A DNA stretch of 64,000 bases, taken from Kangiellaceae bacterium (lineage in GTDB: Bacteria > Pseudomonadota > Gammaproteobacteria > Enterobacterales > Kangiellaceae). Below the pieces are notes generated by a model, which saw nothing but the letters and a program-made list of their open reading frames with translations, was not told the DNA's origin and searched no databases. The stretch lies in NCBI GenBank assembly GCA_026196875.1, contig JAPHTP010000010.1, positions 1 to 64,000 of the forward strand. Direction: 5' to 3'. Numbering within the stretch: position 1 is the first letter of the stretch; each line of letters begins with the position of its first letter. The position numbers and the translations under genes are program-made. This document shows, piece after piece, positions 1-64,000 of the stretch.

Positions 1-1
1 A

Positions 2-1699
2 AATTATTTACAGAAAATTAGAGCGCAACTTGAAGATGACGAATGCGCTGATGAAATTTACAAAGATATTGAACTGCGTATTGCAGAATTACTTTACGGT
101 CTGCACTCCGATGAGAAAAAAGCTATTACTCAAGAACAATTGGATGAAGTGATCGAGCAAGTGGGTTTTATCGAAGGCGAAGAGGAATCTGTCGAAGCTG
201 ATTCTTTGCCTAGAAAAAGCTATCTGGAACCGCAGAATAGGATTTTAGCTGGAGTGTGTGCGGGCTTAGCTACGCGCTTTAAAGTGCCGGCATTTATCAT
301 CCGAATAGTTTTCTTAGCGCTAACCGCATTATTTGGGCTGGGCGTAATTCTTTACTTAATCTTTTGGTTCTCCCTTGACCCCAATTCCAATAGAAATTCG
401 GCATTAGCAGCGCAAGGTAAAGCGCGTACCGCAAAACAAATAGCTGCGGTAGAGTCGCCTAAAGAAAGTCCGCTAAACACGTTGCAAAGAATTTTATTTT
501 TACCGTTTAGTATTATAGGTACTTTGTTAACAGTGATTGGTAGTCACTTTAGAAACCGTAGGCATGGTTATTGGTTGATCGCTAAAAACCTTATTGCCTT
601 GGGTCTATTATTTTTTACAATTCTGTTTAGTGTGTTAGTTTATGAATTTAACCAGTCTAGAGTGTTTAGCACCTTTTCTGCTTGGTTATTAAGTGCTTGT
701 GCGATTTACATTGTCGTTTTGATTTTAGCGGTATATTGGAAAGAGTTTTACTTAGCCAAGCCTCGGACTAAAGTGGATAAGAAACTCAAGCAAGGTGCTT
801 TAATCCCCGCAGCCGTTTTTGTTTTTGCAATCACTTTTACAAATCTAGCCCACAAAGAGCATGAGTCAGAATATATTGAGAAAGAATTTAGTTTAAAGAG
901 TGGTCTTCTTAACCTAAAGTTTGATGAAAAAAGAATTGAAGAACAGTACGCTGAAACTGTAGCTTATCAGGTTGTTAACCGAAATAATGCTAGTGAGAAA
1001 CTGGTTCTGAAAATAGAGTATTCCGCTTCTGGAAAAACGCTGGATGAAGTTAAATACAATATTGAAATGATCAATTATGAATTCGACTTTGATGGAGAAA
1101 CACTAGAACTGGACAAGTATTGGACACTAGAGGACGATGCAATAAATCGAAGCCAAAACGTTAATGTGATCATCGAAGTTCCTCAAGATGTAATGGTTCG
1201 TTCAAATAGGCAGCTTGATGTGAGGAGAGGTAAACAAGAATACTTTTATACCGCTAGCCACTATTATAGTGAAAGCTCAAGACAGTTTAATTATATTTCT
1301 GCCAATGGATTCGTCCATGAAGTTGGCGAAGGAACCTTGGATAAATTAAGTGAAAATGAGCGGCAAGTCCTAAATAACAAATTTTGTGAAGAGTTCTTCA
1401 TCAGTGACCTATGGAATTGTAGCTACAATATTCGAAACGCGGTTGATGATAACTATCGTTTTGATAAGGCCTTTGAAAATGACGCCGAGAATATAAATAA
1501 AATCAGAGAGTTTTTATTACCCGATCGTAGTCTATTTGTTAGCAATCTAAACGAAATAAAACAGCTAATTCAAGCGATCAGCATTGAATATTCAACTAAG
1601 AGTAAGCTGCAGGCGCATATAGAACATCTAATAGAAGTAAAATATCACACCGACTTTATGACCGTAAACTTGAAAGGGACCGATGAAGCCTCCCGCTAG
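2..1699 (+). CDS. PspC-domain membrane protein, 5' end outside window
   Basis: The reading frame is open from the first bases of the window, so the gene begins upstream; a TTG at 140 is only an internal codon. The visible N-terminal part contains an acidic stretch with DEIYKDIELRIAELL. This resembles the N-terminal region that precedes PspC in many gammaproteobacterial and Bacteroidetes PspC fusions. The PspC domain follows (about nt 218-390), with the typical ILAGVCAGLATRF start and an amphipathic/transmembrane segment. Further hydrophobic segments lie at about nt 490-540, 590-650 and 670-740, and a long acidic soluble C-terminal part comes last. PspC-domain proteins work at the inner membrane in envelope-stress sensing. 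The C-terminal half matches no family I can name. The stop overlaps the next small reading frame by 17 nt. Confidence 0.85.
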   Translation, partial: NYLQKIRAQLEDDECADEIYKDIELRIAELLYGLHSDEKKAITQEQLDEVIEQVGFIEGEEESVEADSLPRKSYLEPQNRILAGVCAGLATRFKVPAFIIRIVFLALTALFGLGVILYLIFWFSLDPNSNRNSALAAQGKARTAKQIAAVESPKESPLNTLQRILFLPFSIIGTLLTVIGSHFRNRRHGYWLIAKNLIALGLLFFTILFSVLVYEFNQSRVFSTFSAWLLSACAIYIVVLILAVYWKEFYLAKPRTKVDKKLKQGALIPAAVFVFAITFTNLAHKEHESEYIEKEFSLKSGLLNLKFDEKRIEEQYAETVAYQVVNRNNASEKLVLKIEYSASGKTLDEVKYNIEMINYEFDFDGETLELDKYWTLEDDAINRSQNVNVIIEVPQDVMVRSNRQLDVRRGKQEYFYTASHYYSESSRQFNYISANGFVHEVGEGTLDKLSENERQVLNNKFCEEFFISDLWNCSYNIRNAVDDNYRFDKAFENDAENINKIREFLLPDRSLFVSNLNEIKQLIQAISIEYSTKSKLQAHIEHLIEVKYHTDFMTVNLKGTDEASR

Positions 1700-1973
1700 A
1701 CAATGTAAGGCTGCAGGGCAAAATACTCTATTGTTAACCCTTTTCCTGATGCTGTGCGTTCATATAACGAAGGCCAGCATTCAGGAGTTTTTCAGGTGGC
1801 CTGAGGGAGCGAAAAAAGCGATAGTGTTTTCAACGCAACATGGGGGAGGCGAAGAGAATAGAGATGACTCGAACAAAGGAGATATTTCAATCATTTCGAA
1901 CAAACTCCCTGCAATATCACTATCGACAAAAGCTAAGTATTTAATACTGGAAATTTATAGGTCTAATGTCTGA
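1683..1973 (+). CDS. possible small exported protein (96 aa), uncertain
   Basis: This ATG-started frame overlaps the PspC gene by 17 nt at its start and the DUF2784 gene by 8 nt at its end. Such spacing would suit translational coupling. The predicted peptide has a signal-peptide-like segment (TLLLTLFLMLCVHITKA, about residues 15-31), followed by about 65 polar residues with no motif I recognise. There is no clear Shine-Dalgarno sequence and no family match. It may be a chance open frame filling the gap between two real genes. Confidence 0.3.
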   Translation: MKPPARQCKAAGQNTLLLTLFLMLCVHITKASIQEFFRWPEGAKKAIVFSTQHGGGEENRDDSNKGDISIISNKLPAISLSTKAKYLILEIYRSNV

Positions 1974-2376
1974 ACAGCAATTATTACTTTTAGCGGCAGA
2001 TTTTGTTCTAATTGTTCACGTAGCCTTTGTTGCATTCGTTATTTTGGGTTTGATATTCATTTATCTTGGTTTGTTTCTAAAGTGGCGTTGGGTGAAAAAC
2101 TTCCGATTTCGAATTGCCCATCTCGCTGCAATCACAGTCGTTGTTTTAGAGTCTTGGATAGGTATGATTTGTCCCCTGACAACCTGGGAAATGGCTTTGA
2201 GAGAAAGCGCTGGTGACGCTACTTACTCCGGCTCCTTTATTCAACATTGGTTACAAAGCCTGCTTTATTACTCAGCGCCGGAATGGGTATTTATAGTTTG
2301 CTATACCGTCTTCGGAAGTTTGGTACTAGCAAGTTGGTTTGTTGTTAGGCCTGCAAGGAAAAGTAAAGAGAACTAA
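1966..2376 (+). CDS. DUF2784 family inner-membrane protein
   Basis: This 136-residue protein has four hydrophobic segments and the DUF2784 pattern: an N-terminal helix with LIVHVAFVAFV, then RFRIAHLAAI, then ESWIGMICPLTTWE, and a C-terminal helix pair. Length and layout are normal for the family. The function of DUF2784 proteins is unknown. The start ATG overlaps the end of the preceding uncertain frame. A GC-rich hairpin follows about 45 nt after the stop and separates it from the convergent hydrolase gene. Confidence 0.85.
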   Translation: MSEQQLLLLAADFVLIVHVAFVAFVILGLIFIYLGLFLKWRWVKNFRFRIAHLAAITVVVLESWIGMICPLTTWEMALRESAGDATYSGSFIQHWLQSLLYYSAPEWVFIVCYTVFGSLVLASWFVVRPARKSKEN

Positions 2377-2420
2377 TATCAAATATTCTGATTTAGATTT
2401 TTATTTCAAATAGATCAGGT

Positions 2421-2450
2421 TTGCCCTCTCCCAAAGGGAGAGGGGGGCAA
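2421..2450. terminator. GC-rich hairpin between convergent genes
   Basis: A 12-base arm (TTGCCCTCTCCC, 2421-2432), an AAA loop and a complementary arm ending in GGGCAA (2436-2450, with three extra G) form a strong stem. It lies between the stops of two convergent genes. No long U-tract follows on either side, so it may instead be a dispersed intergenic palindrome. Confidence 0.5.
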
Positions 2451-2458
2451 TCAGAGTA

Positions 2459-3613
2459 TTACCCTCGCCACCAGAACAAATCTCGTGCCGCATCAACCGA
2501 TTTTTCTTCTTCCAAAGTTATAGGTTGCCCCATCTTAGGCATTAGCAAGTCAATCCACTCACGGTTGGCAATCGAAGTGATTTGCTCAAATGGGTCAGTC
2601 CAGCTATGAAAAGCTAAATCGAAAGTTCCATTATGGATAGGGATCATTTTTCGACCTTTTAGATCTTTATGCGCTTGGGCTGATTCTTCCGGCGCCATAT
2701 GAACATCCGGCCAATCCTTATCGTATGCTCCGGTTTCCATTAAGGTTAAGTCAAACGGACCATATTTTTCACCTATGGTTTTGAAGCCGTCGAAGTATCC
2801 AGAATCACCACTAAAAAATATAGACGAGCTTTCTGACTTTATTACCCATGAGCTCCAAAGTGCATGATCTCTATCTCCTAGACCGCGACCAGAAAAATGT
2901 TGCGAAGGTGTGGAAACTATTTTTACGCCTTTAACTTTGATTGATTGCCACCAGTCCAGCTCGATTATATTGCTCGCGGCTACTCCCCAGCTTTCTATCT
3001 GAGGAGCGTTTCCTAACGGCATCACAAACACGCCAACTTTATCCTTAAGTTTTTTAATTGAGTATTCATCCATGTGATCATAGTGATTATGCGAGATAAT
3101 CACACCATCGATAAAAGGTAAGTTATCAATATCTATCGGAGCGTCATGAAAGCGTTTTGGACCCATAAATGAAAATGGGGACGCCCGTTTCGAAAAAACA
3201 GGATCAAGAAGCCAGTTCTGGTTTTCAATTTTTACCAACAATGTCGAGTGACCTAGGCGAATCACTGAAGTTTTGTCTTGAGGCAAATTTTCAATGTTCG
3301 TAGTAGTTAACGGTTCTACCGGGATCTTGATATTCGGGATCGTATTCACTTTTTTTTCAAAAAGCGCCCGTTTTAAAAAGCCGCCGATTCTCGACCAGCT
3401 AAATTCGGCAACAGGAATACCGTTAGTGAATTTTCCTTCCGCTGAATATTGAGATGAGGGTAAATAGAATTTGTCGTTTTCAATGGTAACTGCATTTAGC
3501 GATGAAATTGTCATAGCGGCTGCGCCTCCAAGGATCAGAAATGAAGTTAAGAATTTATGTCTAATAAGAGTTTTAAATACTCGTGATATCGGATTCGATT
3601 GAATTTGGTTCAT
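2459..3613 (-). CDS. membrane-anchored metallo-beta-lactamase-fold hydrolase (COG2220, NAPE-PLD/RomA-like)
   Basis: I chose the ATG at 3613 (384 aa). The frame extends 35 codons further, but that segment is low-complexity and covers the operator region. Residues 18-38 form an N-terminal membrane anchor. The metal-binding motif HNHYDH is at residues 175-180, with further ligand candidates H239, D270 (SGDSGYFDG) and H327 (PIHNGTFDLAFH). This is the pattern of the COG2220 group that includes UlaG, RomA and N-acyl-phosphatidylethanolamine phospholipase D. A lipid or lactone substrate is possible, but the sequence does not decide it. It is divergent from a TetR regulator, with a palindrome directly upstream of the start, so TetR repression is likely. 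Confidence 0.85.
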   Translation of the reverse strand: MNQIQSNPISRVFKTLIRHKFLTSFLILGGAAAMTISSLNAVTIENDKFYLPSSQYSAEGKFTNGIPVAEFSWSRIGGFLKRALFEKKVNTIPNIKIPVEPLTTTNIENLPQDKTSVIRLGHSTLLVKIENQNWLLDPVFSKRASPFSFMGPKRFHDAPIDIDNLPFIDGVIISHNHYDHMDEYSIKKLKDKVGVFVMPLGNAPQIESWGVAASNIIELDWWQSIKVKGVKIVSTPSQHFSGRGLGDRDHALWSSWVIKSESSSIFFSGDSGYFDGFKTIGEKYGPFDLTLMETGAYDKDWPDVHMAPEESAQAHKDLKGRKMIPIHNGTFDLAFHSWTDPFEQITSIANREWIDLLMPKMGQPITLEEEKSVDAARDLFWWRG

Positions 3614-3631
3614 TGTCGATGGATATGAATA

Positions 3632-3690
3632 AGTAAACTGTACGGTGTAGTTTACTATTAAAATCGAAAAAGTAAACTGATTAGTGTAAA
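3632..3690. promoter_or_regulatory. probable TetR operator plus partial second site
   Basis: AGTAAACT (3632-3639) and AGTTTACT (3649-3656) form a perfect inverted repeat spanning 25 bp. A second element at 3671-3688 repeats the AGTAAACTG-N4-GTGTA part 39 bp away. Both lie upstream of the hydrolase start (3613) and between it and the divergent TetR gene. The link to that TetR protein is inference from position. Confidence 0.6.
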
Positions 3691-3843
3691 AAAATATGTT
3701 AAAGTAGCTATAAATCAACTCAATAAATAATAAAAGTCTTAATAATCAACTAGTTATGTTGGTTTGTTGAGTTAAATAAGATCTGGTAGTTAAGCGTGTA
3801 AACTCGCCCAAAATGCTACAATCGTTAAATTTAAAGGTCCAAG

Positions 3844-4443
3844 ATGAAGTTAACTGACCAAAAAAGACAGCAAATAATACAAGCTGCTGTAGAAGAGTTT
3901 CATAAGAACGGCTTCTCAGGAACCAGTATGGATACGATAGCTCAAACGGCGGAAGTGTCTAAGCGAACGGTATACAATCACTTTCCCAGTAAAGACGAAT
4001 TATTTGCAGGTATTGTGCAGCACATGTTTGGCATGGTGTTGGAAACATCGCCAGAACCATACAACACTAAAGCGGATTTTGTAGAGCAACTTAGAGGGAT
4101 CGCAAAAAGGAAGATCGAGTTATTTGTGTCAGAAGAGTTTATCAATTTGTCTCGAGTAATCATGCCGGAAGCATTACATAATCCACAAAAAATGCAGGAA
4201 GCCATGGCCCAAATGTCAGCAATTGAGTCAGATATGGTTAATTGGTTTCAGCAAGCAATTAATGACAATAAAATAAAAGAAGAAGATGCGGCAGATGTAT
4301 GCTTTACCTTTATGGGGATCGTTAAGATGGATTCTTACTGGTCACGCTTACTTAAGGGAAGACCAGTGCCGTCTAAGAATGAAATTGACAATATGGTTGA
4401 AAAAGCAATCACTATATTTTGCCGCTATTATTTTAATGACTAA
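3844..4443 (+). CDS. TetR/AcrR family transcriptional regulator
   Basis: The 199-residue protein has an N-terminal TetR helix-turn-helix at about residues 8-54 (IIQAAVEEFHKNGFSGTSMD, then VSKRTVYNHFPSKDELF) and an all-helical ligand-binding half ending in a C-terminal domain like those of AefR-type regulators. It is divergent from the metallo-beta-lactamase-fold hydrolase, and the palindrome at 3632-3656 is a good binding-site candidate, so it probably controls that gene. The ligand is unknown. The stop overlaps the convergent stop of the next gene by 4 nt. Confidence 0.9.
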   Translation: MKLTDQKRQQIIQAAVEEFHKNGFSGTSMDTIAQTAEVSKRTVYNHFPSKDELFAGIVQHMFGMVLETSPEPYNTKADFVEQLRGIAKRKIELFVSEEFINLSRVIMPEALHNPQKMQEAMAQMSAIESDMVNWFQQAINDNKIKEEDAADVCFTFMGIVKMDSYWSRLLKGRPVPSKNEIDNMVEKAITIFCRYYFND

Positions 4444-5018
4444 GTAGGATTTACTACAGACAATACTTGCCCGGCAAAAATGAAAGCTGACAATAATATT
4501 CCTGCTAGAAAAATTTGGTAAGCCCAGGTTAAGTAGCGATATTTGGTTTTCTTAAGTAGTTCTCCGAGAAAATATATTTCTTCAATTATCGCTTGATAGA
4601 TATCCTCATCACTTTGAATCAAAGACGCCATTTTTACTTTATAGTCTTCCAAACTAAGATTTCCAAACTCGCCAAAAAATAATAAGTTAATCTTTTCTCT
4701 GTCTACTTGTTTTGACTTGAGATGAGGGACAATACAGAGTACAGCAAAGCAAGTCGCAAGTAGCGTAAATCCTGCCAATATCAATAGTGGAGCGGGAATG
4801 GTATTTTCATCGGAATATTTCCCTAGAATTAGGGTTAACATAACCGAGGCGGCGGCAATTAAGAAACTCGCTTTTTTGTCAGCCATACCGCTTAGGTAGA
4901 TATGGTGTTGATGTGTTGTGCGTAACAACTGGTCGATACTGCTACGACCAGATTGCTGTGATAAAGCTAATCTGTGAGTAGAAGAGTTAACTTGTGCACT
5001 TGATTCTAATTCTTCCAC
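4440..5018 (-). CDS. Pycsar-effector-like membrane protein (DUF5706/PycTM)
   Basis: The start is a GTG at 5018 (192 aa). The layout matches the Pycsar effector transmembrane family: ADKKAS at residues 46-51 leading into TM1 (about 51-66), TM2 (about 77-97), a cytoplasmic segment with FFGEFGNLSLEDY (114-126), a helix with LGELLKKTKYRYL (151-163) and TM3 (about 163-184). In Pycsar anti-phage systems such a protein disrupts the membrane after binding cCMP or cUMP made by a neighbouring pyrimidine cyclase. No cyclase is encoded nearby, so this is either an orphan or a family member with another role. The downstream TetR gene is convergent and the upstream gene is a peptidase on the same strand. 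Confidence 0.75.
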   Translation of the reverse strand: MEELESSAQVNSSTHRLALSQQSGRSSIDQLLRTTHQHHIYLSGMADKKASFLIAAASVMLTLILGKYSDENTIPAPLLILAGFTLLATCFAVLCIVPHLKSKQVDREKINLLFFGEFGNLSLEDYKVKMASLIQSDEDIYQAIIEEIYFLGELLKKTKYRYLTWAYQIFLAGILLSAFIFAGQVLSVVNPT

Positions 5019-5094
5019 ACTATTTTCCAGTTAATGATCGTCTATGTATAGTGACAGTATAGAAGATATCGATAAAAAAGCGGAAGCGCCAGAA

Positions 5095-6081
5095 TTAGCC
5101 TGTGAAATCTTTCCATTTTTTGGGGGCAGGTGTCCAATCACCTTCACCGAAAACATTTTCAATGATATCAGCTAAGCCAATTCCATAGTGGGTATTGAGC
5201 GCTTTTTCGCCACTATCAGAATAATGGGCATCGTTAACAAAAGCATAAAAAGCGTTATGATTTTCTGCTAGCGTCCGAGTAATTAACTGGGCCAATTGGT
5301 AGCTGAGTTCATTCGCTTCATCAGGCCTTGAAAACGAACTGCCAGACCAAAACTCTTGAATTTCATCCTCGCCCCAAAAGTCTTCATGCTTTTGGTGTTT
5401 TTGTTGGCTTAGTCTAAACGGATTGAAACCGGTTATTACTGTTTCCATATTAACTGCTAAACCTTCATTAAGCCAAAGAGGGATTTCAAGGTGGGAAACA
5501 AGCGCGTGGGTTAATTCATGAGATGCAACCGAAATCGCATAGTCATTTTTCGGAAATACAAAATGAGGGATAACGTCCCTTAAAAATACGCCACTACTTT
5601 GCGCAAATGTACCTTCTTCAGGGTAGAAATTACCGATATATTGATAGTAACTTTCATTGTTGTCGATAATAAAAATAGGCAGCCTGGTTTCATATTCAAC
5701 ATAAATACTGCCAAGTGCTTTACTAATTCTCTGGTGAATATTCTCCATTGAGCGGACAAAGGAGCCAACGTACTTTTCATTTTCACATGTGACAAGTTGA
5801 AAGTGTTGCGACTGATAAATACTATATGATTTTCCCAATTGTCGACATATATCACTAACCCATCGTGATTGAATTGATTCGTAAATCGAATCAGCTAGCT
5901 GTTCTTCATTAAAGCTGTCAAAGGCCTGCTTCACTTTCTTTCTATTGAAATATAAAAAAGGCTCATCTTTTTTGAAAAAAGAGGAGTACTCTACTGACGA
6001 GGGGAGTTCAGGCAAATCATTTATGAGTTCAAGTTTCTCGTATTGTTTGACAGTATTTCTTTTCTTAAAAAAGCCGAGCAT
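5095..6081 (-). CDS. gluzincin-type metallopeptidase (peptidase MA-like/DUF1570-like)
   Basis: The 328-residue protein has a zinc motif HELTH at residues 188-192 (H188, E189, H192) and a third ligand in WLNEGLA (E206). This is the spacing of MA-clan gluzincins such as peptidase MA-like and DUF1570 proteins. There is no signal peptide and no membrane segment, so it is probably cytoplasmic. Residues 1-90 match nothing I recognise. The start ATG is supported by AAGGA about 5 nt upstream. It lies 76 nt upstream of the Pycsar-like gene on the same strand, so co-transcription is possible. Confidence 0.75.
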   Translation of the reverse strand: MLGFFKKRNTVKQYEKLELINDLPELPSSVEYSSFFKKDEPFLYFNRKKVKQAFDSFNEEQLADSIYESIQSRWVSDICRQLGKSYSIYQSQHFQLVTCENEKYVGSFVRSMENIHQRISKALGSIYVEYETRLPIFIIDNNESYYQYIGNFYPEEGTFAQSSGVFLRDVIPHFVFPKNDYAISVASHELTHALVSHLEIPLWLNEGLAVNMETVITGFNPFRLSQQKHQKHEDFWGEDEIQEFWSGSSFSRPDEANELSYQLAQLITRTLAENHNAFYAFVNDAHYSDSGEKALNTHYGIGLADIIENVFGEGDWTPAPKKWKDFTG

Positions 6082-6138
6082 TAATATCCTTATTTATATG
6101 AGAATTGTTTAATCAAAAGATCTTGATGCCTCGCCAGA

Positions 6139-7161
6139 TTAACCACCGCAAGATTCTCTGATAATCAACTTAGCAGGTAGCATAGTAGTATTTACTTCTT
6201 TTTCATTGATTCTATCCAATAGTGTTTCAACCAAAACTTCCCCGGCTAATTTAGTGTCTTGCTGAACCGTTGTCAGAGTAGGGCGTATAAATTCTGAAAG
6301 TGGAATATTATCGTAGCCTACAACAGCTATATCTTGAGGGATTTCTTTACCTCTTTCTCTGAGCGCTTTGATAACTCCGATAGCAATAAGATCGCTGGCG
6401 CAGAAAATTGCATCGAATGGTTGCTTAAGTGCTAATAACTGAAGCGCTGCTGCGTAGCCTGATTGCTCTGTGGTGATCGCATCAATTTGAAGTTTAGAGT
6501 TAACTTCTAACCCGGCTTTATCTATCGCAGAACATGAGCCTTTATAACGGTCAAAAAATTCAGGTGAACGCTTCGAAGCCCCACCGATAAATGCAATATT
6601 CTGGCGGCCGTTATTAATTAAATGATTTGTGATATCAAAGCCACCTTGAAAATTATCACACCCAATAGAAATACCCGGTTGGCCTTCTTTTACGGCTCCC
6701 CAACGAACAAAATGCGTCCCTTGTTGTTCTAACTGAATCAGTTTTTCTTCGTAGTCAGTGTAATCCCCATAGCCCAAGAGAATTATCCCGTCGGCTTTGT
6801 GGCAATCTTCATAATCGGCGTGCCAGTCATCCTCTAATTCTTGAAATGAAACAAGTAAGTCGTAACCTTTTTGAGTGCAAGCTCGGGTAATACTACCCAA
6901 CATAGACAAGAAAAAAGGATTGATGGAGGAGTCATCGCTAGTCGGATCTTGGAAAAGCAGCAAAGCAATGGTCCCGCTTTGTTGTGAGCGCAAATTACTC
7001 GCATTTTTGTCGACTTTGTAGTTAAGCTCTTTTGCTATGGCCTGAATGCGCGCCCGGGTTTCTTCATTGACAAGTGGACTATTCCTCAACGCCCGAGAAA
7101 CCGTAGATTGTGAAACCCCAGCATGGTGCGCTATGTCGAAAGATGTCGCTTTACCTTTCAT
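6139..7161 (-). CDS. LacI-family transcriptional regulator (sugar-responsive)
   Basis: I chose the ATG at 7161 (340 aa), which has a GGGACGGG purine-rich sequence 8 nt upstream; an in-frame TTG at 7179 overlaps that site. A LacI helix-turn-helix (SFDIAHHAGVSQSTVSRAL, about residues 7-25) is followed by a periplasmic-binding-protein-like sensor domain with IFCASDLIAIGVIKAL and VVGYDNIPLSEFIRPTLTTV. It is divergent from glk across a 583-bp intergenic region with two palindromes, so it may respond to a sugar feeding the glucose/Entner-Doudoroff block. Its ligand cannot be read from the sequence. Confidence 0.88.
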   Translation of the reverse strand: MKGKATSFDIAHHAGVSQSTVSRALRNSPLVNEETRARIQAIAKELNYKVDKNASNLRSQQSGTIALLLFQDPTSDDSSINPFFLSMLGSITRACTQKGYDLLVSFQELEDDWHADYEDCHKADGIILLGYGDYTDYEEKLIQLEQQGTHFVRWGAVKEGQPGISIGCDNFQGGFDITNHLINNGRQNIAFIGGASKRSPEFFDRYKGSCSAIDKAGLEVNSKLQIDAITTEQSGYAAALQLLALKQPFDAIFCASDLIAIGVIKALRERGKEIPQDIAVVGYDNIPLSEFIRPTLTTVQQDTKLAGEVLVETLLDRINEKEVNTTMLPAKLIIRESCGG

Positions 7162-7365
7162 TTTCAATACCCGTCCCAATTTTTCTTATCTCAATGGTCT
7201 CAATCTTAATAACAAATCCTTATTATTTTTGTTCAAATTATCCAGATGGTTAAGCTAGAGATCCGAATGTTCAAACTAAAGATGATTGTGCTCAGTCAAT
7301 ATACCTTATGCATTACTTCCAGAAAAGAATCCATATTTAAAAGAACACAGCACTGTGCGAATTCT

Positions 7366-7377
7366 GAGGCGCGCCTC
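7366..7377. promoter_or_regulatory. 12-bp perfect palindrome, possible LacI operator
   Basis: GAGGCGCGCCTC is a perfect palindrome with a central CG, the usual feature of LacI-family operators. It stands out in AT-rich surroundings. It lies about 205 bp upstream of the divergent LacI gene start and about 385 bp upstream of glk. The assignment is inference. Confidence 0.35.
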
Positions 7378-7448
7378 TCACTAAGCTTAAATTCGATATC
7401 AAATCCTCATATTGAATTGGCATAAGCTTAAACATACGTATTCAGCCT

Positions 7449-7478
7449 TTGACAAATAGTTGATGACACCGGTATCAT
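7449..7478 (+). promoter_or_regulatory. glk promoter with embedded LacI-type operator
   Basis: A TTGACA -35 (7449-7454), an 18-bp spacer and TATCAT (7473-7478) make a good sigma-70 promoter. The spacer and -10 are covered by TGACACCGGTATCA (7464-7477), one base from a perfect palindrome with a central CG. The same palindrome, perfect, lies upstream of edd. Repressor binding here would block RNA polymerase. Confidence 0.55.
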
Positions 7479-7762
7479 TGGTTGCTAGATATTACCAAGG
7501 TTTAACTAGAAAATCGAGAACCAAGTAGGTATTTGTACCGGGCTGCAAGTTTTATTTAACTTGAAAAATAAGTCAGGTATATCAATATGACAGAACTCGA
7601 CGAATAGACCTTGATTAGTATGCTTGTTAATTAGCTTTTTTCTCTTAACTCTTTAATAATTAAGATAAAAATGGTTAATTTAATGATTAAACTGGTGTTA
7701 GGCATTATGCTGTTTCATAACTAACTTCTATTAACAGGAAGAAGTGCTAAGAAAACTTAACT

Positions 7763-8743
7763 ATGCAAACTTTTCATCCATATATAGTTGCCGATATCGG
7801 CGGAACCAATGCTCGATTTGGGCTCGTTACCGACCATAGCGAGAGTACTGGTTTTGTTGTAGAAAACCAGCAAACATATGCGAGCGCAGAATTTAATGGG
7901 TTGGAACAAGCTGTCGCATGCTATCAAGATTCTTTAAATGGTGAGTCGGTAAACGGGGCTTGCTTGGCGGTTGCCGGTCCGGTAGCAGGCGATCACTTCC
8001 AATTGACTAATCTGAACTGGAATATCTGTGTAACTGATGCCCGGCGTTCTCTAGGCCTGACAAATTTGCAAGTTATTAATGATTTTGCAGCTTATGCATA
8101 CGCCATCCAGTATATTAATCCTTCGTTTATTCGTGAAATTAATCCAGGCATCGGGGTGGAAGGTTCCCCTATCGCGGTTGTAGGGCCTGGCACGGGCTTT
8201 GGAGTTGCCAGCCTTGTATTTAACGATGGTAGTACCAGTGTGATTTCTTCCGAAGGCGGCCATATGTCCCTCGCAGCCAATACTGCACTCCAATCAGCTA
8301 TAAAAGAACAGCTTTCACGTAAGTACTCACTTGTATCTGTAGAACGGGTATTTTCTGGGCCTGGATTACGTCACCTATATCATGCCTATGCCGCTGTGGA
8401 AGGCACCCAAGCCAAGCAATATCGGACCGCGGAAATAAGTCTGCATGCGCTGCAAGGATCTGATGAAATGTGCCAGCGGACCTTATCCCTTTTTTGCTCT
8501 TGGTTGGGCTCTGTGGTTGGAGATCTAGCTCTTGCCCTGGGCGCTCGTGGGGGGATTTATTTGGGTGGGGGAATTCTTCCTCGTATCGCCGACTTCCTGA
8601 TAGCGAGTGATTTTCAACGGTCATTCAAGGCAAAAGATCAAATGAGCCATTACCTTGAGAATATTCCGGTAAACTTGGTCACTGAAGGAAATTCTGCGCT
8701 GTTAGGTGCTGCTGCTTGGTATCAAGGCTCCAAACAACGATAG
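7763..8743 (+). CDS. glk: glucokinase
   Basis: The 326-residue protein phosphorylates glucose to glucose-6-phosphate with ATP in the cytoplasm. It matches the Glk family (not ROK type): ADIGGTNARFG at residues 10-20 (phosphate loop), a conserved VINDFAAYAYA segment, VGPGTGFGVA, SSEGGHMSLA, and a C-terminal GIYLGGGILPR. Length is normal (E. coli Glk is 321). The ATG follows a weak AGGAAG-type ribosome site. It starts the glucose to 6-phosphogluconate flow completed by zwf, pgl and edd downstream. A LacI-type operator overlaps its likely promoter. Confidence 0.95.
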   Translation: MQTFHPYIVADIGGTNARFGLVTDHSESTGFVVENQQTYASAEFNGLEQAVACYQDSLNGESVNGACLAVAGPVAGDHFQLTNLNWNICVTDARRSLGLTNLQVINDFAAYAYAIQYINPSFIREINPGIGVEGSPIAVVGPGTGFGVASLVFNDGSTSVISSEGGHMSLAANTALQSAIKEQLSRKYSLVSVERVFSGPGLRHLYHAYAAVEGTQAKQYRTAEISLHALQGSDEMCQRTLSLFCSWLGSVVGDLALALGARGGIYLGGGILPRIADFLIASDFQRSFKAKDQMSHYLENIPVNLVTEGNSALLGAAAWYQGSKQR

Positions 8744-8779
8744 TGATTAACTAAAAGCGACGATAGTCGTTGACTAAAA
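8738..8779 (+). repeat. 23-bp imperfect tandem duplication over the glk stop
   Basis: CGATAGTGATTAACTAAAA (8738-8756) recurs as CGATAGTCGTTGACTAAAA (8761-8779) with a 23-bp period, 16 of 19 bases identical. A partial third copy (AATAGTGATTTTAAC) lies at about 8851. The first copy contains the glk stop codon. The function is unknown. Confidence 0.5.
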
Positions 8780-8928
8780 TTAAAGTATCAGGCAAATTTC
8801 CAACGCGACTATTTAGCTCTAAATTACAAATAGATCTGAATTAAAACAACAATAGTGATTTTAACCAGCCGGAATCGATTTATCAGTTCCTGGTTCGATT
8901 TTATCCGGCAAATTATCAGGACGAGACA

Positions 8929-9957
8929 TTGCAAAAAGTCACAATCAATGTGGTGGCGAAGCACGCAGGAGTATCCAAAAAAACGGTCTCACGTGTTTTA
9001 AATAATGAACCGAATGTTAGTGATGCAACCAAACAGAAAGTTCGAGCCGTATTTGATGAACTAGGATACCGTCCAAGCCCTGTCGCTCGGGCGCTAGCAA
9101 CCAATCAATCATTACTTATTGGGTTAGTTTACGACAATCCGAATAAAAGTTACGTGTCCGAAATTCAAGAGGGGGCACTTAGTAGCTGTGATGATAAGGG
9201 GTATCACCTAATCATTCACCCGACTGACCATAATGGTGAGCACTTACTTTCTAATATAGACTCTTTGTTAATTGAGTCGAGACTTGATGGGCTTGTTTTA
9301 ACCCCGCCTTTTTCCGATATGCCGGATCTACTAAATTTACTAGACAGTAAAGAGACTCCTTATGTAAGAATTGGTGCGACTGAATTTTGTAATGTTGCTG
9401 AACAAAACCGGGTTCTAAGCGTGATCAGTAATGACCAACAGGCTGCATATCAGATGACGAAATACTTGATTTCTTTAGGCCATCATAGAATTGGTTTTGT
9501 TAAAGGGCACCCAGATCACCCCGTAAGTGAACAACGATATAGTGGATTTTTGACTGCATTAGAGGACGCTGGGATCACCGTCAGGCAGGACTATGTCCAG
9601 CAAGGATACTTTAACTTTTCCTCGGGGGAAGATTGTGGACGGCGGTTACTTTCTTTAGACCAGCGGCCAACGGCAATATTTGCAAGTAACGATTATATGG
9701 CTGCCGGGATTTTAAAAGTTGCAACCCAACGTAATGTTTCTGTGCCGCATGAACTTTCGGTTGCTGGGTTCGATAACGCTCCCATATCTGGGTATATCTG
9801 GCCTTCGTTGACTACTGTTAGGCAGCCAATCTTTTCTATGGCAGAATCGGCTTTAGACATTCTAATTGATCGGATCCAAAAGCGACCAGCACCGGAAAAG
9901 GCTATAGAGTTACCGAGCGAACTCATTACCCGTGAGTCGACCGCACCTTTGAGATAA
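8929..9957 (+). CDS. LacI-family regulator of the glucose/Entner-Doudoroff genes (inferred)
   Basis: The start is a TTG at 8929 with AGGACGAG upstream; no in-frame ATG lies between it and the DNA-binding domain. The LacI helix-turn-helix (VTINVVAKHAGVSKKTVSRV, residues 4-23) and hinge (PSPVARALATNQS) are followed by a sugar-binding sensor domain with IFASNDYMAAGILKVA and VAGFDNAPISGYIWPSLTTV. It sits between glk and edd, both preceded by the same TGACACCGGTGTCA-like palindrome. It is therefore the best candidate for the repressor of this block, although the LacI protein at 6139-7161 is the alternative. A stem-loop (8868-8909, arms GCCGGAATCGA and TATCCGGC) lies just upstream of the start. Confidence 0.88.
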   Translation: MQKVTINVVAKHAGVSKKTVSRVLNNEPNVSDATKQKVRAVFDELGYRPSPVARALATNQSLLIGLVYDNPNKSYVSEIQEGALSSCDDKGYHLIIHPTDHNGEHLLSNIDSLLIESRLDGLVLTPPFSDMPDLLNLLDSKETPYVRIGATEFCNVAEQNRVLSVISNDQQAAYQMTKYLISLGHHRIGFVKGHPDHPVSEQRYSGFLTALEDAGITVRQDYVQQGYFNFSSGEDCGRRLLSLDQRPTAIFASNDYMAAGILKVATQRNVSVPHELSVAGFDNAPISGYIWPSLTTVRQPIFSMAESALDILIDRIQKRPAPEKAIELPSELITRESTAPLR

Positions 9958-10014
9958 TTTTAATTATTTGTTGTTTATTACATACGAATGTAAGTCAATA
10001 TATCTTTTTAATGT

Positions 10015-10030
10015 TTGACACCGGTGTCAA
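10015..10030. promoter_or_regulatory. perfect LacI-type operator upstream of edd
   Basis: TTGACACCGGTGTCAA is a perfect 16-bp palindrome with a central CG, 70 bp before the edd ATG. Its first six bases also form a TTGACA -35 hexamer, but no strong -10 follows at 17-18 bp, so the exact promoter is unclear. The core differs by one base from the glk site. Confidence 0.6.
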
Positions 10031-10099
10031 TAAGTTGCAAGATTAGGCTGTAAAGAACTCGTTGTAGAAATAGAAAGAAGTGAAATATAGGTTTTTAAT

Positions 10100-11989
10100 A
10101 TGCAATCGCTAAATAGTGAAGTTGACCGTATTACTGAGCGTATCATCGCTCGTTCGGCAGACTTACGAGCGAGTTATCTGAAAAAGATAGACAAGGCAAC
10201 CCGAGAAGGGAGGGCTAGGTCTCGCTTAAGTTGCGGTAATTTAGCGCATGCGATGGCTACTTGTAGTGCCGGTGATAAACAATTAATGGCTGAAGAAAAA
10301 GTACCCAATCTTGCCATAGTGACGTCCTACAATGACATGTTGTCGGCCCATCACCCCTACGAAACTTATCCCAAGTTGATCAAAGCCGTTGCGGCTAGGT
10401 TTGGTGCAACTGCCCAAGTAGCAGGTGGCGTCCCGGCAATGTGCGATGGGGTAACCCAGGGCCAAGCAGGAATGGAGTTGTCATTGTTTAGTCGTGATCT
10501 AATCGCCATGGCTACAGCTGTGTCTCTTTCGCATAATGCGTTCGATGGAACATTGTGTCTTGGCGTTTGTGACAAGATTGTCCCTGGTTTATTGATTGGA
10601 GCATTAAGTTTTGGACACCTTCCAACCGTATTTTTACCCGCGGGGCCAATGACCACGGGGCAAGGAAATAGTGAGAAGGCTAAAGTTCGGCAGCTTTACG
10701 CTGAAGGAAAAGTCGGTAGAAAGGAACTGCTGGCGTCAGAAAGTACTTCCTACCACGGGGCAGGAACATGCACCTTTTATGGAACTGCAAATAGCAACCA
10801 AATGTTGATGGAGATAATGGGATTGCACTTACCCGGAAGTTCCTTTGTTCCGCCAAATACAGAACTAAGAGACCATTTAACTGCCAGTGCAACAGAAACT
10901 TTAATTAAACAATTGAACGGTAACAAAGAACCTATTTCATTAGCCGAAATAATCGATGAAAGGGCAATAGTTAATGGAATTGTTGGCTTAATGGCAACCG
11001 GCGGTTCAACTAATCACGCCATTCATTTAGTTGCAATTGCTAGAGCTGCAGGGGTATTCATCGATTGGCAAGATATGGCTGAACTCTCGTCCTCGGTACC
11101 TTTGCTATGTCGTATCTATCCTAATGGCGAGGCTGACATTAATCATTTCCATGCAGCCGGCGGTATGGGATATTTAATGCTTCAGTTGGCTCAGTCCGGA
11201 TATTTACATCAAAACGTCAACACTATCCTGGGGAAAGGATTAGAATATTATTTTGAAGAACCTGTTTTGGAAAACAACCGCTTCTCGGTCATTATGAAAA
11301 CGGGTTCGGGAACTGGCGTTTCGGAGCAGATGCCAGCGACTTTTGAAGAGAAACAATTGACGTGGAAAGGGATCTCAGATCGCAGTTTAGACGATTCCGT
11401 TTTACGTCCGGCTAGCGAGCCCTTTTCAAAAACAGGTGGGCTCAAACTCTTAACTGGAAATTTAGGTCGCGCAGTGATTAAAGTTTCCGCGGTAAAAGAA
11501 GAACACCAAATCATAGAGGCCCCGGCAGTTGTTTTTGACTCTCAAAATGAATTCCAGCAAAGTTTTGACAAAGGTGAATTAGAAAAAGATTTGGTGGCGG
11601 TTATCCGTTTCCAAGGCCCAAGAATGAATGGCATGCCTGAACTTCACAAGCTAACGCCTTTGCTTGGAGTTTTACAAGACAAAGGATTTAAAGTAGCTAT
11701 TGTTACCGATGGTAGAATGTCAGGCGCATCAGGAAAAGTTCCAGCAGCTATTCACCTGGTGCCAGAAGCAAGTGATGGAGGCTTAATTGCGAAAGTGAAA
11801 AATGGTGATTTGATTCGTGTTGATGCCAAACAGGGAACTGTTGAACTCCTCATTGCAACCACTGAGTTGGATAAGCGCGAGGCGAAGACGTTAGCGCTTA
11901 AAGAGAATACTTTTGGAACTGGAAGGGAAATATTTAAGGTTTTTCGCCAAAGTGTCACGGGTGCTGAACAGGGAGCATCTATACTTTGA
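10100..11989 (+). CDS. edd: 6-phosphogluconate dehydratase
   Basis: Edd converts 6-phosphogluconate to 2-keto-3-deoxy-6-phosphogluconate, the first committed Entner-Doudoroff step. The 629-residue protein belongs to the IlvD/Edd iron-sulfur dehydratases: [71 protein letters not shown] and a C-terminal [19 protein letters not shown]. The conserved cysteines in MCDG and CDK and in GTCTFYG are iron-sulfur ligands in this family. It is slightly longer than E. coli Edd (603). It is the first gene of an edd-zwf-pgl-eda-gap cluster (134 nt to zwf) behind a LacI-type operator. Confidence 0.97.
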
Positions 11990-12123
11990 TAATCTGGAAA
12001 GACAATGATTATCCGGAAAGGTTAAGGTAATTCAGTAAGGTTATGACAACGTAGAAAGCTATAATTTTGTCTTTGGTTAATTTACAAGTGTTATTTAATT
12101 GGAAATAAGCGAAAAAACTCTCA

Positions 12124-13590
12124 ATGAAACAAAATTTTGACTTAGTAATATTTGGCGGTACCGGTGATTTATCAATGCGTAAATTGCTGCCTGCGATGTA
12201 TCAAGCGTACTCGGTTGGAGAAATCTCTCCCCTGTCGCGTATTTTAGTCTGTACTCGAAAACCCCAAGAAGTAGAGACCCTTACCGCGAAAGTTGAAACT
12301 ACCTTAAGACAATTTGTTCCTGAAAGTCAGCTTGATGGTGAAAAACAAAATTTGTTCCTAGGTCTAATTCAGCCTGTGCTACTCGATCTAATTAATTTGG
12401 AAAACGGTTGGGGAGAGTTTGCTGGATTATTTGCAGGGCGAGAAGACACTGTAAGACTATTCTATCTTGCGGTAGCGCCGTCTATTTATGGAAGTTGCTG
12501 TAAGAATCTCTCGTTGAAGAATCTTATTACTCCTACTTCACGGATCGTAGTGGAAAAGCCGTTGGGGTATGACTATGAGACAGCAGAAGAAATTAACGAA
12601 ACGATGGCAAAGTATTTTCAAGAGGAACAGATTTTTCGTATCGATCACTATTTAGGTAAAGATACGGTTCAAAATTTGCTGGCTTTGAGATTCAGTAATT
12701 TTTTGTTTGAGAATATTTGGGATGCAAAGTCTATCGATCATATTCAGATTAGTATTACTGAACAAGTAGGCCTCGAAGGTCGAGCCGGGTTTTATAATGA
12801 AGCTGGCGCCATGCGGGATATGGTGCAAAACCACTTATTACAGTTGCTTTGTTTAATTGCGATGGAAAGCCCCAATAAACTACTCGCGGAAGAAGTCAGG
12901 CTAGAAAAAATAAAAGTGTTAAAAGCTCTCAAAACTATTAAAGACAATGAAGTAAACAAAAGCGTCGTGAGTGGTCAATATGCTACCGGTCAGGTAAATG
13001 GCGAGCAAGTAGATAGTTATCTAGAAGAACTAGGCGAGCAAAGCCAAACAGAAACGTATGTGGCAATAAAAGCTTACATCGAGAATTGGCGCTGGGCTGG
13101 CGTTCCCTTCTATTTAAGGACGGGGAAAAGACTTAAAAAACGAAGCGCAGAGATTATTATTCAGTTTAAAAATGTTACTCATAATGTCTATTCTGAATTG
13201 GGACATAATTTACAGCCTAATCGATTAATAATTCAACTTCAGCCTGAAGAGAAAATACAGTTGATGCTCATGGCCAAAGCGTTAGGAAGTGAAAATACCC
13301 AATTAAAGACAATTTCTCTTGATTTAGATTTGCAGTCCCATAACTCGGGGAACCGGCCAACTGCATATCAGAGGTTATTATTAGATGCGATTGACGGAAA
13401 TTCGACTTTATTTATTCATAGAGACGAAGTACGCGCAGCCTGGAAATGGATTGATCCTATTATTGAAAGCTGGAAACAGAATCGTAAATCCCCTGAGCTG
13501 TACGATGCTGGAACTTGGGGCCCATCCAAGGCTGATAAATTGTTTGATAAGCAGGATTATTGTTGGGTTAATCTTAGTGAACTTTCGTAA
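12124..13590 (+). CDS. zwf: glucose-6-phosphate 1-dehydrogenase
   Basis: The 488-residue enzyme oxidises glucose-6-phosphate to 6-phosphogluconolactone, making NAD(P)H. The Rossmann nucleotide motif FGGTGDLSMRKL is at residues 10-21. The active-site signature RIDHYLGKD lies at about residues 172-180, with the catalytic histidine in DHYLGK. PFYLRTGKRL, typical of the C-terminal substrate domain, is also present. Length is normal. In this cluster it feeds Pgl and Edd rather than a 6-phosphogluconate dehydrogenase, which is absent from the window. Confidence 0.97.
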   Translation: MKQNFDLVIFGGTGDLSMRKLLPAMYQAYSVGEISPLSRILVCTRKPQEVETLTAKVETTLRQFVPESQLDGEKQNLFLGLIQPVLLDLINLENGWGEFAGLFAGREDTVRLFYLAVAPSIYGSCCKNLSLKNLITPTSRIVVEKPLGYDYETAEEINETMAKYFQEEQIFRIDHYLGKDTVQNLLALRFSNFLFENIWDAKSIDHIQISITEQVGLEGRAGFYNEAGAMRDMVQNHLLQLLCLIAMESPNKLLAEEVRLEKIKVLKALKTIKDNEVNKSVVSGQYATGQVNGEQVDSYLEELGEQSQTETYVAIKAYIENWRWAGVPFYLRTGKRLKKRSAEIIIQFKNVTHNVYSELGHNLQPNRLIIQLQPEEKIQLMLMAKALGSENTQLKTISLDLDLQSHNSGNRPTAYQRLLLDAIDGNSTLFIHRDEVRAAWKWIDPIIESWKQNRKSPELYDAGTWGPSKADKLFDKQDYCWVNLSELS

Positions 13591-13637
13591 ATCGAAAGAA
13601 CTAGAATTTAGTATTTAGAACAAAGTAAATAAAAAGT

Positions 13638-14351
13638 ATGACCATAAAAAATTTCCTATACAGCACTCGCGAAGAGTTATTCCAAAAAGCAGCCAATCAA
13701 TGCGCCTCACAAATAACTAGAGGGATTGAAAAGCAAGGTAGGGCAAGCATTGCAGTTCCTGGCGGAAGTACGCCGGCCCCTGTATTTGAGCTTCTTTCTA
13801 GGATGTCTCTTGATTGGCACAACGTGTTAATTGCACCAACAGACGAAAGGTGGGTTGATATTAACGAGCCAACATCCAATCAAAAGCTGCTCCAGGATAC
13901 TTTGCTTGTGAATCAAGCCAAAGACGCGCGATTAATGGCTATGAAAAATAGTGCGGCAACAGCTACCCTAGGACAAAAAGAGTCAGAACAAAGTATCAAT
14001 GAATTAGAGCGACCTTTTGACATAGTGATGATTGGTATGGGAAATGATGGTCATTTCGCTTCCTTGTTTCCAGGCTCATCTCCATTTGAGCAGGCTATGG
14101 ATTTAGATAATTCGAAAAGTTGTATTGCAATTGATGCCACCGGTTGTCCTGTAGCTGGGGATAATACTGAGCGAATGAGTTTAACACTTTCAGCAATTTT
14201 AGACGCCAAGCTAGTCATGGTTTTAATCACCGGTAACGACAAGCTGGAAGTACTTCGTCTTGCTGAAAAAGAGAATAATCCGTCCGACAAACCTATCGCT
14301 GCATTGTTAAATCAAAATGAAACGCCAGTTGAAGTTTATTGGGCGGAATAA
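13638..14351 (+). CDS. pgl: 6-phosphogluconolactonase
   Basis: The 237-residue DevB/SOL-type lactonase hydrolyses 6-phosphogluconolactone. Visible family motifs are VPGGSTPAPVFELL (about residues 40-53), APTDERWVDINEPTSN and GMGNDGHFASLFPG, the last containing the conserved His-containing active-site loop. Length is typical. It lies 47 nt after zwf and 25 nt before eda, so it is probably co-transcribed with them. Confidence 0.95.
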   Translation: MTIKNFLYSTREELFQKAANQCASQITRGIEKQGRASIAVPGGSTPAPVFELLSRMSLDWHNVLIAPTDERWVDINEPTSNQKLLQDTLLVNQAKDARLMAMKNSAATATLGQKESEQSINELERPFDIVMIGMGNDGHFASLFPGSSPFEQAMDLDNSKSCIAIDATGCPVAGDNTERMSLTLSAILDAKLVMVLITGNDKLEVLRLAEKENNPSDKPIAALLNQNETPVEVYWAE

Positions 14352-14376
14352 TAAGAGTTTTAGTTAGAGTGAAATC

Positions 14377-15006
14377 ATGAAAGATATTAAACAGATATTA
14401 AGTAGCGGCCCCGTAGTTCCTGTCATCGTTGTTGACGATCTCGAGGATGCGTTGCCGCTGGCTTCTGCTCTAGTGGATGGTGGATTAAAAGTGCTCGAAA
14501 TCACTTTACGTACTCCTGTTGCTATCGATGCCGTAACGCTTATTAAGCAGAACATAAAAGAAGCAATAGTCGGTACGGGAACTGTGACTGACTTGAACAC
14601 GCTTAAACAGTCTATTGATGCCGGAGCAGATTTTATGGTTAGTCCAGGCGTAACTAATAACTTATTGAGAGCGGCTGTCGCTGAAGGAGTAACTTTACTA
14701 CCAGGTGCATCTACTCCAAGTGAAGCAATGCAATTACTAGAAGAAGGGTATACTTGTCAAAAATTCTTTCCGGCTGAAGCGTCAGGCGGGATTAAAATGC
14801 TAAAGGCATTAGCGGGGCCGTTGCCACAGATTACTTTTTGCCCAACCGGTGGTATTAACTTAAACAACGCTCCTGAGTATTTGGCGCTAAGTAATGTAGC
14901 TTGCGTTGGTGGAACATGGATGTTGGATAAAAGTTTAATTAAGCAAAAAGATTGGCATGCAATTACTGAGCTTGCTAGATCTGCTACACAGTTAAGGAAG
15001 CTTTGA
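14377..15006 (+). CDS. eda: KHG/KDPG aldolase
   Basis: Eda cleaves 2-keto-3-deoxy-6-phosphogluconate to pyruvate and glyceraldehyde-3-phosphate. The 209-residue protein shows the class I aldolase residues: E41 in LEITLRTP (catalytic glutamate and phosphate-binding arginine), GTGTVTD at 67-72, and the Schiff-base lysine K129 in [19 protein letters not shown]-like stretch precedes the ATG. It completes the Entner-Doudoroff route begun by edd in the same cluster. Confidence 0.97.
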
Positions 15007-15076
15007 AAATTCAATATCTATAAGAATCAGGCAAACAAACCAAACAGGTACTCATTTTATGAGTTGGGAGAAACAA

Positions 15077-16153
15077 ATGATAAGAGTTGCAATTAACGGC
15101 TATGGCCGAATTGGAAGAAACGTACTTCGAGCACTTTATGAATCTAATAAGCGAGAAAAAATTCAAATCGTTGCAATTAACGACTTGGGTAGTTTTGAAA
15201 CCAATGTTCACTTAACGAAATATGATTCCATTCATGGCAGATTTAATGCTGAGGTTGGAGTAGAAGACGGGGACATGTTAGTTAATGGCGATCGCATTAA
15301 AGTATTCAATGAAACTGAGCCTACGAAGCTACCATGGGGTGCTTTGCAAGTCGATGTAGTTTACGAATGTACCGGAGTGTTCCGCACTAGAGAAACGGCA
15401 AACAAACACATTGAAGCAGGAGCGACGAAAGTTATTATCTCGGCGCCGGGTTCTGATGTTGATGCGACTGTTGTTTACGGCGTCAACCATAAGGTGTTAA
15501 CCGCAGAAAGCCAAATTATTTCCAACGCTTCCTGCACAACAAATTGCCTCGCGCCTATTGCTAAAGTTCTTAATGACTCAATCGGCATTGAAAAGGGCGT
15601 AATGACAACGGTACATGCTTATACCAATGATCAAAATCTGATCGACATGGCGCATAAAGATATTTACAGAGCTCGCTCGGCTACATCGTCAATGATCCCA
15701 ACTAAAACTGGTGCAGCGCAGGCTGTAGGATTGGTTCTACCAGAATTGGACGGAAAGCTGGATGGTTTAGCTGTAAGAGTTCCAACTGCAAACGTTTCAC
15801 TTGTAGATTTTAATTTTATTGCCAAAAATGATACCGGTGTCAGCCAGGTGAATGAGTTGATCAAGCAAGCTGCGTCTGCCGACTTAGCCGGGGTGCTGCA
15901 TTACAATGATGAGCCATTAGTCTCCATCGATTTTAATCATCATCCAGCATCTTCATGTTTTGACGCTAGCCAAACCAAAGTTAATGGTCGGCTAGTCAAA
16001 GTGATGGCGTGGTATGACAACGAATGGGGTTTTTCGAATCGCATGTTGGATACCACATTAGCTTTAATGGCTGCGAGCCAGGCCAACAACATTAATGAGT
16101 GGGATTTCTCAAACGTTAAACAAGCCGATACTCGCTTAGAAGAGGCCGTTTAA
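15077..16153 (+). CDS. gap: glyceraldehyde-3-phosphate dehydrogenase
   Basis: I chose the ATG at 15077 (358 aa), 6 nt after GGGAG; an in-frame ATG at 15059 has no ribosome site and adds six residues not typical of the family. The protein begins with the Rossmann motif [11 protein letters not shown]. The catalytic cysteine C153 is in [12 protein letters not shown] and the catalytic histidine H180 in [11 protein letters not shown]. Length and motifs fit type I Gap. It oxidises the glyceraldehyde-3-phosphate made by Eda. A copy of the LacI-type palindrome with one mismatch lies inside the gene at 15829-15842. Confidence 0.96.
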
Positions 16154-16281
16154 CATCAATAAAAAAGGAGCTTTTTAGACTAAATCTGTAGATCAAATTT
16201 ATTCGCAGGACTTATGGTGCTTCGATATCCGTGTCCGAATGAATTTGAAGCCACAAAGAGATCTTTGATTATAAGATTTCT

Positions 16282-16446
16282 GTAACAGGCACTTGCGTGG
16301 AGCACTTGAGGCTGTTGTCGTCAGCCTCGGGGCCACTTGTGTTTAAAGCTGGAACTACTGGGTATAGAGTTCAAGCTTAATAATAAATACTGGTGGTCAG
16401 TTGCTAAGCCTTCTAGCGCCGTCTGGTGACGGCGCTAGCTTTTTAT
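16282..16446 (+). ncRNA. candidate structured small RNA after gap
   Basis: A promoter-like TTGAAG (16245-16250) and TTATAA/TATAAG (16269-16275), spaced 18-19 bp, precede about 165 nt with clear structure. GAGGCTG (16308-16314) pairs perfectly with CAGCCTC (16322-16328), flanked by GTGG/CCAC, and the segment ends in an 11-bp terminator. There is no coding potential beyond a 23-codon ATG frame (16214-16285) that has AGGA only 3 nt upstream. It could also be a processed 3' UTR of the gap operon. I recognise no known RNA family. Confidence 0.4.
16413..16446 (+). terminator. Rho-independent terminator
   Basis: CTAGCGCCGTC (16413-16423), a TGGT loop and GACGGCGCTAG (16428-16438) form a perfect 11-bp stem followed by CTTTTTAT. 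It is the strongest terminator in the window. It lies about 260 nt after the gap stop, which is unusually far for a simple operon end. Confidence 0.9.
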
Positions 16447-16585
16447 CTTATCATAGCCGTAATTCTTAACAGCGCTTCAACTCATTTGACTTCGAAAAAA
16501 TGAGAGTACTTGACGCTAAATCGCTAGAAATTATTGTTGCTAGAAATAACCGTCGCTGTGAAACCATAGTTATTGGAAATGATAA

Positions 16586-17512
16586 GTGGAAGATCCTCAT
16601 GAAATTCAAATTCAACAAATACTTTCTGATTTGCATTGGCTGCATCACTCTGCGCCAATTATGGAAAGTTCTATAACTAGTTTTGAGTCGAATTGGAATG
16701 ATGGCTGGTTAAATTCAAAGCAGATAGAATCAAAGCTCTTTGAGCACTTTCAAAATAAGAATATGAAAATGCTTGGGACCTATTTCGAGGCCTTGTGGGA
16801 TTTTTACCTCTCTTACTCACCCTACACAAATTTAATTGTTAAAAATTTGCAAGTGATCCAAGATAAACAGACTCTTGGAGAATTTGATTTTATTTACGAA
16901 AATATTCGGCGAAAGAGCTTTCGACATCTGGAAGTCGCAGTGAAATATTATTTAGGCGTACCGGAAATAGACCGCAATACCGACGCTGATTTTTCCTCAA
17001 CTGACTGCTGGGTAGGCCCTAACATCAACGACCGTTTGGATTTGAAGTTAGACAAACTGATTAACTTTCAGTCGCAGCTATCCAAGTCCCGTCGCGGAAA
17101 GGAACTTTTATCTGAACAAGGTATTGAAGAACTTAACTCCGAAATTTGCTTGCTCGGCTATTTGTTTTATCCACTAGACGAATCAATGAAACCGCCAGAG
17201 AATTCCAATAACGAACATAATCGAGGGTATTGGACATCGGCCGATAATTTAGACTCTTTGATATCGAGAGAAGTATTTTGGCAAGTTATCGAAAAGCCTT
17301 TTTGGTTATCCCCTCTGAAAGTTGAGGTCGAAACCGATGAATGTTTGAGAAGTGAGCTAACGGTTAAGCGAGTACATGAGATTATTCAAGGGGCTAATCG
17401 GCCCGTTTTAATTGGAAGCTTTATTCCAAAACAAGCAGTTTATCAGCGAAAAGACCTATACTTTATTGTGCCTGAAACTTGGCGACAAAGTGCAATAGAT
17501 AAAATGAGTTAG
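16586..17512 (+). CDS. DUF1853 family protein
   Basis: The 308-residue protein begins at GTG 16586 with GGAAA about 7 nt upstream. It shows the DUF1853 layout: an N-terminal DLHWLHHSAPI, LGTYFEALWDFYLS, TLGEFDFIY and a conserved HLEVAVKYYLG segment, then VGPNINDRLDLKLDKLINFQ and a C-terminal hydrophobic segment. The EFD(F)IY...HLEVAVKYYL pattern recalls nuclease-like PD-(D/E)xK cores, but that is only a suggestion. The function is unknown. No signal peptide is visible, so it is cytoplasmic. It lies 29 nt upstream of the SDR gene on the same strand. Confidence 0.82.
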   Translation: MEDPHEIQIQQILSDLHWLHHSAPIMESSITSFESNWNDGWLNSKQIESKLFEHFQNKNMKMLGTYFEALWDFYLSYSPYTNLIVKNLQVIQDKQTLGEFDFIYENIRRKSFRHLEVAVKYYLGVPEIDRNTDADFSSTDCWVGPNINDRLDLKLDKLINFQSQLSKSRRGKELLSEQGIEELNSEICLLGYLFYPLDESMKPPENSNNEHNRGYWTSADNLDSLISREVFWQVIEKPFWLSPLKVEVETDECLRSELTVKRVHEIIQGANRPVLIGSFIPKQAVYQRKDLYFIVPETWRQSAIDKMS

Positions 17513-17541
17513 GTTTTAGGAAAATACTATAGGTAAGAACA

Positions 17542-18276
17542 ATGCATAATAAGGTTGTGATCGTAACTGGCGGTGGAAGAGGGATAGGGGCCGCGACTTG
17601 TTTATTGTTAGCTAAGCACGGCTATAAAGTTTGCGTTAATTATATTGCAAACAAAGAAAGTGCTAACAAGTTAGTAGCACAAATAGAAAATGAAGGTGGA
17701 GTAGCTATTGCTGTTCAAGCGGATATATCTAACGAAGTTGACGTTATAGAGCTGTTTGATATTGCGGAAAAAGAGCTGGGAAGCATCACTCATTTAGTAA
17801 ATAATGCGGGAATTTTATTTAAACAGTCGGCGTTAGTGGATATCGAACCTGAGCGATTCGAGAAAATCATGAAGATTAATGTCACAGGTTGTTTTCTATG
17901 TTGTCGTGAAGCGGTTAAGAGAATGAAAAGTGGGGGGGCAATTGTTAACGTTTCTTCTTTGGCTGCTAAAAGTGGATCGCCTTTCGAATATGTTGACTAT
18001 GCCGCTTCAAAAGGTGCTATGGATACATTAACAAAAGGATTGTCTGCTGAAGTTGCTGCACAGGGCATTCGCGTCAATGGTGTTCGTCCTGGGTTTATTT
18101 ATACTGAAATGCATGCTGATGGTGGAGAGCCAGATAGGGTTGAACGATTGAGTTCTCAGATCCCAATGCAAAGAGGAGGGCAGCCGGAAGAAGTCGCTGA
18201 GGCTATTGCCTGGCTTTTATCAGATAAGGCTTCTTATGCTACGGGAACATTTATCGATTTGGCCGGCGGGAAGTAA
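17542..18276 (+). CDS. short-chain dehydrogenase/reductase (SDR)
   Basis: The 244-residue classical SDR has TGGGRGIG (residues 9-16, NAD(P) binding), NNAG (87-90) and the catalytic serine in VNVSSL (138/139) with Y153 and K157 in VDYAASK. Length is normal for the glucose-1-dehydrogenase/FabG-like group. The cofactor and substrate cannot be deduced. It follows the DUF1853 gene closely and is followed by an AcpH-like gene 70 nt on, so all three may share a transcript. Confidence 0.92.
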   Translation: MHNKVVIVTGGGRGIGAATCLLLAKHGYKVCVNYIANKESANKLVAQIENEGGVAIAVQADISNEVDVIELFDIAEKELGSITHLVNNAGILFKQSALVDIEPERFEKIMKINVTGCFLCCREAVKRMKSGGAIVNVSSLAAKSGSPFEYVDYAASKGAMDTLTKGLSAEVAAQGIRVNGVRPGFIYTEMHADGGEPDRVERLSSQIPMQRGGQPEEVAEAIAWLLSDKASYATGTFIDLAGGK

Positions 18277-18346
18277 TCAGTTGGCCAAGTTCGAACACGC
18301 GTTGAGTTATGAGAACTTTGTTTAACTACATAAGTTAATTAGAAAG

Positions 18347-18961
18347 ATGAATTGGCTATCCCACATACTTCTCTCCAAACTTAACATAGAGTATCAGCTT
18401 GGAAACTTGCTAGCAGATCCACTCAAGGGAGTTGCATGGAACACGGCCAGCCAATCGCTCATTGATGGTATCTCTATGCATAAGGCTATAGATGTTTATA
18501 CGGACAGTCATCCTGTTATTTCTGCTAGCAAATCTAGGTTAGGAAAAAAAGGTTACTTAAAAGGAGTTGTCGTAGACGTCTTATACGATCATTTTTTGTC
18601 TAACTCATGGGAGAGCTATTCAAAGTTACCAATCGATCATTTTATTGAAAAGTTTGGTTCTGGCGCTATTTACACTTCAAATGTATATCCCGATAATGCA
18701 AAAAAATTCGTACATAGGCTGGTAAAATCAAATCAATTAACTACTTATGTGACCTTTGAGGGATTTGTAGAAACACTAAAAAGAATGGATAAGCGTTTGT
18801 CACCTAGAATTATTGCTCGGGAAACAACACTAAGCTATGTTTCGAGCGTAGAAAATAACTATGAACAACTAAGGAGGGATTTTGATGAGTTTTTCCCTGA
18901 ACTAGTTGATTTCTTCAAGCAACACAAGTTGGGTAGTGAAAGTGATAATTGCCTGCTTTAA
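18347..18961 (+). CDS. acyl carrier protein phosphodiesterase-like protein (AcpH/DUF479)
   Basis: The 204-residue protein matches the AcpH family: MNWLSHILLS at the start, GNLLADPLKG, a central GISMHKAIDVYTDSHP and VVVDVLYDHFLSNSW. These HD-phosphatase-like conserved histidines and aspartates support removal of the 4'-phosphopantetheine group from acyl carrier protein. Its stop overlaps the convergent HAD gene by 4 nt. Confidence 0.85.
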   Translation: MNWLSHILLSKLNIEYQLGNLLADPLKGVAWNTASQSLIDGISMHKAIDVYTDSHPVISASKSRLGKKGYLKGVVVDVLYDHFLSNSWESYSKLPIDHFIEKFGSGAIYTSNVYPDNAKKFVHRLVKSNQLTTYVTFEGFVETLKRMDKRLSPRIIARETTLSYVSSVENNYEQLRRDFDEFFPELVDFFKQHKLGSESDNCLL

Positions 18962-19542
18962 TTCGAGTAAATAGAGGATAGTTCCGAAAAGTCATCAATT
19001 ACCCAATCTGCCAATGTGTGAAATTCGGCATTTCGTTTAGTCGACAGCAATATAGCGCGCATCCCTGCATTTTTAGCCGCCATAAGGTCAAATTTATAGT
19101 CACCAACGTAAGCAAGTTCTTTGGGTGTGATTTGCCATTGTTCGGCAACTTTTAGTAATCCTTCTGGATGTGGTTTGGGTAAACAGTCTTCACGCGTAAT
19201 AATAAGGTCTATTGGAATATTCAGTCTTTCAATAGTGATTGATACCGCGGCTCGCATATTCCGAGTAACAATGGCGAGGGGGATTCTAAGGCCAACTAAG
19301 GAATGCAGCATATTTTCCGCACCGTCTATCCAGTTCGACCGATAAGCTCCTTCTACCTCATGCCTTTCAATGATCTGGTAAATCTTATTAGCTCTTACTT
19401 TATCTTCAAGCGACTCACAATATTCCAGTAAAGGTGTACCTGGTGCTACACCTGCTTCTTCACATATTCTTGGAAAGTCTAACTTCGTATCGGCTAGTGT
19501 GCCGTCAAGATCGAAAATCAGGCCTTTGGGAGCTATCATCAA
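18958..19542 (-). CDS. HAD-family phosphatase
   Basis: The 194-residue HAD hydrolase has motif I GLIFDLDGTLADTK (nucleophile aspartate in FDLDGT), motif II IVTRN, motif III lysine in LPKPHP and motif IV VGDYKFDLMAA. A helical cap lies between motifs I and II. It resembles phosphoglycolate phosphatase/beta-phosphoglucomutase-type members. The exact substrate is not visible. Two consecutive ATG codons (19542 and 19539) could start it. Confidence 0.88.
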   Translation of the reverse strand: MMIAPKGLIFDLDGTLADTKLDFPRICEEAGVAPGTPLLEYCESLEDKVRANKIYQIIERHEVEGAYRSNWIDGAENMLHSLVGLRIPLAIVTRNMRAAVSITIERLNIPIDLIITREDCLPKPHPEGLLKVAEQWQITPKELAYVGDYKFDLMAAKNAGMRAILLSTKRNAEFHTLADWVIDDFSELSSIYSN

Positions 19543-19610
19543 AATAATTTCGCGAGGGTTAATATGTCGATGATAGCTTGTGCTTTAGACTAGTATCAAA
19601 TAATTAATTT

Positions 19611-20330
19611 TCAGAAGTGCCATTTGACTAAAAAACTAAAGGTATTTTGATTGGTCTCAAAAGCGTTGCTGTCAGGAATACCAAATTTGTCCGACCAATA
19701 GTCATATTCGATGCCCAAGTACCACTTGTGATTACCACCATGCCATTGTTGCATGTCAATCTTGATTTGCGGATTAAAATGTAAGTTCTCTTCTGTTTCA
19801 TCACTCGAGAAAGTCCAGTCGAAAAATCCGTCAATTATTAGTGGAACACCTCCCAGTTTCGTATCCATCGACCAAACACCGGTTAATTGATAGCCTTTAC
19901 CCGAAATATCCGGGTCATCGCGTTGGTAAAGGTTGGCATTAAAGTAATGGAAAAAAGAGGTATTAAAGTCAAAGCCTAGTCCATAAAGATTAGATTCAAC
20001 TCCGCCCGAGCCCCTTTCAAAAGTGGTCGCGAAGGTCAGCTTTTTAAGCAAACCACCTCCTTCGAAATCCATTATTTTTATTCTCGGGGAAAATTCACCA
20101 TAGCGACTATCACCGTTGTCAAAGTCTTTGGCATCGATAAATAAAAACATATCCACCCAGTCCCAAGCAGCAGCATACTCAAAGGTAATTGTTTGTTGCT
20201 CTTCAGGTTCAACTGTATAGTTATCCCCAATTAGATAGGACAAGCTTCCGTCCCTAAAATTAGCGGCATATGTACTTTCACTAAACAGAACAGTAGTTAA
20301 TAACACTAATGTAATTCGAACGCTTTTCAT
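19611..20330 (-). CDS. Tsx-like outer-membrane channel (DUF5020/nucleoside-specific porin family)
   Basis: The 239-residue protein has a signal peptide (about residues 1-22, ending STYA) and a beta-barrel-like alternating pattern ending in the terminal aromatic KWHF. Motifs such as TFEYAAAWDWVDMFLFID and the QWHGGNHKWYLGIEYDYW region fit the Tsx/DUF5020 outer-membrane family. Its ATG overlaps the stop of the upstream sensor gene by 4 nt, so the two are translationally coupled. This suggests the channel admits the ligand sensed by the THI5-like domain of that protein, which is inference. Confidence 0.85.
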   Translation of the reverse strand: MKSVRITLVLLTTVLFSESTYAANFRDGSLSYLIGDNYTVEPEEQQTITFEYAAAWDWVDMFLFIDAKDFDNGDSRYGEFSPRIKIMDFEGGGLLKKLTFATTFERGSGGVESNLYGLGFDFNTSFFHYFNANLYQRDDPDISGKGYQLTGVWSMDTKLGGVPLIIDGFFDWTFSSDETEENLHFNPQIKIDMQQWHGGNHKWYLGIEYDYWSDKFGIPDSNAFETNQNTFSFLVKWHF

Positions 20331-23300
20331 ACAAACTCCTTTGTAACGTAATCTCGAAAATCATTTTTATCCATTGGTTTTCCTAAGTGGTAACCTTGCC
20401 CAAAGTCACATCCGTGAGAGGTTAAAAACTCTAATTGTTCTTGAGTTTCAACTCCTTCAGCAATGACCTTCATATTAAGCCGTTTCGCCATTACGAGAAT
20501 AGTTTCAATCAATGCGTTGCCTGATTCATCGCGATTAATTTTCTCTACGAATGCTCGGTCTATTTTAATAATGTCGACTGGAAATTTAACCAGGTAGCTT
20601 AGTGATGAATAACCTGTACCAAAATCATCTATCGCAATTTTGACGCCAAATTCTTTGAGTCTGTTCAAAACACCGAGGGCTTTTTCTGTATCATCAGTTA
20701 ATAAACGCTCTGTAATTTCTACTGTTAAGCGGGTATTTTTACTTAATAATTCGATACACTCCATCCAGTTTTGGAGCGCTTTGTCTTTGGTGTGGAAGAG
20801 CCTCGGTGATACATTAATCGAAAGCTCGATATTACTTCCCTGTTCGTTTAGATAGTCTAGCCAACCAATTGCTTTCTCAAGAATCATAAGGTCTATTTTG
20901 TTAATAAGCCCAGACTCTTCTGCGAGTGGTATGAACTCTCCGGGTGAGATGAATTTTTGTTCGTTATTAATCCAGCGAGCTAAGGCTTCACATTTCTCAA
21001 TACTGTTATTGCGTAAATTAACAATGGGTTGGAAGTACGGTGTGAGTTGATTACTGTTAATTGCTTCAATAAGCTGAGTTAATAGCCTGTGTCGATACTC
21101 AGATTTCTCTTGCATTTCTCGAGTATAGAATTGCCAACCATTGCGACCACTGTTTTTAACCTCGTACATCGCTTGGTCAGCTTTGCTAATTAACGACTGT
21201 GCGTCTTGGCCATCACTTGGGAAGAGAGAGATGCCTATACTCGCACTACAATGAATTGATACTTCTCCTATGGCAAAGTTCTTTTCCATTTTGGAAATGA
21301 TTTGCTCAGTTATTTTAAGGGCATTGTTGAAGTCCTTAAGCCCGGGAAGGATTACGCCAAACTCGTCACCGCTCAGACGAGAAACCGTGTCAGAATCTCT
21401 AACGCAACTTAGAATACGCTTTGAGGCTTCTATCAATAGTTTGTCACCTATCGAATGACCGTAGTTATCGTTGACAGGTTTGAACCTATCAATATCAATA
21501 AACAATACGCCAACAATTTCCTTTTCTCTTTTAGCATCTTCGATTGCATGGTTAAGGCGATCATTAAACAGTACTCGATTTGGTAAATCTGTCAGGGCGT
21601 CGTAGGTCGCCTGGTGTTCAATTAACTTGGCGCTGACAATTTTCTCCGTGACATCTTGTATTGTTCCGGTGACAACATATTTGCCCTCACTGCTGGAAGA
21701 AAACTGGGCAATCACTCGAGTCCAAATTGGGGATGATTGGCTTTTCAATTCAAGCTCTATATCAAAAGGTTGTTTGTCATTAAAAGCCTTCTTGATACTT
21801 GACTCCAATAAAAAAAATCCTTCACCCTCAAAAAGAGGGCGCAAGTCTTGGAGTTTTCGGGGACTATAATTTGGTTCTTTTTGTATCGTTATAGCTGTTT
21901 GTTTTGACCACTGACAAATATTTAAATTTTCATCAACTTTCCAACCACCAATTTTGGCGACGCTACCAACTTTTTCTAATAGTCTACGGTGATTGCGGAT
22001 GGTTGCTTGGTAAGCTAGTTTCTCTTTTTCCTGTTTAAATCTATAGATAGCAAAGCTTGCTATCAAAATTGTTAGAGCGACTGTCGCTAATCTCGATACC
22101 GTGAGAGTGAAGGAAGATGCCTCTGCCATATTCTTGGCCGTTGCAGCCAAATGCCAGGTTCCGCCGCCAACGCTGATAACAAATTGTACACTGTTACTGG
22201 CTTCAAATAGATTTTTGTCGCCATAAAAGACAGGACCTTGATTTCCGAGAGAGTCAAAGCTTCTCATTGCCAGGTTAGCTTCACTGGCTAAACCGAAAAT
22301 TCCTGAGCGTTTAAATAGATCGTCAGCGTCAAGAGGTGCCGAAATAATGCCCCAAAATCGTCGTTCAGAGTCTGAGCCGGTAAAAATTGGAGCTCTACCA
22401 ATAAATGCCTTTCCTCCTTGAATCAATTCAATTGGCCCTACGACCAAAAGTTGTCCGGTGTTTGCAACTTGCATAACCATTTCTCTTTGCGCTTTATTTT
22501 GTTTGTAATCAAGCCCGATGACTTTTTCATTGCCTTTTAGGGGATAAACAAAATTAACTACCAAATCTTTCGCTGCGGCAAAATTGATGAGAAGCGGTTC
22601 TTTCTTAAATAGCTCTCCTGCATAATTGTCAAAATCTTGCCTGGTTAAATCTGGTGAAGCGGAAATGTAAGCGGCGAATCCATTAATCATGGATAAGTTT
22701 GTTCTTAGGTTGCCTTCAAGCTTTGCGCTAACAGAAGCAAGATGGCGGGTTAAGTTGAGTTTTTCTAACTGTTCTCGTTCATTTTTGATTATTTCTTCAA
22801 GTTGGTATTCGGTCGTAGCAGCTAAAGTAACGATTGTTAGGAGTGTTAGCGGTAGCTGGCGTTTATACCAGAAAATAAATACGAGAGGCAGCAAGACGAC
22901 AATAGTTATCAGTAGATTAACTAATGAAGAATAGCTGCTGTCTTCACTAATTGATTCAAATAGTGCATTTTTGTCTAGAGTTGATTTAACAATACCAATC
23001 GACCTAAGTCGCTCATTCATGGTAAACCAACGATCTGTATTGGAGTGACCGAGCGGAGTTCTGGGATAGTCAATTAGCTCATCAATCAAAGTTGAGAAAG
23101 CCAGATTATAGGCAAATAGATCTTTATAGAAGATCTGATGTCGCTCTAATTCATTTGCAATTTGAAAGGCAACTTCTCTTTTATTTTTTAGCGCAAACTT
23201 CCATCCCAAAATTGAAGCGTCAACAAATTTTTCAACCAGCTCAGGATTCTCTTTAAGAAACGATTTTCGCGTATATAGCGTGTCACCATAAAATCTTAAA

Positions 23301-23911
23301 CCAAAATCAGCGGGGTGGAGGCGGTTTAATTTTACTCCTTTTTCTTCCGATTGGACCTTGGCTGAAATGTCATAAGTAACGATTGCATCGGCCTTGCCCT
23401 GAATGAGTGTTTCAATTGTGACAGGTTCATCAACAAAATCTATTTTGGAGATATCAAAGCCACGAGATTTAAATAGAGCAATAATTTCGATTTTGGTTGC
23501 ATCATTGTCGACGGCAGCAATTTTGAGTTTAGCGAGCTCAGATAAGTTTCTGATTGGAGTTTGCTCTAAACTAAAAACCGCACTTGGGCTCCGCTGAAAT
23601 ATTGGGGCTAGAACTGCTAGTGATGCACCCGAATCTTGCCCGGTTAAAATATCAAGTGAGCCAATAGCAAACTGGGCATTTCCAGAGGTTAATTCGTCTA
23701 ACGGTGAAACAATACTGCCATCTTTTTTAACCGCGGGTAATATTTCAACTTCTAGCCCCGCTTGGCGATAATATCCTTGCCAATTTGCGGCGTAAAAACC
23801 GGCAAATTGAAACTCATGTTCCCACTTTAATTGCAGTGTAACTTTTTCAAGTCCATAGGCAATTCCACTTTTAACGATTAAAACTAATAAAATCAGAAGC
23901 TTATAAGGCAT
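20327..23911 (-). CDS. THI5/NMT1-like - CHASE - PAS - GGDEF - EAL c-di-GMP sensor enzyme
   Basis: This 1194-residue protein starts with a signal/anchor and a periplasmic SsuA/THI5-like substrate-binding domain (about residues 20-320, with QLKWEHEFQFAGFYAANWQG). Membrane segments lie at about 330-370, a CHASE domain at about 400-590, and another membrane segment at about 610-635. It ends with PAS, GGDEF (SGDEF at 847-851) and EAL (EAL at 975-977, DDFGTGYSS further on). The S for the first G of GGDEF is tolerated in some active cyclases. The EAL residues look intact, so net c-di-GMP breakdown is likely. It is coupled to the Tsx-like porin gene. Confidence 0.92.
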   Translation of the reverse strand: MPYKLLILLVLIVKSGIAYGLEKVTLQLKWEHEFQFAGFYAANWQGYYRQAGLEVEILPAVKKDGSIVSPLDELTSGNAQFAIGSLDILTGQDSGASLAVLAPIFQRSPSAVFSLEQTPIRNLSELAKLKIAAVDNDATKIEIIALFKSRGFDISKIDFVDEPVTIETLIQGKADAIVTYDISAKVQSEEKGVKLNRLHPADFGLRFYGDTLYTRKSFLKENPELVEKFVDASILGWKFALKNKREVAFQIANELERHQIFYKDLFAYNLAFSTLIDELIDYPRTPLGHSNTDRWFTMNERLRSIGIVKSTLDKNALFESISEDSSYSSLVNLLITIVVLLPLVFIFWYKRQLPLTLLTIVTLAATTEYQLEEIIKNEREQLEKLNLTRHLASVSAKLEGNLRTNLSMINGFAAYISASPDLTRQDFDNYAGELFKKEPLLINFAAAKDLVVNFVYPLKGNEKVIGLDYKQNKAQREMVMQVANTGQLLVVGPIELIQGGKAFIGRAPIFTGSDSERRFWGIISAPLDADDLFKRSGIFGLASEANLAMRSFDSLGNQGPVFYGDKNLFEASNSVQFVISVGGGTWHLAATAKNMAEASSFTLTVSRLATVALTILIASFAIYRFKQEKEKLAYQATIRNHRRLLEKVGSVAKIGGWKVDENLNICQWSKQTAITIQKEPNYSPRKLQDLRPLFEGEGFFLLESSIKKAFNDKQPFDIELELKSQSSPIWTRVIAQFSSSSEGKYVVTGTIQDVTEKIVSAKLIEHQATYDALTDLPNRVLFNDRLNHAIEDAKREKEIVGVLFIDIDRFKPVNDNYGHSIGDKLLIEASKRILSCVRDSDTVSRLSGDEFGVILPGLKDFNNALKITEQIISKMEKNFAIGEVSIHCSASIGISLFPSDGQDAQSLISKADQAMYEVKNSGRNGWQFYTREMQEKSEYRHRLLTQLIEAINSNQLTPYFQPIVNLRNNSIEKCEALARWINNEQKFISPGEFIPLAEESGLINKIDLMILEKAIGWLDYLNEQGSNIELSINVSPRLFHTKDKALQNWMECIELLSKNTRLTVEITERLLTDDTEKALGVLNRLKEFGVKIAIDDFGTGYSSLSYLVKFPVDIIKIDRAFVEKINRDESGNALIETILVMAKRLNMKVIAEGVETQEQLEFLTSHGCDFGQGYHLGKPMDKNDFRDYVTKEFV

Positions 23912-24263
23912 CAGATAAGAGTTAAAATTTTTGATCTTTGATACTAAGCCTAGTTGAAATTAAATCGAATTGCTGTTGAATTTGGTTCATTAGCGGTTTG
24001 AATGCCGTCGAGAAACTATTAACTCCGGCTTTCATTAGTAGGTGTACCTAAGCTAGATGTTTTTGGGAGCCGTTCAAACTAATTATCTGTGTTTATAAAA
24101 GAAACAGCTTAAGGGCAGGGATGTTTAGAAAAATTCGACAAATTATGGCCTTTATCGGATGTCCTTCCCCCATTGCTAAATTGATAATATATACTTTAGA
24201 GATATAGATTTGTTTAGGAGCCGCTGGGCAGGTACTGAGCAGGTGTTTTGAGGAGAATTTGGT
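23912..24263. other. 352-bp divergent intergenic region
   Basis: This spacer lies between the THI5-GGDEF-EAL gene and the MshEN gene. It is AT-rich, with a TATA-rich stretch at about 24180-24210 that could hold the promoter of the MshEN gene and a good AGGAG ribosome site at 24251-24255. I looked for a GEMM-type c-di-GMP riboswitch and for palindromes and saw none convincing. Confidence 0.4.
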
Positions 24264-24977
24264 ATGTCAGATGGAGCGCGTTCAAAGGAGACATCCCGTC
24301 TTGGTCTATTGCTGGTCGAGAAAGGCCTGATAACGGAACGGGATTTACAATTAGCGCTGCAGGTACAACAACAAGAGGGGAAAAGGCTAGGCGAAGTACT
24401 TGTAAGCCAAAAACTGATCACTCGTACTCAACTAACCCAGGTTCTCTGTAAACAAAAGTGGCTTCGTTCCGCTGTTGCTGGTCTATTAATTGCGGCTGCG
24501 CCCGTATGTCCTGCGCTGGCAAGCGAAAAACCCCTGGATTTTGGCGGTAAAACAAAACTATTCGTAGATAAGTCCCCAGATAAGATAAATTTCTCTGGGG
24601 GGACAAATTTTGAACCTGACTCGAAATTTTCGGTGGGCTTAAAGCATAGATTTGATTTTGGACCTTCTGTTGAGGTGAGATTTAATCAAGGTCCCCAATT
24701 TGATCCAACTCAACCTGCAAATTTTGCTCCGCAAATATCATTTGCCTCAGGTGGCAGAAGTTATTCAGATAAAAAAGTGGGCTATAGGCACTCAATGGGC
24801 CCGAAGAGATTTGACCGCTATAAAGACACTATTCCGGCCATTTATCGGTTAACGATTAAGGGGTATTCGATTTATGAAAAGGAACACAATACAGTTGAAA
24901 CTTGGGGAATGAACAAAGTTAAGAGCCATCCTTGTAAGGACTACGAACTGATGTTCTCAGTTACCAAGCATTTCTAG
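24264..24977 (+). CDS. membrane-anchored MshEN c-di-GMP receptor protein
   Basis: AGGAG lies 8 nt before the ATG. Residues 12-35 and 41-64 are two copies of the MshEN motif (RLG-x2-LV, a G in the first copy, L-x3-L-x2-Q), separated by exactly five residues (36-40), as in the high-affinity c-di-GMP-binding MshEN domain. The second copy has K50 where G is usual. A hydrophobic segment (about 68-87, AVAGLLIAAAPVCPALAS) then leads to about 150 probably periplasmic residues with beta-strand character, two cysteines near the start/end and a terminal F. The C-terminal part matches no family I know. Divergent from a c-di-GMP enzyme, it may carry the c-di-GMP signal across the membrane. Confidence 0.75.
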   Translation: MSDGARSKETSRLGLLLVEKGLITERDLQLALQVQQQEGKRLGEVLVSQKLITRTQLTQVLCKQKWLRSAVAGLLIAAAPVCPALASEKPLDFGGKTKLFVDKSPDKINFSGGTNFEPDSKFSVGLKHRFDFGPSVEVRFNQGPQFDPTQPANFAPQISFASGGRSYSDKKVGYRHSMGPKRFDRYKDTIPAIYRLTIKGYSIYEKEHNTVETWGMNKVKSHPCKDYELMFSVTKHF

Positions 24978-25052
24978 ATCTTGTTAAGCTTGCCTTATTC
25001 ATCACCGTCGAAAGGCCAACGAACCTTGGTAATACGCTAAAAATTGACCAGA

Positions 25053-25508
25053 TTACTCGACCGCCAATATTTTTAACTTGGCTTTTATAAATTCGCTATG
25101 AGGAACAAAAAGTAAGTCGGCAATTTTTCTAAGATAGTGCTCTTCATGATGGTCGATCCTGCCGTCAGCATTGGCTACTCGCCATAAGTATTCAATTATT
25201 CGGAGCTTCTGTGGCATTTCGAAGTGACTATTGATTAGCGAGGTAAACTGGTAGTAATCCGTGGCGTTTTCCAATTCGTCTTTGGTTAATTGTTTTAGTT
25301 CTTCTATTTCTTGCTCAGTAATGCCGAGTTCTTCCATTAAAATGGTGTTAACCTGGTCGATCTCTAGCTTAGAGACTTCATTATCAATAGTCGTCATTTC
25401 CAGCAGGACTGCAGCAATGGCGAGGTTCAGCGAGTGCTCCGTTGTTGTTTCATCGGCACTGGAAATTTCGATAAACTGTTCAAAGAACAAAGTAATTTTT
25501 TTTAGCAC
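25053..25508 (-). CDS. TerB-like (tellurite-resistance TerB superfamily) protein
   Basis: The 151-residue all-helical protein matches the COG4103/TerB family: LNLAIAAVLLEMTTIDNEVSKLE in the first half and LWRVANADGRIDHHEEHYLRKIADLL in the second. These are the two acidic metal-binding-like repeats. Length is normal. The molecular function of such small TerB proteins is not settled. It follows the ChpA-N-like gene on the same strand after about 126 nt. Confidence 0.85.
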   Translation of the reverse strand: MLKKITLFFEQFIEISSADETTTEHSLNLAIAAVLLEMTTIDNEVSKLEIDQVNTILMEELGITEQEIEELKQLTKDELENATDYYQFTSLINSHFEMPQKLRIIEYLWRVANADGRIDHHEEHYLRKIADLLFVPHSEFIKAKLKILAVE

Positions 25509-25634
25509 TGTTTTTGATTACTCCGGAATTACTCAACCATTGAGAAGTTTAAAAGTCGAAGGCGGACTCAGTCAACTTCAATCACCTAAGTATAAATCAA
25601 GATAATCAAACCTTTGAGTACAAAGCGTTAGAAT

Positions 25635-27305
25635 TTATTTCTGATAAGTTCGGTTGAGTTGCAACAAGCTATTGTCTGCAAATTGAAGAATTCGAGAACT
25701 GGGGGTTGCGGTAAACTTTAGCGTTTCCAAATAGAATTCCAAACTTCCTAAAGTATCGGCAAACAAATTTAGCGCATCATCACTGGTGCTGTGTGGATTC
25801 TTAATTAGGTGATGCTGTATAAATACACTACAACCACTAATAATGTTTTCGACGCCACTTACTTTTAATTTGGCGAATCCAGTGGCAATGTCGTCCAACA
25901 GGCCCGGCGCTTCTTTAAGGATCAGGGCCTTTTTATTTTCTTTGGTAAAGCGGGTAAAGCACTGCATCAAAGCTTTGATACTTTGGTTGGTTTGTTCCCA
26001 GAATTGTTGCTCTGCTTTGTTCAGTTTTTTGCGACGATTTGAGGTCTTACCGGATAACTTCTCTACTTCTATATCGTCTAGTGCTTTTCTTATACTATCA
26101 AGCACTATATACAAAATATTAAAATCCTTAGCACTGAGTAGTTTAGCTTCGCTTTGCGCCTTTTCCATTAAGTCGATGGCGACGCTTAACCTAACAGACT
26201 GATCGTCAATTTGCAGTATTTTGAGCAAGTTGTTGAGGTTGTTCATTTGCTTATTGGCTGCATCCATTTCTTCCGCATCCAATGCATGCTCTTGGCAATT
26301 GCGCAAAATACTCTCGATGTTATCCACTTCGGTTAACAGAGCTTCAGCAATTGACTTGTAGTCTTGATCACTCGGACCACGCAACTCTTCCATTTCTTCT
26401 CTTAATACGGCATCAGTGATTTCTGTGCCAACGATTTCAAAATGGTTTAAAACAGAAGTTACCAAACTAGATTTAGAGCCGCTAATTGAAGTCAGGTATA
26501 GCATTTCTTTCGTCAGTAATCGCATTTCCAATTTATTATCGTCGAGCAGGTTTTCGCGTTTGTTTTCGACTTTTCGAATTTGTCGGTCGATACGAGAAAA
26601 TAGCTTCAGTCTGGCCCGGGTCATTGCGAGCTTTTCATCTATAAAACACTGAATCATGGCTTCGGCAATCCACCAGAGGTTAGGACTGTGAGGGCGCGGA
26701 CATTCCTTATCCAACTTGACCAAAGCCTTTTGCATCATCCTTAAACCACCGGTTAAGTTAGTTTTGCGTAAAACTTCGATAAGACCGATTTGGTACATTT
26801 GCCGGTAATGACGTGACGCGGTTGCGCTTTCTTCACTAGTGACTAAGACTAAGCCTTGTTCATTTCGAGGCTGTGTTCCGTCTGGAATGAAAAACACCGA
26901 TTCCCCCAGTACCGGAACATTGGCACACTGCCTTAAGTCATTTATCGAAGGCAATAGCAACTGTGGGATATCGCAGGGTTTATGATTAATATGTTCGCTA
27001 TAGCGCATTAATCTGGCAAGCGAAGTTGAGGTTGTTTCTAACAGGGCTGCTCGGCTAGTTGGCTTACGTTTAGTAATGCTCTTGAGCAAGCCAATTGCAT
27101 CGCCAACGAGTCTTTGCGCACCTTGCATTTCCAACAGTGTAAAAACACCCTTCAGCTTTTGTAGGTGAGCAATAGATTTTTTTAAGGATTTCAGATTCTT
27201 ATAAGATTTTGAATAGTTGTCTAATGAGTTAATCGCAAGATTAATTTCTGCAGATACGTCTTCGAGAATGAGGTCGAGTGATTGTAAGCTGCTAACTTGT
27301 GACAT
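25635..27305 (-). CDS. stand-alone ChpA N-terminal-like protein (pseudo-Hpt module)
   Basis: The 556-residue soluble helical protein resembles the N-terminal region of ChpA/PilL-type chemotaxis kinases: KLKGVFTLLEMQGAQRL near residue 52, LLPSINDLRQ and VLGESVFFIPD around 115-145. It lacks the kinase, CheW and receiver domains. The Hpt-like segment has Q where the phosphorylatable histidine would sit (QKLKG instead of HxxKG), so it is a pseudo-Hpt. The rest is helical with several KLxxxL patterns. It may act as a scaffold or decoy in a pilus/chemotaxis pathway, which is inference. The start ATG follows AAGAG. Confidence 0.65.
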   Translation of the reverse strand: MSQVSSLQSLDLILEDVSAEINLAINSLDNYSKSYKNLKSLKKSIAHLQKLKGVFTLLEMQGAQRLVGDAIGLLKSITKRKPTSRAALLETTSTSLARLMRYSEHINHKPCDIPQLLLPSINDLRQCANVPVLGESVFFIPDGTQPRNEQGLVLVTSEESATASRHYRQMYQIGLIEVLRKTNLTGGLRMMQKALVKLDKECPRPHSPNLWWIAEAMIQCFIDEKLAMTRARLKLFSRIDRQIRKVENKRENLLDDNKLEMRLLTKEMLYLTSISGSKSSLVTSVLNHFEIVGTEITDAVLREEMEELRGPSDQDYKSIAEALLTEVDNIESILRNCQEHALDAEEMDAANKQMNNLNNLLKILQIDDQSVRLSVAIDLMEKAQSEAKLLSAKDFNILYIVLDSIRKALDDIEVEKLSGKTSNRRKKLNKAEQQFWEQTNQSIKALMQCFTRFTKENKKALILKEAPGLLDDIATGFAKLKVSGVENIISGCSVFIQHHLIKNPHSTSDDALNLFADTLGSLEFYLETLKFTATPSSRILQFADNSLLQLNRTYQK

Positions 27306-27600
27306 CGTATTACTCTTGGGTACCTTAATAATATTGTTTAATTCTTATTTCGAATTAGTCTAGTCTACATGAAGTGCTTGATCAATATAGTACAAAAGTA
27401 CCAAATTGTGACGTTGATATCTTATTTTCGACCGTTAATCTATTTTGGGGGTATTTATTCAATAGGCGGAAATAGGAGCATGTGATTGGCCACGTATAAA
27501 CAGGGTATCCATTCTGAGGATGGGTTAACAAAGTTGAAGGTAACATTGAGATACAATTGCGGTCTTAACAGGAAAGTAAAGATTAACAACAAAATAAACT

Positions 27601-27918
27601 ATGTACTTTAAACCTGCCCAAGGTTGGCAAACATTCAATTTTTCAGACGAACTGGTAGAGCTTATAGCAACCCGCCTTGCGTTAGCCGAAAACTCAGGAA
27701 TCTGGGAATATTATAATTTTGATGGTAAGTCTTCAGTGTGGTGTTCCGACGAGATTTCTGCAACTAACCAACTCTTGCTCAAATTTGACTCTGATCGAGA
27801 TGATGCACGTGTCGAGTCCCTGGCGATAGAAATGACCAATAATTCTGGCCAGCATTTCAAGCAGCTATTTAAGCTAAAAAACGAACTAAAAAAACAGTTT
27901 GATATTCGCGATGAGTAA
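27601..27918 (+). CDS. hypothetical protein, 105 aa
   Basis: This soluble protein (105 aa) has no signal peptide and no motif I recognise. It begins MYFKPAQGWQTFNFSDELVE and ends with a charged helix (LFKLKNELKKQFDIRDE). No strong ribosome site precedes the ATG. Natural codon-level amino-acid balance and an isolated position with flanking gaps of about 300 bp support a real gene, but no function can be given. The flanking gaps (27306-27600 and 27919-28214) show no clear elements. Confidence 0.6.
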   Translation: MYFKPAQGWQTFNFSDELVELIATRLALAENSGIWEYYNFDGKSSVWCSDEISATNQLLLKFDSDRDDARVESLAIEMTNNSGQHFKQLFKLKNELKKQFDIRDE

Positions 27919-28214
27919 TTCTGATATTTCCCGCTAGGAGTTTTTGTCCATCTCTCACTCGCCTTTACCTCACGTTTCAAATAAAGTGAACTATTTCGGT
28001 TAAGCTGAAATGCATCAAATAAAGTAAAATCTAGTTAACTCTCTCGAGATGATCTATCTTAAATAGTGTGGCATTGGTGTTTTATCTTGATAAACATTCA
28101 AGCATACTAACCCAGCCCGTTAACCAGGATTTTATAGGCTCTGAGAGTTTGTACTAAACTACTCTTAGTCCCCGAATTGAAGTACCTCTCTCATAAAGGT
28201 ACGCAAATAAACTT

Positions 28215-29411
28215 ATGAGAATAGACCAAAGTGCGGTGCGCAGATTAAGAACTCCATTAAATAATAAAAATACAATGAGTACAGTCAACACAATCGACGA
28301 GCAAAACCAAAGTATCCAAAAACGTATAGATATGGATATGCTGAGTCGCTCCCTCCCTGGTATCGTAATATACGCCTTTCTTTGGCCCTTAATATTTTTG
28401 CCTACTGGGTTTCATGAGAGTGCTCCAATGATAAGTTGGGGCATTTCAGCGGTCTTAGCCGGGTTAAGTTTGCTGCGCTGGCTGCAAGCTAGAAACACTG
28501 AAAGGTGGTATCGCAACAGTCCAAAGAGTTGGCAAATTTACTTTGCAATCTGTTCGCTTTTGCAGGCGATGGTTTGGGGGCTGCTGTTTTACTTAGTCAT
28601 TGCTGACGATAGTATGGATGATGTCCGTTTTATGCTAGTACTAGCGATTGGCGGACTTTCTAGCGGTGCTTTAAGTGCCTTAAATCCAAGAGTCGGGTTA
28701 GCGATATCCAATATTAGTCTAATATTAGTGCCGGGCGTGATAGCCAGTTTGATGGTTAACCTCGACTATTCTTTAGCTGTTTTGATCACCATCTACTTTG
28801 CCTACTTGATCATGTTAGGGATGCGCTCGCACAAGGAATACATGAGAGCGTTTAGGATTGAGATTCAGCTCGATGCCCAGCGTAAGGAGCTTGAGCGGTT
28901 AAACAAGATTGACCCATTGACATTGATTTATAATCGGGGTCATTTCAATACAACTTTTGATTTTCAATGGAATCAAGGAATTCGATACAAACAGGAACAG
29001 TCACTATTATTAGTCGATGCAGATCACTTTAAACGTATTAACGATGAGCACGGTCATTTGTTTGGTGATGAATGCCTCGTCTATATAGCCAATGTTATTC
29101 ATCAACACGCTAAGCGTAAAACTGATGTAATCGCTCGTTTCGGCGGTGAAGAATTTGCGGTGCTGCTGAGTGATACCAAAATTGATGAAGCGGTCAAGTT
29201 GGCAGAGGATATACGTGGTGCATTGGAGAATAATGCGTTTGTATTCGAGGGAATCGAAATAAGTGTTACCGTGAGCATCGGGGTCGCAAGTATGGTGCCC
29301 GAGTCGTCATTAAATTCCAATGTATTGATTGATAACGCCGATAAGGCTCTCTATCAAGCTAAAGATTCCGGTCGGAATCGAGTTATATCTTTTTCCGCAG
29401 AAACTCATTAA
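28215..29411 (+). CDS. membrane diguanylate cyclase with six-helix sensor
   Basis: The 398-residue protein has about six transmembrane helices (residues 48-202) and a GGDEF domain. The active motif GGEEF is at 310-314 and the inhibitory I-site R301-x-x-D304 lies five residues before it, so product inhibition is expected. The metal-binding LVDADHFKRIND segment is complete. It therefore probably makes c-di-GMP. The membrane sensor has no named domain. An ATG at 28275 (M21) is an alternative start, since neither has a clear ribosome site. Confidence 0.9.
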   Translation: MRIDQSAVRRLRTPLNNKNTMSTVNTIDEQNQSIQKRIDMDMLSRSLPGIVIYAFLWPLIFLPTGFHESAPMISWGISAVLAGLSLLRWLQARNTERWYRNSPKSWQIYFAICSLLQAMVWGLLFYLVIADDSMDDVRFMLVLAIGGLSSGALSALNPRVGLAISNISLILVPGVIASLMVNLDYSLAVLITIYFAYLIMLGMRSHKEYMRAFRIEIQLDAQRKELERLNKIDPLTLIYNRGHFNTTFDFQWNQGIRYKQEQSLLLVDADHFKRINDEHGHLFGDECLVYIANVIHQHAKRKTDVIARFGGEEFAVLLSDTKIDEAVKLAEDIRGALENNAFVFEGIEISVTVSIGVASMVPESSLNSNVLIDNADKALYQAKDSGRNRVISFSAETH

Positions 29412-29524
29412 GTATTTAAGTGAAATGTAACAATTTCCTAATAATGCTTGATAAACGAGCTTTTCACCCCATGTTTATCAAAATTCAGACGTGTAGCAAA
29501 ATACAGAAAATATAGGGAATATCT

Positions 29525-30133
29525 GTGAACAAACTTAAACTCTTTATTAGAAAAGCGCTGTTCGGCGGGTTAGTAGTATTACTGCCGATAGCTATCGTTG
29601 GATTCTTGTTTCGCTGGATGTTCCTTAGTATCACTGATCTTATCCAGCCAATTACCAATAAATTAATTGCCGAGTATGGCCTGCCTGAACTCGGCGCAGA
29701 TGTTATTGTTATCGCTCTAATCTTAGCCCTGTGTTTCGCCGTGGGCACTTTTGTGGCCACCGGGTTAGGTCGCTGGTTACACAATCATTTTGATAAATAT
29801 CTAGCTCGATTGGCTCCGGGATACAAGTTAGTTAAGGAAATTGTTACCCAAGTTTTCGGTGATGCAAAATCATCACCCTTTGCAAAAGGCGAGGTAGTAA
29901 GGGTGCAATTGTTCGGAGAGAGTTGCCAGACGACCGTAACCGGAATTGTGACCGACAAACACACCGACGGCACTGTGACTTTTTTCATGCCGACCGGGCC
30001 CAACCCAACCTCAGGAAATATTTATCATGTTCCAGAAAAAATGGTCACCTACTATCCTGATGCAAGCGTAGAACAGATGATGAAATCAATTATTGCATGC
30101 GGTGCAGGAAGCTCAGAAATCTTTAAAAACTAA
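29525..30133 (+). CDS. DUF502 family inner-membrane protein
   Basis: The GTG start at 29525 has AGGGAA 7 nt upstream. The 202-residue protein has two N-terminal membrane helices (about 12-34 and 58-80) and the DUF502 core: GLVVLLPIAIV, PGYKLVKEIVTQVFG, then a C-terminal cytoplasmic domain with VTGIVTDKHTDGTVTFFMPTGPNPTSG. Length is normal. The function of DUF502 proteins is unknown. It stands alone, about 160 nt before the BlaI operon. Confidence 0.87.
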   Translation: MNKLKLFIRKALFGGLVVLLPIAIVGFLFRWMFLSITDLIQPITNKLIAEYGLPELGADVIVIALILALCFAVGTFVATGLGRWLHNHFDKYLARLAPGYKLVKEIVTQVFGDAKSSPFAKGEVVRVQLFGESCQTTVTGIVTDKHTDGTVTFFMPTGPNPTSGNIYHVPEKMVTYYPDASVEQMMKSIIACGAGSSEIFKN

Positions 30134-30231
30134 TAGTTTAGAGCTACAGGAGCTTGGTTAGTCTGAATAAGATCCAGGCATCTTTCGACGTATCTGGTAA
30201 CATTTAGCCACGCATCTTCTCAAATAACCTG

Positions 30232-30276
30232 TTGACAAACTACAGTTGTAGTATTAAGTTTAACTACACTTGTAGT
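30232..30276 (+). promoter_or_regulatory. BlaI-type promoter with two operators
   Basis: TTGACA (30232-30237) is followed by two dyads, ACTACAGTTGTAGT (30239-30252) and ACTACACTTGTAGT (30263-30276), 24 bp apart. Each has the TACA...TGTA half-sites bound by BlaI/MecI regulators. A weak -10 (TAAGTT, 30255-30260) lies between them at 17-bp spacing. The BlaI homologue begins 19 bp downstream, so autoregulation is expected. Confidence 0.75.
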
Positions 30277-30294
30277 TTTTAATGGGTATCGAGT

Positions 30295-30747
30295 TTGAAG
30301 TCTTCAGATCAGTCTGCTGAAAAGAGCAGTCAAAATCACAAACAAGTGCAGAAATCTACTCAAGTTAAGTTGAGCGATCTGCAATTGATGGTAATGAAAG
30401 TACTCTGGCAGCAAGGTAAATTAAGCGTAGCTGACACGCACCAGTTGCTTAATCAACAAAAAGAGATGGCGCTAACTACCGTCGCTACTTTATTAAAGCG
30501 AATGGCTGAAAAGAATATTGTCGGTTATGAAAAAGACGGGCGTCAATTGCTTTACTACCCGCTAATAAGTGAGCAAGAAACGAAAACTTCGATGCTTTCC
30601 AGTCTGCTTTCTAATCTATTCAATGATAATCCGAGTGAGTTGGTACACCATCTGGTTTCTCAAGACGAAGTAAATCAGGACGATCTCGACAAAATTCAAC
30701 AGCTGCTCCAGCAGGGAAATGCACAAGAAGGAAAAACTAATGAATGA
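30295..30747 (+). CDS. BlaI/MecI/CopY-family repressor
   Basis: The TTG start at 30295 follows GGG and GAG purine stretches; no in-frame ATG fits better. The 150-residue protein has the winged-helix core LSDLQLMVMKVLWQQGKLSV...TVATLLKRMAEKNIVGY, with a C-terminal dimerisation helix. In BlaI/BlaR systems the repressor is cleaved after the membrane peptidase senses a signal. Two TACA-N4-TGTA operators precede it, and it overlaps the M56 peptidase start by 8 nt, so the pair is an operon. Confidence 0.9.
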   Translation: MKSSDQSAEKSSQNHKQVQKSTQVKLSDLQLMVMKVLWQQGKLSVADTHQLLNQQKEMALTTVATLLKRMAEKNIVGYEKDGRQLLYYPLISEQETKTSMLSSLLSNLFNDNPSELVHHLVSQDEVNQDDLDKIQQLLQQGNAQEGKTNE

Positions 30748-33139
30748 CAGCGTAATTTTTATAGGAGAGTTCCTGCTTAACTACTGGGTCCATAGTAGCT
30801 TGTTCGTTGGCGCAGCTTTAGTTGCGTTCAAGTTTAGCTGGTTAAAGCCTGATACTCGCGGAGAGTATATCTCCCGTATTGCGCTGTTAGCTGGGATCGT
30901 TAGTGCACTTCTTTTTGTCTCTGACTTCAGGCTTTTTTCCCAAACAGAAAGCTCCATGACTTTTCAATGGAATATCGAGCGAAACCAGCAGGGTCAAAAT
31001 TTATCCGAAATTGGTTCACCTAGTCCCGACCAAATTACTCATCAAGATACTAACAGTAAAATCGCAAGCTTAAATAGTAAAAACGTATCTAACATAAACG
31101 AAAGAGTAAAAGCTTCCAAGTTACAAAATCAGTCAAACGGAGCCAATCGAGAAGCCGCAGTAAATGCTCACACCGAGTCGCCGGAAACTGGCTCTAAAGA
31201 AGTTAACTTAGCAAGTTTAAAGATGCTTTTAGGCCGTGTTGACCTAGCCCAACTTGCTGTTTATGTCTGGGCATTAATAGCGGTCGTAGCACTTTGTTTG
31301 CGAGTTTCTAGACTAGTTAAACTGCATCAGTTCTTAGGTCAGAGAAACGAAGTTACCGACTTGTCGGTTTTGGAAATCATGGCTTTGTTAAAGCCCGCTA
31401 AGCTTGATGAGCTTGTTTTAACTGAGTCGGAAAATTTGAATTCTCCCATCGTACTTAACAGAAAAGAAATTGTATTACCGGCGAATTTTTCGAGGCAATT
31501 TAAGACACATCAAGTTCAAGCTGCATTGGCTCATGAGCTCGCACACCTGGTGAGAAAAGATAATTTGTGGCTTAAGTTTTATGCTTTTTTACAAGCTATT
31601 TTATTTATTCAACCGCTAAACAATTTGTTGATAAAACAACTTTATCAAATTGCTGAACAGCAAAGTGATAAGTTGGCAGCCCAGTGGACTGGCGACCCTC
31701 GGGCGCTCGCGGAGGCGCTTGCTATTACCGCCCAAAACCAAATTAACGCCAAACAATCTTATAATTCCAGTCAAATAGAATGGGTACCTGCAATGAAATC
31801 AAATAAAAGTAATTTGCTAACTCGAGTAGAGGGGCTATTAGGTAAATCACAGCAACCTTCCAGTCTGCTGTCCATTTTTGTTAGCGCTTGTTTAAGTCTT
31901 TGTGTTTTAGTGACTTTGCCTGGGCTTTCAATACAAACCGTACAAGCAAAAACAACCATCGCTCGAGGCGATTCTCATGTCAGTATCGAGAATGGTCGTG
32001 TAACTAGAACGACAATTAGCCATACAAATAATGATATGAAAATGATTGTTGAAGCTAAGCTGAATGGTGATATTCAATTTAACGATGAAGAGACCGAAAT
32101 TCTTGATTTTCCTGAGGATAGTAGACTCGATATTAAGGTCGATGATGGAGATGAAAAGAGAATCGTCATTGAAAGAGACGGAAATGATGCCATTGAATAT
32201 AGTTATTACGAAGATGGTAGCAAAAGCGCATTCAACCCCGCCGCAAAGCGATGGTTTGCCTCAATTCTACCCAGCTTTTTTAGAGTAACAGGAATTAACG
32301 CACAAGAACGTGTAGCAAGAATCAAGGCTAAAAGTGGTGATGAAGGCGTGTTAGATGAAGTTAAGTTGATAACTGGTGATTATGTGCAAAGGCTCTATAT
32401 GGTAACACTATTCGAGTCATCTAAGCTTTCTAATAGAAATGTTGAGCGCTCAATCAGTTTAAGCAAAAATTTAGGTTCAGACTTCGAACAAGGCACGGTG
32501 CTAAAATCTCTTATAAAGACACAAAAACTTGAAGATGCTGACTTGTGGAGCGAGCTTTTCTCCGCCAGCAAAAAAATCGGGTCCGATTTTGAAATGGCTA
32601 ATTTATTAAAGTTAGCCGCGAGCAATATGCCTGCTGATAGCTCGATTAGTAGTGCTCTTTTTGCCGCTTCAGAATCAATTGGGTCGGACTTTGAAATGAA
32701 AAGTCTATTTACTCATATGCTGCGAGAGCAAGAAGTAGATTCGAGAGCTCTGGTTAAAATGTTCAGCGCCGCGAAGGATATCGGTTCTGATTTTGAAGCG
32801 GCAAGTTTACTTTTAGAAGCACGCCATAAAATAGGCACTGACCCTGACGTTTTTGACGCCTATTTAAATTTAGCTGACGGTATAGGATCGGACTTTGAGA
32901 TGAGAAGAGCGTTTGCCGCGATCATTACTAATAACCTACATCGTGAGCACTTATTAAAGCTGCTTGCTAAAGCCAGCGATGATATAGGTTCAGATTTTGA
33001 GCTCGCTTCTTTGCTTATTGAAGTAATGAGCAGCGTTACGATGGACGAAGAATTAAAAGAAGCGATTTCTCGAGCGGCTGAATCTATTGGCAGTGACTTC
33101 GAGCAAGATCGTGTGTTTAGAAAATTGAGAAACTCATAG
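30740..33139 (+). CDS. BlaR1-like M56 metallopeptidase with IGSDFE repeats
   Basis: I chose the ATG at 30740 (799 aa), preceded by AAGGAA; an ATG at 30719 lies inside that region. Membrane helices flank an M56 protease domain with HELAH (H265, E266, H269) and a third ligand around E309. In BlaR1 relatives this protease cleaves BlaI. After the last membrane segment (about residues 375-395) an acidic region follows, then seven repeats of about 34 residues, each starting (I/L)GSDFE. No penicillin-binding sensor domain is present, so the signal differs from beta-lactams. The repeats may form a helical solenoid sensor outside the membrane. Confidence 0.88.
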   Translation: MNDSVIFIGEFLLNYWVHSSLFVGAALVAFKFSWLKPDTRGEYISRIALLAGIVSALLFVSDFRLFSQTESSMTFQWNIERNQQGQNLSEIGSPSPDQITHQDTNSKIASLNSKNVSNINERVKASKLQNQSNGANREAAVNAHTESPETGSKEVNLASLKMLLGRVDLAQLAVYVWALIAVVALCLRVSRLVKLHQFLGQRNEVTDLSVLEIMALLKPAKLDELVLTESENLNSPIVLNRKEIVLPANFSRQFKTHQVQAALAHELAHLVRKDNLWLKFYAFLQAILFIQPLNNLLIKQLYQIAEQQSDKLAAQWTGDPRALAEALAITAQNQINAKQSYNSSQIEWVPAMKSNKSNLLTRVEGLLGKSQQPSSLLSIFVSACLSLCVLVTLPGLSIQTVQAKTTIARGDSHVSIENGRVTRTTISHTNNDMKMIVEAKLNGDIQFNDEETEILDFPEDSRLDIKVDDGDEKRIVIERDGNDAIEYSYYEDGSKSAFNPAAKRWFASILPSFFRVTGINAQERVARIKAKSGDEGVLDEVKLITGDYVQRLYMVTLFESSKLSNRNVERSISLSKNLGSDFEQGTVLKSLIKTQKLEDADLWSELFSASKKIGSDFEMANLLKLAASNMPADSSISSALFAASESIGSDFEMKSLFTHMLREQEVDSRALVKMFSAAKDIGSDFEAASLLLEARHKIGTDPDVFDAYLNLADGIGSDFEMRRAFAAIITNNLHREHLLKLLAKASDDIGSDFELASLLIEVMSSVTMDEELKEAISRAAESIGSDFEQDRVFRKLRNS
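32470..33105 (+). repeat. seven 34-residue protein-coding repeats
   Basis: Inside the M56 gene the sequence encoding (I/L)GSDFE recurs at about 32472, 32575, 32677, 32779, 32881, 32983 and 33085, mostly 102 bp apart. The unit is IGSDFE, a helix, a variable turn, then a second helix ending S/A-A-x-(E/D). The DNA is diverged between copies while the protein motif is kept, so selection acts on the protein. Confidence 0.85.
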
Positions 33140-33154
33140 CTCTATCGCCAGTGG

Positions 33155-33183
33155 CTCCTCTTCCCGGTGCTAGAGAAGAGGAG
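33155..33183. terminator. hairpin between convergent genes
   Basis: CTCCTCTTC (33155-33163) pairs perfectly with GAAGAGGAG (33175-33183) across an 11-nt loop. The sequence after it is only mildly U-rich. It sits between the M56 and Sel1 genes, which converge, so it may act on both strands. Confidence 0.5.
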
Positions 33184-33228
33184 TATATGTTTTGCTTGCT
33201 ACACGAAAAAGTTAGCCGCCTTAACTCA

Positions 33229-34071
33229 TTAGATTTCAAATAAGATACCATATTCAAACAAAAACATTGGCAAACTTTTTCCTTTCTTTTTGTTGATGCT
33301 TAACCAACGCTCGTTTGTATCTGCAATTTGAGCGAGCTTGTCTAGGTCATTCAACTCTCCTAAAGAAAAAGACTGAATCTTACTTAGTATTTTTTGCTCT
33401 TCACTTAATGCAAAAGTTTTAAGTTGTTCGGTTTTTAGTTCAATAGAGTCACTAGCGCTTTCAATGAGATTCACCAGTAGTTTTGGTATTGGGTAATTTT
33501 TTGCGACCGCCATTTTAATTAATCGTTCAGCATTTGGCGTATCCTTAGAACCACCAAGCCCAAGCTTTAACATTACTCCATAAGTATAAATAGCATACAG
33601 ATCGCCTGCGTTTGAGGCTTGAAGAAAATAGGAACGCGCTTTTTTATAATTGATGGCGACATGATTACCTGTTAGATATTCACTTGCCAAGATAAGTTGC
33701 GCAATTATCGAACCAGCCTCAGCGGCTTTTTCCAAATGTTGAATACCTTTATATATTCGCTGTTTGGTACCTTGGCCGAGTAAGTAGCTGATGCCCACTT
33801 CGTAGTTTGGAATTGTGATTATCGGCGTATGGCGCGAGGCTTGTTCGAACCACTGAAAAACCTTTTTAGAGTTTCGTTTAAAGAACTTACCTTCACGATA
33901 CATATTACCAATCATAATTTGTGCATCAGGTGAGCCGTTAAGGGCCTGGCTGTATAGAGTTTTAATGACCCTAGGACAAGGAGAGTTATCTCGGCACTCT
34001 ATGGCTTGGATAGGTAAGCAGATTGCTACCGTGAAAAAAATTAAGCTCAAGATCAATGTCGATTTGTTCAT
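33229..34071 (-). CDS. exported Sel1-repeat protein
   Basis: The 280-residue protein has a signal peptide (about residues 1-23, ending IQA) and Sel1/TPR-like repeats: SPDAQIMIGNMYREGK..., YEVGISYLLGQGTK...GIQHLEKAAEAGSIIAQLILASEYLTG, KARSYFLQASNAGDLYAIYTYGVML. Such solenoids bind protein partners in the periplasm. The C-terminal about 70 residues carry no repeat. It converges with the M56 gene. Confidence 0.85.
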   Translation of the reverse strand: MNKSTLILSLIFFTVAICLPIQAIECRDNSPCPRVIKTLYSQALNGSPDAQIMIGNMYREGKFFKRNSKKVFQWFEQASRHTPIITIPNYEVGISYLLGQGTKQRIYKGIQHLEKAAEAGSIIAQLILASEYLTGNHVAINYKKARSYFLQASNAGDLYAIYTYGVMLKLGLGGSKDTPNAERLIKMAVAKNYPIPKLLVNLIESASDSIELKTEQLKTFALSEEQKILSKIQSFSLGELNDLDKLAQIADTNERWLSINKKKGKSLPMFLFEYGILFEI

Positions 34072-34310
34072 TATTAAAGTCCGTTTGTTTTATGGGGCCA
34101 CAGCACTATAGTGAGAATAGTCGAATATTGGTTGGGAATTGACGGATAGGTACGTAATTGAACGGATTTAAGTCGTGTAGAAGGAAACTCCGCGATCAAG
34201 CTTTAGCGTCAATAAGTTAGTCCAACCAGCCAATTGAAAGTTTGAGTTACGGCGGCTTATAAGCTTTTCAATGTGGTACTTCAATAAAAACACCTTCTAA
34301 TCTACCGATA

Positions 34311-34360
34311 TCCGCCGATTTCCGATAGTATCAGCTGAGTTTCCGCTTGATTCCGCCGAT
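34311..34360 (+). repeat. TCCGCCGAT direct repeats in the 349-bp gap before the symporter
   Basis: In the otherwise featureless 34072-34420 gap, TCCGCCGAT occurs at 34311-34319 and 34352-34360. TTCCG-containing variants lie at 34321 and 34342, giving two 31-bp steps (34311 to 34342, 34321 to 34352). This is about three helical turns, as in operator arrays. It lies about 60-110 bp upstream of the symporter ATG. No factor can be named. Confidence 0.35.
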
Positions 34361-34420
34361 CAATTTAGTTGTCGGGGTTTAAGGTGTCATAATTTATAGA
34401 GAAGGCCACGGGTTTAATTT

Positions 34421-35866
34421 ATGGGGTGGAATATTTCTGGTGTTGAAATCATATTTTTGTCGACGTTAAGTCTGACTTTCTTTGCTGCTTATTTGGGTAG
34501 GCAGCATTCAAAAGGAAGGGGAAAAGGACTTGCTGATGAAAAATTAAACAAATGGTTAATTGGTCTAAGTGCCGGCGCGACAGCAAATAGCGGATTTATC
34601 GTCACTGGTGCAGTTGGATTAGGTTATTCTTTCGGACCTCAATGGCTTTTCTTGCCAATATCTTGGTTCTTAGGAGATCTTATTTTCTGGAAGTTTTTTC
34701 CGCAACGAATCAATGCCTTTGGAAGAGAGTCAGGAGCCACTACCTTATCTGAATTGCTGAGTTCAGGTTTACAAGGTAGATACACAAAGTTTATATCGAT
34801 TCTGGTCACTATTTTAATTCTAGTCTGTTTAGGCGGGTATACAACTGCACAATGGATCGCAGGACAAAAATTTGTAACAGGCGCTTTTCAGTTTTCAACT
34901 CAAGCGTCTCTACTATTATTTACGGTCCTTATTGTCGCCTATAGTAGTATTGGTGGCTTCAGAGGTTCAGTGTATGCCGATACGGTGCAAGCAATCATTC
35001 GAATAATCGGTACCTTTATCGCCATCGGCTTAATTGGGTGGGTGGTTATTTCCGATTTAGAGACTTTCTCAAGCAATATTGAAAATGCTGGTATATCGTT
35101 CAGCCAAATTCTGCCGGGAAATAGTCTGTTTGCTTTTATTGCTTTTGTATTGGGATTTGGGTTTGCTGCTATTGGATTCGGCTTGGGGCAACCGCAATTA
35201 GTTTCTCGATATTTAGCGGGCAATAGCCCTGAAGACACTAAGGCGGCAAAGTGGATTTACATTGGGTTTATACAATTCACCTGGATTTCAATGACTTTGT
35301 TTGGGGTGCTATTGAGAGGCGTTATGCCTGATGTCGCTGATCCTGAAACCGGCTTGAGTGTATTTTTTGCTTCTTATGCAGGCAGTATTGTGACCGGAAT
35401 AATTGTTGCGGATATCTTTTCAACTATTGCTGCCACATCCAATTCCTTACTTGTGGCAATGGCCCAGTCGGTTGTGCATGATATTTTACCCAAAGGCGTT
35501 CAATCAAAAAGCCATAAATTTTTAATGACCACCACAGTATTGTGCCTCGGAATTATTACCATGGGGTGCGCTCTATTTCTTAATAATGAAAGCTCAGTGT
35601 TTGAATTGGCAATCGGCTCGGTATCTTTAATGGGGGCCGGACTTGCTGCGCCTGTGGTGGTTAAAATTGTAGGGCTGCCACACACGGATAAATCAATTCT
35701 TGTTTCGATTCTAGTTGGTGTTTTATCGGCAGTGGTTTGGAAATATAGTGGTTACTCGCGGCTTTTAAATGAAGCTGCAATTGGAATCATCTTAGGTCTG
35801 CTGTCCAACTATATGATGAGTACTGGAAAAAATTTATACGTGAAAGATGGAAAAGAAAGCGCTTAA
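34421..35866 (+). CDS. sodium:solute symporter (SSS family)
   Basis: The 481-residue inner-membrane protein has about 13 hydrophobic segments and the SSS signature region: GLSAGATANSGFIVTGAVGLGYSFG near residues 48-72, then GGYTTAQWIAGQKF and YSSIGGFRGSVYADTVQAIIR. It resembles PutP/proline-type symporters, which import amino acids or organic acids with Na+. The substrate is not decided by sequence. It lies 58 nt upstream of an EgtD-like methyltransferase on the same strand, so a quaternary-amine or amino-acid substrate processed by that enzyme is possible. Confidence 0.9.
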   Translation: MGWNISGVEIIFLSTLSLTFFAAYLGRQHSKGRGKGLADEKLNKWLIGLSAGATANSGFIVTGAVGLGYSFGPQWLFLPISWFLGDLIFWKFFPQRINAFGRESGATTLSELLSSGLQGRYTKFISILVTILILVCLGGYTTAQWIAGQKFVTGAFQFSTQASLLLFTVLIVAYSSIGGFRGSVYADTVQAIIRIIGTFIAIGLIGWVVISDLETFSSNIENAGISFSQILPGNSLFAFIAFVLGFGFAAIGFGLGQPQLVSRYLAGNSPEDTKAAKWIYIGFIQFTWISMTLFGVLLRGVMPDVADPETGLSVFFASYAGSIVTGIIVADIFSTIAATSNSLLVAMAQSVVHDILPKGVQSKSHKFLMTTTVLCLGIITMGCALFLNNESSVFELAIGSVSLMGAGLAAPVVVKIVGLPHTDKSILVSILVGVLSAVVWKYSGYSRLLNEAAIGIILGLLSNYMMSTGKNLYVKDGKESA

Positions 35867-35924
35867 AGCAAGCGCTCTCATAAGATTATTAAAAATAAAA
35901 AATATGCAGTAAATGGAGGGATAA

Positions 35925-37403
35925 GTGGCGATTTTAGATTGGAAGTTAAAAAAGGAAATTGTAAGAATCGCATTCGGACAAATGCGTCAAAATGATGTTC
36001 CTGATCTTGTTATGGATGCTAATAACTTTGATGAATCTCGCTATGGATTTGCTTGGTCTAGTCTATTAGAAATGTATGGTCATCGATTTGATAAAGATCG
36101 AATTAACGTGGGACCAAATTCCAAGTATCGCCAGTTTTTCTATGAGTTAAGTGAACAACTTGGTTGTGATGAAGTTGTTCCTGGAACAACCATCATAGAG
36201 GCTAACGCTACTGAATTTGTCCGAGTTTTGCCGGTAGGGACAAAGGAAAAATTAGTTGCTGCGCTCAATCAAGGCGGCGTTCAATTTGAGTTTAGAGAAG
36301 CGCTGGAAAAAATTATACAGGATATTAATGAACCGGTTAGTAGAGAGATTTCAAACGTCAAAGCGCCTGAGCTCAATCTCTTTCCCAATTTCGGAAAGTC
36401 GTGGTATCCCATCTACTATACTCCTAGTGAAAGCTTGCCAACAATTCAAGAAGGACTCGCGAGTGGGCATATCGATCAATCTTTGTATTATCAAAATACA
36501 GATGCCGTCAACCGTTGGTATTCTATTACCAACGATGAGTTCTACACAGGTTTTGACCAATGCAAAACTGGATTGTTGAAGCTAAATCGTCACCCTGAAT
36601 GGCAACAGTTTGTCGGAAGTGACAATTGTGATGGTGTTGTTATGCTGGCTGGTGGCGGCGCGCACAGTAAAGATGCTGTTTTGATAAAATATTTACTAGA
36701 AGCAGCCAAGAGTAATGGTGAAAATAAGAATTCTTCCAATATTCAATATCAATATACCCTTATCGATCGAAGCAGTGCGATGCTCGAGCTTTCCAGGACT
36801 AAGCTCGAAGAGCTACTAGAGAAAAAAGATGGCGATGATTATATTGAAGTTAAAGCGTTACGCCGAGATGTGATGGCAATGAACGGCTCTGAGCCGGTGA
36901 GAAGTAGCGGCAACCTGGCATGGTTTATTACTGGCGGGACCTTAGGTAATCTGGATGAAGAGAGCTTTTTTAATAGTGTAAAACGTGTTTCTTTTGAAAA
37001 TGATTTGCTAGTTGTTGGGGTTGGTTGTTTTTCTGATACAGATGATTTGGACTTAGATATGCTTGCCAAGGAATATGAAAGAGATGTCGTTAAAGATCTC
37101 GTCGCCGTTCCGTTAAGTGCTGTATGGGCTTCGCTCAGTATCGAAGAAAGTCTAGAGGAAGCACTGTCTTCAATTAAAGTGGAAGCCCTTGCGGATAAGC
37201 ATAGCGACGTACCTGGAGCTATTACTGTTATCGCAAGTCTGCCCAGTAAGACACTAGGAGACATTATTCTTTTTAAATCGAGTCGGTACAACGAAAAACA
37301 ATTGATTCAATTCGCAAAACAAAAAGGCTGGCAACATACCGTCAGTATTGATGGACTAGATAACTCATTTAAGCAGATCGTATTTAAGCGGACTGCGGAC
37401 TAA
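35925..37403 (+). CDS. EgtD-like SAM-dependent methyltransferase with extra N-terminal domain
   Basis: The GTG at 35925 is preceded by GGAGGG (about 6 nt). Of 492 residues, 145 to the end form a methyltransferase related to histidine-specific EgtD: VVMLAGGGAHSKDAVLIKYLL (SAM-binding glycines 243-245), TLIDRSSAMLELS (278-290) and ITGGTLGNLDEESFF (335-349, the EgtD-like GxTxGN signature). Residues 1-135 are an additional helical region with no family I know. The substrate may be histidine or another amino acid; no EgtB or other ergothioneine gene is nearby. It is probably co-transcribed with the symporter. Confidence 0.8.
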   Translation: MAILDWKLKKEIVRIAFGQMRQNDVPDLVMDANNFDESRYGFAWSSLLEMYGHRFDKDRINVGPNSKYRQFFYELSEQLGCDEVVPGTTIIEANATEFVRVLPVGTKEKLVAALNQGGVQFEFREALEKIIQDINEPVSREISNVKAPELNLFPNFGKSWYPIYYTPSESLPTIQEGLASGHIDQSLYYQNTDAVNRWYSITNDEFYTGFDQCKTGLLKLNRHPEWQQFVGSDNCDGVVMLAGGGAHSKDAVLIKYLLEAAKSNGENKNSSNIQYQYTLIDRSSAMLELSRTKLEELLEKKDGDDYIEVKALRRDVMAMNGSEPVRSSGNLAWFITGGTLGNLDEESFFNSVKRVSFENDLLVVGVGCFSDTDDLDLDMLAKEYERDVVKDLVAVPLSAVWASLSIEESLEEALSSIKVEALADKHSDVPGAITVIASLPSKTLGDIILFKSSRYNEKQLIQFAKQKGWQHTVSIDGLDNSFKQIVFKRTAD

Positions 37404-37517
37404 TGGTGTTTATCATAATTAGGTCCGAAGGATTTCGAATTATTCCGGTAAAAAACACAACAAGACCAATTAAATTAGCTAAGTTGTCATCAAGTGATTA
37501 ACTAAAAGGAAATGCAT

Positions 37518-38009
37518 ATGAAACAACTTAGTGTGAATAAAAAACAACTTACAAGTAAAGCCAGGATAAACTCTGAGCAGACTATTAGTTCGGTTCTTAA
37601 ACTAAGTCTTTTGGTTGGAGGCTTATTTTCTGTGGTCGGCTGCTCTAATATACCTTACGCAATCATTGACGGAAGTAGAAGCAAAATCACAGATGTAGAC
37701 AGCCATAATGTGATGATTACAGGTATTGACGGCAGGATGTATTTTGATTCGGATACAGTCAAAAACATCGAGCCGGGAGAGCATACAATTCGATTAGCCT
37801 CGACTAGAATAAATGCAAGAGGGATGTTACTAAGCTACAAGGATATTAAACTTGATGCAGAGCCATGTAAACGCTATGTGGTCGCTGCTAAACATGACAA
37901 AAATAAACGCTTTAGCAATAAGCATTGGGAAGTTAAGGTCTTACGAGTGGAAGATATTCCTTGGTGCGAAATTCCTGAAGGATACGAAGCGGCTAATAGC
38001 AAGTCCTAA
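37518..38009 (+). CDS. putative lipoprotein, 163 aa
   Basis: I chose the ATG at 37518, 7 nt after AAGGA; the ATG at 37512 would be too close. A long basic N-region is followed by a hydrophobic stretch (LSLLVGGLFSVVGCSN) with a lipobox-like VVGC, so the mature protein would begin at cysteine. The mature part (ITDVDSHNVMITGIDGRM...GEHTIRLASTR) looks beta-rich and PEGA-like and carries two further cysteines. The function is unknown. It follows the methyltransferase after 114 nt. Confidence 0.75.
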   Translation: MKQLSVNKKQLTSKARINSEQTISSVLKLSLLVGGLFSVVGCSNIPYAIIDGSRSKITDVDSHNVMITGIDGRMYFDSDTVKNIEPGEHTIRLASTRINARGMLLSYKDIKLDAEPCKRYVVAAKHDKNKRFSNKHWEVKVLRVEDIPWCEIPEGYEAANSKS

Positions 38010-38046
38010 ACAGATAGAGTTTGGCTGCTAAATAAAGACATTATGG

Positions 38047-38084
38047 TTCTCAATTACTCCCTCAATAAGGGGAGCAATTGAGAA
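38047..38084. terminator. long hairpin between convergent genes
   Basis: TTCTCAATT (38047-38055) pairs with AATTGAGAA (38076-38084) and, after one mismatch, CTCCC pairs with GGGAG; the loop is TCAATAAG. It sits between the lipoprotein and histidine kinase genes, which converge, and is nearly symmetric, so it may stop transcription from both sides. Confidence 0.65.
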
Positions 38085-38151
38085 GTTTCTAAACTTATCT
38101 CTCGTGTTATTTTTCGCTAATGGTCAATATTAGTCTTGAGTTTCTCAAGTT

Positions 38152-39525
38152 CTAAAAAACCAATATGAACTTCGTTTCATCTGCTCTGGAATTATCTAAG
38201 GTGATGGTCCCTCCGTGTGCAATCATTGTTTGTCGGGTAAACGCCAAGCCAACACCTGAGCCCTTAGCCTTCGTTGTGTAAAAAGGCACAAATACTTCCT
38301 TAGCGATATCATCCGGAATACCTGGCCCATTATCCTTAACTTCGATCACAACGTGCCCATTTTTATTTAACCTTGCATTTAGAGCTATTGAGGGGAGGGC
38401 GGTACTTTTACTCGATTCATTGAACGCTTGTTCAGAGTTTTTAATTAGATTAATTAAGATCTGTTCGATTAAGTCAGGGTCGGCATTTAGCTCTAAACTG
38501 GGAGGGGTTATTGATGAACTGAATTCGATGCTATTATCGTTAAAATTCGGTGTGACAAGATTAGTTACCTTTACAAAAAGATCCGATACTTTAATGATCT
38601 TCTTTTCTGGCGTTGGCATCAGAGTTAAGCTACGGTAATTCTGCACAAACTGATTAAGACTTTCTGAGCGACTGGCAACTGTGTCAGTTGCTTTTTTAAT
38701 ATCGTCAAGGTCGTCATGAATGTCGATGTCATTTGAATTAGACTCAACTCCGTTTTTAGCATGCTCTACTAGTTCTGATGCTGTTTTTGCGAGAGAAGCA
38801 ACAGGCGTTATGCTATTCATAATTTCGTGGGTTAACACTCTTACTAAATCTTGCCAGGCGTATAGCTGTGCAGTGTCCAGCTCACTTTGAATATCCTGCA
38901 TGCTAATCAGCTTTTCATTTTCGCCATCAATAATTAATTCACTTGCAGAAATGGTCAGGCGTCTTTTGACCCCGTCAAAATGATAATCTGCGAGCTGGCT
39001 TTTTCCGGGCATAACAGCAAGCAGCGCCGTTTTGAAGGTATCCCCGAAGGCGTCTAAATGTTCAGCATTTTCCACACGACTAGCTGCAAAAAATTGTCGC
39101 GCAGCATTATTATGCAGAATGATTTTTCCACTTGTTTTAATTGATATCAGTGGCAGCGGAATATGCTCGACTATGCTAGTTAGATAATTAAGGTCAAGTT
39201 CTCTCTCAGCCCGTTTCATCCGAAGTTTTTGCATAGCTGACTCAAATGATTGTAAAAGAGGCTCTAGTTCTTTAGATGTTTTATGAGATGTAAATTTTTG
39301 ACTGAAATCGCTATTTTTAATTGAATCAACAAATCGGATCATTTCAAGATGGCTTTTATTAAGCTTATGTAAAAATTCTCCGGCGAGAGCGAGTGTCGTC
39401 AGGCTTAGCAGTAAGGTTACAGCATAATAACCTTCGAGTTGGAGTACGAATACTAGTGCCAAAAGCGAGATAAATATTAGACCTAGTCTTAGTAAGGTTG
39501 TTACGGCAAAGAGGCTAAAAACCAT
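38152..39525 (-). CDS. NtrY-like sensor histidine kinase
   Basis: The 457-residue kinase has two N-terminal membrane helices (about 10-30, 34-52) without a sizeable periplasmic domain, a HAMP-like linker, a PAS domain (about 110-210) and a HisKA-type phospho-acceptor H233 in LTHEIMNSITP. It ends in a HATPase domain with LIKNSEQAF, DNGPGIP and GSGVGLAFTRQ. It overlaps the upstream response-regulator gene by 11 nt, so the two form one operon and a cognate pair. The signal is unknown but would be membrane or cytoplasmic. Confidence 0.92.
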   Translation of the reverse strand: MVFSLFAVTTLLRLGLIFISLLALVFVLQLEGYYAVTLLLSLTTLALAGEFLHKLNKSHLEMIRFVDSIKNSDFSQKFTSHKTSKELEPLLQSFESAMQKLRMKRAERELDLNYLTSIVEHIPLPLISIKTSGKIILHNNAARQFFAASRVENAEHLDAFGDTFKTALLAVMPGKSQLADYHFDGVKRRLTISASELIIDGENEKLISMQDIQSELDTAQLYAWQDLVRVLTHEIMNSITPVASLAKTASELVEHAKNGVESNSNDIDIHDDLDDIKKATDTVASRSESLNQFVQNYRSLTLMPTPEKKIIKVSDLFVKVTNLVTPNFNDNSIEFSSSITPPSLELNADPDLIEQILINLIKNSEQAFNESSKSTALPSIALNARLNKNGHVVIEVKDNGPGIPDDIAKEVFVPFYTTKAKGSGVGLAFTRQTMIAHGGTITLDNSRADETKFILVF

Positions 39526-40987
39526 ATTTCTCTATCCTTCGATACAGTGTGGCTCGGGTTATGCCTAACTCACTAGCAGATTTACTGATGTTGTATTCAT
39601 GTTTATCCAAAGCCTTTTTGATTAAACGCTTTTCCATTGATTCAATGTTTAGGTTCTCTTCGTCATTTGATTGACCTAATGTTCGAGAAATGTAGTTATA
39701 AGTTTCGGTTTCTTCATTATCATTAAATTGAGTTGAATTATTAAGTTGAGTTGAATTGCTGAGCTGTGCGGCCGATTTTGTTTCAGTGTTGTTAGCAAGC
39801 TGTAGATCTTGCACTAAGATCTCTTGGTGCTGCGATAAAATGGTAGCTCTTTCGATTGCGTGTTTAAGTGAGCGAACATTACCAGGCCAAGCATCTTGTT
39901 TCATCGCTGATACAGCTCCATCCGAAAAGCGTTTGAGCGGGCGAGAGTATTTTTTGGCATATTTTTGAGCGTAGTAAACAGCAATTTCTAATATATCTTC
40001 TCTTCTGTTCCTTAGTGGTGGAACTAATATTTCAACGGTGTTTAATCGATAAAGTAAATCTTGCCGAAAACGTTGTTCATCTTGTAAATGTTGTTTGCTG
40101 ACATTGGTCGCGGCAATCACTCTCACATCTATTGGAGAGGCTTGATTACTACCTACCGGAGTCACCATTCTTTGTTCTAAAACAGTTAAGAGTTTAGCTT
40201 GTAAGTGGAGTGGGATGTTGCCGATTTCATCCAAAAATAAAGTGCCTTTGTTGGCGGCGACTAAGCGTCCCGTGCGATCTTTATTCGCACCTGTAAATGC
40301 CCCCTTTACATGGCCAAACATTTCTGACTCAAACAAGCTTTCAGTAATTGCACCCATATCTACCGACATAAACAACTGATTTTTTCGCTGACTTTGTCTG
40401 TGCAATTCACGCGCCACTAATTCTTTTCCAGTTCCATTTTCGCCCAGAATTAAGACATTCGCATCTGTAGGCGCGGTTCTGGAAATGAGCGAATGTACTT
40501 GGCTGAGTGCCTTGGATTGACCGAGTAAACTTTGTTGTGTGTCAGTTGCGGCTTCCAGTAATGCTTGATTAGTGACTTTCAAGCGACTGGTTTCGGTTCG
40601 ACTGTCATGTAATTCCACCGCAGCGGATAAAGTTGCAATTAACTTTTCATTCTGCCAAGGTTTTGAAACAAAATCTGTTGCTCCATATTTTATGGCTTCA
40701 ACCGCAGTACCTACGTTTCCGTGGGCAGTAATCATTACCACCACTGCAGAAGGATCCAGTTCTTTTATCCGCTTCAGCCAGTTAAATCCTTGAGCGCCAT
40801 CCCTTTCGCCGGGGGAGAAATTCATATCAAGCAGAATCGCATCGAACCTATTTCTCGCCATTTGCGCGGGGATATCTTGCGGAGTACCGCAGGTGATGAT
40901 ATTCCCAAATTGGCGCTTAAGTAATAGTTCCGCAGCAATCAAAATATCTGGGTCATCATCTACAACAAGAATGGTTTTGTCTTTCAT
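39515..40987 (-). CDS. NtrC-family sigma-54-dependent response regulator
   Basis: The 490-residue activator has a receiver domain (phospho-acceptor D54), an AAA+ domain with GENGTGKE (182-189) and GAFTGA (229-234, sigma-54 contact), and a C-terminal Fis-type helix-turn-helix (ISKSASELGITRATLYRRI). It is first in an operon with its kinase. A near-consensus sigma-54 promoter lies in front of the divergent DUF2306 gene 150-210 bp away, which is the obvious target. An ATGTA-N8-TACAT dyad at about 41024-41041 is a candidate enhancer site. Confidence 0.94.
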   Translation of the reverse strand: MKDKTILVVDDDPDILIAAELLLKRQFGNIITCGTPQDIPAQMARNRFDAILLDMNFSPGERDGAQGFNWLKRIKELDPSAVVVMITAHGNVGTAVEAIKYGATDFVSKPWQNEKLIATLSAAVELHDSRTETSRLKVTNQALLEAATDTQQSLLGQSKALSQVHSLISRTAPTDANVLILGENGTGKELVARELHRQSQRKNQLFMSVDMGAITESLFESEMFGHVKGAFTGANKDRTGRLVAANKGTLFLDEIGNIPLHLQAKLLTVLEQRMVTPVGSNQASPIDVRVIAATNVSKQHLQDEQRFRQDLLYRLNTVEILVPPLRNRREDILEIAVYYAQKYAKKYSRPLKRFSDGAVSAMKQDAWPGNVRSLKHAIERATILSQHQEILVQDLQLANNTETKSAAQLSNSTQLNNSTQFNDNEETETYNYISRTLGQSNDEENLNIESMEKRLIKKALDKHEYNISKSASELGITRATLYRRIEKYGF

Positions 40988-41133
40988 TTGCCGCCCAACT
41001 TAAAACCAGTGTCCGGAATCATATGTACATAATAATACATTTGGTGTTCGATATTATACAAGTTGAACTGTCCAAAATAATCCACTTATGAATTTAAGTA
41101 AAATTACTCTATAAAATTCAAAGAGTTAAGTTT

Positions 41134-41150
41134 TGGCACTTTCTTTGCCC
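41134..41150 (+). promoter_or_regulatory. sigma-54 promoter of the DUF2306 operon
   Basis: TGGCAC (41134-41139), N5, TTGC (41145-41148) places the invariant GG and GC exactly 12 bp apart, matching the -24/-12 consensus. Transcription would start near 41160, with GGAGG and ATG at 41196-41208 downstream. The divergent NtrC-type activator fits as regulator. Confidence 0.8.
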
Positions 41151-41205
41151 TTTACCAATAAACGTTTATTTATCTTTTAACATTCACTTTATTTTGGAGG
41201 GCCTA

Positions 41206-42084
41206 ATGAACACACAGGTTTTAGCTTCACAGACTTCGCCAATGGCAGATCCCGAAGGCGATGAAGCAGGTGTAGCTGTTTCAAAAGCAGCCAAACTCAA
41301 TAAATTTGCCGCGAGTGCAGTTAACAAAAGCGTCCAAACTTGGTTTGCCACAGCAATATTGGGGCAAATTATTTTCGTTTTCTATGTTATCGCATTTTAT
41401 GGTGGTGCCGGATTAAAAGGAGACTTTGAAGCCTGGAATAAAGTGTTGCCTCATGGCTATGTGCCCGGTGATACCTTGGGAAATATTGCTGTAGCTATGC
41501 ACTTGGTTCTGGCAGTTACGATTATTCTAGGCGGTGCAATCCAGTTTATTCCCTGGATTCGCAAGCATTTTCCCAAGTTCCACCGCTGGAATGGCCGTAT
41601 CTATATGGTTACCGCATTTGTTTTAAGCATCGGTGGTATTTATATGGTCATCGCCCGTGGGACGGTTGGTGACGGTGGAGTCAGTATTAGTATTAACGCT
41701 GGTTTGATTATGCTATGCGCTTTTATGGCTTGGCGTCTAGCAATCAAGCGAGATTTTGCGCGCCATCGCGAGTGGGCGATTCGCTTGTTTTTGGTCGTAA
41801 GCGGCGTATGGTTTTTTAGAATATATTTGATGTTCTGGCTAATGATTAATCAAGGGCCGGTTGGATTCGATCCCAAGACTTTTACCGGTCCATTTCTGAC
41901 TTTTTTACAATATGGGCAATATATTATCCCGTTGTTACTCGCGCAAGCTTACTTTCACGTGCAAAAAAATAGCTCTCCGGCAAAACAATTCACTTTCTCT
42001 GCGAGCATATTAGTTGTGACGCTTATTACAGGAGTAGGAATTTTTGCTGCGACTATGGGCATGTGGTTACCACGTGTCTCTTAA
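41206..42084 (+). CDS. DUF2306 multi-pass membrane protein
   Basis: I chose the ATG at 41206, 5 nt after GGAGG. The 292-residue protein has about seven membrane helices and the DUF2306 features: LHLVLAVTIILGGAIQFIPW, HRWNGRIYMVTAF and HREWAIRLFLVVSGVWFFR with conserved membrane histidines. These suggest a haem- or metal-binding membrane protein, but the function is not known. It is transcribed from the sigma-54 promoter at 41134-41150. Confidence 0.85.
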   Translation: MNTQVLASQTSPMADPEGDEAGVAVSKAAKLNKFAASAVNKSVQTWFATAILGQIIFVFYVIAFYGGAGLKGDFEAWNKVLPHGYVPGDTLGNIAVAMHLVLAVTIILGGAIQFIPWIRKHFPKFHRWNGRIYMVTAFVLSIGGIYMVIARGTVGDGGVSISINAGLIMLCAFMAWRLAIKRDFARHREWAIRLFLVVSGVWFFRIYLMFWLMINQGPVGFDPKTFTGPFLTFLQYGQYIIPLLLAQAYFHVQKNSSPAKQFTFSASILVVTLITGVGIFAATMGMWLPRVS

Positions 42085-42120
42085 AAGTCAGTTTTCAAGG
42101 TAACTAGTAGGGTAGATGTA

Positions 42121-42798
42121 ATGATTATTGCTTCCGTGTGGGTACATATTATTTCAGGAGCGATTGGATTGTCGCTAGGTTCATTAATTCTGGTGAGTCG
42201 AAAAGGTACCGCAGTGCATAAAGAGTTAGGCAAATTCTACGTTACCTTTATGACTGTTATGGGATTGAGCGGGACTTTAGTTGCCATGAACCGAGGAATA
42301 TCAATTTCTTTTTATAACGGGTTATTAGTCGCTTACCTGGTGTTGACGGGATGGTTTAGCCTCATTGATCGAATGTCAAAATGGCAAACTTGGCTTGAAA
42401 AATTAGCCACACTAGTATCACTGGCGATATCCATAGGGCTGCTATCGGCAGCATTTGAAGCATTGCAGAGTGAGTCTGGTAAAGTAGGTAATTTTCCCGC
42501 ACCGGTATTCTTCTTTTTTGCAAGTGTCGCAGCTCTTGGATGGATATCAGATATTCGCTATTACCTATCACAAGAGCTAACGCGCAAACAAAAGTTATTG
42601 CGTCATATCTGGCGCATGAATTTTGCTCTGTTTATGGCGACTGCGGCTTTTTTCTTAGGCCAATCCAAACTCTTCCCCGAAGAACTAAGAGAGCCTTTCT
42701 TCTTAATTGCACCGGTGGCTTCGGTGCTTTTGACTATGGTCTATTGGCTAATCAGGACCAAGTTTTTTAATTCTGGTGACTCAAACCTTGCTCACTAA
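42121..42798 (+). CDS. DUF2306-like membrane protein
   Basis: The 225-residue protein has about seven hydrophobic helices and a related layout: an early VHIISGAIGLSLGSLILVSRKG, HKELGKFYV and LLRHIWRMNFALF with membrane-edge histidines. It begins 36 nt after the DUF2306 gene and is probably co-expressed. It may be the partner subunit of that protein. No catalytic motif is visible. Confidence 0.75.
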   Translation: MIIASVWVHIISGAIGLSLGSLILVSRKGTAVHKELGKFYVTFMTVMGLSGTLVAMNRGISISFYNGLLVAYLVLTGWFSLIDRMSKWQTWLEKLATLVSLAISIGLLSAAFEALQSESGKVGNFPAPVFFFFASVAALGWISDIRYYLSQELTRKQKLLRHIWRMNFALFMATAAFFLGQSKLFPEELREPFFLIAPVASVLLTMVYWLIRTKFFNSGDSNLAH

Positions 42799-42856
42799 TG
42801 TGAGCTCGTTTGTTAAACTTAGTTGAGGAGTCTGAGATAATTCTGGTTGAAGGTTC

Positions 42857-42952
42857 TATACCAAATTTCGCTGGAGAAGCTTCATTATATTCATCTGAAG
42901 TTCCTATACTAAATTCCGTTGAAGAGCTTATACTAAACTCGGCTAAAAGCTC
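42857..42952 (+). repeat. four 24-bp tandem repeats upstream of the ABC transporter genes
   Basis: TATACCAAATTTCG (42857), TTCATTATATTCAT (42881), TATACTAAATTCCG (42905) and TATACTAAACTCGG (42929) begin four contiguous 24-bp units; the second is degenerate. They fill the leader between the DUF2306-like gene and the ABC ATPase. Read in one frame (about 42810-42968, TTG start, no ribosome site) they encode an 8-residue repeat, but coding is doubtful. Confidence 0.6.
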
Positions 42953-42987
42953 TTTGATAACTTTTTAACTAGCAATGTGAAGCTCCT

Positions 42988-43671
42988 ATGATTGAACTGC
43001 GAAGCATAAACAAAGTTTATTCAACCCGAAACACAGATACGCTCGCCCTTGAGAACATTAATATGCAGGTTTCCAAAGGAGAGTTTGTAGCAGTAATGGG
43101 ACCTTCAGGATGTGGCAAGTCAACATTGCTGAATTTGTTAGGTTTGCTTGATAATCCGACTTCAGGAGAATACTTTCTGATGGGGAAGGAAGTATCGGGA
43201 TTATCCGAGGCTGAGCTTTCTGAAATTCGCAAGCAGAATATCGGCTTTATTTTCCAGAATTTCAATCTGGTTGATGACTTAACTGTCGAAGAAAATATCG
43301 AGCTGGCCTTACTTTATCGAAAAATGCCGCGCAAAGAAAAAAACGAGCGAATACAGCATGCAATGGAACAGATGCAACTTTCTCATCGAGCAAAGCACTT
43401 TCCTATTCAATTATCAGGAGGTCAACAGCAATGTGTAGCCATCGCTCGAGCAATAGTGGGAGAGCAGAGTTTAATCCTCGCAGATGAGCCTACCGGAAAT
43501 CTGGATAGTGAAAATGGTCAGAATGTGATGCAGATCTTAAGAAAGTTGAATGATCAGGGGACTTCGATTGTCATGGTGACTCATTCAACTCAATTTGCCG
43601 ATTTTGCTAGCCGAAAAGTCAATTTGTTTGACGGGAGACTCGTCATGCAAAGTTTACGTGCTGTTTCTTAA
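42988..43671 (+). CDS. ABC transporter ATP-binding protein (LolD/MacB type)
   Basis: The 227-residue ATPase has Walker A GPSGCGKST (38-46), Q-loop FIFQNFNLVDDLT, signature LSGGQQQCVAIARA (142-155) and Walker B DEPTGNLDS. The usual arginine after LSGGQQQ is replaced by C149, which is uncommon. It pairs with the FtsX-type permease 18 nt downstream. Together they resemble MacB/YbjZ- or lipoprotein-type exporters that work by mechanotransmission rather than direct transport. Confidence 0.92.
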   Translation: MIELRSINKVYSTRNTDTLALENINMQVSKGEFVAVMGPSGCGKSTLLNLLGLLDNPTSGEYFLMGKEVSGLSEAELSEIRKQNIGFIFQNFNLVDDLTVEENIELALLYRKMPRKEKNERIQHAMEQMQLSHRAKHFPIQLSGGQQQCVAIARAIVGEQSLILADEPTGNLDSENGQNVMQILRKLNDQGTSIVMVTHSTQFADFASRKVNLFDGRLVMQSLRAVS

Positions 43672-43689
43672 AGTTTAGCCTTCGAGCTC

Positions 43690-46233
43690 ATGCTTTCACA
43701 TAATTTTCGTCTTGCCTTTCGACAACTGGTTAAGTATCGGTGGTTTACCCTAATCAATTTGATTGGGTTGACTATTGGTATTAGTTTGTTTGTCTTAGCC
43801 GACATATTGGTTGCCTATGAAGACAACCACGATCATATGTTTGAAAATCGCGACCGTACTTTTATGATCAGCAGTTTGTTTTCAGAGCAGTCGGGAGAGT
43901 CAATTAGCGAGTATCCTGATATTCGATTAGCGTACGGTCCGATATACAAAGAAAAAATCCCACAAGCACAACAAGTTGTTCGCTCTGTTTTGAGACGACA
44001 TATTATTAATGCGGACAATCGCTGGTACCATCTGGGAATTCGTTTTGTCGATAAAGGTTTTTCCGAGATTTTTAACTTTCAAGTAGTCAAGGGAACGCTC
44101 GACAATATTGAACAAATAGAAAATAGCTTGGTGATCACTGAGTCAACCTCAGAACAACTATTTGGTCAAGTTGATGTTATAGGAAATACAATCACTTTGT
44201 CTCCCGGAGTGGAGGCGAGAATAGTAGCGGTAATTGAAGATATTGCTGCAGACAGTCACTTTAATTCGTCGCTAATTCCGGATTCAAAACTAACCGTGTG
44301 GGCACCAATAGAGCTACTCTCTGCAACACAAGGATTTGAATTGAGCGGTGAGTGGGAGACGCTTAACCCTGAAGATTTAACTTACGTTTTATTGCCGAAA
44401 AAATACGAGCGGAGTTGGCTGCAAAAACGAGTCAATCAAATATTTCAAGAGGTGACTCCCGAAAGCGAGAAAGCTTATATTAGCGGACATCTTGTAAGGC
44501 CTGTAAAAGATAAGAACACTCAAGTGTGGGATGCGTTGGGATTTCCAGTGCTCGAATTTACGCGAATTCTTGGCTTATTAATCTTGGTAACGGCGGTATT
44601 AAACTATGTAAATCTTGCAACTTCACAATATTTGACAAGAAGCAAGGAAATAGGCTTGAGAAAAACCTTTGGTGCAGGTAAAAGGCAGTTGCTATTTCAA
44701 TTTTGGAGTGAAAGCTTTCTACTGACCTTACTCGCCAGTTTGATCGCGCTGTCGCTTATTGAAGTTGTACTTCCTTTTTACAATATCTGGGGCGATAAAT
44801 CGGTTATCATCGAGTACGCTTATGTTGTTTCGAATCTCTTACTTATTGCCATTGTCATAGGATTGATAGGTGGAATTTACCCCGCTGTATCGGTTTTGAC
44901 TAAAGGCGTTATCAGTGATCTTTCCAGCCGAGCAGCTAAAGGCCCCGGCGGTATATTTTTGCGCAATTTTATGGTGGCCCTTCAATTTGCCATTTCAATT
45001 TTTATGTTGGGCATTGTTGTCGTGGTTTTTCTTCAAAATTTATTGGTAAAACAGATAAGTGAAAAGTTTCCGGTCGAAGAAACCTTAGTTATTGAGCATT
45101 TAGATGAAGCATTGAGTCTCCAGAGAGATGTAGCCCGTCAGCAATTAAGTCAGTTGAAGGAAACGCTTCTTTCTATAGCAGAAATCGAGTCTGTGAGCTT
45201 TTCTTCTTCAACTCCCTTTCAAGTAAATGGAAGAAATATCCCGATAGTTGACTTAAAAAAGTATCAAGTAAATGAACCTGAACTAGAAGCTACTTTTGAA
45301 GATGAGATCAAGAATGTTGTCGTTGACGAGTATTTCTTTAAACAATATAACCTAGAGCTAATAACTGGGGAGCTTTTTCAACCCTCTAAAAATCAAGTAA
45401 ACAGTAAAAGTAACGAAAACGGCAAAGCCAATAAGAATGGACTTAATGTAATTATCAATCAAAGAGCATTGCAATTATTAGGTTTTGATTCAGCTCAAGA
45501 GGCGATAGGCAAGTACTACTATTCAACCGAAACTCCCATACCAGATTCACTCAATAAAAATCGCTCAAACATAGGTGAAAAGTCAAAAGTATTTAAGGTC
45601 GTTGGTGTTGTTAAAGATAGCCACTTTATCGGTGCACATGCTCAGCTAAGGCCGATCGCATTTATAGTAGAGCCTGTACGATATTCATATCTATCTATTC
45701 GTCTGAATAAAAGCTTTTCAGAATTTAGTGAGCAAAGCGTGATACTAAAAAAGATCAACCAAAGATGGAAAAAAATCTTTCCAAACCACCCGGTTCGAAT
45801 CGCACCATTGGAAACTTATTTTAATCAGTTTTATAGAATTCCATTAACTATTAATCGAGTATTAACGAGTTTTGCGGGGGTTGCTTTGTGTTTAGCGCTA
45901 ATCGGGTTGATTGGTTTATCTGCCTTTGTTGCACAAAGAAAGACTAAAGAAATTGGGATCCGTAAAGTGATGGGGGCGGGTCAATGGGATATTATTCAAA
46001 TGCTAATTTGGCAGTTTTCAAAGCCAGTGGTTTGGTCCCTTATTATTGCTCTACCAGCAGCTTATTGGGTATCAAGCATTTACCTTGCATTCTTCCCTCA
46101 AAAATTTGAAGGGGCTATATGGGCTCTTGGCTTAGCGAGTTTGATCGGTATAGCATTATCTTGGGGAGTAGTTTCTGTTTATGCCTATTTCATTTCGTCT
46201 AGACGACCGGTTGAGTCGTTGAGGTATGAATGA
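43690..46233 (+). CDS. FtsX/MacB-type ABC transporter permease (duplicated)
   Basis: The 847-residue permease has two FtsX/MacB units. Each has an N-terminal helix (about residues 18-38 and 425-445), a large periplasmic domain and three C-terminal helices, with TRSKEIGLRKTFGAGKRQLLFQF and QRKTKEIGIRKVMGAGQWDIIQM as the two conserved loops that contact the ATPase. This single-chain double form is typical of COG0577 exporters for peptides or antimicrobial resistance. The substrate is unknown. Confidence 0.9.
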   Translation: MLSHNFRLAFRQLVKYRWFTLINLIGLTIGISLFVLADILVAYEDNHDHMFENRDRTFMISSLFSEQSGESISEYPDIRLAYGPIYKEKIPQAQQVVRSVLRRHIINADNRWYHLGIRFVDKGFSEIFNFQVVKGTLDNIEQIENSLVITESTSEQLFGQVDVIGNTITLSPGVEARIVAVIEDIAADSHFNSSLIPDSKLTVWAPIELLSATQGFELSGEWETLNPEDLTYVLLPKKYERSWLQKRVNQIFQEVTPESEKAYISGHLVRPVKDKNTQVWDALGFPVLEFTRILGLLILVTAVLNYVNLATSQYLTRSKEIGLRKTFGAGKRQLLFQFWSESFLLTLLASLIALSLIEVVLPFYNIWGDKSVIIEYAYVVSNLLLIAIVIGLIGGIYPAVSVLTKGVISDLSSRAAKGPGGIFLRNFMVALQFAISIFMLGIVVVVFLQNLLVKQISEKFPVEETLVIEHLDEALSLQRDVARQQLSQLKETLLSIAEIESVSFSSSTPFQVNGRNIPIVDLKKYQVNEPELEATFEDEIKNVVVDEYFFKQYNLELITGELFQPSKNQVNSKSNENGKANKNGLNVIINQRALQLLGFDSAQEAIGKYYYSTETPIPDSLNKNRSNIGEKSKVFKVVGVVKDSHFIGAHAQLRPIAFIVEPVRYSYLSIRLNKSFSEFSEQSVILKKINQRWKKIFPNHPVRIAPLETYFNQFYRIPLTINRVLTSFAGVALCLALIGLIGLSAFVAQRKTKEIGIRKVMGAGQWDIIQMLIWQFSKPVVWSLIIALPAAYWVSSIYLAFFPQKFEGAIWALGLASLIGIALSWGVVSVYAYFISSRRPVESLRYE

Positions 46234-46507
46234 TTGGGATCTAAATGATTGACGTTTTAATGATTAAGGTATGATTATAGAGACACTAATGACTAAGATA
46301 TCGCGGAGAGTATTCCTCTGGTTGTTAATAGAGCTGTGTGCAGCGGCATACGAAGTCAATATTAAATTTCCATATAGGAAGTCGAATTGTAATCAGCCTG
46401 GGATCAATAAAAACATTGGGTAAGTGCTACAGGGGGGCATTCGGACAGGAGAATTATGTTGCTGCCCAAACTAAACATCACCCCGATAGTGGTATGTTAT
46501 AATGATC

Positions 46508-47287
46508 TTAATTTGATTGAAGTTTTATACGATGGTAGTTAGCTAAATTTTCAAGGGCAGACTCAAGGTGCCTAGTGGAGGCCAAAACAAAAATTGGCAT
46601 GTTTATTTTTTTACCTTGGTAAATAGGTTTGCTAATTTTCCAGTGCTTAACAAGCTCGTTCAGAATATGCTTGGCGTTACCTTCATAGTTGAAGTCAGCG
46701 ATGTCTTCTAATTTTTTTTCAAAACCACTTATATTCATTGAGACCTGATTCAAAGTATTTCTGTCTGCATGTCCGGCATACATCGCAATGTAGTACTTAT
46801 TGGCACGCTCAACATCCAGAGCCATTCTTTTTAGCTTGGTAAGATTGGTGTTGTGCCTCGAGCTGTTGTTGAGATTCCTTGTAACGAAGTGTTCAGCAAC
46901 CTCCAGATAGGTTTCGCTGTAGTCAAGTATTAGATTCGCATTACTCACGCTGTAAGGAAGCTTAACTGCATCTGCTAATTCGGAGTGAGTTACCAACATA
47001 AACTCTCTCAAGCCCGATTCAAATCCCGACTCATCATCTATTTTTAACTGGGTAATATTTTTTCTCAGCTCTTGCAGTGAGTTACTAAGCGCTGCTTTTG
47101 AACTCTTGGCGAGCACATCGTAGTGTATATAAAAGTAGAGCTTAGCAATTTGTTGGCTTTTGAGCTCAATATTTTCTGCCACTATTAATTGTTCGATGTT
47201 TCTGTCTTCGACGTTTGTATCTACGGAAAAAGAACTCTGGCTAAAAAGTAAAATGCAAATTGCTTTTAGTAAAATTATAGGTTTCAT
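46508..47287 (-). CDS. exported PilJ-N-domain-like protein 2
   Basis: The 259-residue protein has a signal peptide (about residues 1-21) and a helical domain like the N-terminal sensing domain of PilJ-type transducers: ENIELKSQQIAKLYFYIHYDVLA, where the usual SQRMAK becomes SQQIAK. It lacks membrane anchor, HAMP and signalling domains, so it is probably a free periplasmic protein. Its ATG overlaps the upstream gene's stop (ATGA). The two neighbours are diverged homologues and may work as a pair. Confidence 0.6.
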   Translation of the reverse strand: MKPIILLKAICILLFSQSSFSVDTNVEDRNIEQLIVAENIELKSQQIAKLYFYIHYDVLAKSSKAALSNSLQELRKNITQLKIDDESGFESGLREFMLVTHSELADAVKLPYSVSNANLILDYSETYLEVAEHFVTRNLNNSSRHNTNLTKLKRMALDVERANKYYIAMYAGHADRNTLNQVSMNISGFEKKLEDIADFNYEGNAKHILNELVKHWKISKPIYQGKKINMPIFVLASTRHLESALENLANYHRIKLQSN

Positions 47288-48090
47288 TTTAGTAACGGCT
47301 CCTCAAGTTTTAAAGCCAATTCAATGTGTTTTTTTATCCGATCAGATTTAACTTTTGCGAGGCTCGGGATATATCTGCCGCTATTTGAGGTCGCAAATAT
47401 CCTAAAGACCCGAAGTTCTGATTTGACCTTGTAAAGGATGTCCTTAACACTTTTGGGAACATCTTGAGCGGGAGAGGAAAGAAGGTCATCGAGCTCTTGT
47501 AAAAATTCCTTTGAAATTTCATGAAAATGCTTGCTGTCACTAGGAGGTTCCTTTCGCCAGGCTGTTAATAGGTAGACTGACGCCATCTGCCTGGATAATA
47601 TTCCTAGTTCTGAGAGTTTGACGTAGTTAGTGCTTGCTTGGTTGTAATCGGCTTTAGCTACCTTAAAGTCTAGTGCCAGGCATTCCCGTATCAACTTATC
47701 AACCATTACTTTTAATCTGGTTGCTTTAACATAGTCAGGTTCTTCTTTTAGCATCGGCTTAACTGCATTCCAGTGTAAGCCGATCTGAGTGATAGCGTTG
47801 TTGTCGGTATTTCGAGAAAATTGAGCGTGAAGGTGTTCGAGCTTGTTATCGACGGCCTTAATATTCTTCTCTATAGCTGCTAGGGCATTTTCGGCATCAA
47901 TACCGAGTCCGAGCAAGATATATTCTTGTAGGAGCTCTTCCGTTAATGAACAAACCTCAGTGAGTTCTTTTATTCTTTGTGTGCCGTCGCTTTTGGCGCT
48001 GGCGGGAAGGCCGCCAACCATTGAGAAAAACAGGAAAGTCAAAAGTAGCTTAACATTTTTGCCCGTGCTCATACTGACTAATTTCATCAC
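47284..48090 (-). CDS. exported PilJ-N-domain-like protein 1
   Basis: The 268-residue protein starts at GTG 48090 (8 nt after AGGAG) or ATG 48087. After a signal peptide (ending ASA, about residue 32) come two PilJ-N-like helical motifs: TEELLQEYILLGLGID and LGILSRQMASVYLLTAW, similar to the RMLSQR-type sequence of type IV pilus methyl-accepting transducers. No signalling domain is present. It lies just after the small barrel gene and is translationally coupled to the second PilJ-like gene. Confidence 0.65.
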   Translation of the reverse strand: MMKLVSMSTGKNVKLLLTFLFFSMVGGLPASAKSDGTQRIKELTEVCSLTEELLQEYILLGLGIDAENALAAIEKNIKAVDNKLEHLHAQFSRNTDNNAITQIGLHWNAVKPMLKEEPDYVKATRLKVMVDKLIRECLALDFKVAKADYNQASTNYVKLSELGILSRQMASVYLLTAWRKEPPSDSKHFHEISKEFLQELDDLLSSPAQDVPKSVKDILYKVKSELRVFRIFATSNSGRYIPSLAKVKSDRIKKHIELALKLEEPLLK

Positions 48091-48105
48091 TTCTGAAACT
48101 CCTAG

Positions 48106-48552
48106 CTAGAAATGGTAACTAGCTGATAGACCAGCTAGATTTGATGATTCGCCGTTAACTTGATCGACCGAAAAGGATGGAGCAAGACTAATTGATTCAG
48201 TTATATGAATTTCATAAGCGACGGAAAGTCGAAGAATACTTTCCGACTCTCCATGGTCAGTATCTTCAATGCCGTATCCTAATCCGAAGCGCCAATGAGA
48301 AGATGGGTAATAGAAAATACTCGCTACTACCGAATTTTTGTTCTCATTATCTATTTTTGCTTGTTCCAAGGCGCCGCCAAGTGCAAAGTGCGGTGAAATT
48401 CTCCGCTCATATTCAAGAGCATATAGCGTTGCATTTTCTTCTTCGTGATAAGCCTTTCCCAGGAAGGCGCCTAGCGTGTTAGACGACGCTGAATGAACCG
48501 ATGTTGAAAAAGAGATTAATATTCCGATTAAAATATGGAAGTGATTTTTCAT
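48106..48552 (-). CDS. small outer-membrane beta-barrel-like protein
   Basis: I chose the ATG at 48552 (148 aa) with AGG 6 nt upstream; a GTG at 48564 overlaps it. A signal peptide (ending VHSA) is followed by alternating strands (YALEYERRISPHFALGGAL, WRFGLGYGIED, SILRLSVAYEIHI) and a terminal SYHF. This is the pattern of small 8-stranded barrels such as OmpW/Ail-like proteins. It is first in a three-gene operon with two PilJ-like proteins and faces the two-component operon. Confidence 0.78.
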   Translation of the reverse strand: MKNHFHILIGILISFSTSVHSASSNTLGAFLGKAYHEEENATLYALEYERRISPHFALGGALEQAKIDNENKNSVVASIFYYPSSHWRFGLGYGIEDTDHGESESILRLSVAYEIHITESISLAPSFSVDQVNGESSNLAGLSASYHF

Positions 48553-48598
48553 AGAGCCTACCACTTAAACTTTTCGATGCTGGATGATAATCAAGTTT

Positions 48599-48618
48599 GC
48601 GTTAAGAAAGCGTTAAGA
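48599..48618. promoter_or_regulatory. tandem OmpR/PhoB-like operator
   Basis: GCGTTAAGA occurs at 48599-48607 and 48610-48618, an 11-bp period typical of OmpR/PhoB-family sites. It lies 47 bp upstream of the barrel gene start. The adjacent OmpR-type regulator at 48785 is the likely binder, which is inference. Confidence 0.5.
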
Positions 48619-48675
48619 TGGCGGGGTAATACTACCGTTTGGGTATTTGACTATTAGTTTGATATATTGAGTATC

Positions 48676-48745
48676 GAGAGCCTGGTTTATTGGGGCTGAG
48701 AGCCTGATCCACATAAAATTTGGCATACACAAGATTTGGCATACA
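48676..48745 (+). repeat. two further direct-repeat pairs in the divergent spacer
   Basis: GAGAGCCTG lies at 48676-48684 and 48698-48706 (22-bp period, two turns) and ATTTGGCATACA at 48718-48729 and 48734-48745 (16-bp period). Both pairs are in the 232-bp spacer upstream of the response regulator gene, beside the 11-bp repeat above. Confidence 0.5.
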
Positions 48746-48784
48746 GATGATTCGAAATATACACAGCGTGCTTTGGGAAATTAA

Positions 48785-49462
48785 ATGAAAATTTTACTTG
48801 TTGAAGATCACCCCAACCTCGCCAGCAATCTTTTCGAGTATTTTGAGCCTAAGGGGTTTCGGCTTGACTGGGCCAGAAATGGCGTTCACGGAGTAGAGCT
48901 TGCAAAGAATCAATCTTATGATCTGATTATACTCGATGTCATGCTGCCAAAGTTGGATGGTTTCGGCGTATGCAATAAGATTCGGAATGAACTTGCTCTC
49001 GATACACCGATTATCTTTTTAACCGCGAAGTCCATGCTACCGGATAAGGTGCTCGGGTTGGAGCTAGGCGGAGATGACTATCTGGTTAAGCCTTTTCAGT
49101 TGCGCGAACTGGAATCTCGAATTAATTCAGTTATGAGGAGATATAGAAAGATAGAAGCCCAGAGTTCGATTGTCGTTGAGGACTTGATTATAGATAGAAA
49201 TATCTGCAAAGTTTTTAGAGACAATATCCCGCTTGTTTTACCTCCTACTGCCTACAAGATCCTCTGCTTATTAGGCATCAACAAACATCGAGTAACGACG
49301 TTTCAGGAAATTGAAGACTACATTTGGGGAGATGATATTCCCCAAAGCAGTTCACTTCGTACCCATATCCATACACTAAGAACAATTATTGATAAACCCT
49401 TTAACAAAGCACTCATTCATACAGTTTCACGGGTTGGGCTAAAGGTTGGATATGACGACTAA
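48785..49462 (+). CDS. OmpR-family response regulator
   Basis: The 225-residue regulator has a receiver domain (MKILLVEDHPNL; D51 phospho-acceptor in LIILDVMLPKLDG; K in VKPF) and a winged-helix DNA-binding domain ending SLRTHIHTLRTIIDKPF and VGLKVGYDD. It is first of a histidine kinase/CSS-EAL cluster and faces the barrel/PilJ-like operon. Tandem 11-bp repeats in the spacer fit its family. Confidence 0.93.
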   Translation: MKILLVEDHPNLASNLFEYFEPKGFRLDWARNGVHGVELAKNQSYDLIILDVMLPKLDGFGVCNKIRNELALDTPIIFLTAKSMLPDKVLGLELGGDDYLVKPFQLRELESRINSVMRRYRKIEAQSSIVVEDLIIDRNICKVFRDNIPLVLPPTAYKILCLLGINKHRVTTFQEIEDYIWGDDIPQSSSLRTHIHTLRTIIDKPFNKALIHTVSRVGLKVGYDD

Positions 49463-49496
49463 AATAGGATGAATAGATTATGATGTTCAGGTTACG

Positions 49497-50801
49497 ATGA
49501 TTAAGTTTAGCAATAGAGTATTACGGGCTAATTTGATTATTGGCGTTGTGACTGCATTTGTTTACTCATTGATAGACTTTGCATCGATACAATATTTCAA
49601 ATATGAAATAGAAAATAAAACTAACTATCAGGAAGCCCTGCTTTTATCTGAGATCTATGATGCTATAAGCGATCTGGATGTTCATGAAACACAGAGTTTT
49701 TTACTTTTTCGTGAAAATCTTGAAAAGCCAGGTACAGTGGGAGAAGTTGATGCTGATGACCGTATAAGTGGAGTTGTTCCCAAGGAGTTGCGAGAGATAC
49801 AAAATAATATCGAGGAAATTGATTTTCGGGGAAGACCTTATGAACTTATAAAAGTCGCAAGCCAAAAGTATAGGTATTATTTTCTGTTTAGTATTGAGTC
49901 AATAAAGCAAACAGAGTTGCTTTCTTATTCTTCACTTGTGTTAGGGTTATCGATAAGTTTGACTGTGTCATTGTTGATAAGCATTAAGTTGAGTGGTGAA
50001 GTTGTCCAACCGCTGAAAAAAATGAGCAGTGCAATTGAAAATATTAATGCGTCAGACGAAATGGAGCTATTAAAAAAGGAATCTCAGAACATTGAAATCA
50101 AGGAGCTTAACTCCTTATTTTCGTCTTTTCTTAAATATGATGCCGCTATAAAAAGCGTTATTCAAAGGGAAAAGAATTTAAGCGCGCATATTAGTCATGA
50201 GTTTAGAACGCCTTTGTCCGTAATTATGGGAGCGATAGAGCTGCTTGAACAGGAGCAAGACTTTGATACCGGCAAAAGTAAAAGAATTATCAGACGGCTA
50301 ACTAATGAGGTTAACCAACTCAGAGATATTTCAGAGATGATGTTGCTCATTACTCGCGCTGATAGTGATGTTAATAACAACATAGAACTCTCAAAGGTTA
50401 ATGTGAGTATTTTGGTGCAAGGCGTTCTATCGAGCCTGGGATCACAATATGGAGACATTAAGCAAAAAATAATATTTGATGACCGTGCTAGCGATAACAT
50501 CGATTGTTGGACCATTGCGCTGACAGTTATGATCAGAAATATCATCCAAAATGCGCTGTTGCACTCGGACGATAATAGCGTGACGGTTTTGTTAACTGAT
50601 TCGTATTTAGCGATTAGTAATCAGAAGCGGGAGACGAGTAGTGATATTTCTTGTGAAGAATCTAAAAGCGAATCAAGTGATGAATTTAATTGCGGAATAG
50701 GCTTAACCCTCTGCCAAAACTTGGCTGAAATACAGACCATGCAATTAGAGTTCAGAGACTGTGATGAGTCGAATGGTATCTCTGTTACTCTGCATTTTTG
50801 A
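49497..50801 (+). CDS. sensor histidine kinase with unusual ATP-binding domain
   Basis: The 434-residue kinase has membrane helices at about 12-30 and 143-163 around a periplasmic sensor of about 110 residues, a HAMP-like linker, and a phospho-acceptor H234 in SHEFRTPLSV. The HATPase N-box (NIIQNALLH) is present. The normal DNGxG loop is replaced by a serine/glutamate-rich insert before CGIGLTLCQN, so nucleotide binding may be altered. It follows the regulator by 34 nt and is probably its partner. Confidence 0.88.
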   Translation: MIKFSNRVLRANLIIGVVTAFVYSLIDFASIQYFKYEIENKTNYQEALLLSEIYDAISDLDVHETQSFLLFRENLEKPGTVGEVDADDRISGVVPKELREIQNNIEEIDFRGRPYELIKVASQKYRYYFLFSIESIKQTELLSYSSLVLGLSISLTVSLLISIKLSGEVVQPLKKMSSAIENINASDEMELLKKESQNIEIKELNSLFSSFLKYDAAIKSVIQREKNLSAHISHEFRTPLSVIMGAIELLEQEQDFDTGKSKRIIRRLTNEVNQLRDISEMMLLITRADSDVNNNIELSKVNVSILVQGVLSSLGSQYGDIKQKIIFDDRASDNIDCWTIALTVMIRNIIQNALLHSDDNSVTVLLTDSYLAISNQKRETSSDISCEESKSESSDEFNCGIGLTLCQNLAEIQTMQLEFRDCDESNGISVTLHF

Positions 50802-50914
50802 TCTAAGCATATATAAAAACATAAATAAGACACTTCTTAGTAGGATTCCTTTTTAGCAGATAGAAATCACAGCGCAATTTGAAGTGTTACCAACTGACCA
50901 TCCAGGAACGATTT

Positions 50915-52429
50915 ATGCGTAGAGAAATTATAACATTCGTTGTTGTCGTACTGATTTGCATTGTAGGTTTTCATAAAATCAATCAGTTTTACGTTAATCA
51001 TGCACTTGAGCGAGATGGTGAAGAATTCATCATTCAATTGCAAAAGACCATTGTCGACTCCATTAAGTTGCTCGATGAGCTTCCTAGTCTCGCTGATGCT
51101 CAGTGCGGAGAGCAGTCTGTTTTGCTGTTGGCAGAAGTTGTTTATCGAGGAGACTCTGTAAGGTGGCTTGGCCTGAGGGACAATCAGGGTGAATACTGCA
51201 GTAGCTTGCCTGTTCAGATGTCTCTAACTAAGTTTAAGCGGCATCGCCTTTCAAAGTCTTATTCACTTGCGGCTTTAAAAAATAGTAGCAATCATTCCGA
51301 CTTGCTACTTATTAAGGAACATAATGAGAGTTACTATGTTGCCGATTTAAATAATCTTTCTATCGCAACTATTAACCATCTTCCATGTGAGGACTGTCTG
51401 AACTACCGAGTGACCATTCATGGTGAGCCGCCGATACATTTTGGAGATGAGCTCAAGCAGGCGCCTGCTTATAGTTTTGAGATAAATAAGCAGGTAGATA
51501 GGTTGAGTATTTCAGTTGTGTTTGAAGCGACAGGTGAAATTTCAAAATATTATTCTGGTGTAAGCTGGGTAACAACAATTCTACTGGCCTGCATATTTTC
51601 AATCATTCTAATTTATACTGTCGAGAAACTGCTTAATCACCGGAGATCGCTGCGTTCGATAATAGAAAGAGCCATTAAAAATCAAGAGTTCAAACCCTAC
51701 TATCAACCGATCGTTGATAGTCGCACTAATAGGATAGTTGGTGCGGAAGCACTTTTAACCTGGATTGAACCCAACGGCAAGATTATTCCAACGGGCGAAT
51801 TTATCAATTTTGTAGAGCAGACAGGATTGATAATGCCGATTACTTCTCAGTTAATAAAAACTATCGCGAAAGATATAACGACTTTCGACTGGCAACAGTC
51901 GGATTGCTCTGTGAGCCTAAACGTTGTGCCGGAACATTTGAACGATGAAGCGCTATTTAGTGAAATTAATCGTGCGGTAAAACATAACGGTATTAGTTTG
52001 TCTAATTTCTCGTTGGAAATTACTGAAAGAAATGAAATTAAGAACTTGTCACTAGCCAAGCGAGTGATAAAGCAATTTGTCGATAATGGCATTGAACTTA
52101 AACTGGATGATGCGGGAACTGGGTATGGCGGGTTTTCTTATGTCCAGGAACTTGGAATATCAACATTGAAGATAGATAAGATGTTTGTCGATACCATCTT
52201 ATACCAGGAAGATGTCAAAAAGAACGTTCTGGATGCAATCATTTCTTTCGCTAATTCGTCAGGGTTAAGTATTATCGCCGAAGGTGTTGAAAAGCAAAAT
52301 CAAGTGGATTACTTAGAGTCTAAAGGAGTTCATTTTATTCAAGGTTATGCCTACTCCAAGCCGGTTTCCTGTGAAGTATTTAGGGGACTACTACAGGATG
52401 GAAATTTAGCGCCCTTAGTTGCAAATTAA
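50915..52429 (+). CDS. CSS-motif EAL c-di-GMP phosphodiesterase
   Basis: I chose the ATG at 50915 (504 aa), 7 nt after AGGA. Two membrane helices flank a periplasmic CSS domain (CSS at residues 95-97 and a further cysteine near 64), as in redox-controlled PdeB/PdeC-type enzymes where a disulfide tunes activity. The EAL domain has EALLTW (278-283), SLNVVPEHL, EITERN, DDAGTGYGG and EGVEKQ, so c-di-GMP hydrolysis is likely. It follows the kinase by 113 nt. Confidence 0.9.
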   Translation: MRREIITFVVVVLICIVGFHKINQFYVNHALERDGEEFIIQLQKTIVDSIKLLDELPSLADAQCGEQSVLLLAEVVYRGDSVRWLGLRDNQGEYCSSLPVQMSLTKFKRHRLSKSYSLAALKNSSNHSDLLLIKEHNESYYVADLNNLSIATINHLPCEDCLNYRVTIHGEPPIHFGDELKQAPAYSFEINKQVDRLSISVVFEATGEISKYYSGVSWVTTILLACIFSIILIYTVEKLLNHRRSLRSIIERAIKNQEFKPYYQPIVDSRTNRIVGAEALLTWIEPNGKIIPTGEFINFVEQTGLIMPITSQLIKTIAKDITTFDWQQSDCSVSLNVVPEHLNDEALFSEINRAVKHNGISLSNFSLEITERNEIKNLSLAKRVIKQFVDNGIELKLDDAGTGYGGFSYVQELGISTLKIDKMFVDTILYQEDVKKNVLDAIISFANSSGLSIIAEGVEKQNQVDYLESKGVHFIQGYAYSKPVSCEVFRGLLQDGNLAPLVAN

Positions 52430-52530
52430 TCAGAGAACAAACTAATCGGACACACTGATTAAGGGAGTGTTATCAAAATTTAAAACTAGTCTTGTATCGA
52501 ATATTTGTTTACTTTTGACTTGATGTGAAA

Positions 52531-52959
52531 CTATTCATACGTATCCAGCAATAAGTTTGTTTCGGTTGAGCCAACTCCTTCAATTAGACGAATTGCGCCG
52601 ACAATTTTATTCAACGAGGAAAGCGATTCCGCTTGAATTTCAACGATCAGATCCCACTGTCCGGTTGTATGGTGAATCGCTGCAATATTGGGATTGCCGC
52701 GTAGCTGGGCGATAACTCCCGCTTCGCTAGCGCTTTCAGCGCTGATACACATCATCGCCTGAACTTCTTGCTTCTGAGTTTTTGAACCGAGAAGTAACGT
52801 ATAACCCAGTATGATTTCGTTCTCTTCCAAACGGCGAATGCGGTTTTGTACTGTGGCTCTGGAAACACCCAGTTTTTTCGCCAATTCGACCACAGAAATG
52901 CGTGCATTGGCTCTTAGCAGGTTCAATAACCCTTGATCGATGGGATCCGGTTTAAACAT
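52531..52959 (-). CDS. Lrp/AsnC-family regulator
   Basis: The 142-residue protein has an N-terminal helix-turn-helix (IDQGLLNLLRANARISVVELAKKLGVSRATVQNRIRRL) and a C-terminal RAM ligand domain (IHHTTGQWDLIVEIQAESL). It is divergent from ornithine cyclodeaminase with a shared 146-bp spacer that holds an ATATTGC/GCAATAT dyad. It likely senses an amino acid such as arginine or ornithine and controls the catabolic genes, which is inference. Confidence 0.92.
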   Translation of the reverse strand: MFKPDPIDQGLLNLLRANARISVVELAKKLGVSRATVQNRIRRLEENEIILGYTLLLGSKTQKQEVQAMMCISAESASEAGVIAQLRGNPNIAAIHHTTGQWDLIVEIQAESLSSLNKIVGAIRLIEGVGSTETNLLLDTYE

Positions 52960-52971
52960 ATCAAATTAATC

Positions 52972-53006
52972 ATATTGCTAACTTTAATATTATCATAATG
53001 CAATAT
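52972..53006. promoter_or_regulatory. probable Lrp-family binding dyad
   Basis: ATATTGC (52972-52978) and GCAATAT (53000-53006) are perfect inverted repeats 28 bp apart start to start, in an AT-rich spacer between the Lrp gene (start 52959) and the ornithine cyclodeaminase gene (53106). Lrp-family dimers often bind such spaced AT-rich repeats. Confidence 0.5.
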
Positions 53007-53105
53007 ATTAGCTAAATCACCCTTTTTGAGTTCTATTAACTGGCTAAAAACCGCTATAAACTTACCATAATGACATATTGAAAGGTAATCGTTTGGAGGT
53101 AAGTT

Positions 53106-54161
53106 ATGACAGTATTAGTAGACGTAGCCACACTTTGTAGCATCGTAAAGCGCGTTGGGATCACCCATTTTATGGCTGGAATGGAAAAGACAATGCGAAG
53201 AGACTTTAAACGCTGGAGAGAATTTGATAAGTGTGCGCGGGTAGCCAGTCACTCGAAACTTGGCGTCATTGAACTGATGCCCATTTCTGATAGCTGCCGA
53301 TACGCTTTTAAATACGTTAATGGTCATCCTGCGAACACTAAGATCGGCGTTCCAACCGTAATGGCATTCGGTGCGCTTGCCCAAGTCGATACCGGTTATC
53401 CCGAATTAGTGGCGGAACTTACGCTGACCACCGCTATTCGAACTTCGGTTACATCCGTGATGGCGGCAAGAGCGCTTGCCAGACCAGATTCCAAAACTAT
53501 GGGAATGATTGGTTGCGGCGCGCAAAGCGAATTTCAGGCCATCGCTTTTCATGCTTTACTCGGCATTAAACAAATTCGGATCTTTGATATCGATAAGTCG
53601 GCAATGGATAAATTATCACAACACCTAAAAGGCTACCCTGAGTTGGAAGTTATTCAGGTTGACTCTGCTGCTCAGGCCACTAAGGGGGCTGATATTGTCA
53701 CCACCTGTACCGCGGATAAAACCTGGGCCACCATTTTGACTCCAGATATGGTTGAGGAGGGCATGCACATCAATGCCATTGGTGGCGATTGCCCTGGAAA
53801 AACAGAGTTACATGTTGATGTCCTCAAGCAAGCCAAGGTATTTGTAGAATATGAACCTCAGACGCGTGTCGAAGGTGATATTCAGCAACTACCTTTGTCT
53901 TACTCGGTAAATGATTTGTGGCGGGTAATCGCAGAAAAAGAAGTCGGTCGAGAAAGCAAACAGCAGATCACTGTATTCGATTCGGTTGGGTTTGCACTTG
54001 AAGATTATTCTGCGCTCAGCTATTTGTACAAGTTGGTACAAGAATTTAATGAGGGTGAAACTATAGATCTGATTCCACAATTAGATAATCCGAAAGACCT
54101 TTTTGTTTTTGTTAGCGACGATGCAGATGAGCAAATCGCAAATAAACACAAAGCGGCATAA
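53106..54161 (+). CDS. ornithine cyclodeaminase
   Basis: The 351-residue enzyme of the OCD/mu-crystallin family converts ornithine to proline and ammonia with NAD. GGAGG precedes the ATG by 7 nt. Visible features are AFKYVNGHPANTKIG, LTTAIRTSVTSVMAARALA, the Rossmann glycines in GMIGCGAQSEFQA and INAIGGDCPGKTEL with the catalytic aspartate. Its neighbour, arginase, makes ornithine, so the two form an arginine-to-proline route. Confidence 0.92.
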   Translation: MTVLVDVATLCSIVKRVGITHFMAGMEKTMRRDFKRWREFDKCARVASHSKLGVIELMPISDSCRYAFKYVNGHPANTKIGVPTVMAFGALAQVDTGYPELVAELTLTTAIRTSVTSVMAARALARPDSKTMGMIGCGAQSEFQAIAFHALLGIKQIRIFDIDKSAMDKLSQHLKGYPELEVIQVDSAAQATKGADIVTTCTADKTWATILTPDMVEEGMHINAIGGDCPGKTELHVDVLKQAKVFVEYEPQTRVEGDIQQLPLSYSVNDLWRVIAEKEVGRESKQQITVFDSVGFALEDYSALSYLYKLVQEFNEGETIDLIPQLDNPKDLFVFVSDDADEQIANKHKAA

Positions 54162-54294
54162 CCGGATATCTGTGTAATTAGACAGCACACATAATGCATA
54201 ATAAGACGGCAGTTAATCATTGAGACTGTAAATTTTCGACGTTCGCTAAACTTAGCGGGTATCGATACTAAGAAATTATTTTAACCGGTGAATT

Positions 54295-55215
54295 ATGATC
54301 CAAGAGAAAAAAACAATTCATATTATTAACGTTCCCCTCGATCTTGGCGCGTCGCGTCGAGGCACAGATGCCGGACCTTCTGCGCTTCGTATCGCAGGGT
54401 TATCAGGCGCACTTTCAAAAATGGGTTTGAAAGTATCTGCAGAGAGTGACGTACCCGTACCGGTAGTAGAATCTTTAAAATCCAACACGCCAAAAGCGCG
54501 ATTTAAAAGTGAAATTCTTAAGGTTTGTCAAAGCCTGGCAAATCAGGTTTTCGACACATTGCGGGATCAACAAACGCCATTGGTTGTTGGTGGTGACCAC
54601 TCGATTGCCATGGGCACAATATCGGGTATTGCACGACATTATCAAGCTCAACAGCAGAGACTAGGTGTTATCTGGTTTGACGCACACGGGGATATGAATC
54701 TCCCAGAAACTTCTCCAAGCGGTAATATTCATGGCATGCCACTAGCACACTTACTCGGCTATGGAGACAAAGAACTCGCATCAATTTGTGGTGATGAACC
54801 TGCCATAAAGCCTGAAGATGTAGTCCTTATTGGCCTGCGTGACATTGACCCGGTTGAAAGAGAGTTTATTAATCGCTCAGGGGTAACCGCATTTACCATG
54901 CGTGACATCGATCAATTGGGAATGCCGGAAGTTTGTCGGAGAGCTTTAGCAATCGTTAACAAGGATACTGCCGGTTTTCATATCAGTTTCGATCTGGATG
55001 GTTGCGATCCTGAAGTGATCCCTGGTACCGGGACAAAAGTTTCAGGCGGTGTGAGCCTTAGGGAAGCCCATTTGTTGTTAGAAGAATGTGCATCTGATGG
55101 CCGAATGACTTCGATGGAAGTAGTAGAGCTTAACCCATTTTTGGACCAGGCAAATGTATCGGCTGAGCGAGCAGTGGCTTTTATTCAGAGTGCATTTGGT
55201 CGTAGCATTCTTTAA
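54295..55215 (+). CDS. rocF: arginase
   Basis: The 306-residue ureohydrolase splits arginine to ornithine and urea. Manganese-binding motifs are clear: GGDHSIAMG, WFDAHGDMN and FDLDGCDPEVIPGTGTKVSGG, with SMEVVELNPFLD near the end. Length and motifs fit RocF-type arginases rather than agmatinases. It lies 133 nt after ornithine cyclodeaminase. The two probably work in series under the divergent Lrp. Confidence 0.94.
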   Translation: MIQEKKTIHIINVPLDLGASRRGTDAGPSALRIAGLSGALSKMGLKVSAESDVPVPVVESLKSNTPKARFKSEILKVCQSLANQVFDTLRDQQTPLVVGGDHSIAMGTISGIARHYQAQQQRLGVIWFDAHGDMNLPETSPSGNIHGMPLAHLLGYGDKELASICGDEPAIKPEDVVLIGLRDIDPVEREFINRSGVTAFTMRDIDQLGMPEVCRRALAIVNKDTAGFHISFDLDGCDPEVIPGTGTKVSGGVSLREAHLLLEECASDGRMTSMEVVELNPFLDQANVSAERAVAFIQSAFGRSIL

Positions 55216-55242
55216 GGCTAACTTATAACAAAGTTATCCAAA

Positions 55243-55314
55243 AAAACAGGTCAGGATGCTTGAGCAAAATTCAGGTTGTAATCTGGCTTAACTATTGGAA
55301 AGGTAACCTGTTTT
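55243..55314 (+). terminator. possible long-loop terminator after arginase
   Basis: AAAACAGGT (55243-55251) and ACCTGTTTT (55306-55314) are perfect complements about 54 nt apart, ending in a T run. A nested fold is possible. The long loop makes this a weak call. Confidence 0.3.
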
Positions 55315-55474
55315 CTTATCACCGCTAGCAAATAAATCAGTAATAATTGGAGTCAGTGTTAATTACCGGGGTATTAACTTTCAATCATTAGAAAATTATG
55401 AAAAACTATGTGCATGAATAAACGAGCCTACAAAAGTGGTGCCGTTCTACACTTAAGCTAAGCGTTAGCATTAT

Positions 55475-55726
55475 GTGGTGCATGCATTGAAAACAGTCGA
55501 TAAAAAAGCACGTTTGATAGCTCGCATTTTTGGTGTAGCTTTTGGCGCGTTTTTGTATAAATTATTGGTTGTTGGTGCTTTTTCTTACAGCTCATTCGGT
55601 CGTGCAATTACTGTCACTGCAAGTAGCAACCCTGTTAAATTCTATTTTGCTATTGTTTGGTGTTCGATTATATTTCTAGTATGCATTTACTTTGGATTTA
55701 TCGCCAAATTAAAGACAGACGAATAA
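55475..55726 (+). CDS. small two-helix membrane protein, hypothetical
   Basis: The 83-residue frame begins at GTG 55475 without a clear ribosome site. It encodes a short basic N-terminus and two hydrophobic helices (about residues 17-37 and 55-77), ending in KTDE. I recognise no family. It lies alone between arginase and the PhoD-like gene and could be a small inner-membrane protein. Confidence 0.5.
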   Translation: MVHALKTVDKKARLIARIFGVAFGAFLYKLLVVGAFSYSSFGRAITVTASSNPVKFYFAIVWCSIIFLVCIYFGFIAKLKTDE

Positions 55727-55911
55727 TATAGCTGGCGAGCAAATAAACCAGGATTTAAAACCCTTAGCTTATACTCTTGCATAGCTCATATATGTTTCAT
55801 TCCTGCAAACAGTTGTTCCTACAGGTTTGAAATTAAAGCCTAAGGCTATCGAAAATCATCCAGCAAATTGTTAATCTAGTCGCTTTGGAAAGCTAAAGTC
55901 TAAGCTTTAAT

Positions 55912-57852
55912 GTGATTGAAAAAAACGATATAACAAAATTGCCACTAGTTCTTAGTGGTCCTATTTTACGCGAGATGACGCCTAACCAGTTGACCTTTTG
56001 GTTTGCTACATCTGAAAGTGTTTCCCTGGAGTTAGTTCTTTATCCTGATTCAGAAGAAGCTTTGCCTGTTGATTTGCAGGTCTTAGACAAGGGGCACCAA
56101 AGGTTTTGTGCTGCCACAAGCTTGTACTTTCATCTACTCGTCGTTGATTTAAACGAATCGCTGCCTACGGAACGATGGATTGGGTATGATTTGTTGTTGA
56201 TTCCAGAAGGGAGTAACGAGCGAAAAAACTGGCAAGATTGGGCTCCCCACTTAGCCTATGAAGGTAGAGAGCTTCCAGGGTTCGTGTTGACATCTTCTAT
56301 TCGCAGAGTGATGCATGGATCATGTCGCAAGCCTCATCATCCGAGTGGTGATGGTCTGGTGCGCGCCGATAGTTGGTTATCCTCCCACGAGATTAGCGAA
56401 TGGCCTTCAGTGCTTATTATGAGTGGTGATCAAATTTATACAGATGATGTTTCAACACCTATGCTGGTTGCGATACATCGACTTATTCGGCTGCTAGGCT
56501 TTCCAAGCGAAAGCTTTTCCGAGGCCAGACTGTCAAATTCACAACAACTACACGATACAGAGCCGCTTTATGCGGACCGTCAGAATTTATTGCCGGCTTT
56601 AAACGATGATACAAGCTTAGGCCAGGTATTGTTTACCGGTACACGTAAACCCGTGTTTACTTCAATTAATGCGCAAAACCACTTAGTCTCTCTCGCTGAA
56701 ATTTTAGCGATGTATCTTCTGGTATGGTCACCGGCATGTTGGCAACTGATTGATATGCAAATGCCGCAAGGCCTTGATAAAAAAGGCATCGATAAAAAGA
56801 GTTTTGAATCAGAAAAGCAAATTATCGAAACATTCAAACAACAACTTCACCGGGCGCAGCGGGTCATGGCCCATCTTCCGTGTGCAATGATATTTGATGA
56901 TCACGACGTTACCGATGATTGGAATTTAACCGCTGCCTGGGAGCAGGCAGCGTATGGACACCCTTTTTCAAAACGTATCATTGGCAATGCTTTGCTGGGG
57001 TATTTCATTTGCCAAGGTTGGGGAAATGCTCCTGAACATTTCACAGAAGAAATGATTACGACAACCCAAGAGGTACTTCTTAAGCCGGGCACTCACACCC
57101 ATGATGAACTAATTGATACGCTGCTTCGTTTTCCCAATTGGCATTATCATTGGCAGACCTCTCCGGAGATTGTGGTGCTGGATACCCGTACGCACCGTTG
57201 GCGATCAGAAAAAAACTTAAACAAGCCATCGGGGTTAATGGATTGGGAAATGCTAGCCGAACTCCAGCAGAAGCTGATCGGTAAAGACGCCGTTATCTTG
57301 GTGTCTCCCGCGCCTATGTTTGGTGTAAAGCTCATTGAAGTGATTCAAAGAGTATTCACTTGGTTTGGAAAGCCACTGATGGTTGATGCAGAGAACTGGA
57401 TGGCGCACCCCGGCGCTGCTAATGTACTGCTAAACCTATTCCGCCACACCAAAACCCCCAAGCACTTTGTTATTCTCTCTGGAGATGTGCACTACTCATT
57501 CGTTTACAGCATTGAATGGCGCGGCCAAAAAAGCGCTGCAGATATTTGGCAAATCACCAGCAGCGGCATAAAAAATGAGTTTCCGAAAAATTTGCTAGAA
57601 ATTCTTGATAGAGCAAATCGATGGTTGTACTCACCTAGATCCCCCCTCAATTGGTTTACTAAAAGAAGAAGGCTTCGAATTATTCCGCATAAACCAAATC
57701 CTTCAAGCCGTGGCGAACGGTTAGTTAACTCTGCGGGCATAGGATTGGTTGAATTTAACTCTGACGGGTCGCCGCATAATGTTATTCAGCTCAACAGTGA
57801 TGGAAAGGATATTGAGTTTGAAATAGAAGAAGGTGAGGCTAGGTGGGAATAA
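55912..57852 (+). CDS. PhoD-like metallophosphatase
   Basis: The GTG-started 646-residue protein has a short N-terminal domain (about residues 1-125) and a PhoD-like calcineurin-type phosphatase core: GSCRKPHHPSGDGL, MSGDQIYTDD, MIFDDHDVTDDWN and LSGDVHYSFVYSI. These are the metal-binding positions of the family. It lacks a Tat signal peptide, so unlike secreted PhoD it is probably cytoplasmic. The substrate may be a phosphodiester; the sequence does not decide it. A small TCCTTCTAGAAGGA palindrome at 57885-57898 lies after it. Confidence 0.88.
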   Translation: MIEKNDITKLPLVLSGPILREMTPNQLTFWFATSESVSLELVLYPDSEEALPVDLQVLDKGHQRFCAATSLYFHLLVVDLNESLPTERWIGYDLLLIPEGSNERKNWQDWAPHLAYEGRELPGFVLTSSIRRVMHGSCRKPHHPSGDGLVRADSWLSSHEISEWPSVLIMSGDQIYTDDVSTPMLVAIHRLIRLLGFPSESFSEARLSNSQQLHDTEPLYADRQNLLPALNDDTSLGQVLFTGTRKPVFTSINAQNHLVSLAEILAMYLLVWSPACWQLIDMQMPQGLDKKGIDKKSFESEKQIIETFKQQLHRAQRVMAHLPCAMIFDDHDVTDDWNLTAAWEQAAYGHPFSKRIIGNALLGYFICQGWGNAPEHFTEEMITTTQEVLLKPGTHTHDELIDTLLRFPNWHYHWQTSPEIVVLDTRTHRWRSEKNLNKPSGLMDWEMLAELQQKLIGKDAVILVSPAPMFGVKLIEVIQRVFTWFGKPLMVDAENWMAHPGAANVLLNLFRHTKTPKHFVILSGDVHYSFVYSIEWRGQKSAADIWQITSSGIKNEFPKNLLEILDRANRWLYSPRSPLNWFTKRRRLRIIPHKPNPSSRGERLVNSAGIGLVEFNSDGSPHNVIQLNSDGKDIEFEIEEGEARWE

Positions 57853-57943
57853 AAGTAATTGGTTCTCTTGGCGACATTATGAAATCCTTCTAGAAGGAGC
57901 CATAGCTTTTTGCTTCGGACAAACTTGGGCTCTTATTATCTAT

Positions 57944-58402
57944 CTATTTTTTATCAATACACTGATCGCAAATACAGTTCATTTCTAATTGTGGACTGGC
58001 AAGATGAAATCCTGCTTCTTCAACATTTAGTTGAAGTTCTTCAATCATCGATTTGTTTATGGAAATTTCTTCAACCCTTTGACAGTTACTGCAGATCAAA
58101 AACTGGGGCACATCATGCGCGTGATCACAGGTAATATGTGAACAAGCTACGTATTTGTTAGCCAGGTTGAGTTTATGTACCAATTGCTCCTGCTGTAAAA
58201 ACTCTAGTATTCGATAGACAGACATTGCAGGAAGTGATTGGTCAAATTTTTTAGCGCAATAATCAGCAAGTTCATAGGCTGATAATGCCTTTTCTGATTG
58301 CAACAGTCCCTCCAGTACTTGCTTGCGCTTTTGAGTTAAACGTGAGCCATTACTTTTACAGTGCTTTTCTGCGTGGTTAATAATTGATCTTACTGTTTGC
58401 AT
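57944..58402 (-). CDS. zur: Zur-like Fur-family regulator
   Basis: The 152-residue protein has the Fur winged helix (RLTQKRKQVLEGLL, SAYELADYCAKKF, SVYRILEFLQ), a metal-site region with HITCDHAHD, and two CxxC pairs (ICSNCQ and CICDQC) that bind structural zinc. This resembles Zur more than Fur, PerR or Mur. A Zur-box-like palindrome lies 69 bp upstream of its start and a second at 58686-58700. It would repress zinc-acquisition genes when zinc is ample. Confidence 0.8.
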   Translation of the reverse strand: MQTVRSIINHAEKHCKSNGSRLTQKRKQVLEGLLQSEKALSAYELADYCAKKFDQSLPAMSVYRILEFLQQEQLVHKLNLANKYVACSHITCDHAHDVPQFLICSNCQRVEEISINKSMIEELQLNVEEAGFHLASPQLEMNCICDQCIDKK

Positions 58403-58470
58403 ATAGCCTTCGTGTTGAATTGAGTAAATTATCGATTCTGCAGATCGTTTTAAATGAGGCTGCTCGTTAT

Positions 58471-58485
58471 TGATATATTATATCA
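58471..58485. promoter_or_regulatory. Zur-box-like palindrome
   Basis: TGATATATTATATCA is a perfect 15-bp palindrome about a central T, close to the TGTTATAATATAACA-type Zur box (two paired differences). It lies 69-83 bp upstream of the zur start. Autoregulation is inference. Confidence 0.55.
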
Positions 58486-58650
58486 CCTAGTAGTAGAAAA
58501 CGAACAACCTTAGTTTTTGCTAGCTATTAGATTAGCTAACTATCTGTTTTAAATGAATATTCTCGTCTTTATTTAAACTTTGCGCCAGTTTTTTCTTTGA
58601 CTGTTCTTACTAAAATATTGCCAAGTTTCTAATTCCAGAGAGTTAAAGTG

Positions 58651-58700
58651 TTTACAGATGCGTTTCGTTGTCTGTATATTATAAATGATATGATGTATCG
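58651..58700 (+). promoter_or_regulatory. promoter with second Zur-box-like site
   Basis: TTTACA (58651-58656), an 18-bp spacer and TATATT (58675-58680) form a good sigma-70 promoter. TGATATGATGTATCG (58686-58700), matching the zur-upstream palindrome at 11 of 15 bases, covers the expected start point. Confidence 0.5.
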
Positions 58701-58940
58701 TTTCTTTTTATTTGTGAGGTGGAGCAAAAGTAAGAACGAACATGAATACCAATAAAATGAACAAAATCAGCTTGAGATTACGGCATTACTAATGCAATTA
58801 CATTGGTTTTAGTAGGAGGAATCAGCTCTAACTATAGCGGGCATAGTAATTTCTAATTTGGGTAACATGTATAAAGTGATAAAGAATTCATTGTCCTCCG
58901 ACAAATTCTGGTGGCGGTAGTTTTTGCCACCGACTTTTTT
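58687..58940 (+). ncRNA. candidate Zur-controlled short transcript
   Basis: Between the promoter at 58651-58680 and the terminator at 58910-58940 lies about 255 nt without a normal gene. AGGAGG at about 58814-58819 has no start codon at a usable distance, and TCCTCC at 58893-58898 could pair with it. A 16-codon frame (58742-58792, MNTNKMNKISLRLRHY) runs, after a +1 shift, into ITNAITLVLVGGISS, a signal-peptide-like stretch, so a broken small exported peptide is an alternative. The remaining part of the 58403-59138 gap, both before and after, shows nothing else. Confidence 0.4.
58910..58940 (+). terminator. Rho-independent terminator
   Basis: GGTGGC (58910-58915) pairs with GCCACC (58926-58931) across a 10-nt loop and is followed by GAC and six T (58935-58940). 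No annotated gene ends just upstream, which supports a short transcript reaching it. Confidence 0.7.
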
Positions 58941-59138
58941 CTTATCGCAACTGGTTTTCTACCACTCGAGCAGAACCAGTCAGCTATCGCATTTTTCAGG
59001 GCGCCCGATAACTAATAGCAGATTTTGAGATGGTATATAAATCAACAGAACGATTGATTTGTCATTTTGGGTTTTTTAAGATTAATTCAGAGACGTGCTG
59101 AGCAATAAGGAAGCGAGGAAAAATAACTAATAAAAGCT

Positions 59139-59465
59139 TTAACAACGCCACCAGGCAATTATGTCGAGCTCTTTATTAAACCAGCCATCATGCTCATGAG
59201 GATTGGCTCCAAATTCGGCGGATATCAATAAGTCTCTCCAATCGCTATGAGCTAATTGAATGGCCTTATCCAGTTGATTGGGACAGCCATCGCTTAACTT
59301 AATAATTGCGAAACGAATTCTGTCTAATTGGCTGGGGCTACTATTGCCGCAAAATGGAATCGTTTTGCCTGCATTTTGTTCAATGCTGTGTTTGGCTCGA
59401 TGATAATTCTCAGCAGAAAATTTTTTTTGCAAAAGGAATTTTTGTCTAGTGCTGAGTTCTATCAT
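59139..59465 (-). CDS. hypothetical protein, 108 aa
   Basis: The 108-residue soluble protein has no signal peptide and no membrane helix. Its C-terminal half (RIRFAIIKLSDGCPNQLDKAI, then HSDWRDLLISAEFG) and the end DIIAWWRC give a plausible folded domain but match no family I can name. The ATG at 59465 has no obvious ribosome site. It precedes the H-NOX operon in the divergent orientation. Confidence 0.55.
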   Translation of the reverse strand: MIELSTRQKFLLQKKFSAENYHRAKHSIEQNAGKTIPFCGNSSPSQLDRIRFAIIKLSDGCPNQLDKAIQLAHSDWRDLLISAEFGANPHEHDGWFNKELDIIAWWRC

Positions 59466-59805
59466 TATTTGGAATAGTATGTTGGTGGCGTTAAGGTCGT
59501 CGCGAATACTAACTTAAAACCAAGTCCGCTGTACATTAGATTTTAGTCTGGTTAACCACTTAGTCATTTCTACCGCATGATCTGAATTAATTGCAAAGCG
59601 GGTAAATCTCGTTTTGGGTAAACCCTTGCCCGATTATAACTTCCTGGCATGGATCAAATTTAGGGCCATCTTGATTAACTGTCATATTCAATTAACTTGC
59701 TGAACAACATCAATCTTCTAGCCTAATGAAGTTTCGCCAGAAATTTACCTTGCAAATCTTTTCTTGGTCTAAAGTTAAGAGGAGTGGGTTAATTTAGAGA
59801 AGATT
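59466..59805. other. 340-bp divergent intergenic region
   Basis: This spacer lies between the 108-residue hypothetical gene and the H-NOX operon. I see no clear sigma-70 or sigma-54 promoter with good spacing, no palindrome longer than 6 bp and no reading frame of note. A GAGAAG ribosome site precedes the H-NOX ATG. Confidence 0.4.
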
Positions 59806-60354
59806 ATGCAAGGCGTTATATATACAATTTTGGCCGACATGGTCATTGACAATTACGGTATGGAGTTATGGAATGAGGTAATTTCGGAGGCCTCACTGGA
59901 TTCCGGTGGTGCCTTTACCGCTGGTGTCCAATATAGCGATAGTGAGTTAATTGGTATCGTTAATCAGTTATCTCAAAAATTATCGGTTCCCGTAAAGGAT
60001 CTTATAAAGGTCTATGGAGAATATCTCTTTCCGCAATTACTCAAACAACTCCCATTAAATGATCTGGATATGAGTTCCATGCGCTCATTTTTACTCCAGG
60101 TGGATAGCGTAATTCATAAAGAGGTTAAACGGATCCACCCAGACGCCTACCTTCCCACATTTGACTATGAGCAAAATGAAAGTGATTGTTTAACAATGTT
60201 GTATCGTTCCAAAAGAAAGCTCTGCGCTCTTAGCGAAGGATTACTAATTGGTGCCTCAAACTATTTCTCAACGCCAATCAACATCAATCATAGTAAATGC
60301 ATGCACAAAGGAGATGACCACTGTCGGCTAGAGATACACATGGATGTATCTTAA
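59806..60354 (+). CDS. H-NOX haem nitric-oxide sensor
   Basis: The 182-residue protein is a stand-alone H-NOX domain. The proximal haem ligand is H104 (VIHKEVKRIHPDAYLP) and the propionate-binding motif YxSxR is Y133, S135, R137 (MLYRSKR). The distal tyrosine used by oxygen-binding relatives seems absent: the aligned region is CALSEGL. NO selectivity is therefore likely. The C-terminal CMHKGDDHC segment resembles the cysteine zinc site of other bacterial H-NOX proteins. The stop overlaps the kinase ATG by 1 nt, so the two are tightly coupled. Confidence 0.93.
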   Translation: MQGVIYTILADMVIDNYGMELWNEVISEASLDSGGAFTAGVQYSDSELIGIVNQLSQKLSVPVKDLIKVYGEYLFPQLLKQLPLNDLDMSSMRSFLLQVDSVIHKEVKRIHPDAYLPTFDYEQNESDCLTMLYRSKRKLCALSEGLLIGASNYFSTPININHSKCMHKGDDHCRLEIHMDVS

Positions 60355-61850
60355 TGAGTAATGATGCTTATAAAATCGCTTACGAACGAGAAAGGAAAGC
60401 ACGACTAGCAGCTGAGAAAATGCTAGACGAAAAAACCCGCGAAGTTACAAATAGTATGTCTTTGGTAAAGGCTCAATTTGAAGAGCTTATGGCGCGTAAC
60501 AAAGAGCTTGACCTATTGGTTACTGTGGCCAACTTTACTCAAAAGCAAATGAGCTTGACGGAAGCGCTTAAGCAGTTTATTGAAATCTTGGGAGAAGCGA
60601 CCAACTCTCCTTATATAGTTGTGTATTTGCTCAAGCAACCGTCTCATTGCTTAAAGCTTATCGAAATAAAATGGCCGACAGACAATTTTCCTGGTGAATT
60701 ACACAATTTACTATCTTCCGCCGATAATTTGGAGGGAGCTAGTTTAGCTGCTAGGGTTCTGAAAAATAAAAAAACGGTTTGCTGGAGTGCCAGCGACAAA
60801 AATTTCCCCAACCGTAGCCAGCTGTTTAATGGCGCTTTAATTGATGGTGCCTATGCCTTTCCAATTATGAGATTCGGGGAAGTAGTCGCTATTATTGAAG
60901 TTGGCGTCAAAGATTGGCTGACTTTTCAAGCTTCATGGGTCAATCAGGTTGAGTCGGTCGCCATTCAGTTAGGGGTTGCGCTAGAACGCCGAAAAGCTCA
61001 GAAAAACACTGAAGTTAAAGTTAAGGAATTAGAGTCAGCACTTGAGACTTTGCAAGCCGCTCAAACACAATTAATTCAGTCAGAGAAGCTGGCTTCGTTG
61101 GGAGAGCTAGCAGCCGGTGTCGCACACGAAATTAACAATCCAATTTCTTTCGTATTGAGCAATATGGAAACTTTGGAAGAATATACAGTAGTTTTTCAAC
61201 AGCTTATAAAGCACTATCAAAAATTAGCCAGTGATCCCGTTGATAGCGATGAAATAAGCAGAACGATACAAGAATTGGAACGAGAGGAAGATATTAATTT
61301 CATTTTAACAGATATAGAACCGATGTTGTCTGACGCTGTGGCAGGATTAAAAAGAGTAAAAGGGATAGTCAATAGCCTTAAGAGGTTTGCCCGTCAAGAA
61401 GAGTCTGAGAGTCAACCCGCGGATATTAATCAATGTGTCGAAAATGCCCTTAAGTTAACTAACAATGAAATAAAGTATAAAGCAAATGTAGTAAAGGAAT
61501 TAGCGCCGGTTCCTATAATAGATTGTCGTCCGAATCAACTAGAACAGGTTTTTGTGAATATAATTATTAATGCCTGCCAGGCGATTGACGACAAAGGAAC
61601 AATTCAAATAACAAGCAAGTTTGAAAATGATAATATTAAAGTCGAAATTGTCGATAATGGTAAAGGGATCGATAAGGACAAACTAAACAGCATTTTCGAT
61701 CCATTTTATACGACTAAACCTGTAGGAGTAGGTACAGGGCTGGGACTTTCCATTTCTTACGGGATTATTGAGAAACATAAAGGAAGGATCGAAGTTGAAA
61801 GTAGTCCTGGTAAAGGCACAAAGTTTATTACTTACCTACCTGTGGAGTGA
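60354..61850 (+). CDS. H-NOX-associated soluble histidine kinase (GAF)
   Basis: The 498-residue kinase lacks membrane helices. An N-terminal coiled coil (about 1-55) is followed by a GAF domain (about 65-212), a second coiled coil with ALETLQAAQTQLIQSEKLA, H258 in AHEINNPISFVLSN and a HATPase domain with IIINACQAI, DNGKGID and GTGLGLSISYGI. There is no receiver on the protein. In known H-NOX systems NO-bound H-NOX alters the partner kinase's autophosphorylation, so this is its likely target. Confidence 0.92.
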   Translation: MSNDAYKIAYERERKARLAAEKMLDEKTREVTNSMSLVKAQFEELMARNKELDLLVTVANFTQKQMSLTEALKQFIEILGEATNSPYIVVYLLKQPSHCLKLIEIKWPTDNFPGELHNLLSSADNLEGASLAARVLKNKKTVCWSASDKNFPNRSQLFNGALIDGAYAFPIMRFGEVVAIIEVGVKDWLTFQASWVNQVESVAIQLGVALERRKAQKNTEVKVKELESALETLQAAQTQLIQSEKLASLGELAAGVAHEINNPISFVLSNMETLEEYTVVFQQLIKHYQKLASDPVDSDEISRTIQELEREEDINFILTDIEPMLSDAVAGLKRVKGIVNSLKRFARQEESESQPADINQCVENALKLTNNEIKYKANVVKELAPVPIIDCRPNQLEQVFVNIIINACQAIDDKGTIQITSKFENDNIKVEIVDNGKGIDKDKLNSIFDPFYTTKPVGVGTGLGLSISYGIIEKHKGRIEVESSPGKGTKFITYLPVE

Positions 61851-61953
61851 TTTGTTACAAAAACTAGCAACAATTAGCGAGGATCACCTACACTAATAAT
61901 TAACGGATATTACTATCTAAACAAGCAAAGCGTTTTTCGAAACTAGGCTAAAA

Positions 61954-63375
61954 ATGAAAAATAAAATCATCATTGTCGACGACGAACCTCAGGTAATAGA
62001 CTCTATTAAACGATGTTTAAGAAAAGTTGATGCCGAATTTTTCACATTTGAAAGTCCAATCAAAGTAATAGAAAAAGTCGCAGAGATACAACCAAACTTG
62101 ATAATTACCGATCAAAGAATGCCCTTTATGAGCGGCACCGAAATGATCGAAAAAATAAGACAAGACTACAATAAATTCGATGCAATATTAGTCAGCGCAT
62201 TTAACGATTTTAATGATGTTGCCAATGCCTTTAACCAGGGAGATATACAGCAATATATTGCTAAGCCATGGGATAAGGAAGAACTTCGTCGAACGGTGCA
62301 AAGCTCTCTTGCTAGTGTACGCGATGGTTTGCGAAGTGAAGTCGTAACAAACAAGCCCGATACACCAGGATTCCATGGAATTATTAGTGCTCATGAATCC
62401 ATGGTCAAAGTTTTCAATTATTTAAAGAAAGCCTCGAGTGCCAATATTCCTGTTTTTATTACCGGCGAGACGGGGACGGGTAAGGAGCTAGCTGCAAAGG
62501 CCTTTCATCAAGAAGGGATGAGAAGAACTAGTCCCTTTGTTGCCGTTAACTGTGCTAACTTTTCCGATAGTTTAATGGAGTCGCAACTTTTCGGCCATGT
62601 AAAGGGAGCTTTTACCGGTGCGATAAGATCGCAAAAAGGACTGTTGGAGACAGCTGGGGATGGTGTTATCTTCTTAGATGAAATAACTTGCTTGCCGCTA
62701 GATCTGCAAGCCAAATTGTTAAGGGTTCTACAAGAAAGAGAGTTTTCACCCATTGGCAGTCATTCACCTCAAAAATTTCTCGCCCAAATAGTCTCTGCAT
62801 CTTCGACACCTTTAAGACAAGCGGTTGAACTAGGCGAGTTCCGAGAGGATTTGTTCTACCGACTAAATGTCGTAACTGTCGAGCTTCCGCCATTACGCGC
62901 CAGAGGAGATGATGTCATTACCCTCGCTGATCATTTCTTGCAACGTTTCTGTAAAGAACTCAATAAAGAAAAACTTACCTTTAGCTCTTCTGCACATCAG
63001 AAAATGAAGCGTTATCACTGGCCGGGAAACATTCGACAATTAGAAAATCTAATTCATAGTTTAGTTGTTCTTACTGAGGGAACTACAATTGATTCTGAAC
63101 TGATTGACTTAGATTTTAAATTTCCTGAGAACTCAATTTTAGATGGTAATACTAATATTGGTGAAGACGCGCGTAATTCCGGTGAAATTCATTTAGACGG
63201 TTTGACTCAACCGGGCTCAAATGAAATTGTACCTCTTTGGAAGACTGAGAAAAAAGCTATTGAAAATGCGATCAATGCATTCGAAGGAAATGTAACTCGT
63301 GCCGCAGCAGCATTAGAAGTTAGCCCTTCAACCTTATATCGCAAGCTCCAGTCATGGAAAGATTTAGCTAGCTAA
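61954..63375 (+). CDS. NtrC-type sigma-54 activator of the H-NOX operon
   Basis: The 473-residue regulator has a receiver domain (phospho-acceptor D53 in LIITDQRMP), an AAA+ domain with GETGTGKE (171-178) and GAFTGA (218-223), and a Fis-type DNA-binding end (TRAAAALEVSPSTLYRKL). It is the third gene of the H-NOX/kinase operon (103 nt after the kinase). Its stop overlaps the convergent gene at 63364-63861 by 12 nt, and that gene has a sigma-54 promoter, so it is a probable target. Confidence 0.94.
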   Translation: MKNKIIIVDDEPQVIDSIKRCLRKVDAEFFTFESPIKVIEKVAEIQPNLIITDQRMPFMSGTEMIEKIRQDYNKFDAILVSAFNDFNDVANAFNQGDIQQYIAKPWDKEELRRTVQSSLASVRDGLRSEVVTNKPDTPGFHGIISAHESMVKVFNYLKKASSANIPVFITGETGTGKELAAKAFHQEGMRRTSPFVAVNCANFSDSLMESQLFGHVKGAFTGAIRSQKGLLETAGDGVIFLDEITCLPLDLQAKLLRVLQEREFSPIGSHSPQKFLAQIVSASSTPLRQAVELGEFREDLFYRLNVVTVELPPLRARGDDVITLADHFLQRFCKELNKEKLTFSSSAHQKMKRYHWPGNIRQLENLIHSLVVLTEGTTIDSELIDLDFKFPENSILDGNTNIGEDARNSGEIHLDGLTQPGSNEIVPLWKTEKKAIENAINAFEGNVTRAAAALEVSPSTLYRKLQSWKDLAS

Positions 63376-63861
63376 CTCCATTTTTAGCAAATGTTCGATT
63401 GCACGCTCAAAATCTGATTCTATCAACACTGTTTTTGGTACGTTTTGTTTGTCTATTAGTTGTTCTATTGCAATCACAGGCTTGCTCTTTTCTAAAAAGC
63501 AATTAGCTAAGTGTTGAGTTCCATATTCGCTAGATACCATTATTCCTCCGATACAAACATTTGAAATGAGTTCGTGTTTTTGTAAGGGATCTTGGACTAG
63601 CTCCAAAATATCGCAGTAGTGCCGCTCTACAAATGGAACTTCTTGTTCTGTTATTAATCTGGTAGTCCCGCCAGCTGATTTTGCGTATTTGAACGCGTAA
63701 GAAACAGGGCTGGTGATACTACCTGAACATATTCCAAATCCATGAATTAATATTTTGGATGTAAGGGATTCAGTTATTTCTATTTTCTGCTGCATATTAT
63801 CATTGCTTTGAATCTGGCAGTTGATGATTGCGATATAGTCAATTAGCAATGGACGTTTCAT
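63364..63861 (-). CDS. unknown protein with its own sigma-54 promoter
   Basis: I chose the ATG at 63861 (165 aa), 7 nt after GAGAG; an upstream TTG at 63900 lies inside the promoter. The protein is soluble with cysteines at about residues 15, 45, 84, 102 and 119 and a glycine-rich ILIHGFGICSGSITSPVSYAF segment. I recognise no domain. A sigma-54 promoter is centred at about 63903, giving a 24-nt leader. It overlaps the stop of the H-NOX system's activator and is thus the best candidate for the output gene. Confidence 0.75.
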   Translation of the reverse strand: MKRPLLIDYIAIINCQIQSNDNMQQKIEITESLTSKILIHGFGICSGSITSPVSYAFKYAKSAGGTTRLITEQEVPFVERHYCDILELVQDPLQKHELISNVCIGGIMVSSEYGTQHLANCFLEKSKPVIAIEQLIDKQNVPKTVLIESDFERAIEHLLKMELAS

Positions 63862-63894
63862 AATTAGCTCTCTGATGTTGGTTTTCAAAGGAAA

Positions 63895-63912
63895 CTGCAA
63901 TGCTTGTGCCGA
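63895..63912 (-). promoter_or_regulatory. sigma-54 promoter for the unknown gene at 63364-63861
   Basis: Read on the minus strand, CGGCAC-N5-TTGCAG places the invariant GG and GC exactly 12 bp apart. Transcription would begin near 63885, about 24 nt before the ATG at 63861. Possible enhancer sites would lie beyond 63913, partly outside the window. Confidence 0.75.
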
Positions 63913-64000
63913 TTACAAGAAACCGTCAATCACTATGGTAATTTACCTCTCATCTAAACAGTAGCTCTTGATTTTCGCATTTTGCAACTGATTATGAGGC

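Follow-up and report, generated by a model that had tools for sequence, protein, structure and literature searches.

An MshEN domain directly ahead of a predicted export signal in a Kangiellaceae protein, and its reuse on other passengers

The window, i.e. the whole stretch of DNA that was analysed, comprises the first 64,000 nucleotides of contig JAPHTP010000010.1 of a Kangiellaceae bacterium (assembly GCA_026196875.1). The gene under study encodes a protein in which an MshEN domain is followed by a signal-like segment and by a passenger domain; MshEN plus signal is referred to below as the cassette. The parts of the gene, its neighbours and two further loci are listed in Table 1.

Table 1. 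Coordinates of the features described (window positions unless a locus is given)
Feature	Position	Strand	Remark
Whole ORF: MshEN, predicted signal peptide, passenger	24264..24977	+	237 aa plus stop, ATG start
GAGGAG, Shine-Dalgarno-like, 5' of the ATG	24250..24255	+	read from the sequence
MshEN motif 1, residues 12-35, RLGLLLVEKGLITERDLQLALQVQ	24297..24368	+	motif layout, NF053729.1
Spacer, 5 residues, 36-40	24369..24383	+	motif layout
MshEN motif 2, residues 41-64, RLGEVLVSQKLITRTQLTQVLCKQ, K50 at the second turn glycine	24384..24455	+	NF053729.1
n-region/junction KWLRS, residues 65-69	24456..24470	+	cassette alignment
h-region A70-P80, hydrophobic, predicted to prolong MshEN helix 4	24471..24503	+	model, hydrophobicity
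c-region, SPase I-like site ALA/S, predicted cut after A86	24504..24521	+	site scan
Type A passenger, residues 87-237	24522..24974	+	pLDDT 47.6
Passenger C-terminus, conserved, FDRYKDTIPAIYRLTIKGYSIYE...MFSVTKHF; also in proteins without MshEN	24810..24974	+	homologue search
NMT1-CHASE-GGDEF-EAL protein (c-di-GMP turnover)	20327..23911	-	upstream neighbour
GGDEF protein	28215..29411	+	downstream neighbour
CS1/TcfC-type chaperone and usher genes behind MshEN-bearing inferred pilin; M61-like peptidase gene ahead	L043:4030-11383
M23 metallopeptidase, MshEN directly before signal-like segment	L117:2468-3403		Acaryochloris sp. 'Moss Beach' plasmid pMB01

The 24-5-24 layout of MshEN is exact in the protein, in agreement with a preceding sequence-only reading, which had recognized two motifs of exact length and a five-residue spacer. 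The NCBIfam model NF053729.1 ('c-di-GMP_motif, MshE-related') matched at full length on residues 12-64 (E 1.7e-16, 59.8 bits, cut-off 38), and Pfam-A gave no MshEN or T2SSE_N match to the window protein at E<=1. Among PDB chains, phmmer found PilF 6f8l (E 2.5e-9) and MshE 5htl_A (E 2.8e-8), and a profile of 20 cassette rows matched MshE in the PDB at E 2.7e-15. Judged against the MshEN motif RLG...L...L..Q, as given in the available text of PMC5013675, the contact-class positions fit at 12 of 12 places (R12, L13, G14, L28, L32 and Q35; R41, L42, G43, L57, L61 and Q64). The turn glycines (G18 and G47 of MshE) are not both conserved: G21 is kept, and the lysine (K50) that had been pointed out in place of the second glycine is indeed there. 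In a set of 40 cassettes the contact-class positions fit in 36-40, counts which lean upwards owing to permissive residue classes and to a scan that picks the best fit, and the turn glycines are present in 29 and 31, being absent at the first place in 11 and at the second in nine.

An AlphaFold2 model of the protein shows a four-helix bundle with a pLDDT of about 76-86 over residues 11-60. The helix predicted at residues 54-78 continues without a break past the end of MshEN and through much of the hydrophobic segment, the pLDDT in its second half (residues 61-80) being 69 and then 50. In a structure comparison with VIA-align, where Z values below about 13 are common among helical bundles, the MshE-c-di-GMP chain 5htl_B ranked first (Z 9.5, 67 residues, rmsd 5.1) and the best unrelated row reached Z 6.9. 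All of the top ten rows were MshEN/GSPII or PilB N-terminal domains, and 8pe0_A superposed 55 residues at rmsd 1.3. Four MshEN domains exceed the cut-off in the genome of the window, three of them in cassettes. From sequence and model we infer that the window protein is a c-di-GMP binder via MshEN.

A single hydrophobic segment, likewise noted earlier, was found at about residues 70-86, starting five residues (KWLRS) past the last MshEN glutamine and ending in ALA/SEK (84-86/87). It has the features of a Sec signal with an SPase I site, namely the positively charged n-region KWLR, a short h-region (A70-A79) and small residues at -3 and -1 of ALA/S. Whereas ordinary Sec signals are N-terminal, this one starts at about residue 65 and spans residues 65-86. 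The junction residues W66 and R68 are nearly invariant (at least 90% in 20 aligned cassettes). In these respects the hydrophobic segment resembles a Sec signal of the cleavable kind, and the cut is predicted after A86.

A homologue survey for this architecture, which the sequence-only reading had proposed as a check, yielded 40 proteins with the MshEN-plus-signal layout, most of them with a cleavage-type site. Nineteen are from the window's own family, one (L059) is from another family of the same order and 20 are from other members of the class; they are related, many being orthologues, and counts among them are not independent. A scan that took the last qualifying site at positions 19-26 placed an SPase I-type site (Ala at -1, small residue at -3) in 38/40 cassettes, window included, and the other two carry a lipobox, so that no cassette has a hydrophobic segment devoid of both. 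With shuffled c-regions, an SPase I-type site turned up in 15.2 of 40 on average and in 27 at most, a comparison that yields no probability since the cassette rows are related. The distance from the last glutamine to the cut is 22 residues in 31/38 (as in the window, counted from Gln64), 24 in six and 21 in one. The strongest hydrophobic stretch of 10 residues begins at offset 4-9 past this glutamine in all 40 cassettes (score 1.83-2.92), while in MshEN ATPases of the same order (18 rows, 17 genes) it begins at offset 0, 11-16 or 31 with scores up to 1.93; two ATPase rows (1.93 and 1.85) are more hydrophobic than the weakest cassette (1.83).

Dual initiation, in which a second start would give a plain signal, was rejected for the window gene, as no start codon lies around the junction: neither the last 15 residues of motif 2 nor the next 12 residues contain ATG, GTG or TTG. 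Such codons occur in the junction stretch of 30/40 cassettes, ahead of the h-region in 19/40 and at no common position, and dual initiation may take place in those that have them.

Past the predicted cut, the expected domain of about 150 residues of unknown fold and extracytoplasmic type was found. Models were poor outside MshEN (mean pLDDT 47.4 at full length and 47.6 for the passenger-only run, AlphaFold2); the C-terminal Phe hints, as a guess, at an outer-membrane barrel. A search of 40 genomes of the family with the C-terminal 55 residues of the passenger gave 22 matches in 17 of them, 13 in proteins with MshEN and nine in proteins without. On visual inspection, all nine MshEN-free homologues have a short hydrophobic stretch resembling a signal close to the N-terminus, some of their starts being uncertain. 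The passenger thus looks like a normally exported protein, with MshEN added ahead of its signal.

The cassette is not confined to this passenger. At a BLAST threshold of E<=0.01, 41 passengers (that of L041 truncated by a contig end) fell into seven groups: A, the window type (13 proteins); B, an inferred pilin (5); C, lipoproteins (2); D, L059 (1); E, PA3740-like (17); F, L071 and L073 (2); and an M23 peptidase from Acaryochloris (1). Weaker links between passengers were taken as chance, among them one at E 0.056 between the window and L042 and others with E values up to 1. L059, L071 and L073 could be distant relatives of type A, so the seven groups may represent fewer kinds. Both type C lipoproteins have repeats of Ig/PKD type, as judged from a scan of part of L045 and by eye for L042.

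In the 40 family genomes, 19 cassettes whose match extends to the signal end of the profile occur in 14 genomes, with passengers of type A (13), B (4) and C (2). Every genome of genera g1, g3, g4 and g6 has an ATPase match, a cassette match or both; in genus g5 (20 genomes of 1.4-2.9 Mb) the cassette profile matched nothing at E<=1e-6. The five named matches are three strains of Aliikangiella, placed in the Gammaproteobacteria by NCBI, and two metagenome bins, one of them labelled Kangiellaceae. In a sample of the order (394 genomes) at least one further cassette, G095, was among the matches listed. A half profile (motif 2 plus signal) matched 4/369 genomes of a class sample and 9/398 of a phylum sample, in each case besides the window's own; in the phylum sample one match is false and one repeats the class sample. 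In one of the families matched in this way, related sequence was detected with a hybrid query in 47/198 genomes, and the proteins of all ten loci retrieved show the cassette. In Acaryochloris, M23 peptidases encoded on plasmids (three records, one translated) have MshEN followed directly by a signal-like segment.

Several other matches were set apart. L084 was rejected as a cassette, its match being 25 positions inside a large frame, as were standalone cyanobacterial MshEN genes. Matches like the M23 peptidase of plasmid pMB01 were seen in two plasmids of A. marina MBIC10699. Four short frames of about 65-115 aa (L060, L061, L118 and L119) contain little besides MshEN or half of it and no evident signal segment, and two of about 285-300 aa (L062 and L063) contain several MshEN-like motifs and then another domain. 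Two MshEN frames of ATPase length with identical scores lie 59 kb apart in one genome (G004:C5:20410-20577 and 79507-79674), possibly a recent duplication or an assembly artefact.

The type B passenger is probably a chaperone-usher pilin, as its gene context suggests. In genome G002 (locus L043) the type B gene is followed by a gene for a PapD-like chaperone and then by a TcfC/CooC-like usher gene. Just past the usher, on the opposite strand, lie two homologues of the type B protein with plain signals; the MshEN protein and one of these align at the predicted mature start (A/SSQGNLGSSST and A/ATQGTLGATST). Pfam names none of the three proteins. In another family (L074), a chaperone-like gene, recognized by eye, follows the type B gene. 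L043 is thus a candidate locus at which c-di-GMP may control one subunit alone. Pilins that polymerize and lipoproteins need to be cleaved, which argues against a permanent membrane anchor.

The nearest thing to experimental support for a c-di-GMP link is a peptide match. According to the available text of a review (PMC8789108), octamer peptides of PA3740 bind c-di-GMP, and LKKALKKQTNLR is its putative binding motif. The cassette junction of L085 reads LAKALKKQTNLR and matches the published PA3740 peptide at 11/12 residues, so that this peptide would span the junction, from the last residues of motif 2 through the n-region. Judged from this match, PA3740 of Pseudomonas aeruginosa probably has the MshEN-plus-signal architecture. 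In the accessible portions of the literature PA3740 is described as a swarming motility protein with MshEN joined to an uncharacterised domain (PMC5013675), and is labelled PilZ (PMC8335546), MshEN (PMC7122816) or listed among PilB MshEN domains (PMC9765702); with labels so varied, these papers, as far as their accessible text goes, do not settle its architecture. Deletion of PA3740 did not lower biofilm in c-di-GMP-overproducing fleS/fleR mutants, an assay of biofilm and not of export (PMC8335546, available text).

The gene neighbourhood is merely suggestive. Both GGDEF neighbours of the window gene are kept in L044 and L049 and not in L050 (three neighbourhoods of the same genus; L046 and L047, on short contigs, were left out). 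In genus g3 a PAS protein adjoins the type A gene in 6/6 loci, and in the single one that was scanned a GGDEF match (E 6.4e-4) falls short of the cut-off. The genome of the window has 86 GGDEF matches, so GGDEF adjacency carries little weight, and a shared c-di-GMP neighbour gene was discarded as support. A TerB-family gene and a gene for a protein of 556 aa occupy window positions 25053-27305 and stand beside the type A gene in L044, L049 and L050 as well; the 556-aa product has no Pfam match above cut-off.

With the domain, the signal features, their conserved spacing and the recurrence of the cassette ahead of unrelated passengers at hand, we give an even chance to the reading that the product carries a c-di-GMP-sensing pre-signal domain which modulates Sec export of its passenger; cleavage, gating and the direction of gating are proposed here. 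The product would be an exported passenger, periplasmic or outer-membrane, made with a leader of two parts: a complete MshEN bundle in the cytoplasm and, joined to its last helix with no linker between them, a Sec signal that can be cleaved. MshEN would fold while the signal is still cytoplasmic. Binding of c-di-GMP would lock or release the bundle, the abutting signal helix would be offered differently to SRP, SecA or SecYEG, and the messenger would thus set the amount of passenger exported. Signal peptidase would then free the passenger, and an MshEN-signal piece of about 86 residues would stay behind. With fixed spacing and no linker, the signal helix could sense the state of the ligand where helix 4 ends, which favours export tuned by c-di-GMP. 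That high c-di-GMP favours export is a guess, prompted by the recurrence of adhesion-type passengers. A stricter claim, that of a ligand-gated signal peptide, is held tentatively, at somewhat less than an even chance. In it, binding of c-di-GMP would directly decide whether Sec exports a single selected protein of each system, such as one pilin of a chaperone-usher system. As part of the same tentative claim, leaders of this kind would be reused on pilins, lipoproteins, peptidases and envelope proteins, both in Gammaproteobacteria and in one or more genera of cyanobacteria.

The sequence-only reading had instead proposed a permanently membrane-anchored inside-out receptor, with an uncleaved single-pass anchor and a cytoplasmic MshEN that senses c-di-GMP and signals to a periplasmic domain. 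One hydrophobic segment between domains of cytoplasmic and extracytoplasmic type would suit such a protein, as would the uncharged runs of 18-22 residues in 13/40 cassettes. Against it stand the cleavage-type sites and lipoboxes of the cassettes, the plain signals of the nine MshEN-free homologues and the inferred pilin and lipoprotein passengers, which must be cut, and it is considered very unlikely. As evidence that would speak against its proposal, the earlier reading had named a signal whose cleavage would prevent MshEN from folding; the signal is indeed of cleavable type, but loss of MshEN is not expected, as the predicted cut lies past the domain and cleavage would leave it whole. The same cut, leaving a whole MshEN on a membrane helix, would allow the passenger to be exported regardless while the MshEN-signal fragment serves as a short-lived membrane c-di-GMP sensor, sponge or partner. 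The unrelated passengers would be irrelevant in such a model, which however has no need for the fixed distance from glutamine to cut seen in most cassettes; we think it unlikely.

Only slightly better placed, and still on the improbable side, is a role of MshEN as a docking or localisation tag (for a pilus or T2SS ATPase, the pole or a local cyclase), in which c-di-GMP would tune docking and not the signal peptide. Pilus ATPases have MshEN as their N-terminal domain, the type A gene has GGDEF genes close by in the window as well as at L044 and L049, and the PAS protein of g3 adjoins it there; however, the abundance of GGDEF genes makes this adjacency weak, and no partner gene was common to the cassette types in the neighbourhoods examined. 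Finally, the cassette might be an inert N-terminal extension left by a fusion, with no present regulatory role. That nine homologues look exported without MshEN would agree with this, yet almost all of the 40 cassettes, which come from several families, retain the contact positions and the cassette is reused on seven passenger groups, which makes an inert extension the least probable of the explanations considered. Export modulated by the pre-signal MshEN domain is therefore retained as the preferred reading.

The placing of MshEN directly ahead of the export signals of several unrelated proteins suggests that the messenger may control which proteins leave the cytoplasm. Known outputs of c-di-GMP act on transcription, RNA, enzymes, motors or proteolysis. 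If the preferred reading is true, a receptor acting at translocation, protein by protein, would add a new level of control, might account for the way in which the reported c-di-GMP binder PA3740 works and would provide a portable module for messenger-controlled secretion. A partial literature search, which included the available text of PMC12943098, found no description of MshEN ahead of export signals. The MshEN fusions given in the main text of Wang 2016 (PMC5013675) are with ATPase, glycosyltransferase, REC, HD-GYP, CheA, CheX, cyclase and kinase partners, and that list holds no exported passenger. The supplementary tables of the same paper could list such proteins, for which reason the absence is weakly established.

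An N-terminal extension ahead of an ordinary Sec signal is known from the ESPR of autotransporters, for which functions beyond targeting have been proposed; unlike the MshEN of the window protein, the ESPR is short (EspP N-domain residues 1-26) and is not a ligand-binding domain of known fold (PMC2805444, available text). The MshEN/GSPII domains of MshE, PilB, PilF and NfrB share with the window protein the 24-5-24 motif, the match to the curated model and the predicted helical bundle, but they sit in cytoplasmic ATPases or a glycosyltransferase, whereas the window MshEN abuts an export signal of cleavable type. PA3740 is linked to the cassettes by its published peptide, which resembles the L085 junction; the type E passengers are unrelated to that of the window by BLAST. 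In the LapD/LapG system, c-di-GMP decides on the surface display of an adhesin through periplasmic proteolysis of the already exported protein. Both that system and the one proposed here place surface or exported proteins under c-di-GMP, but in the window protein the leader itself would contain the receptor.
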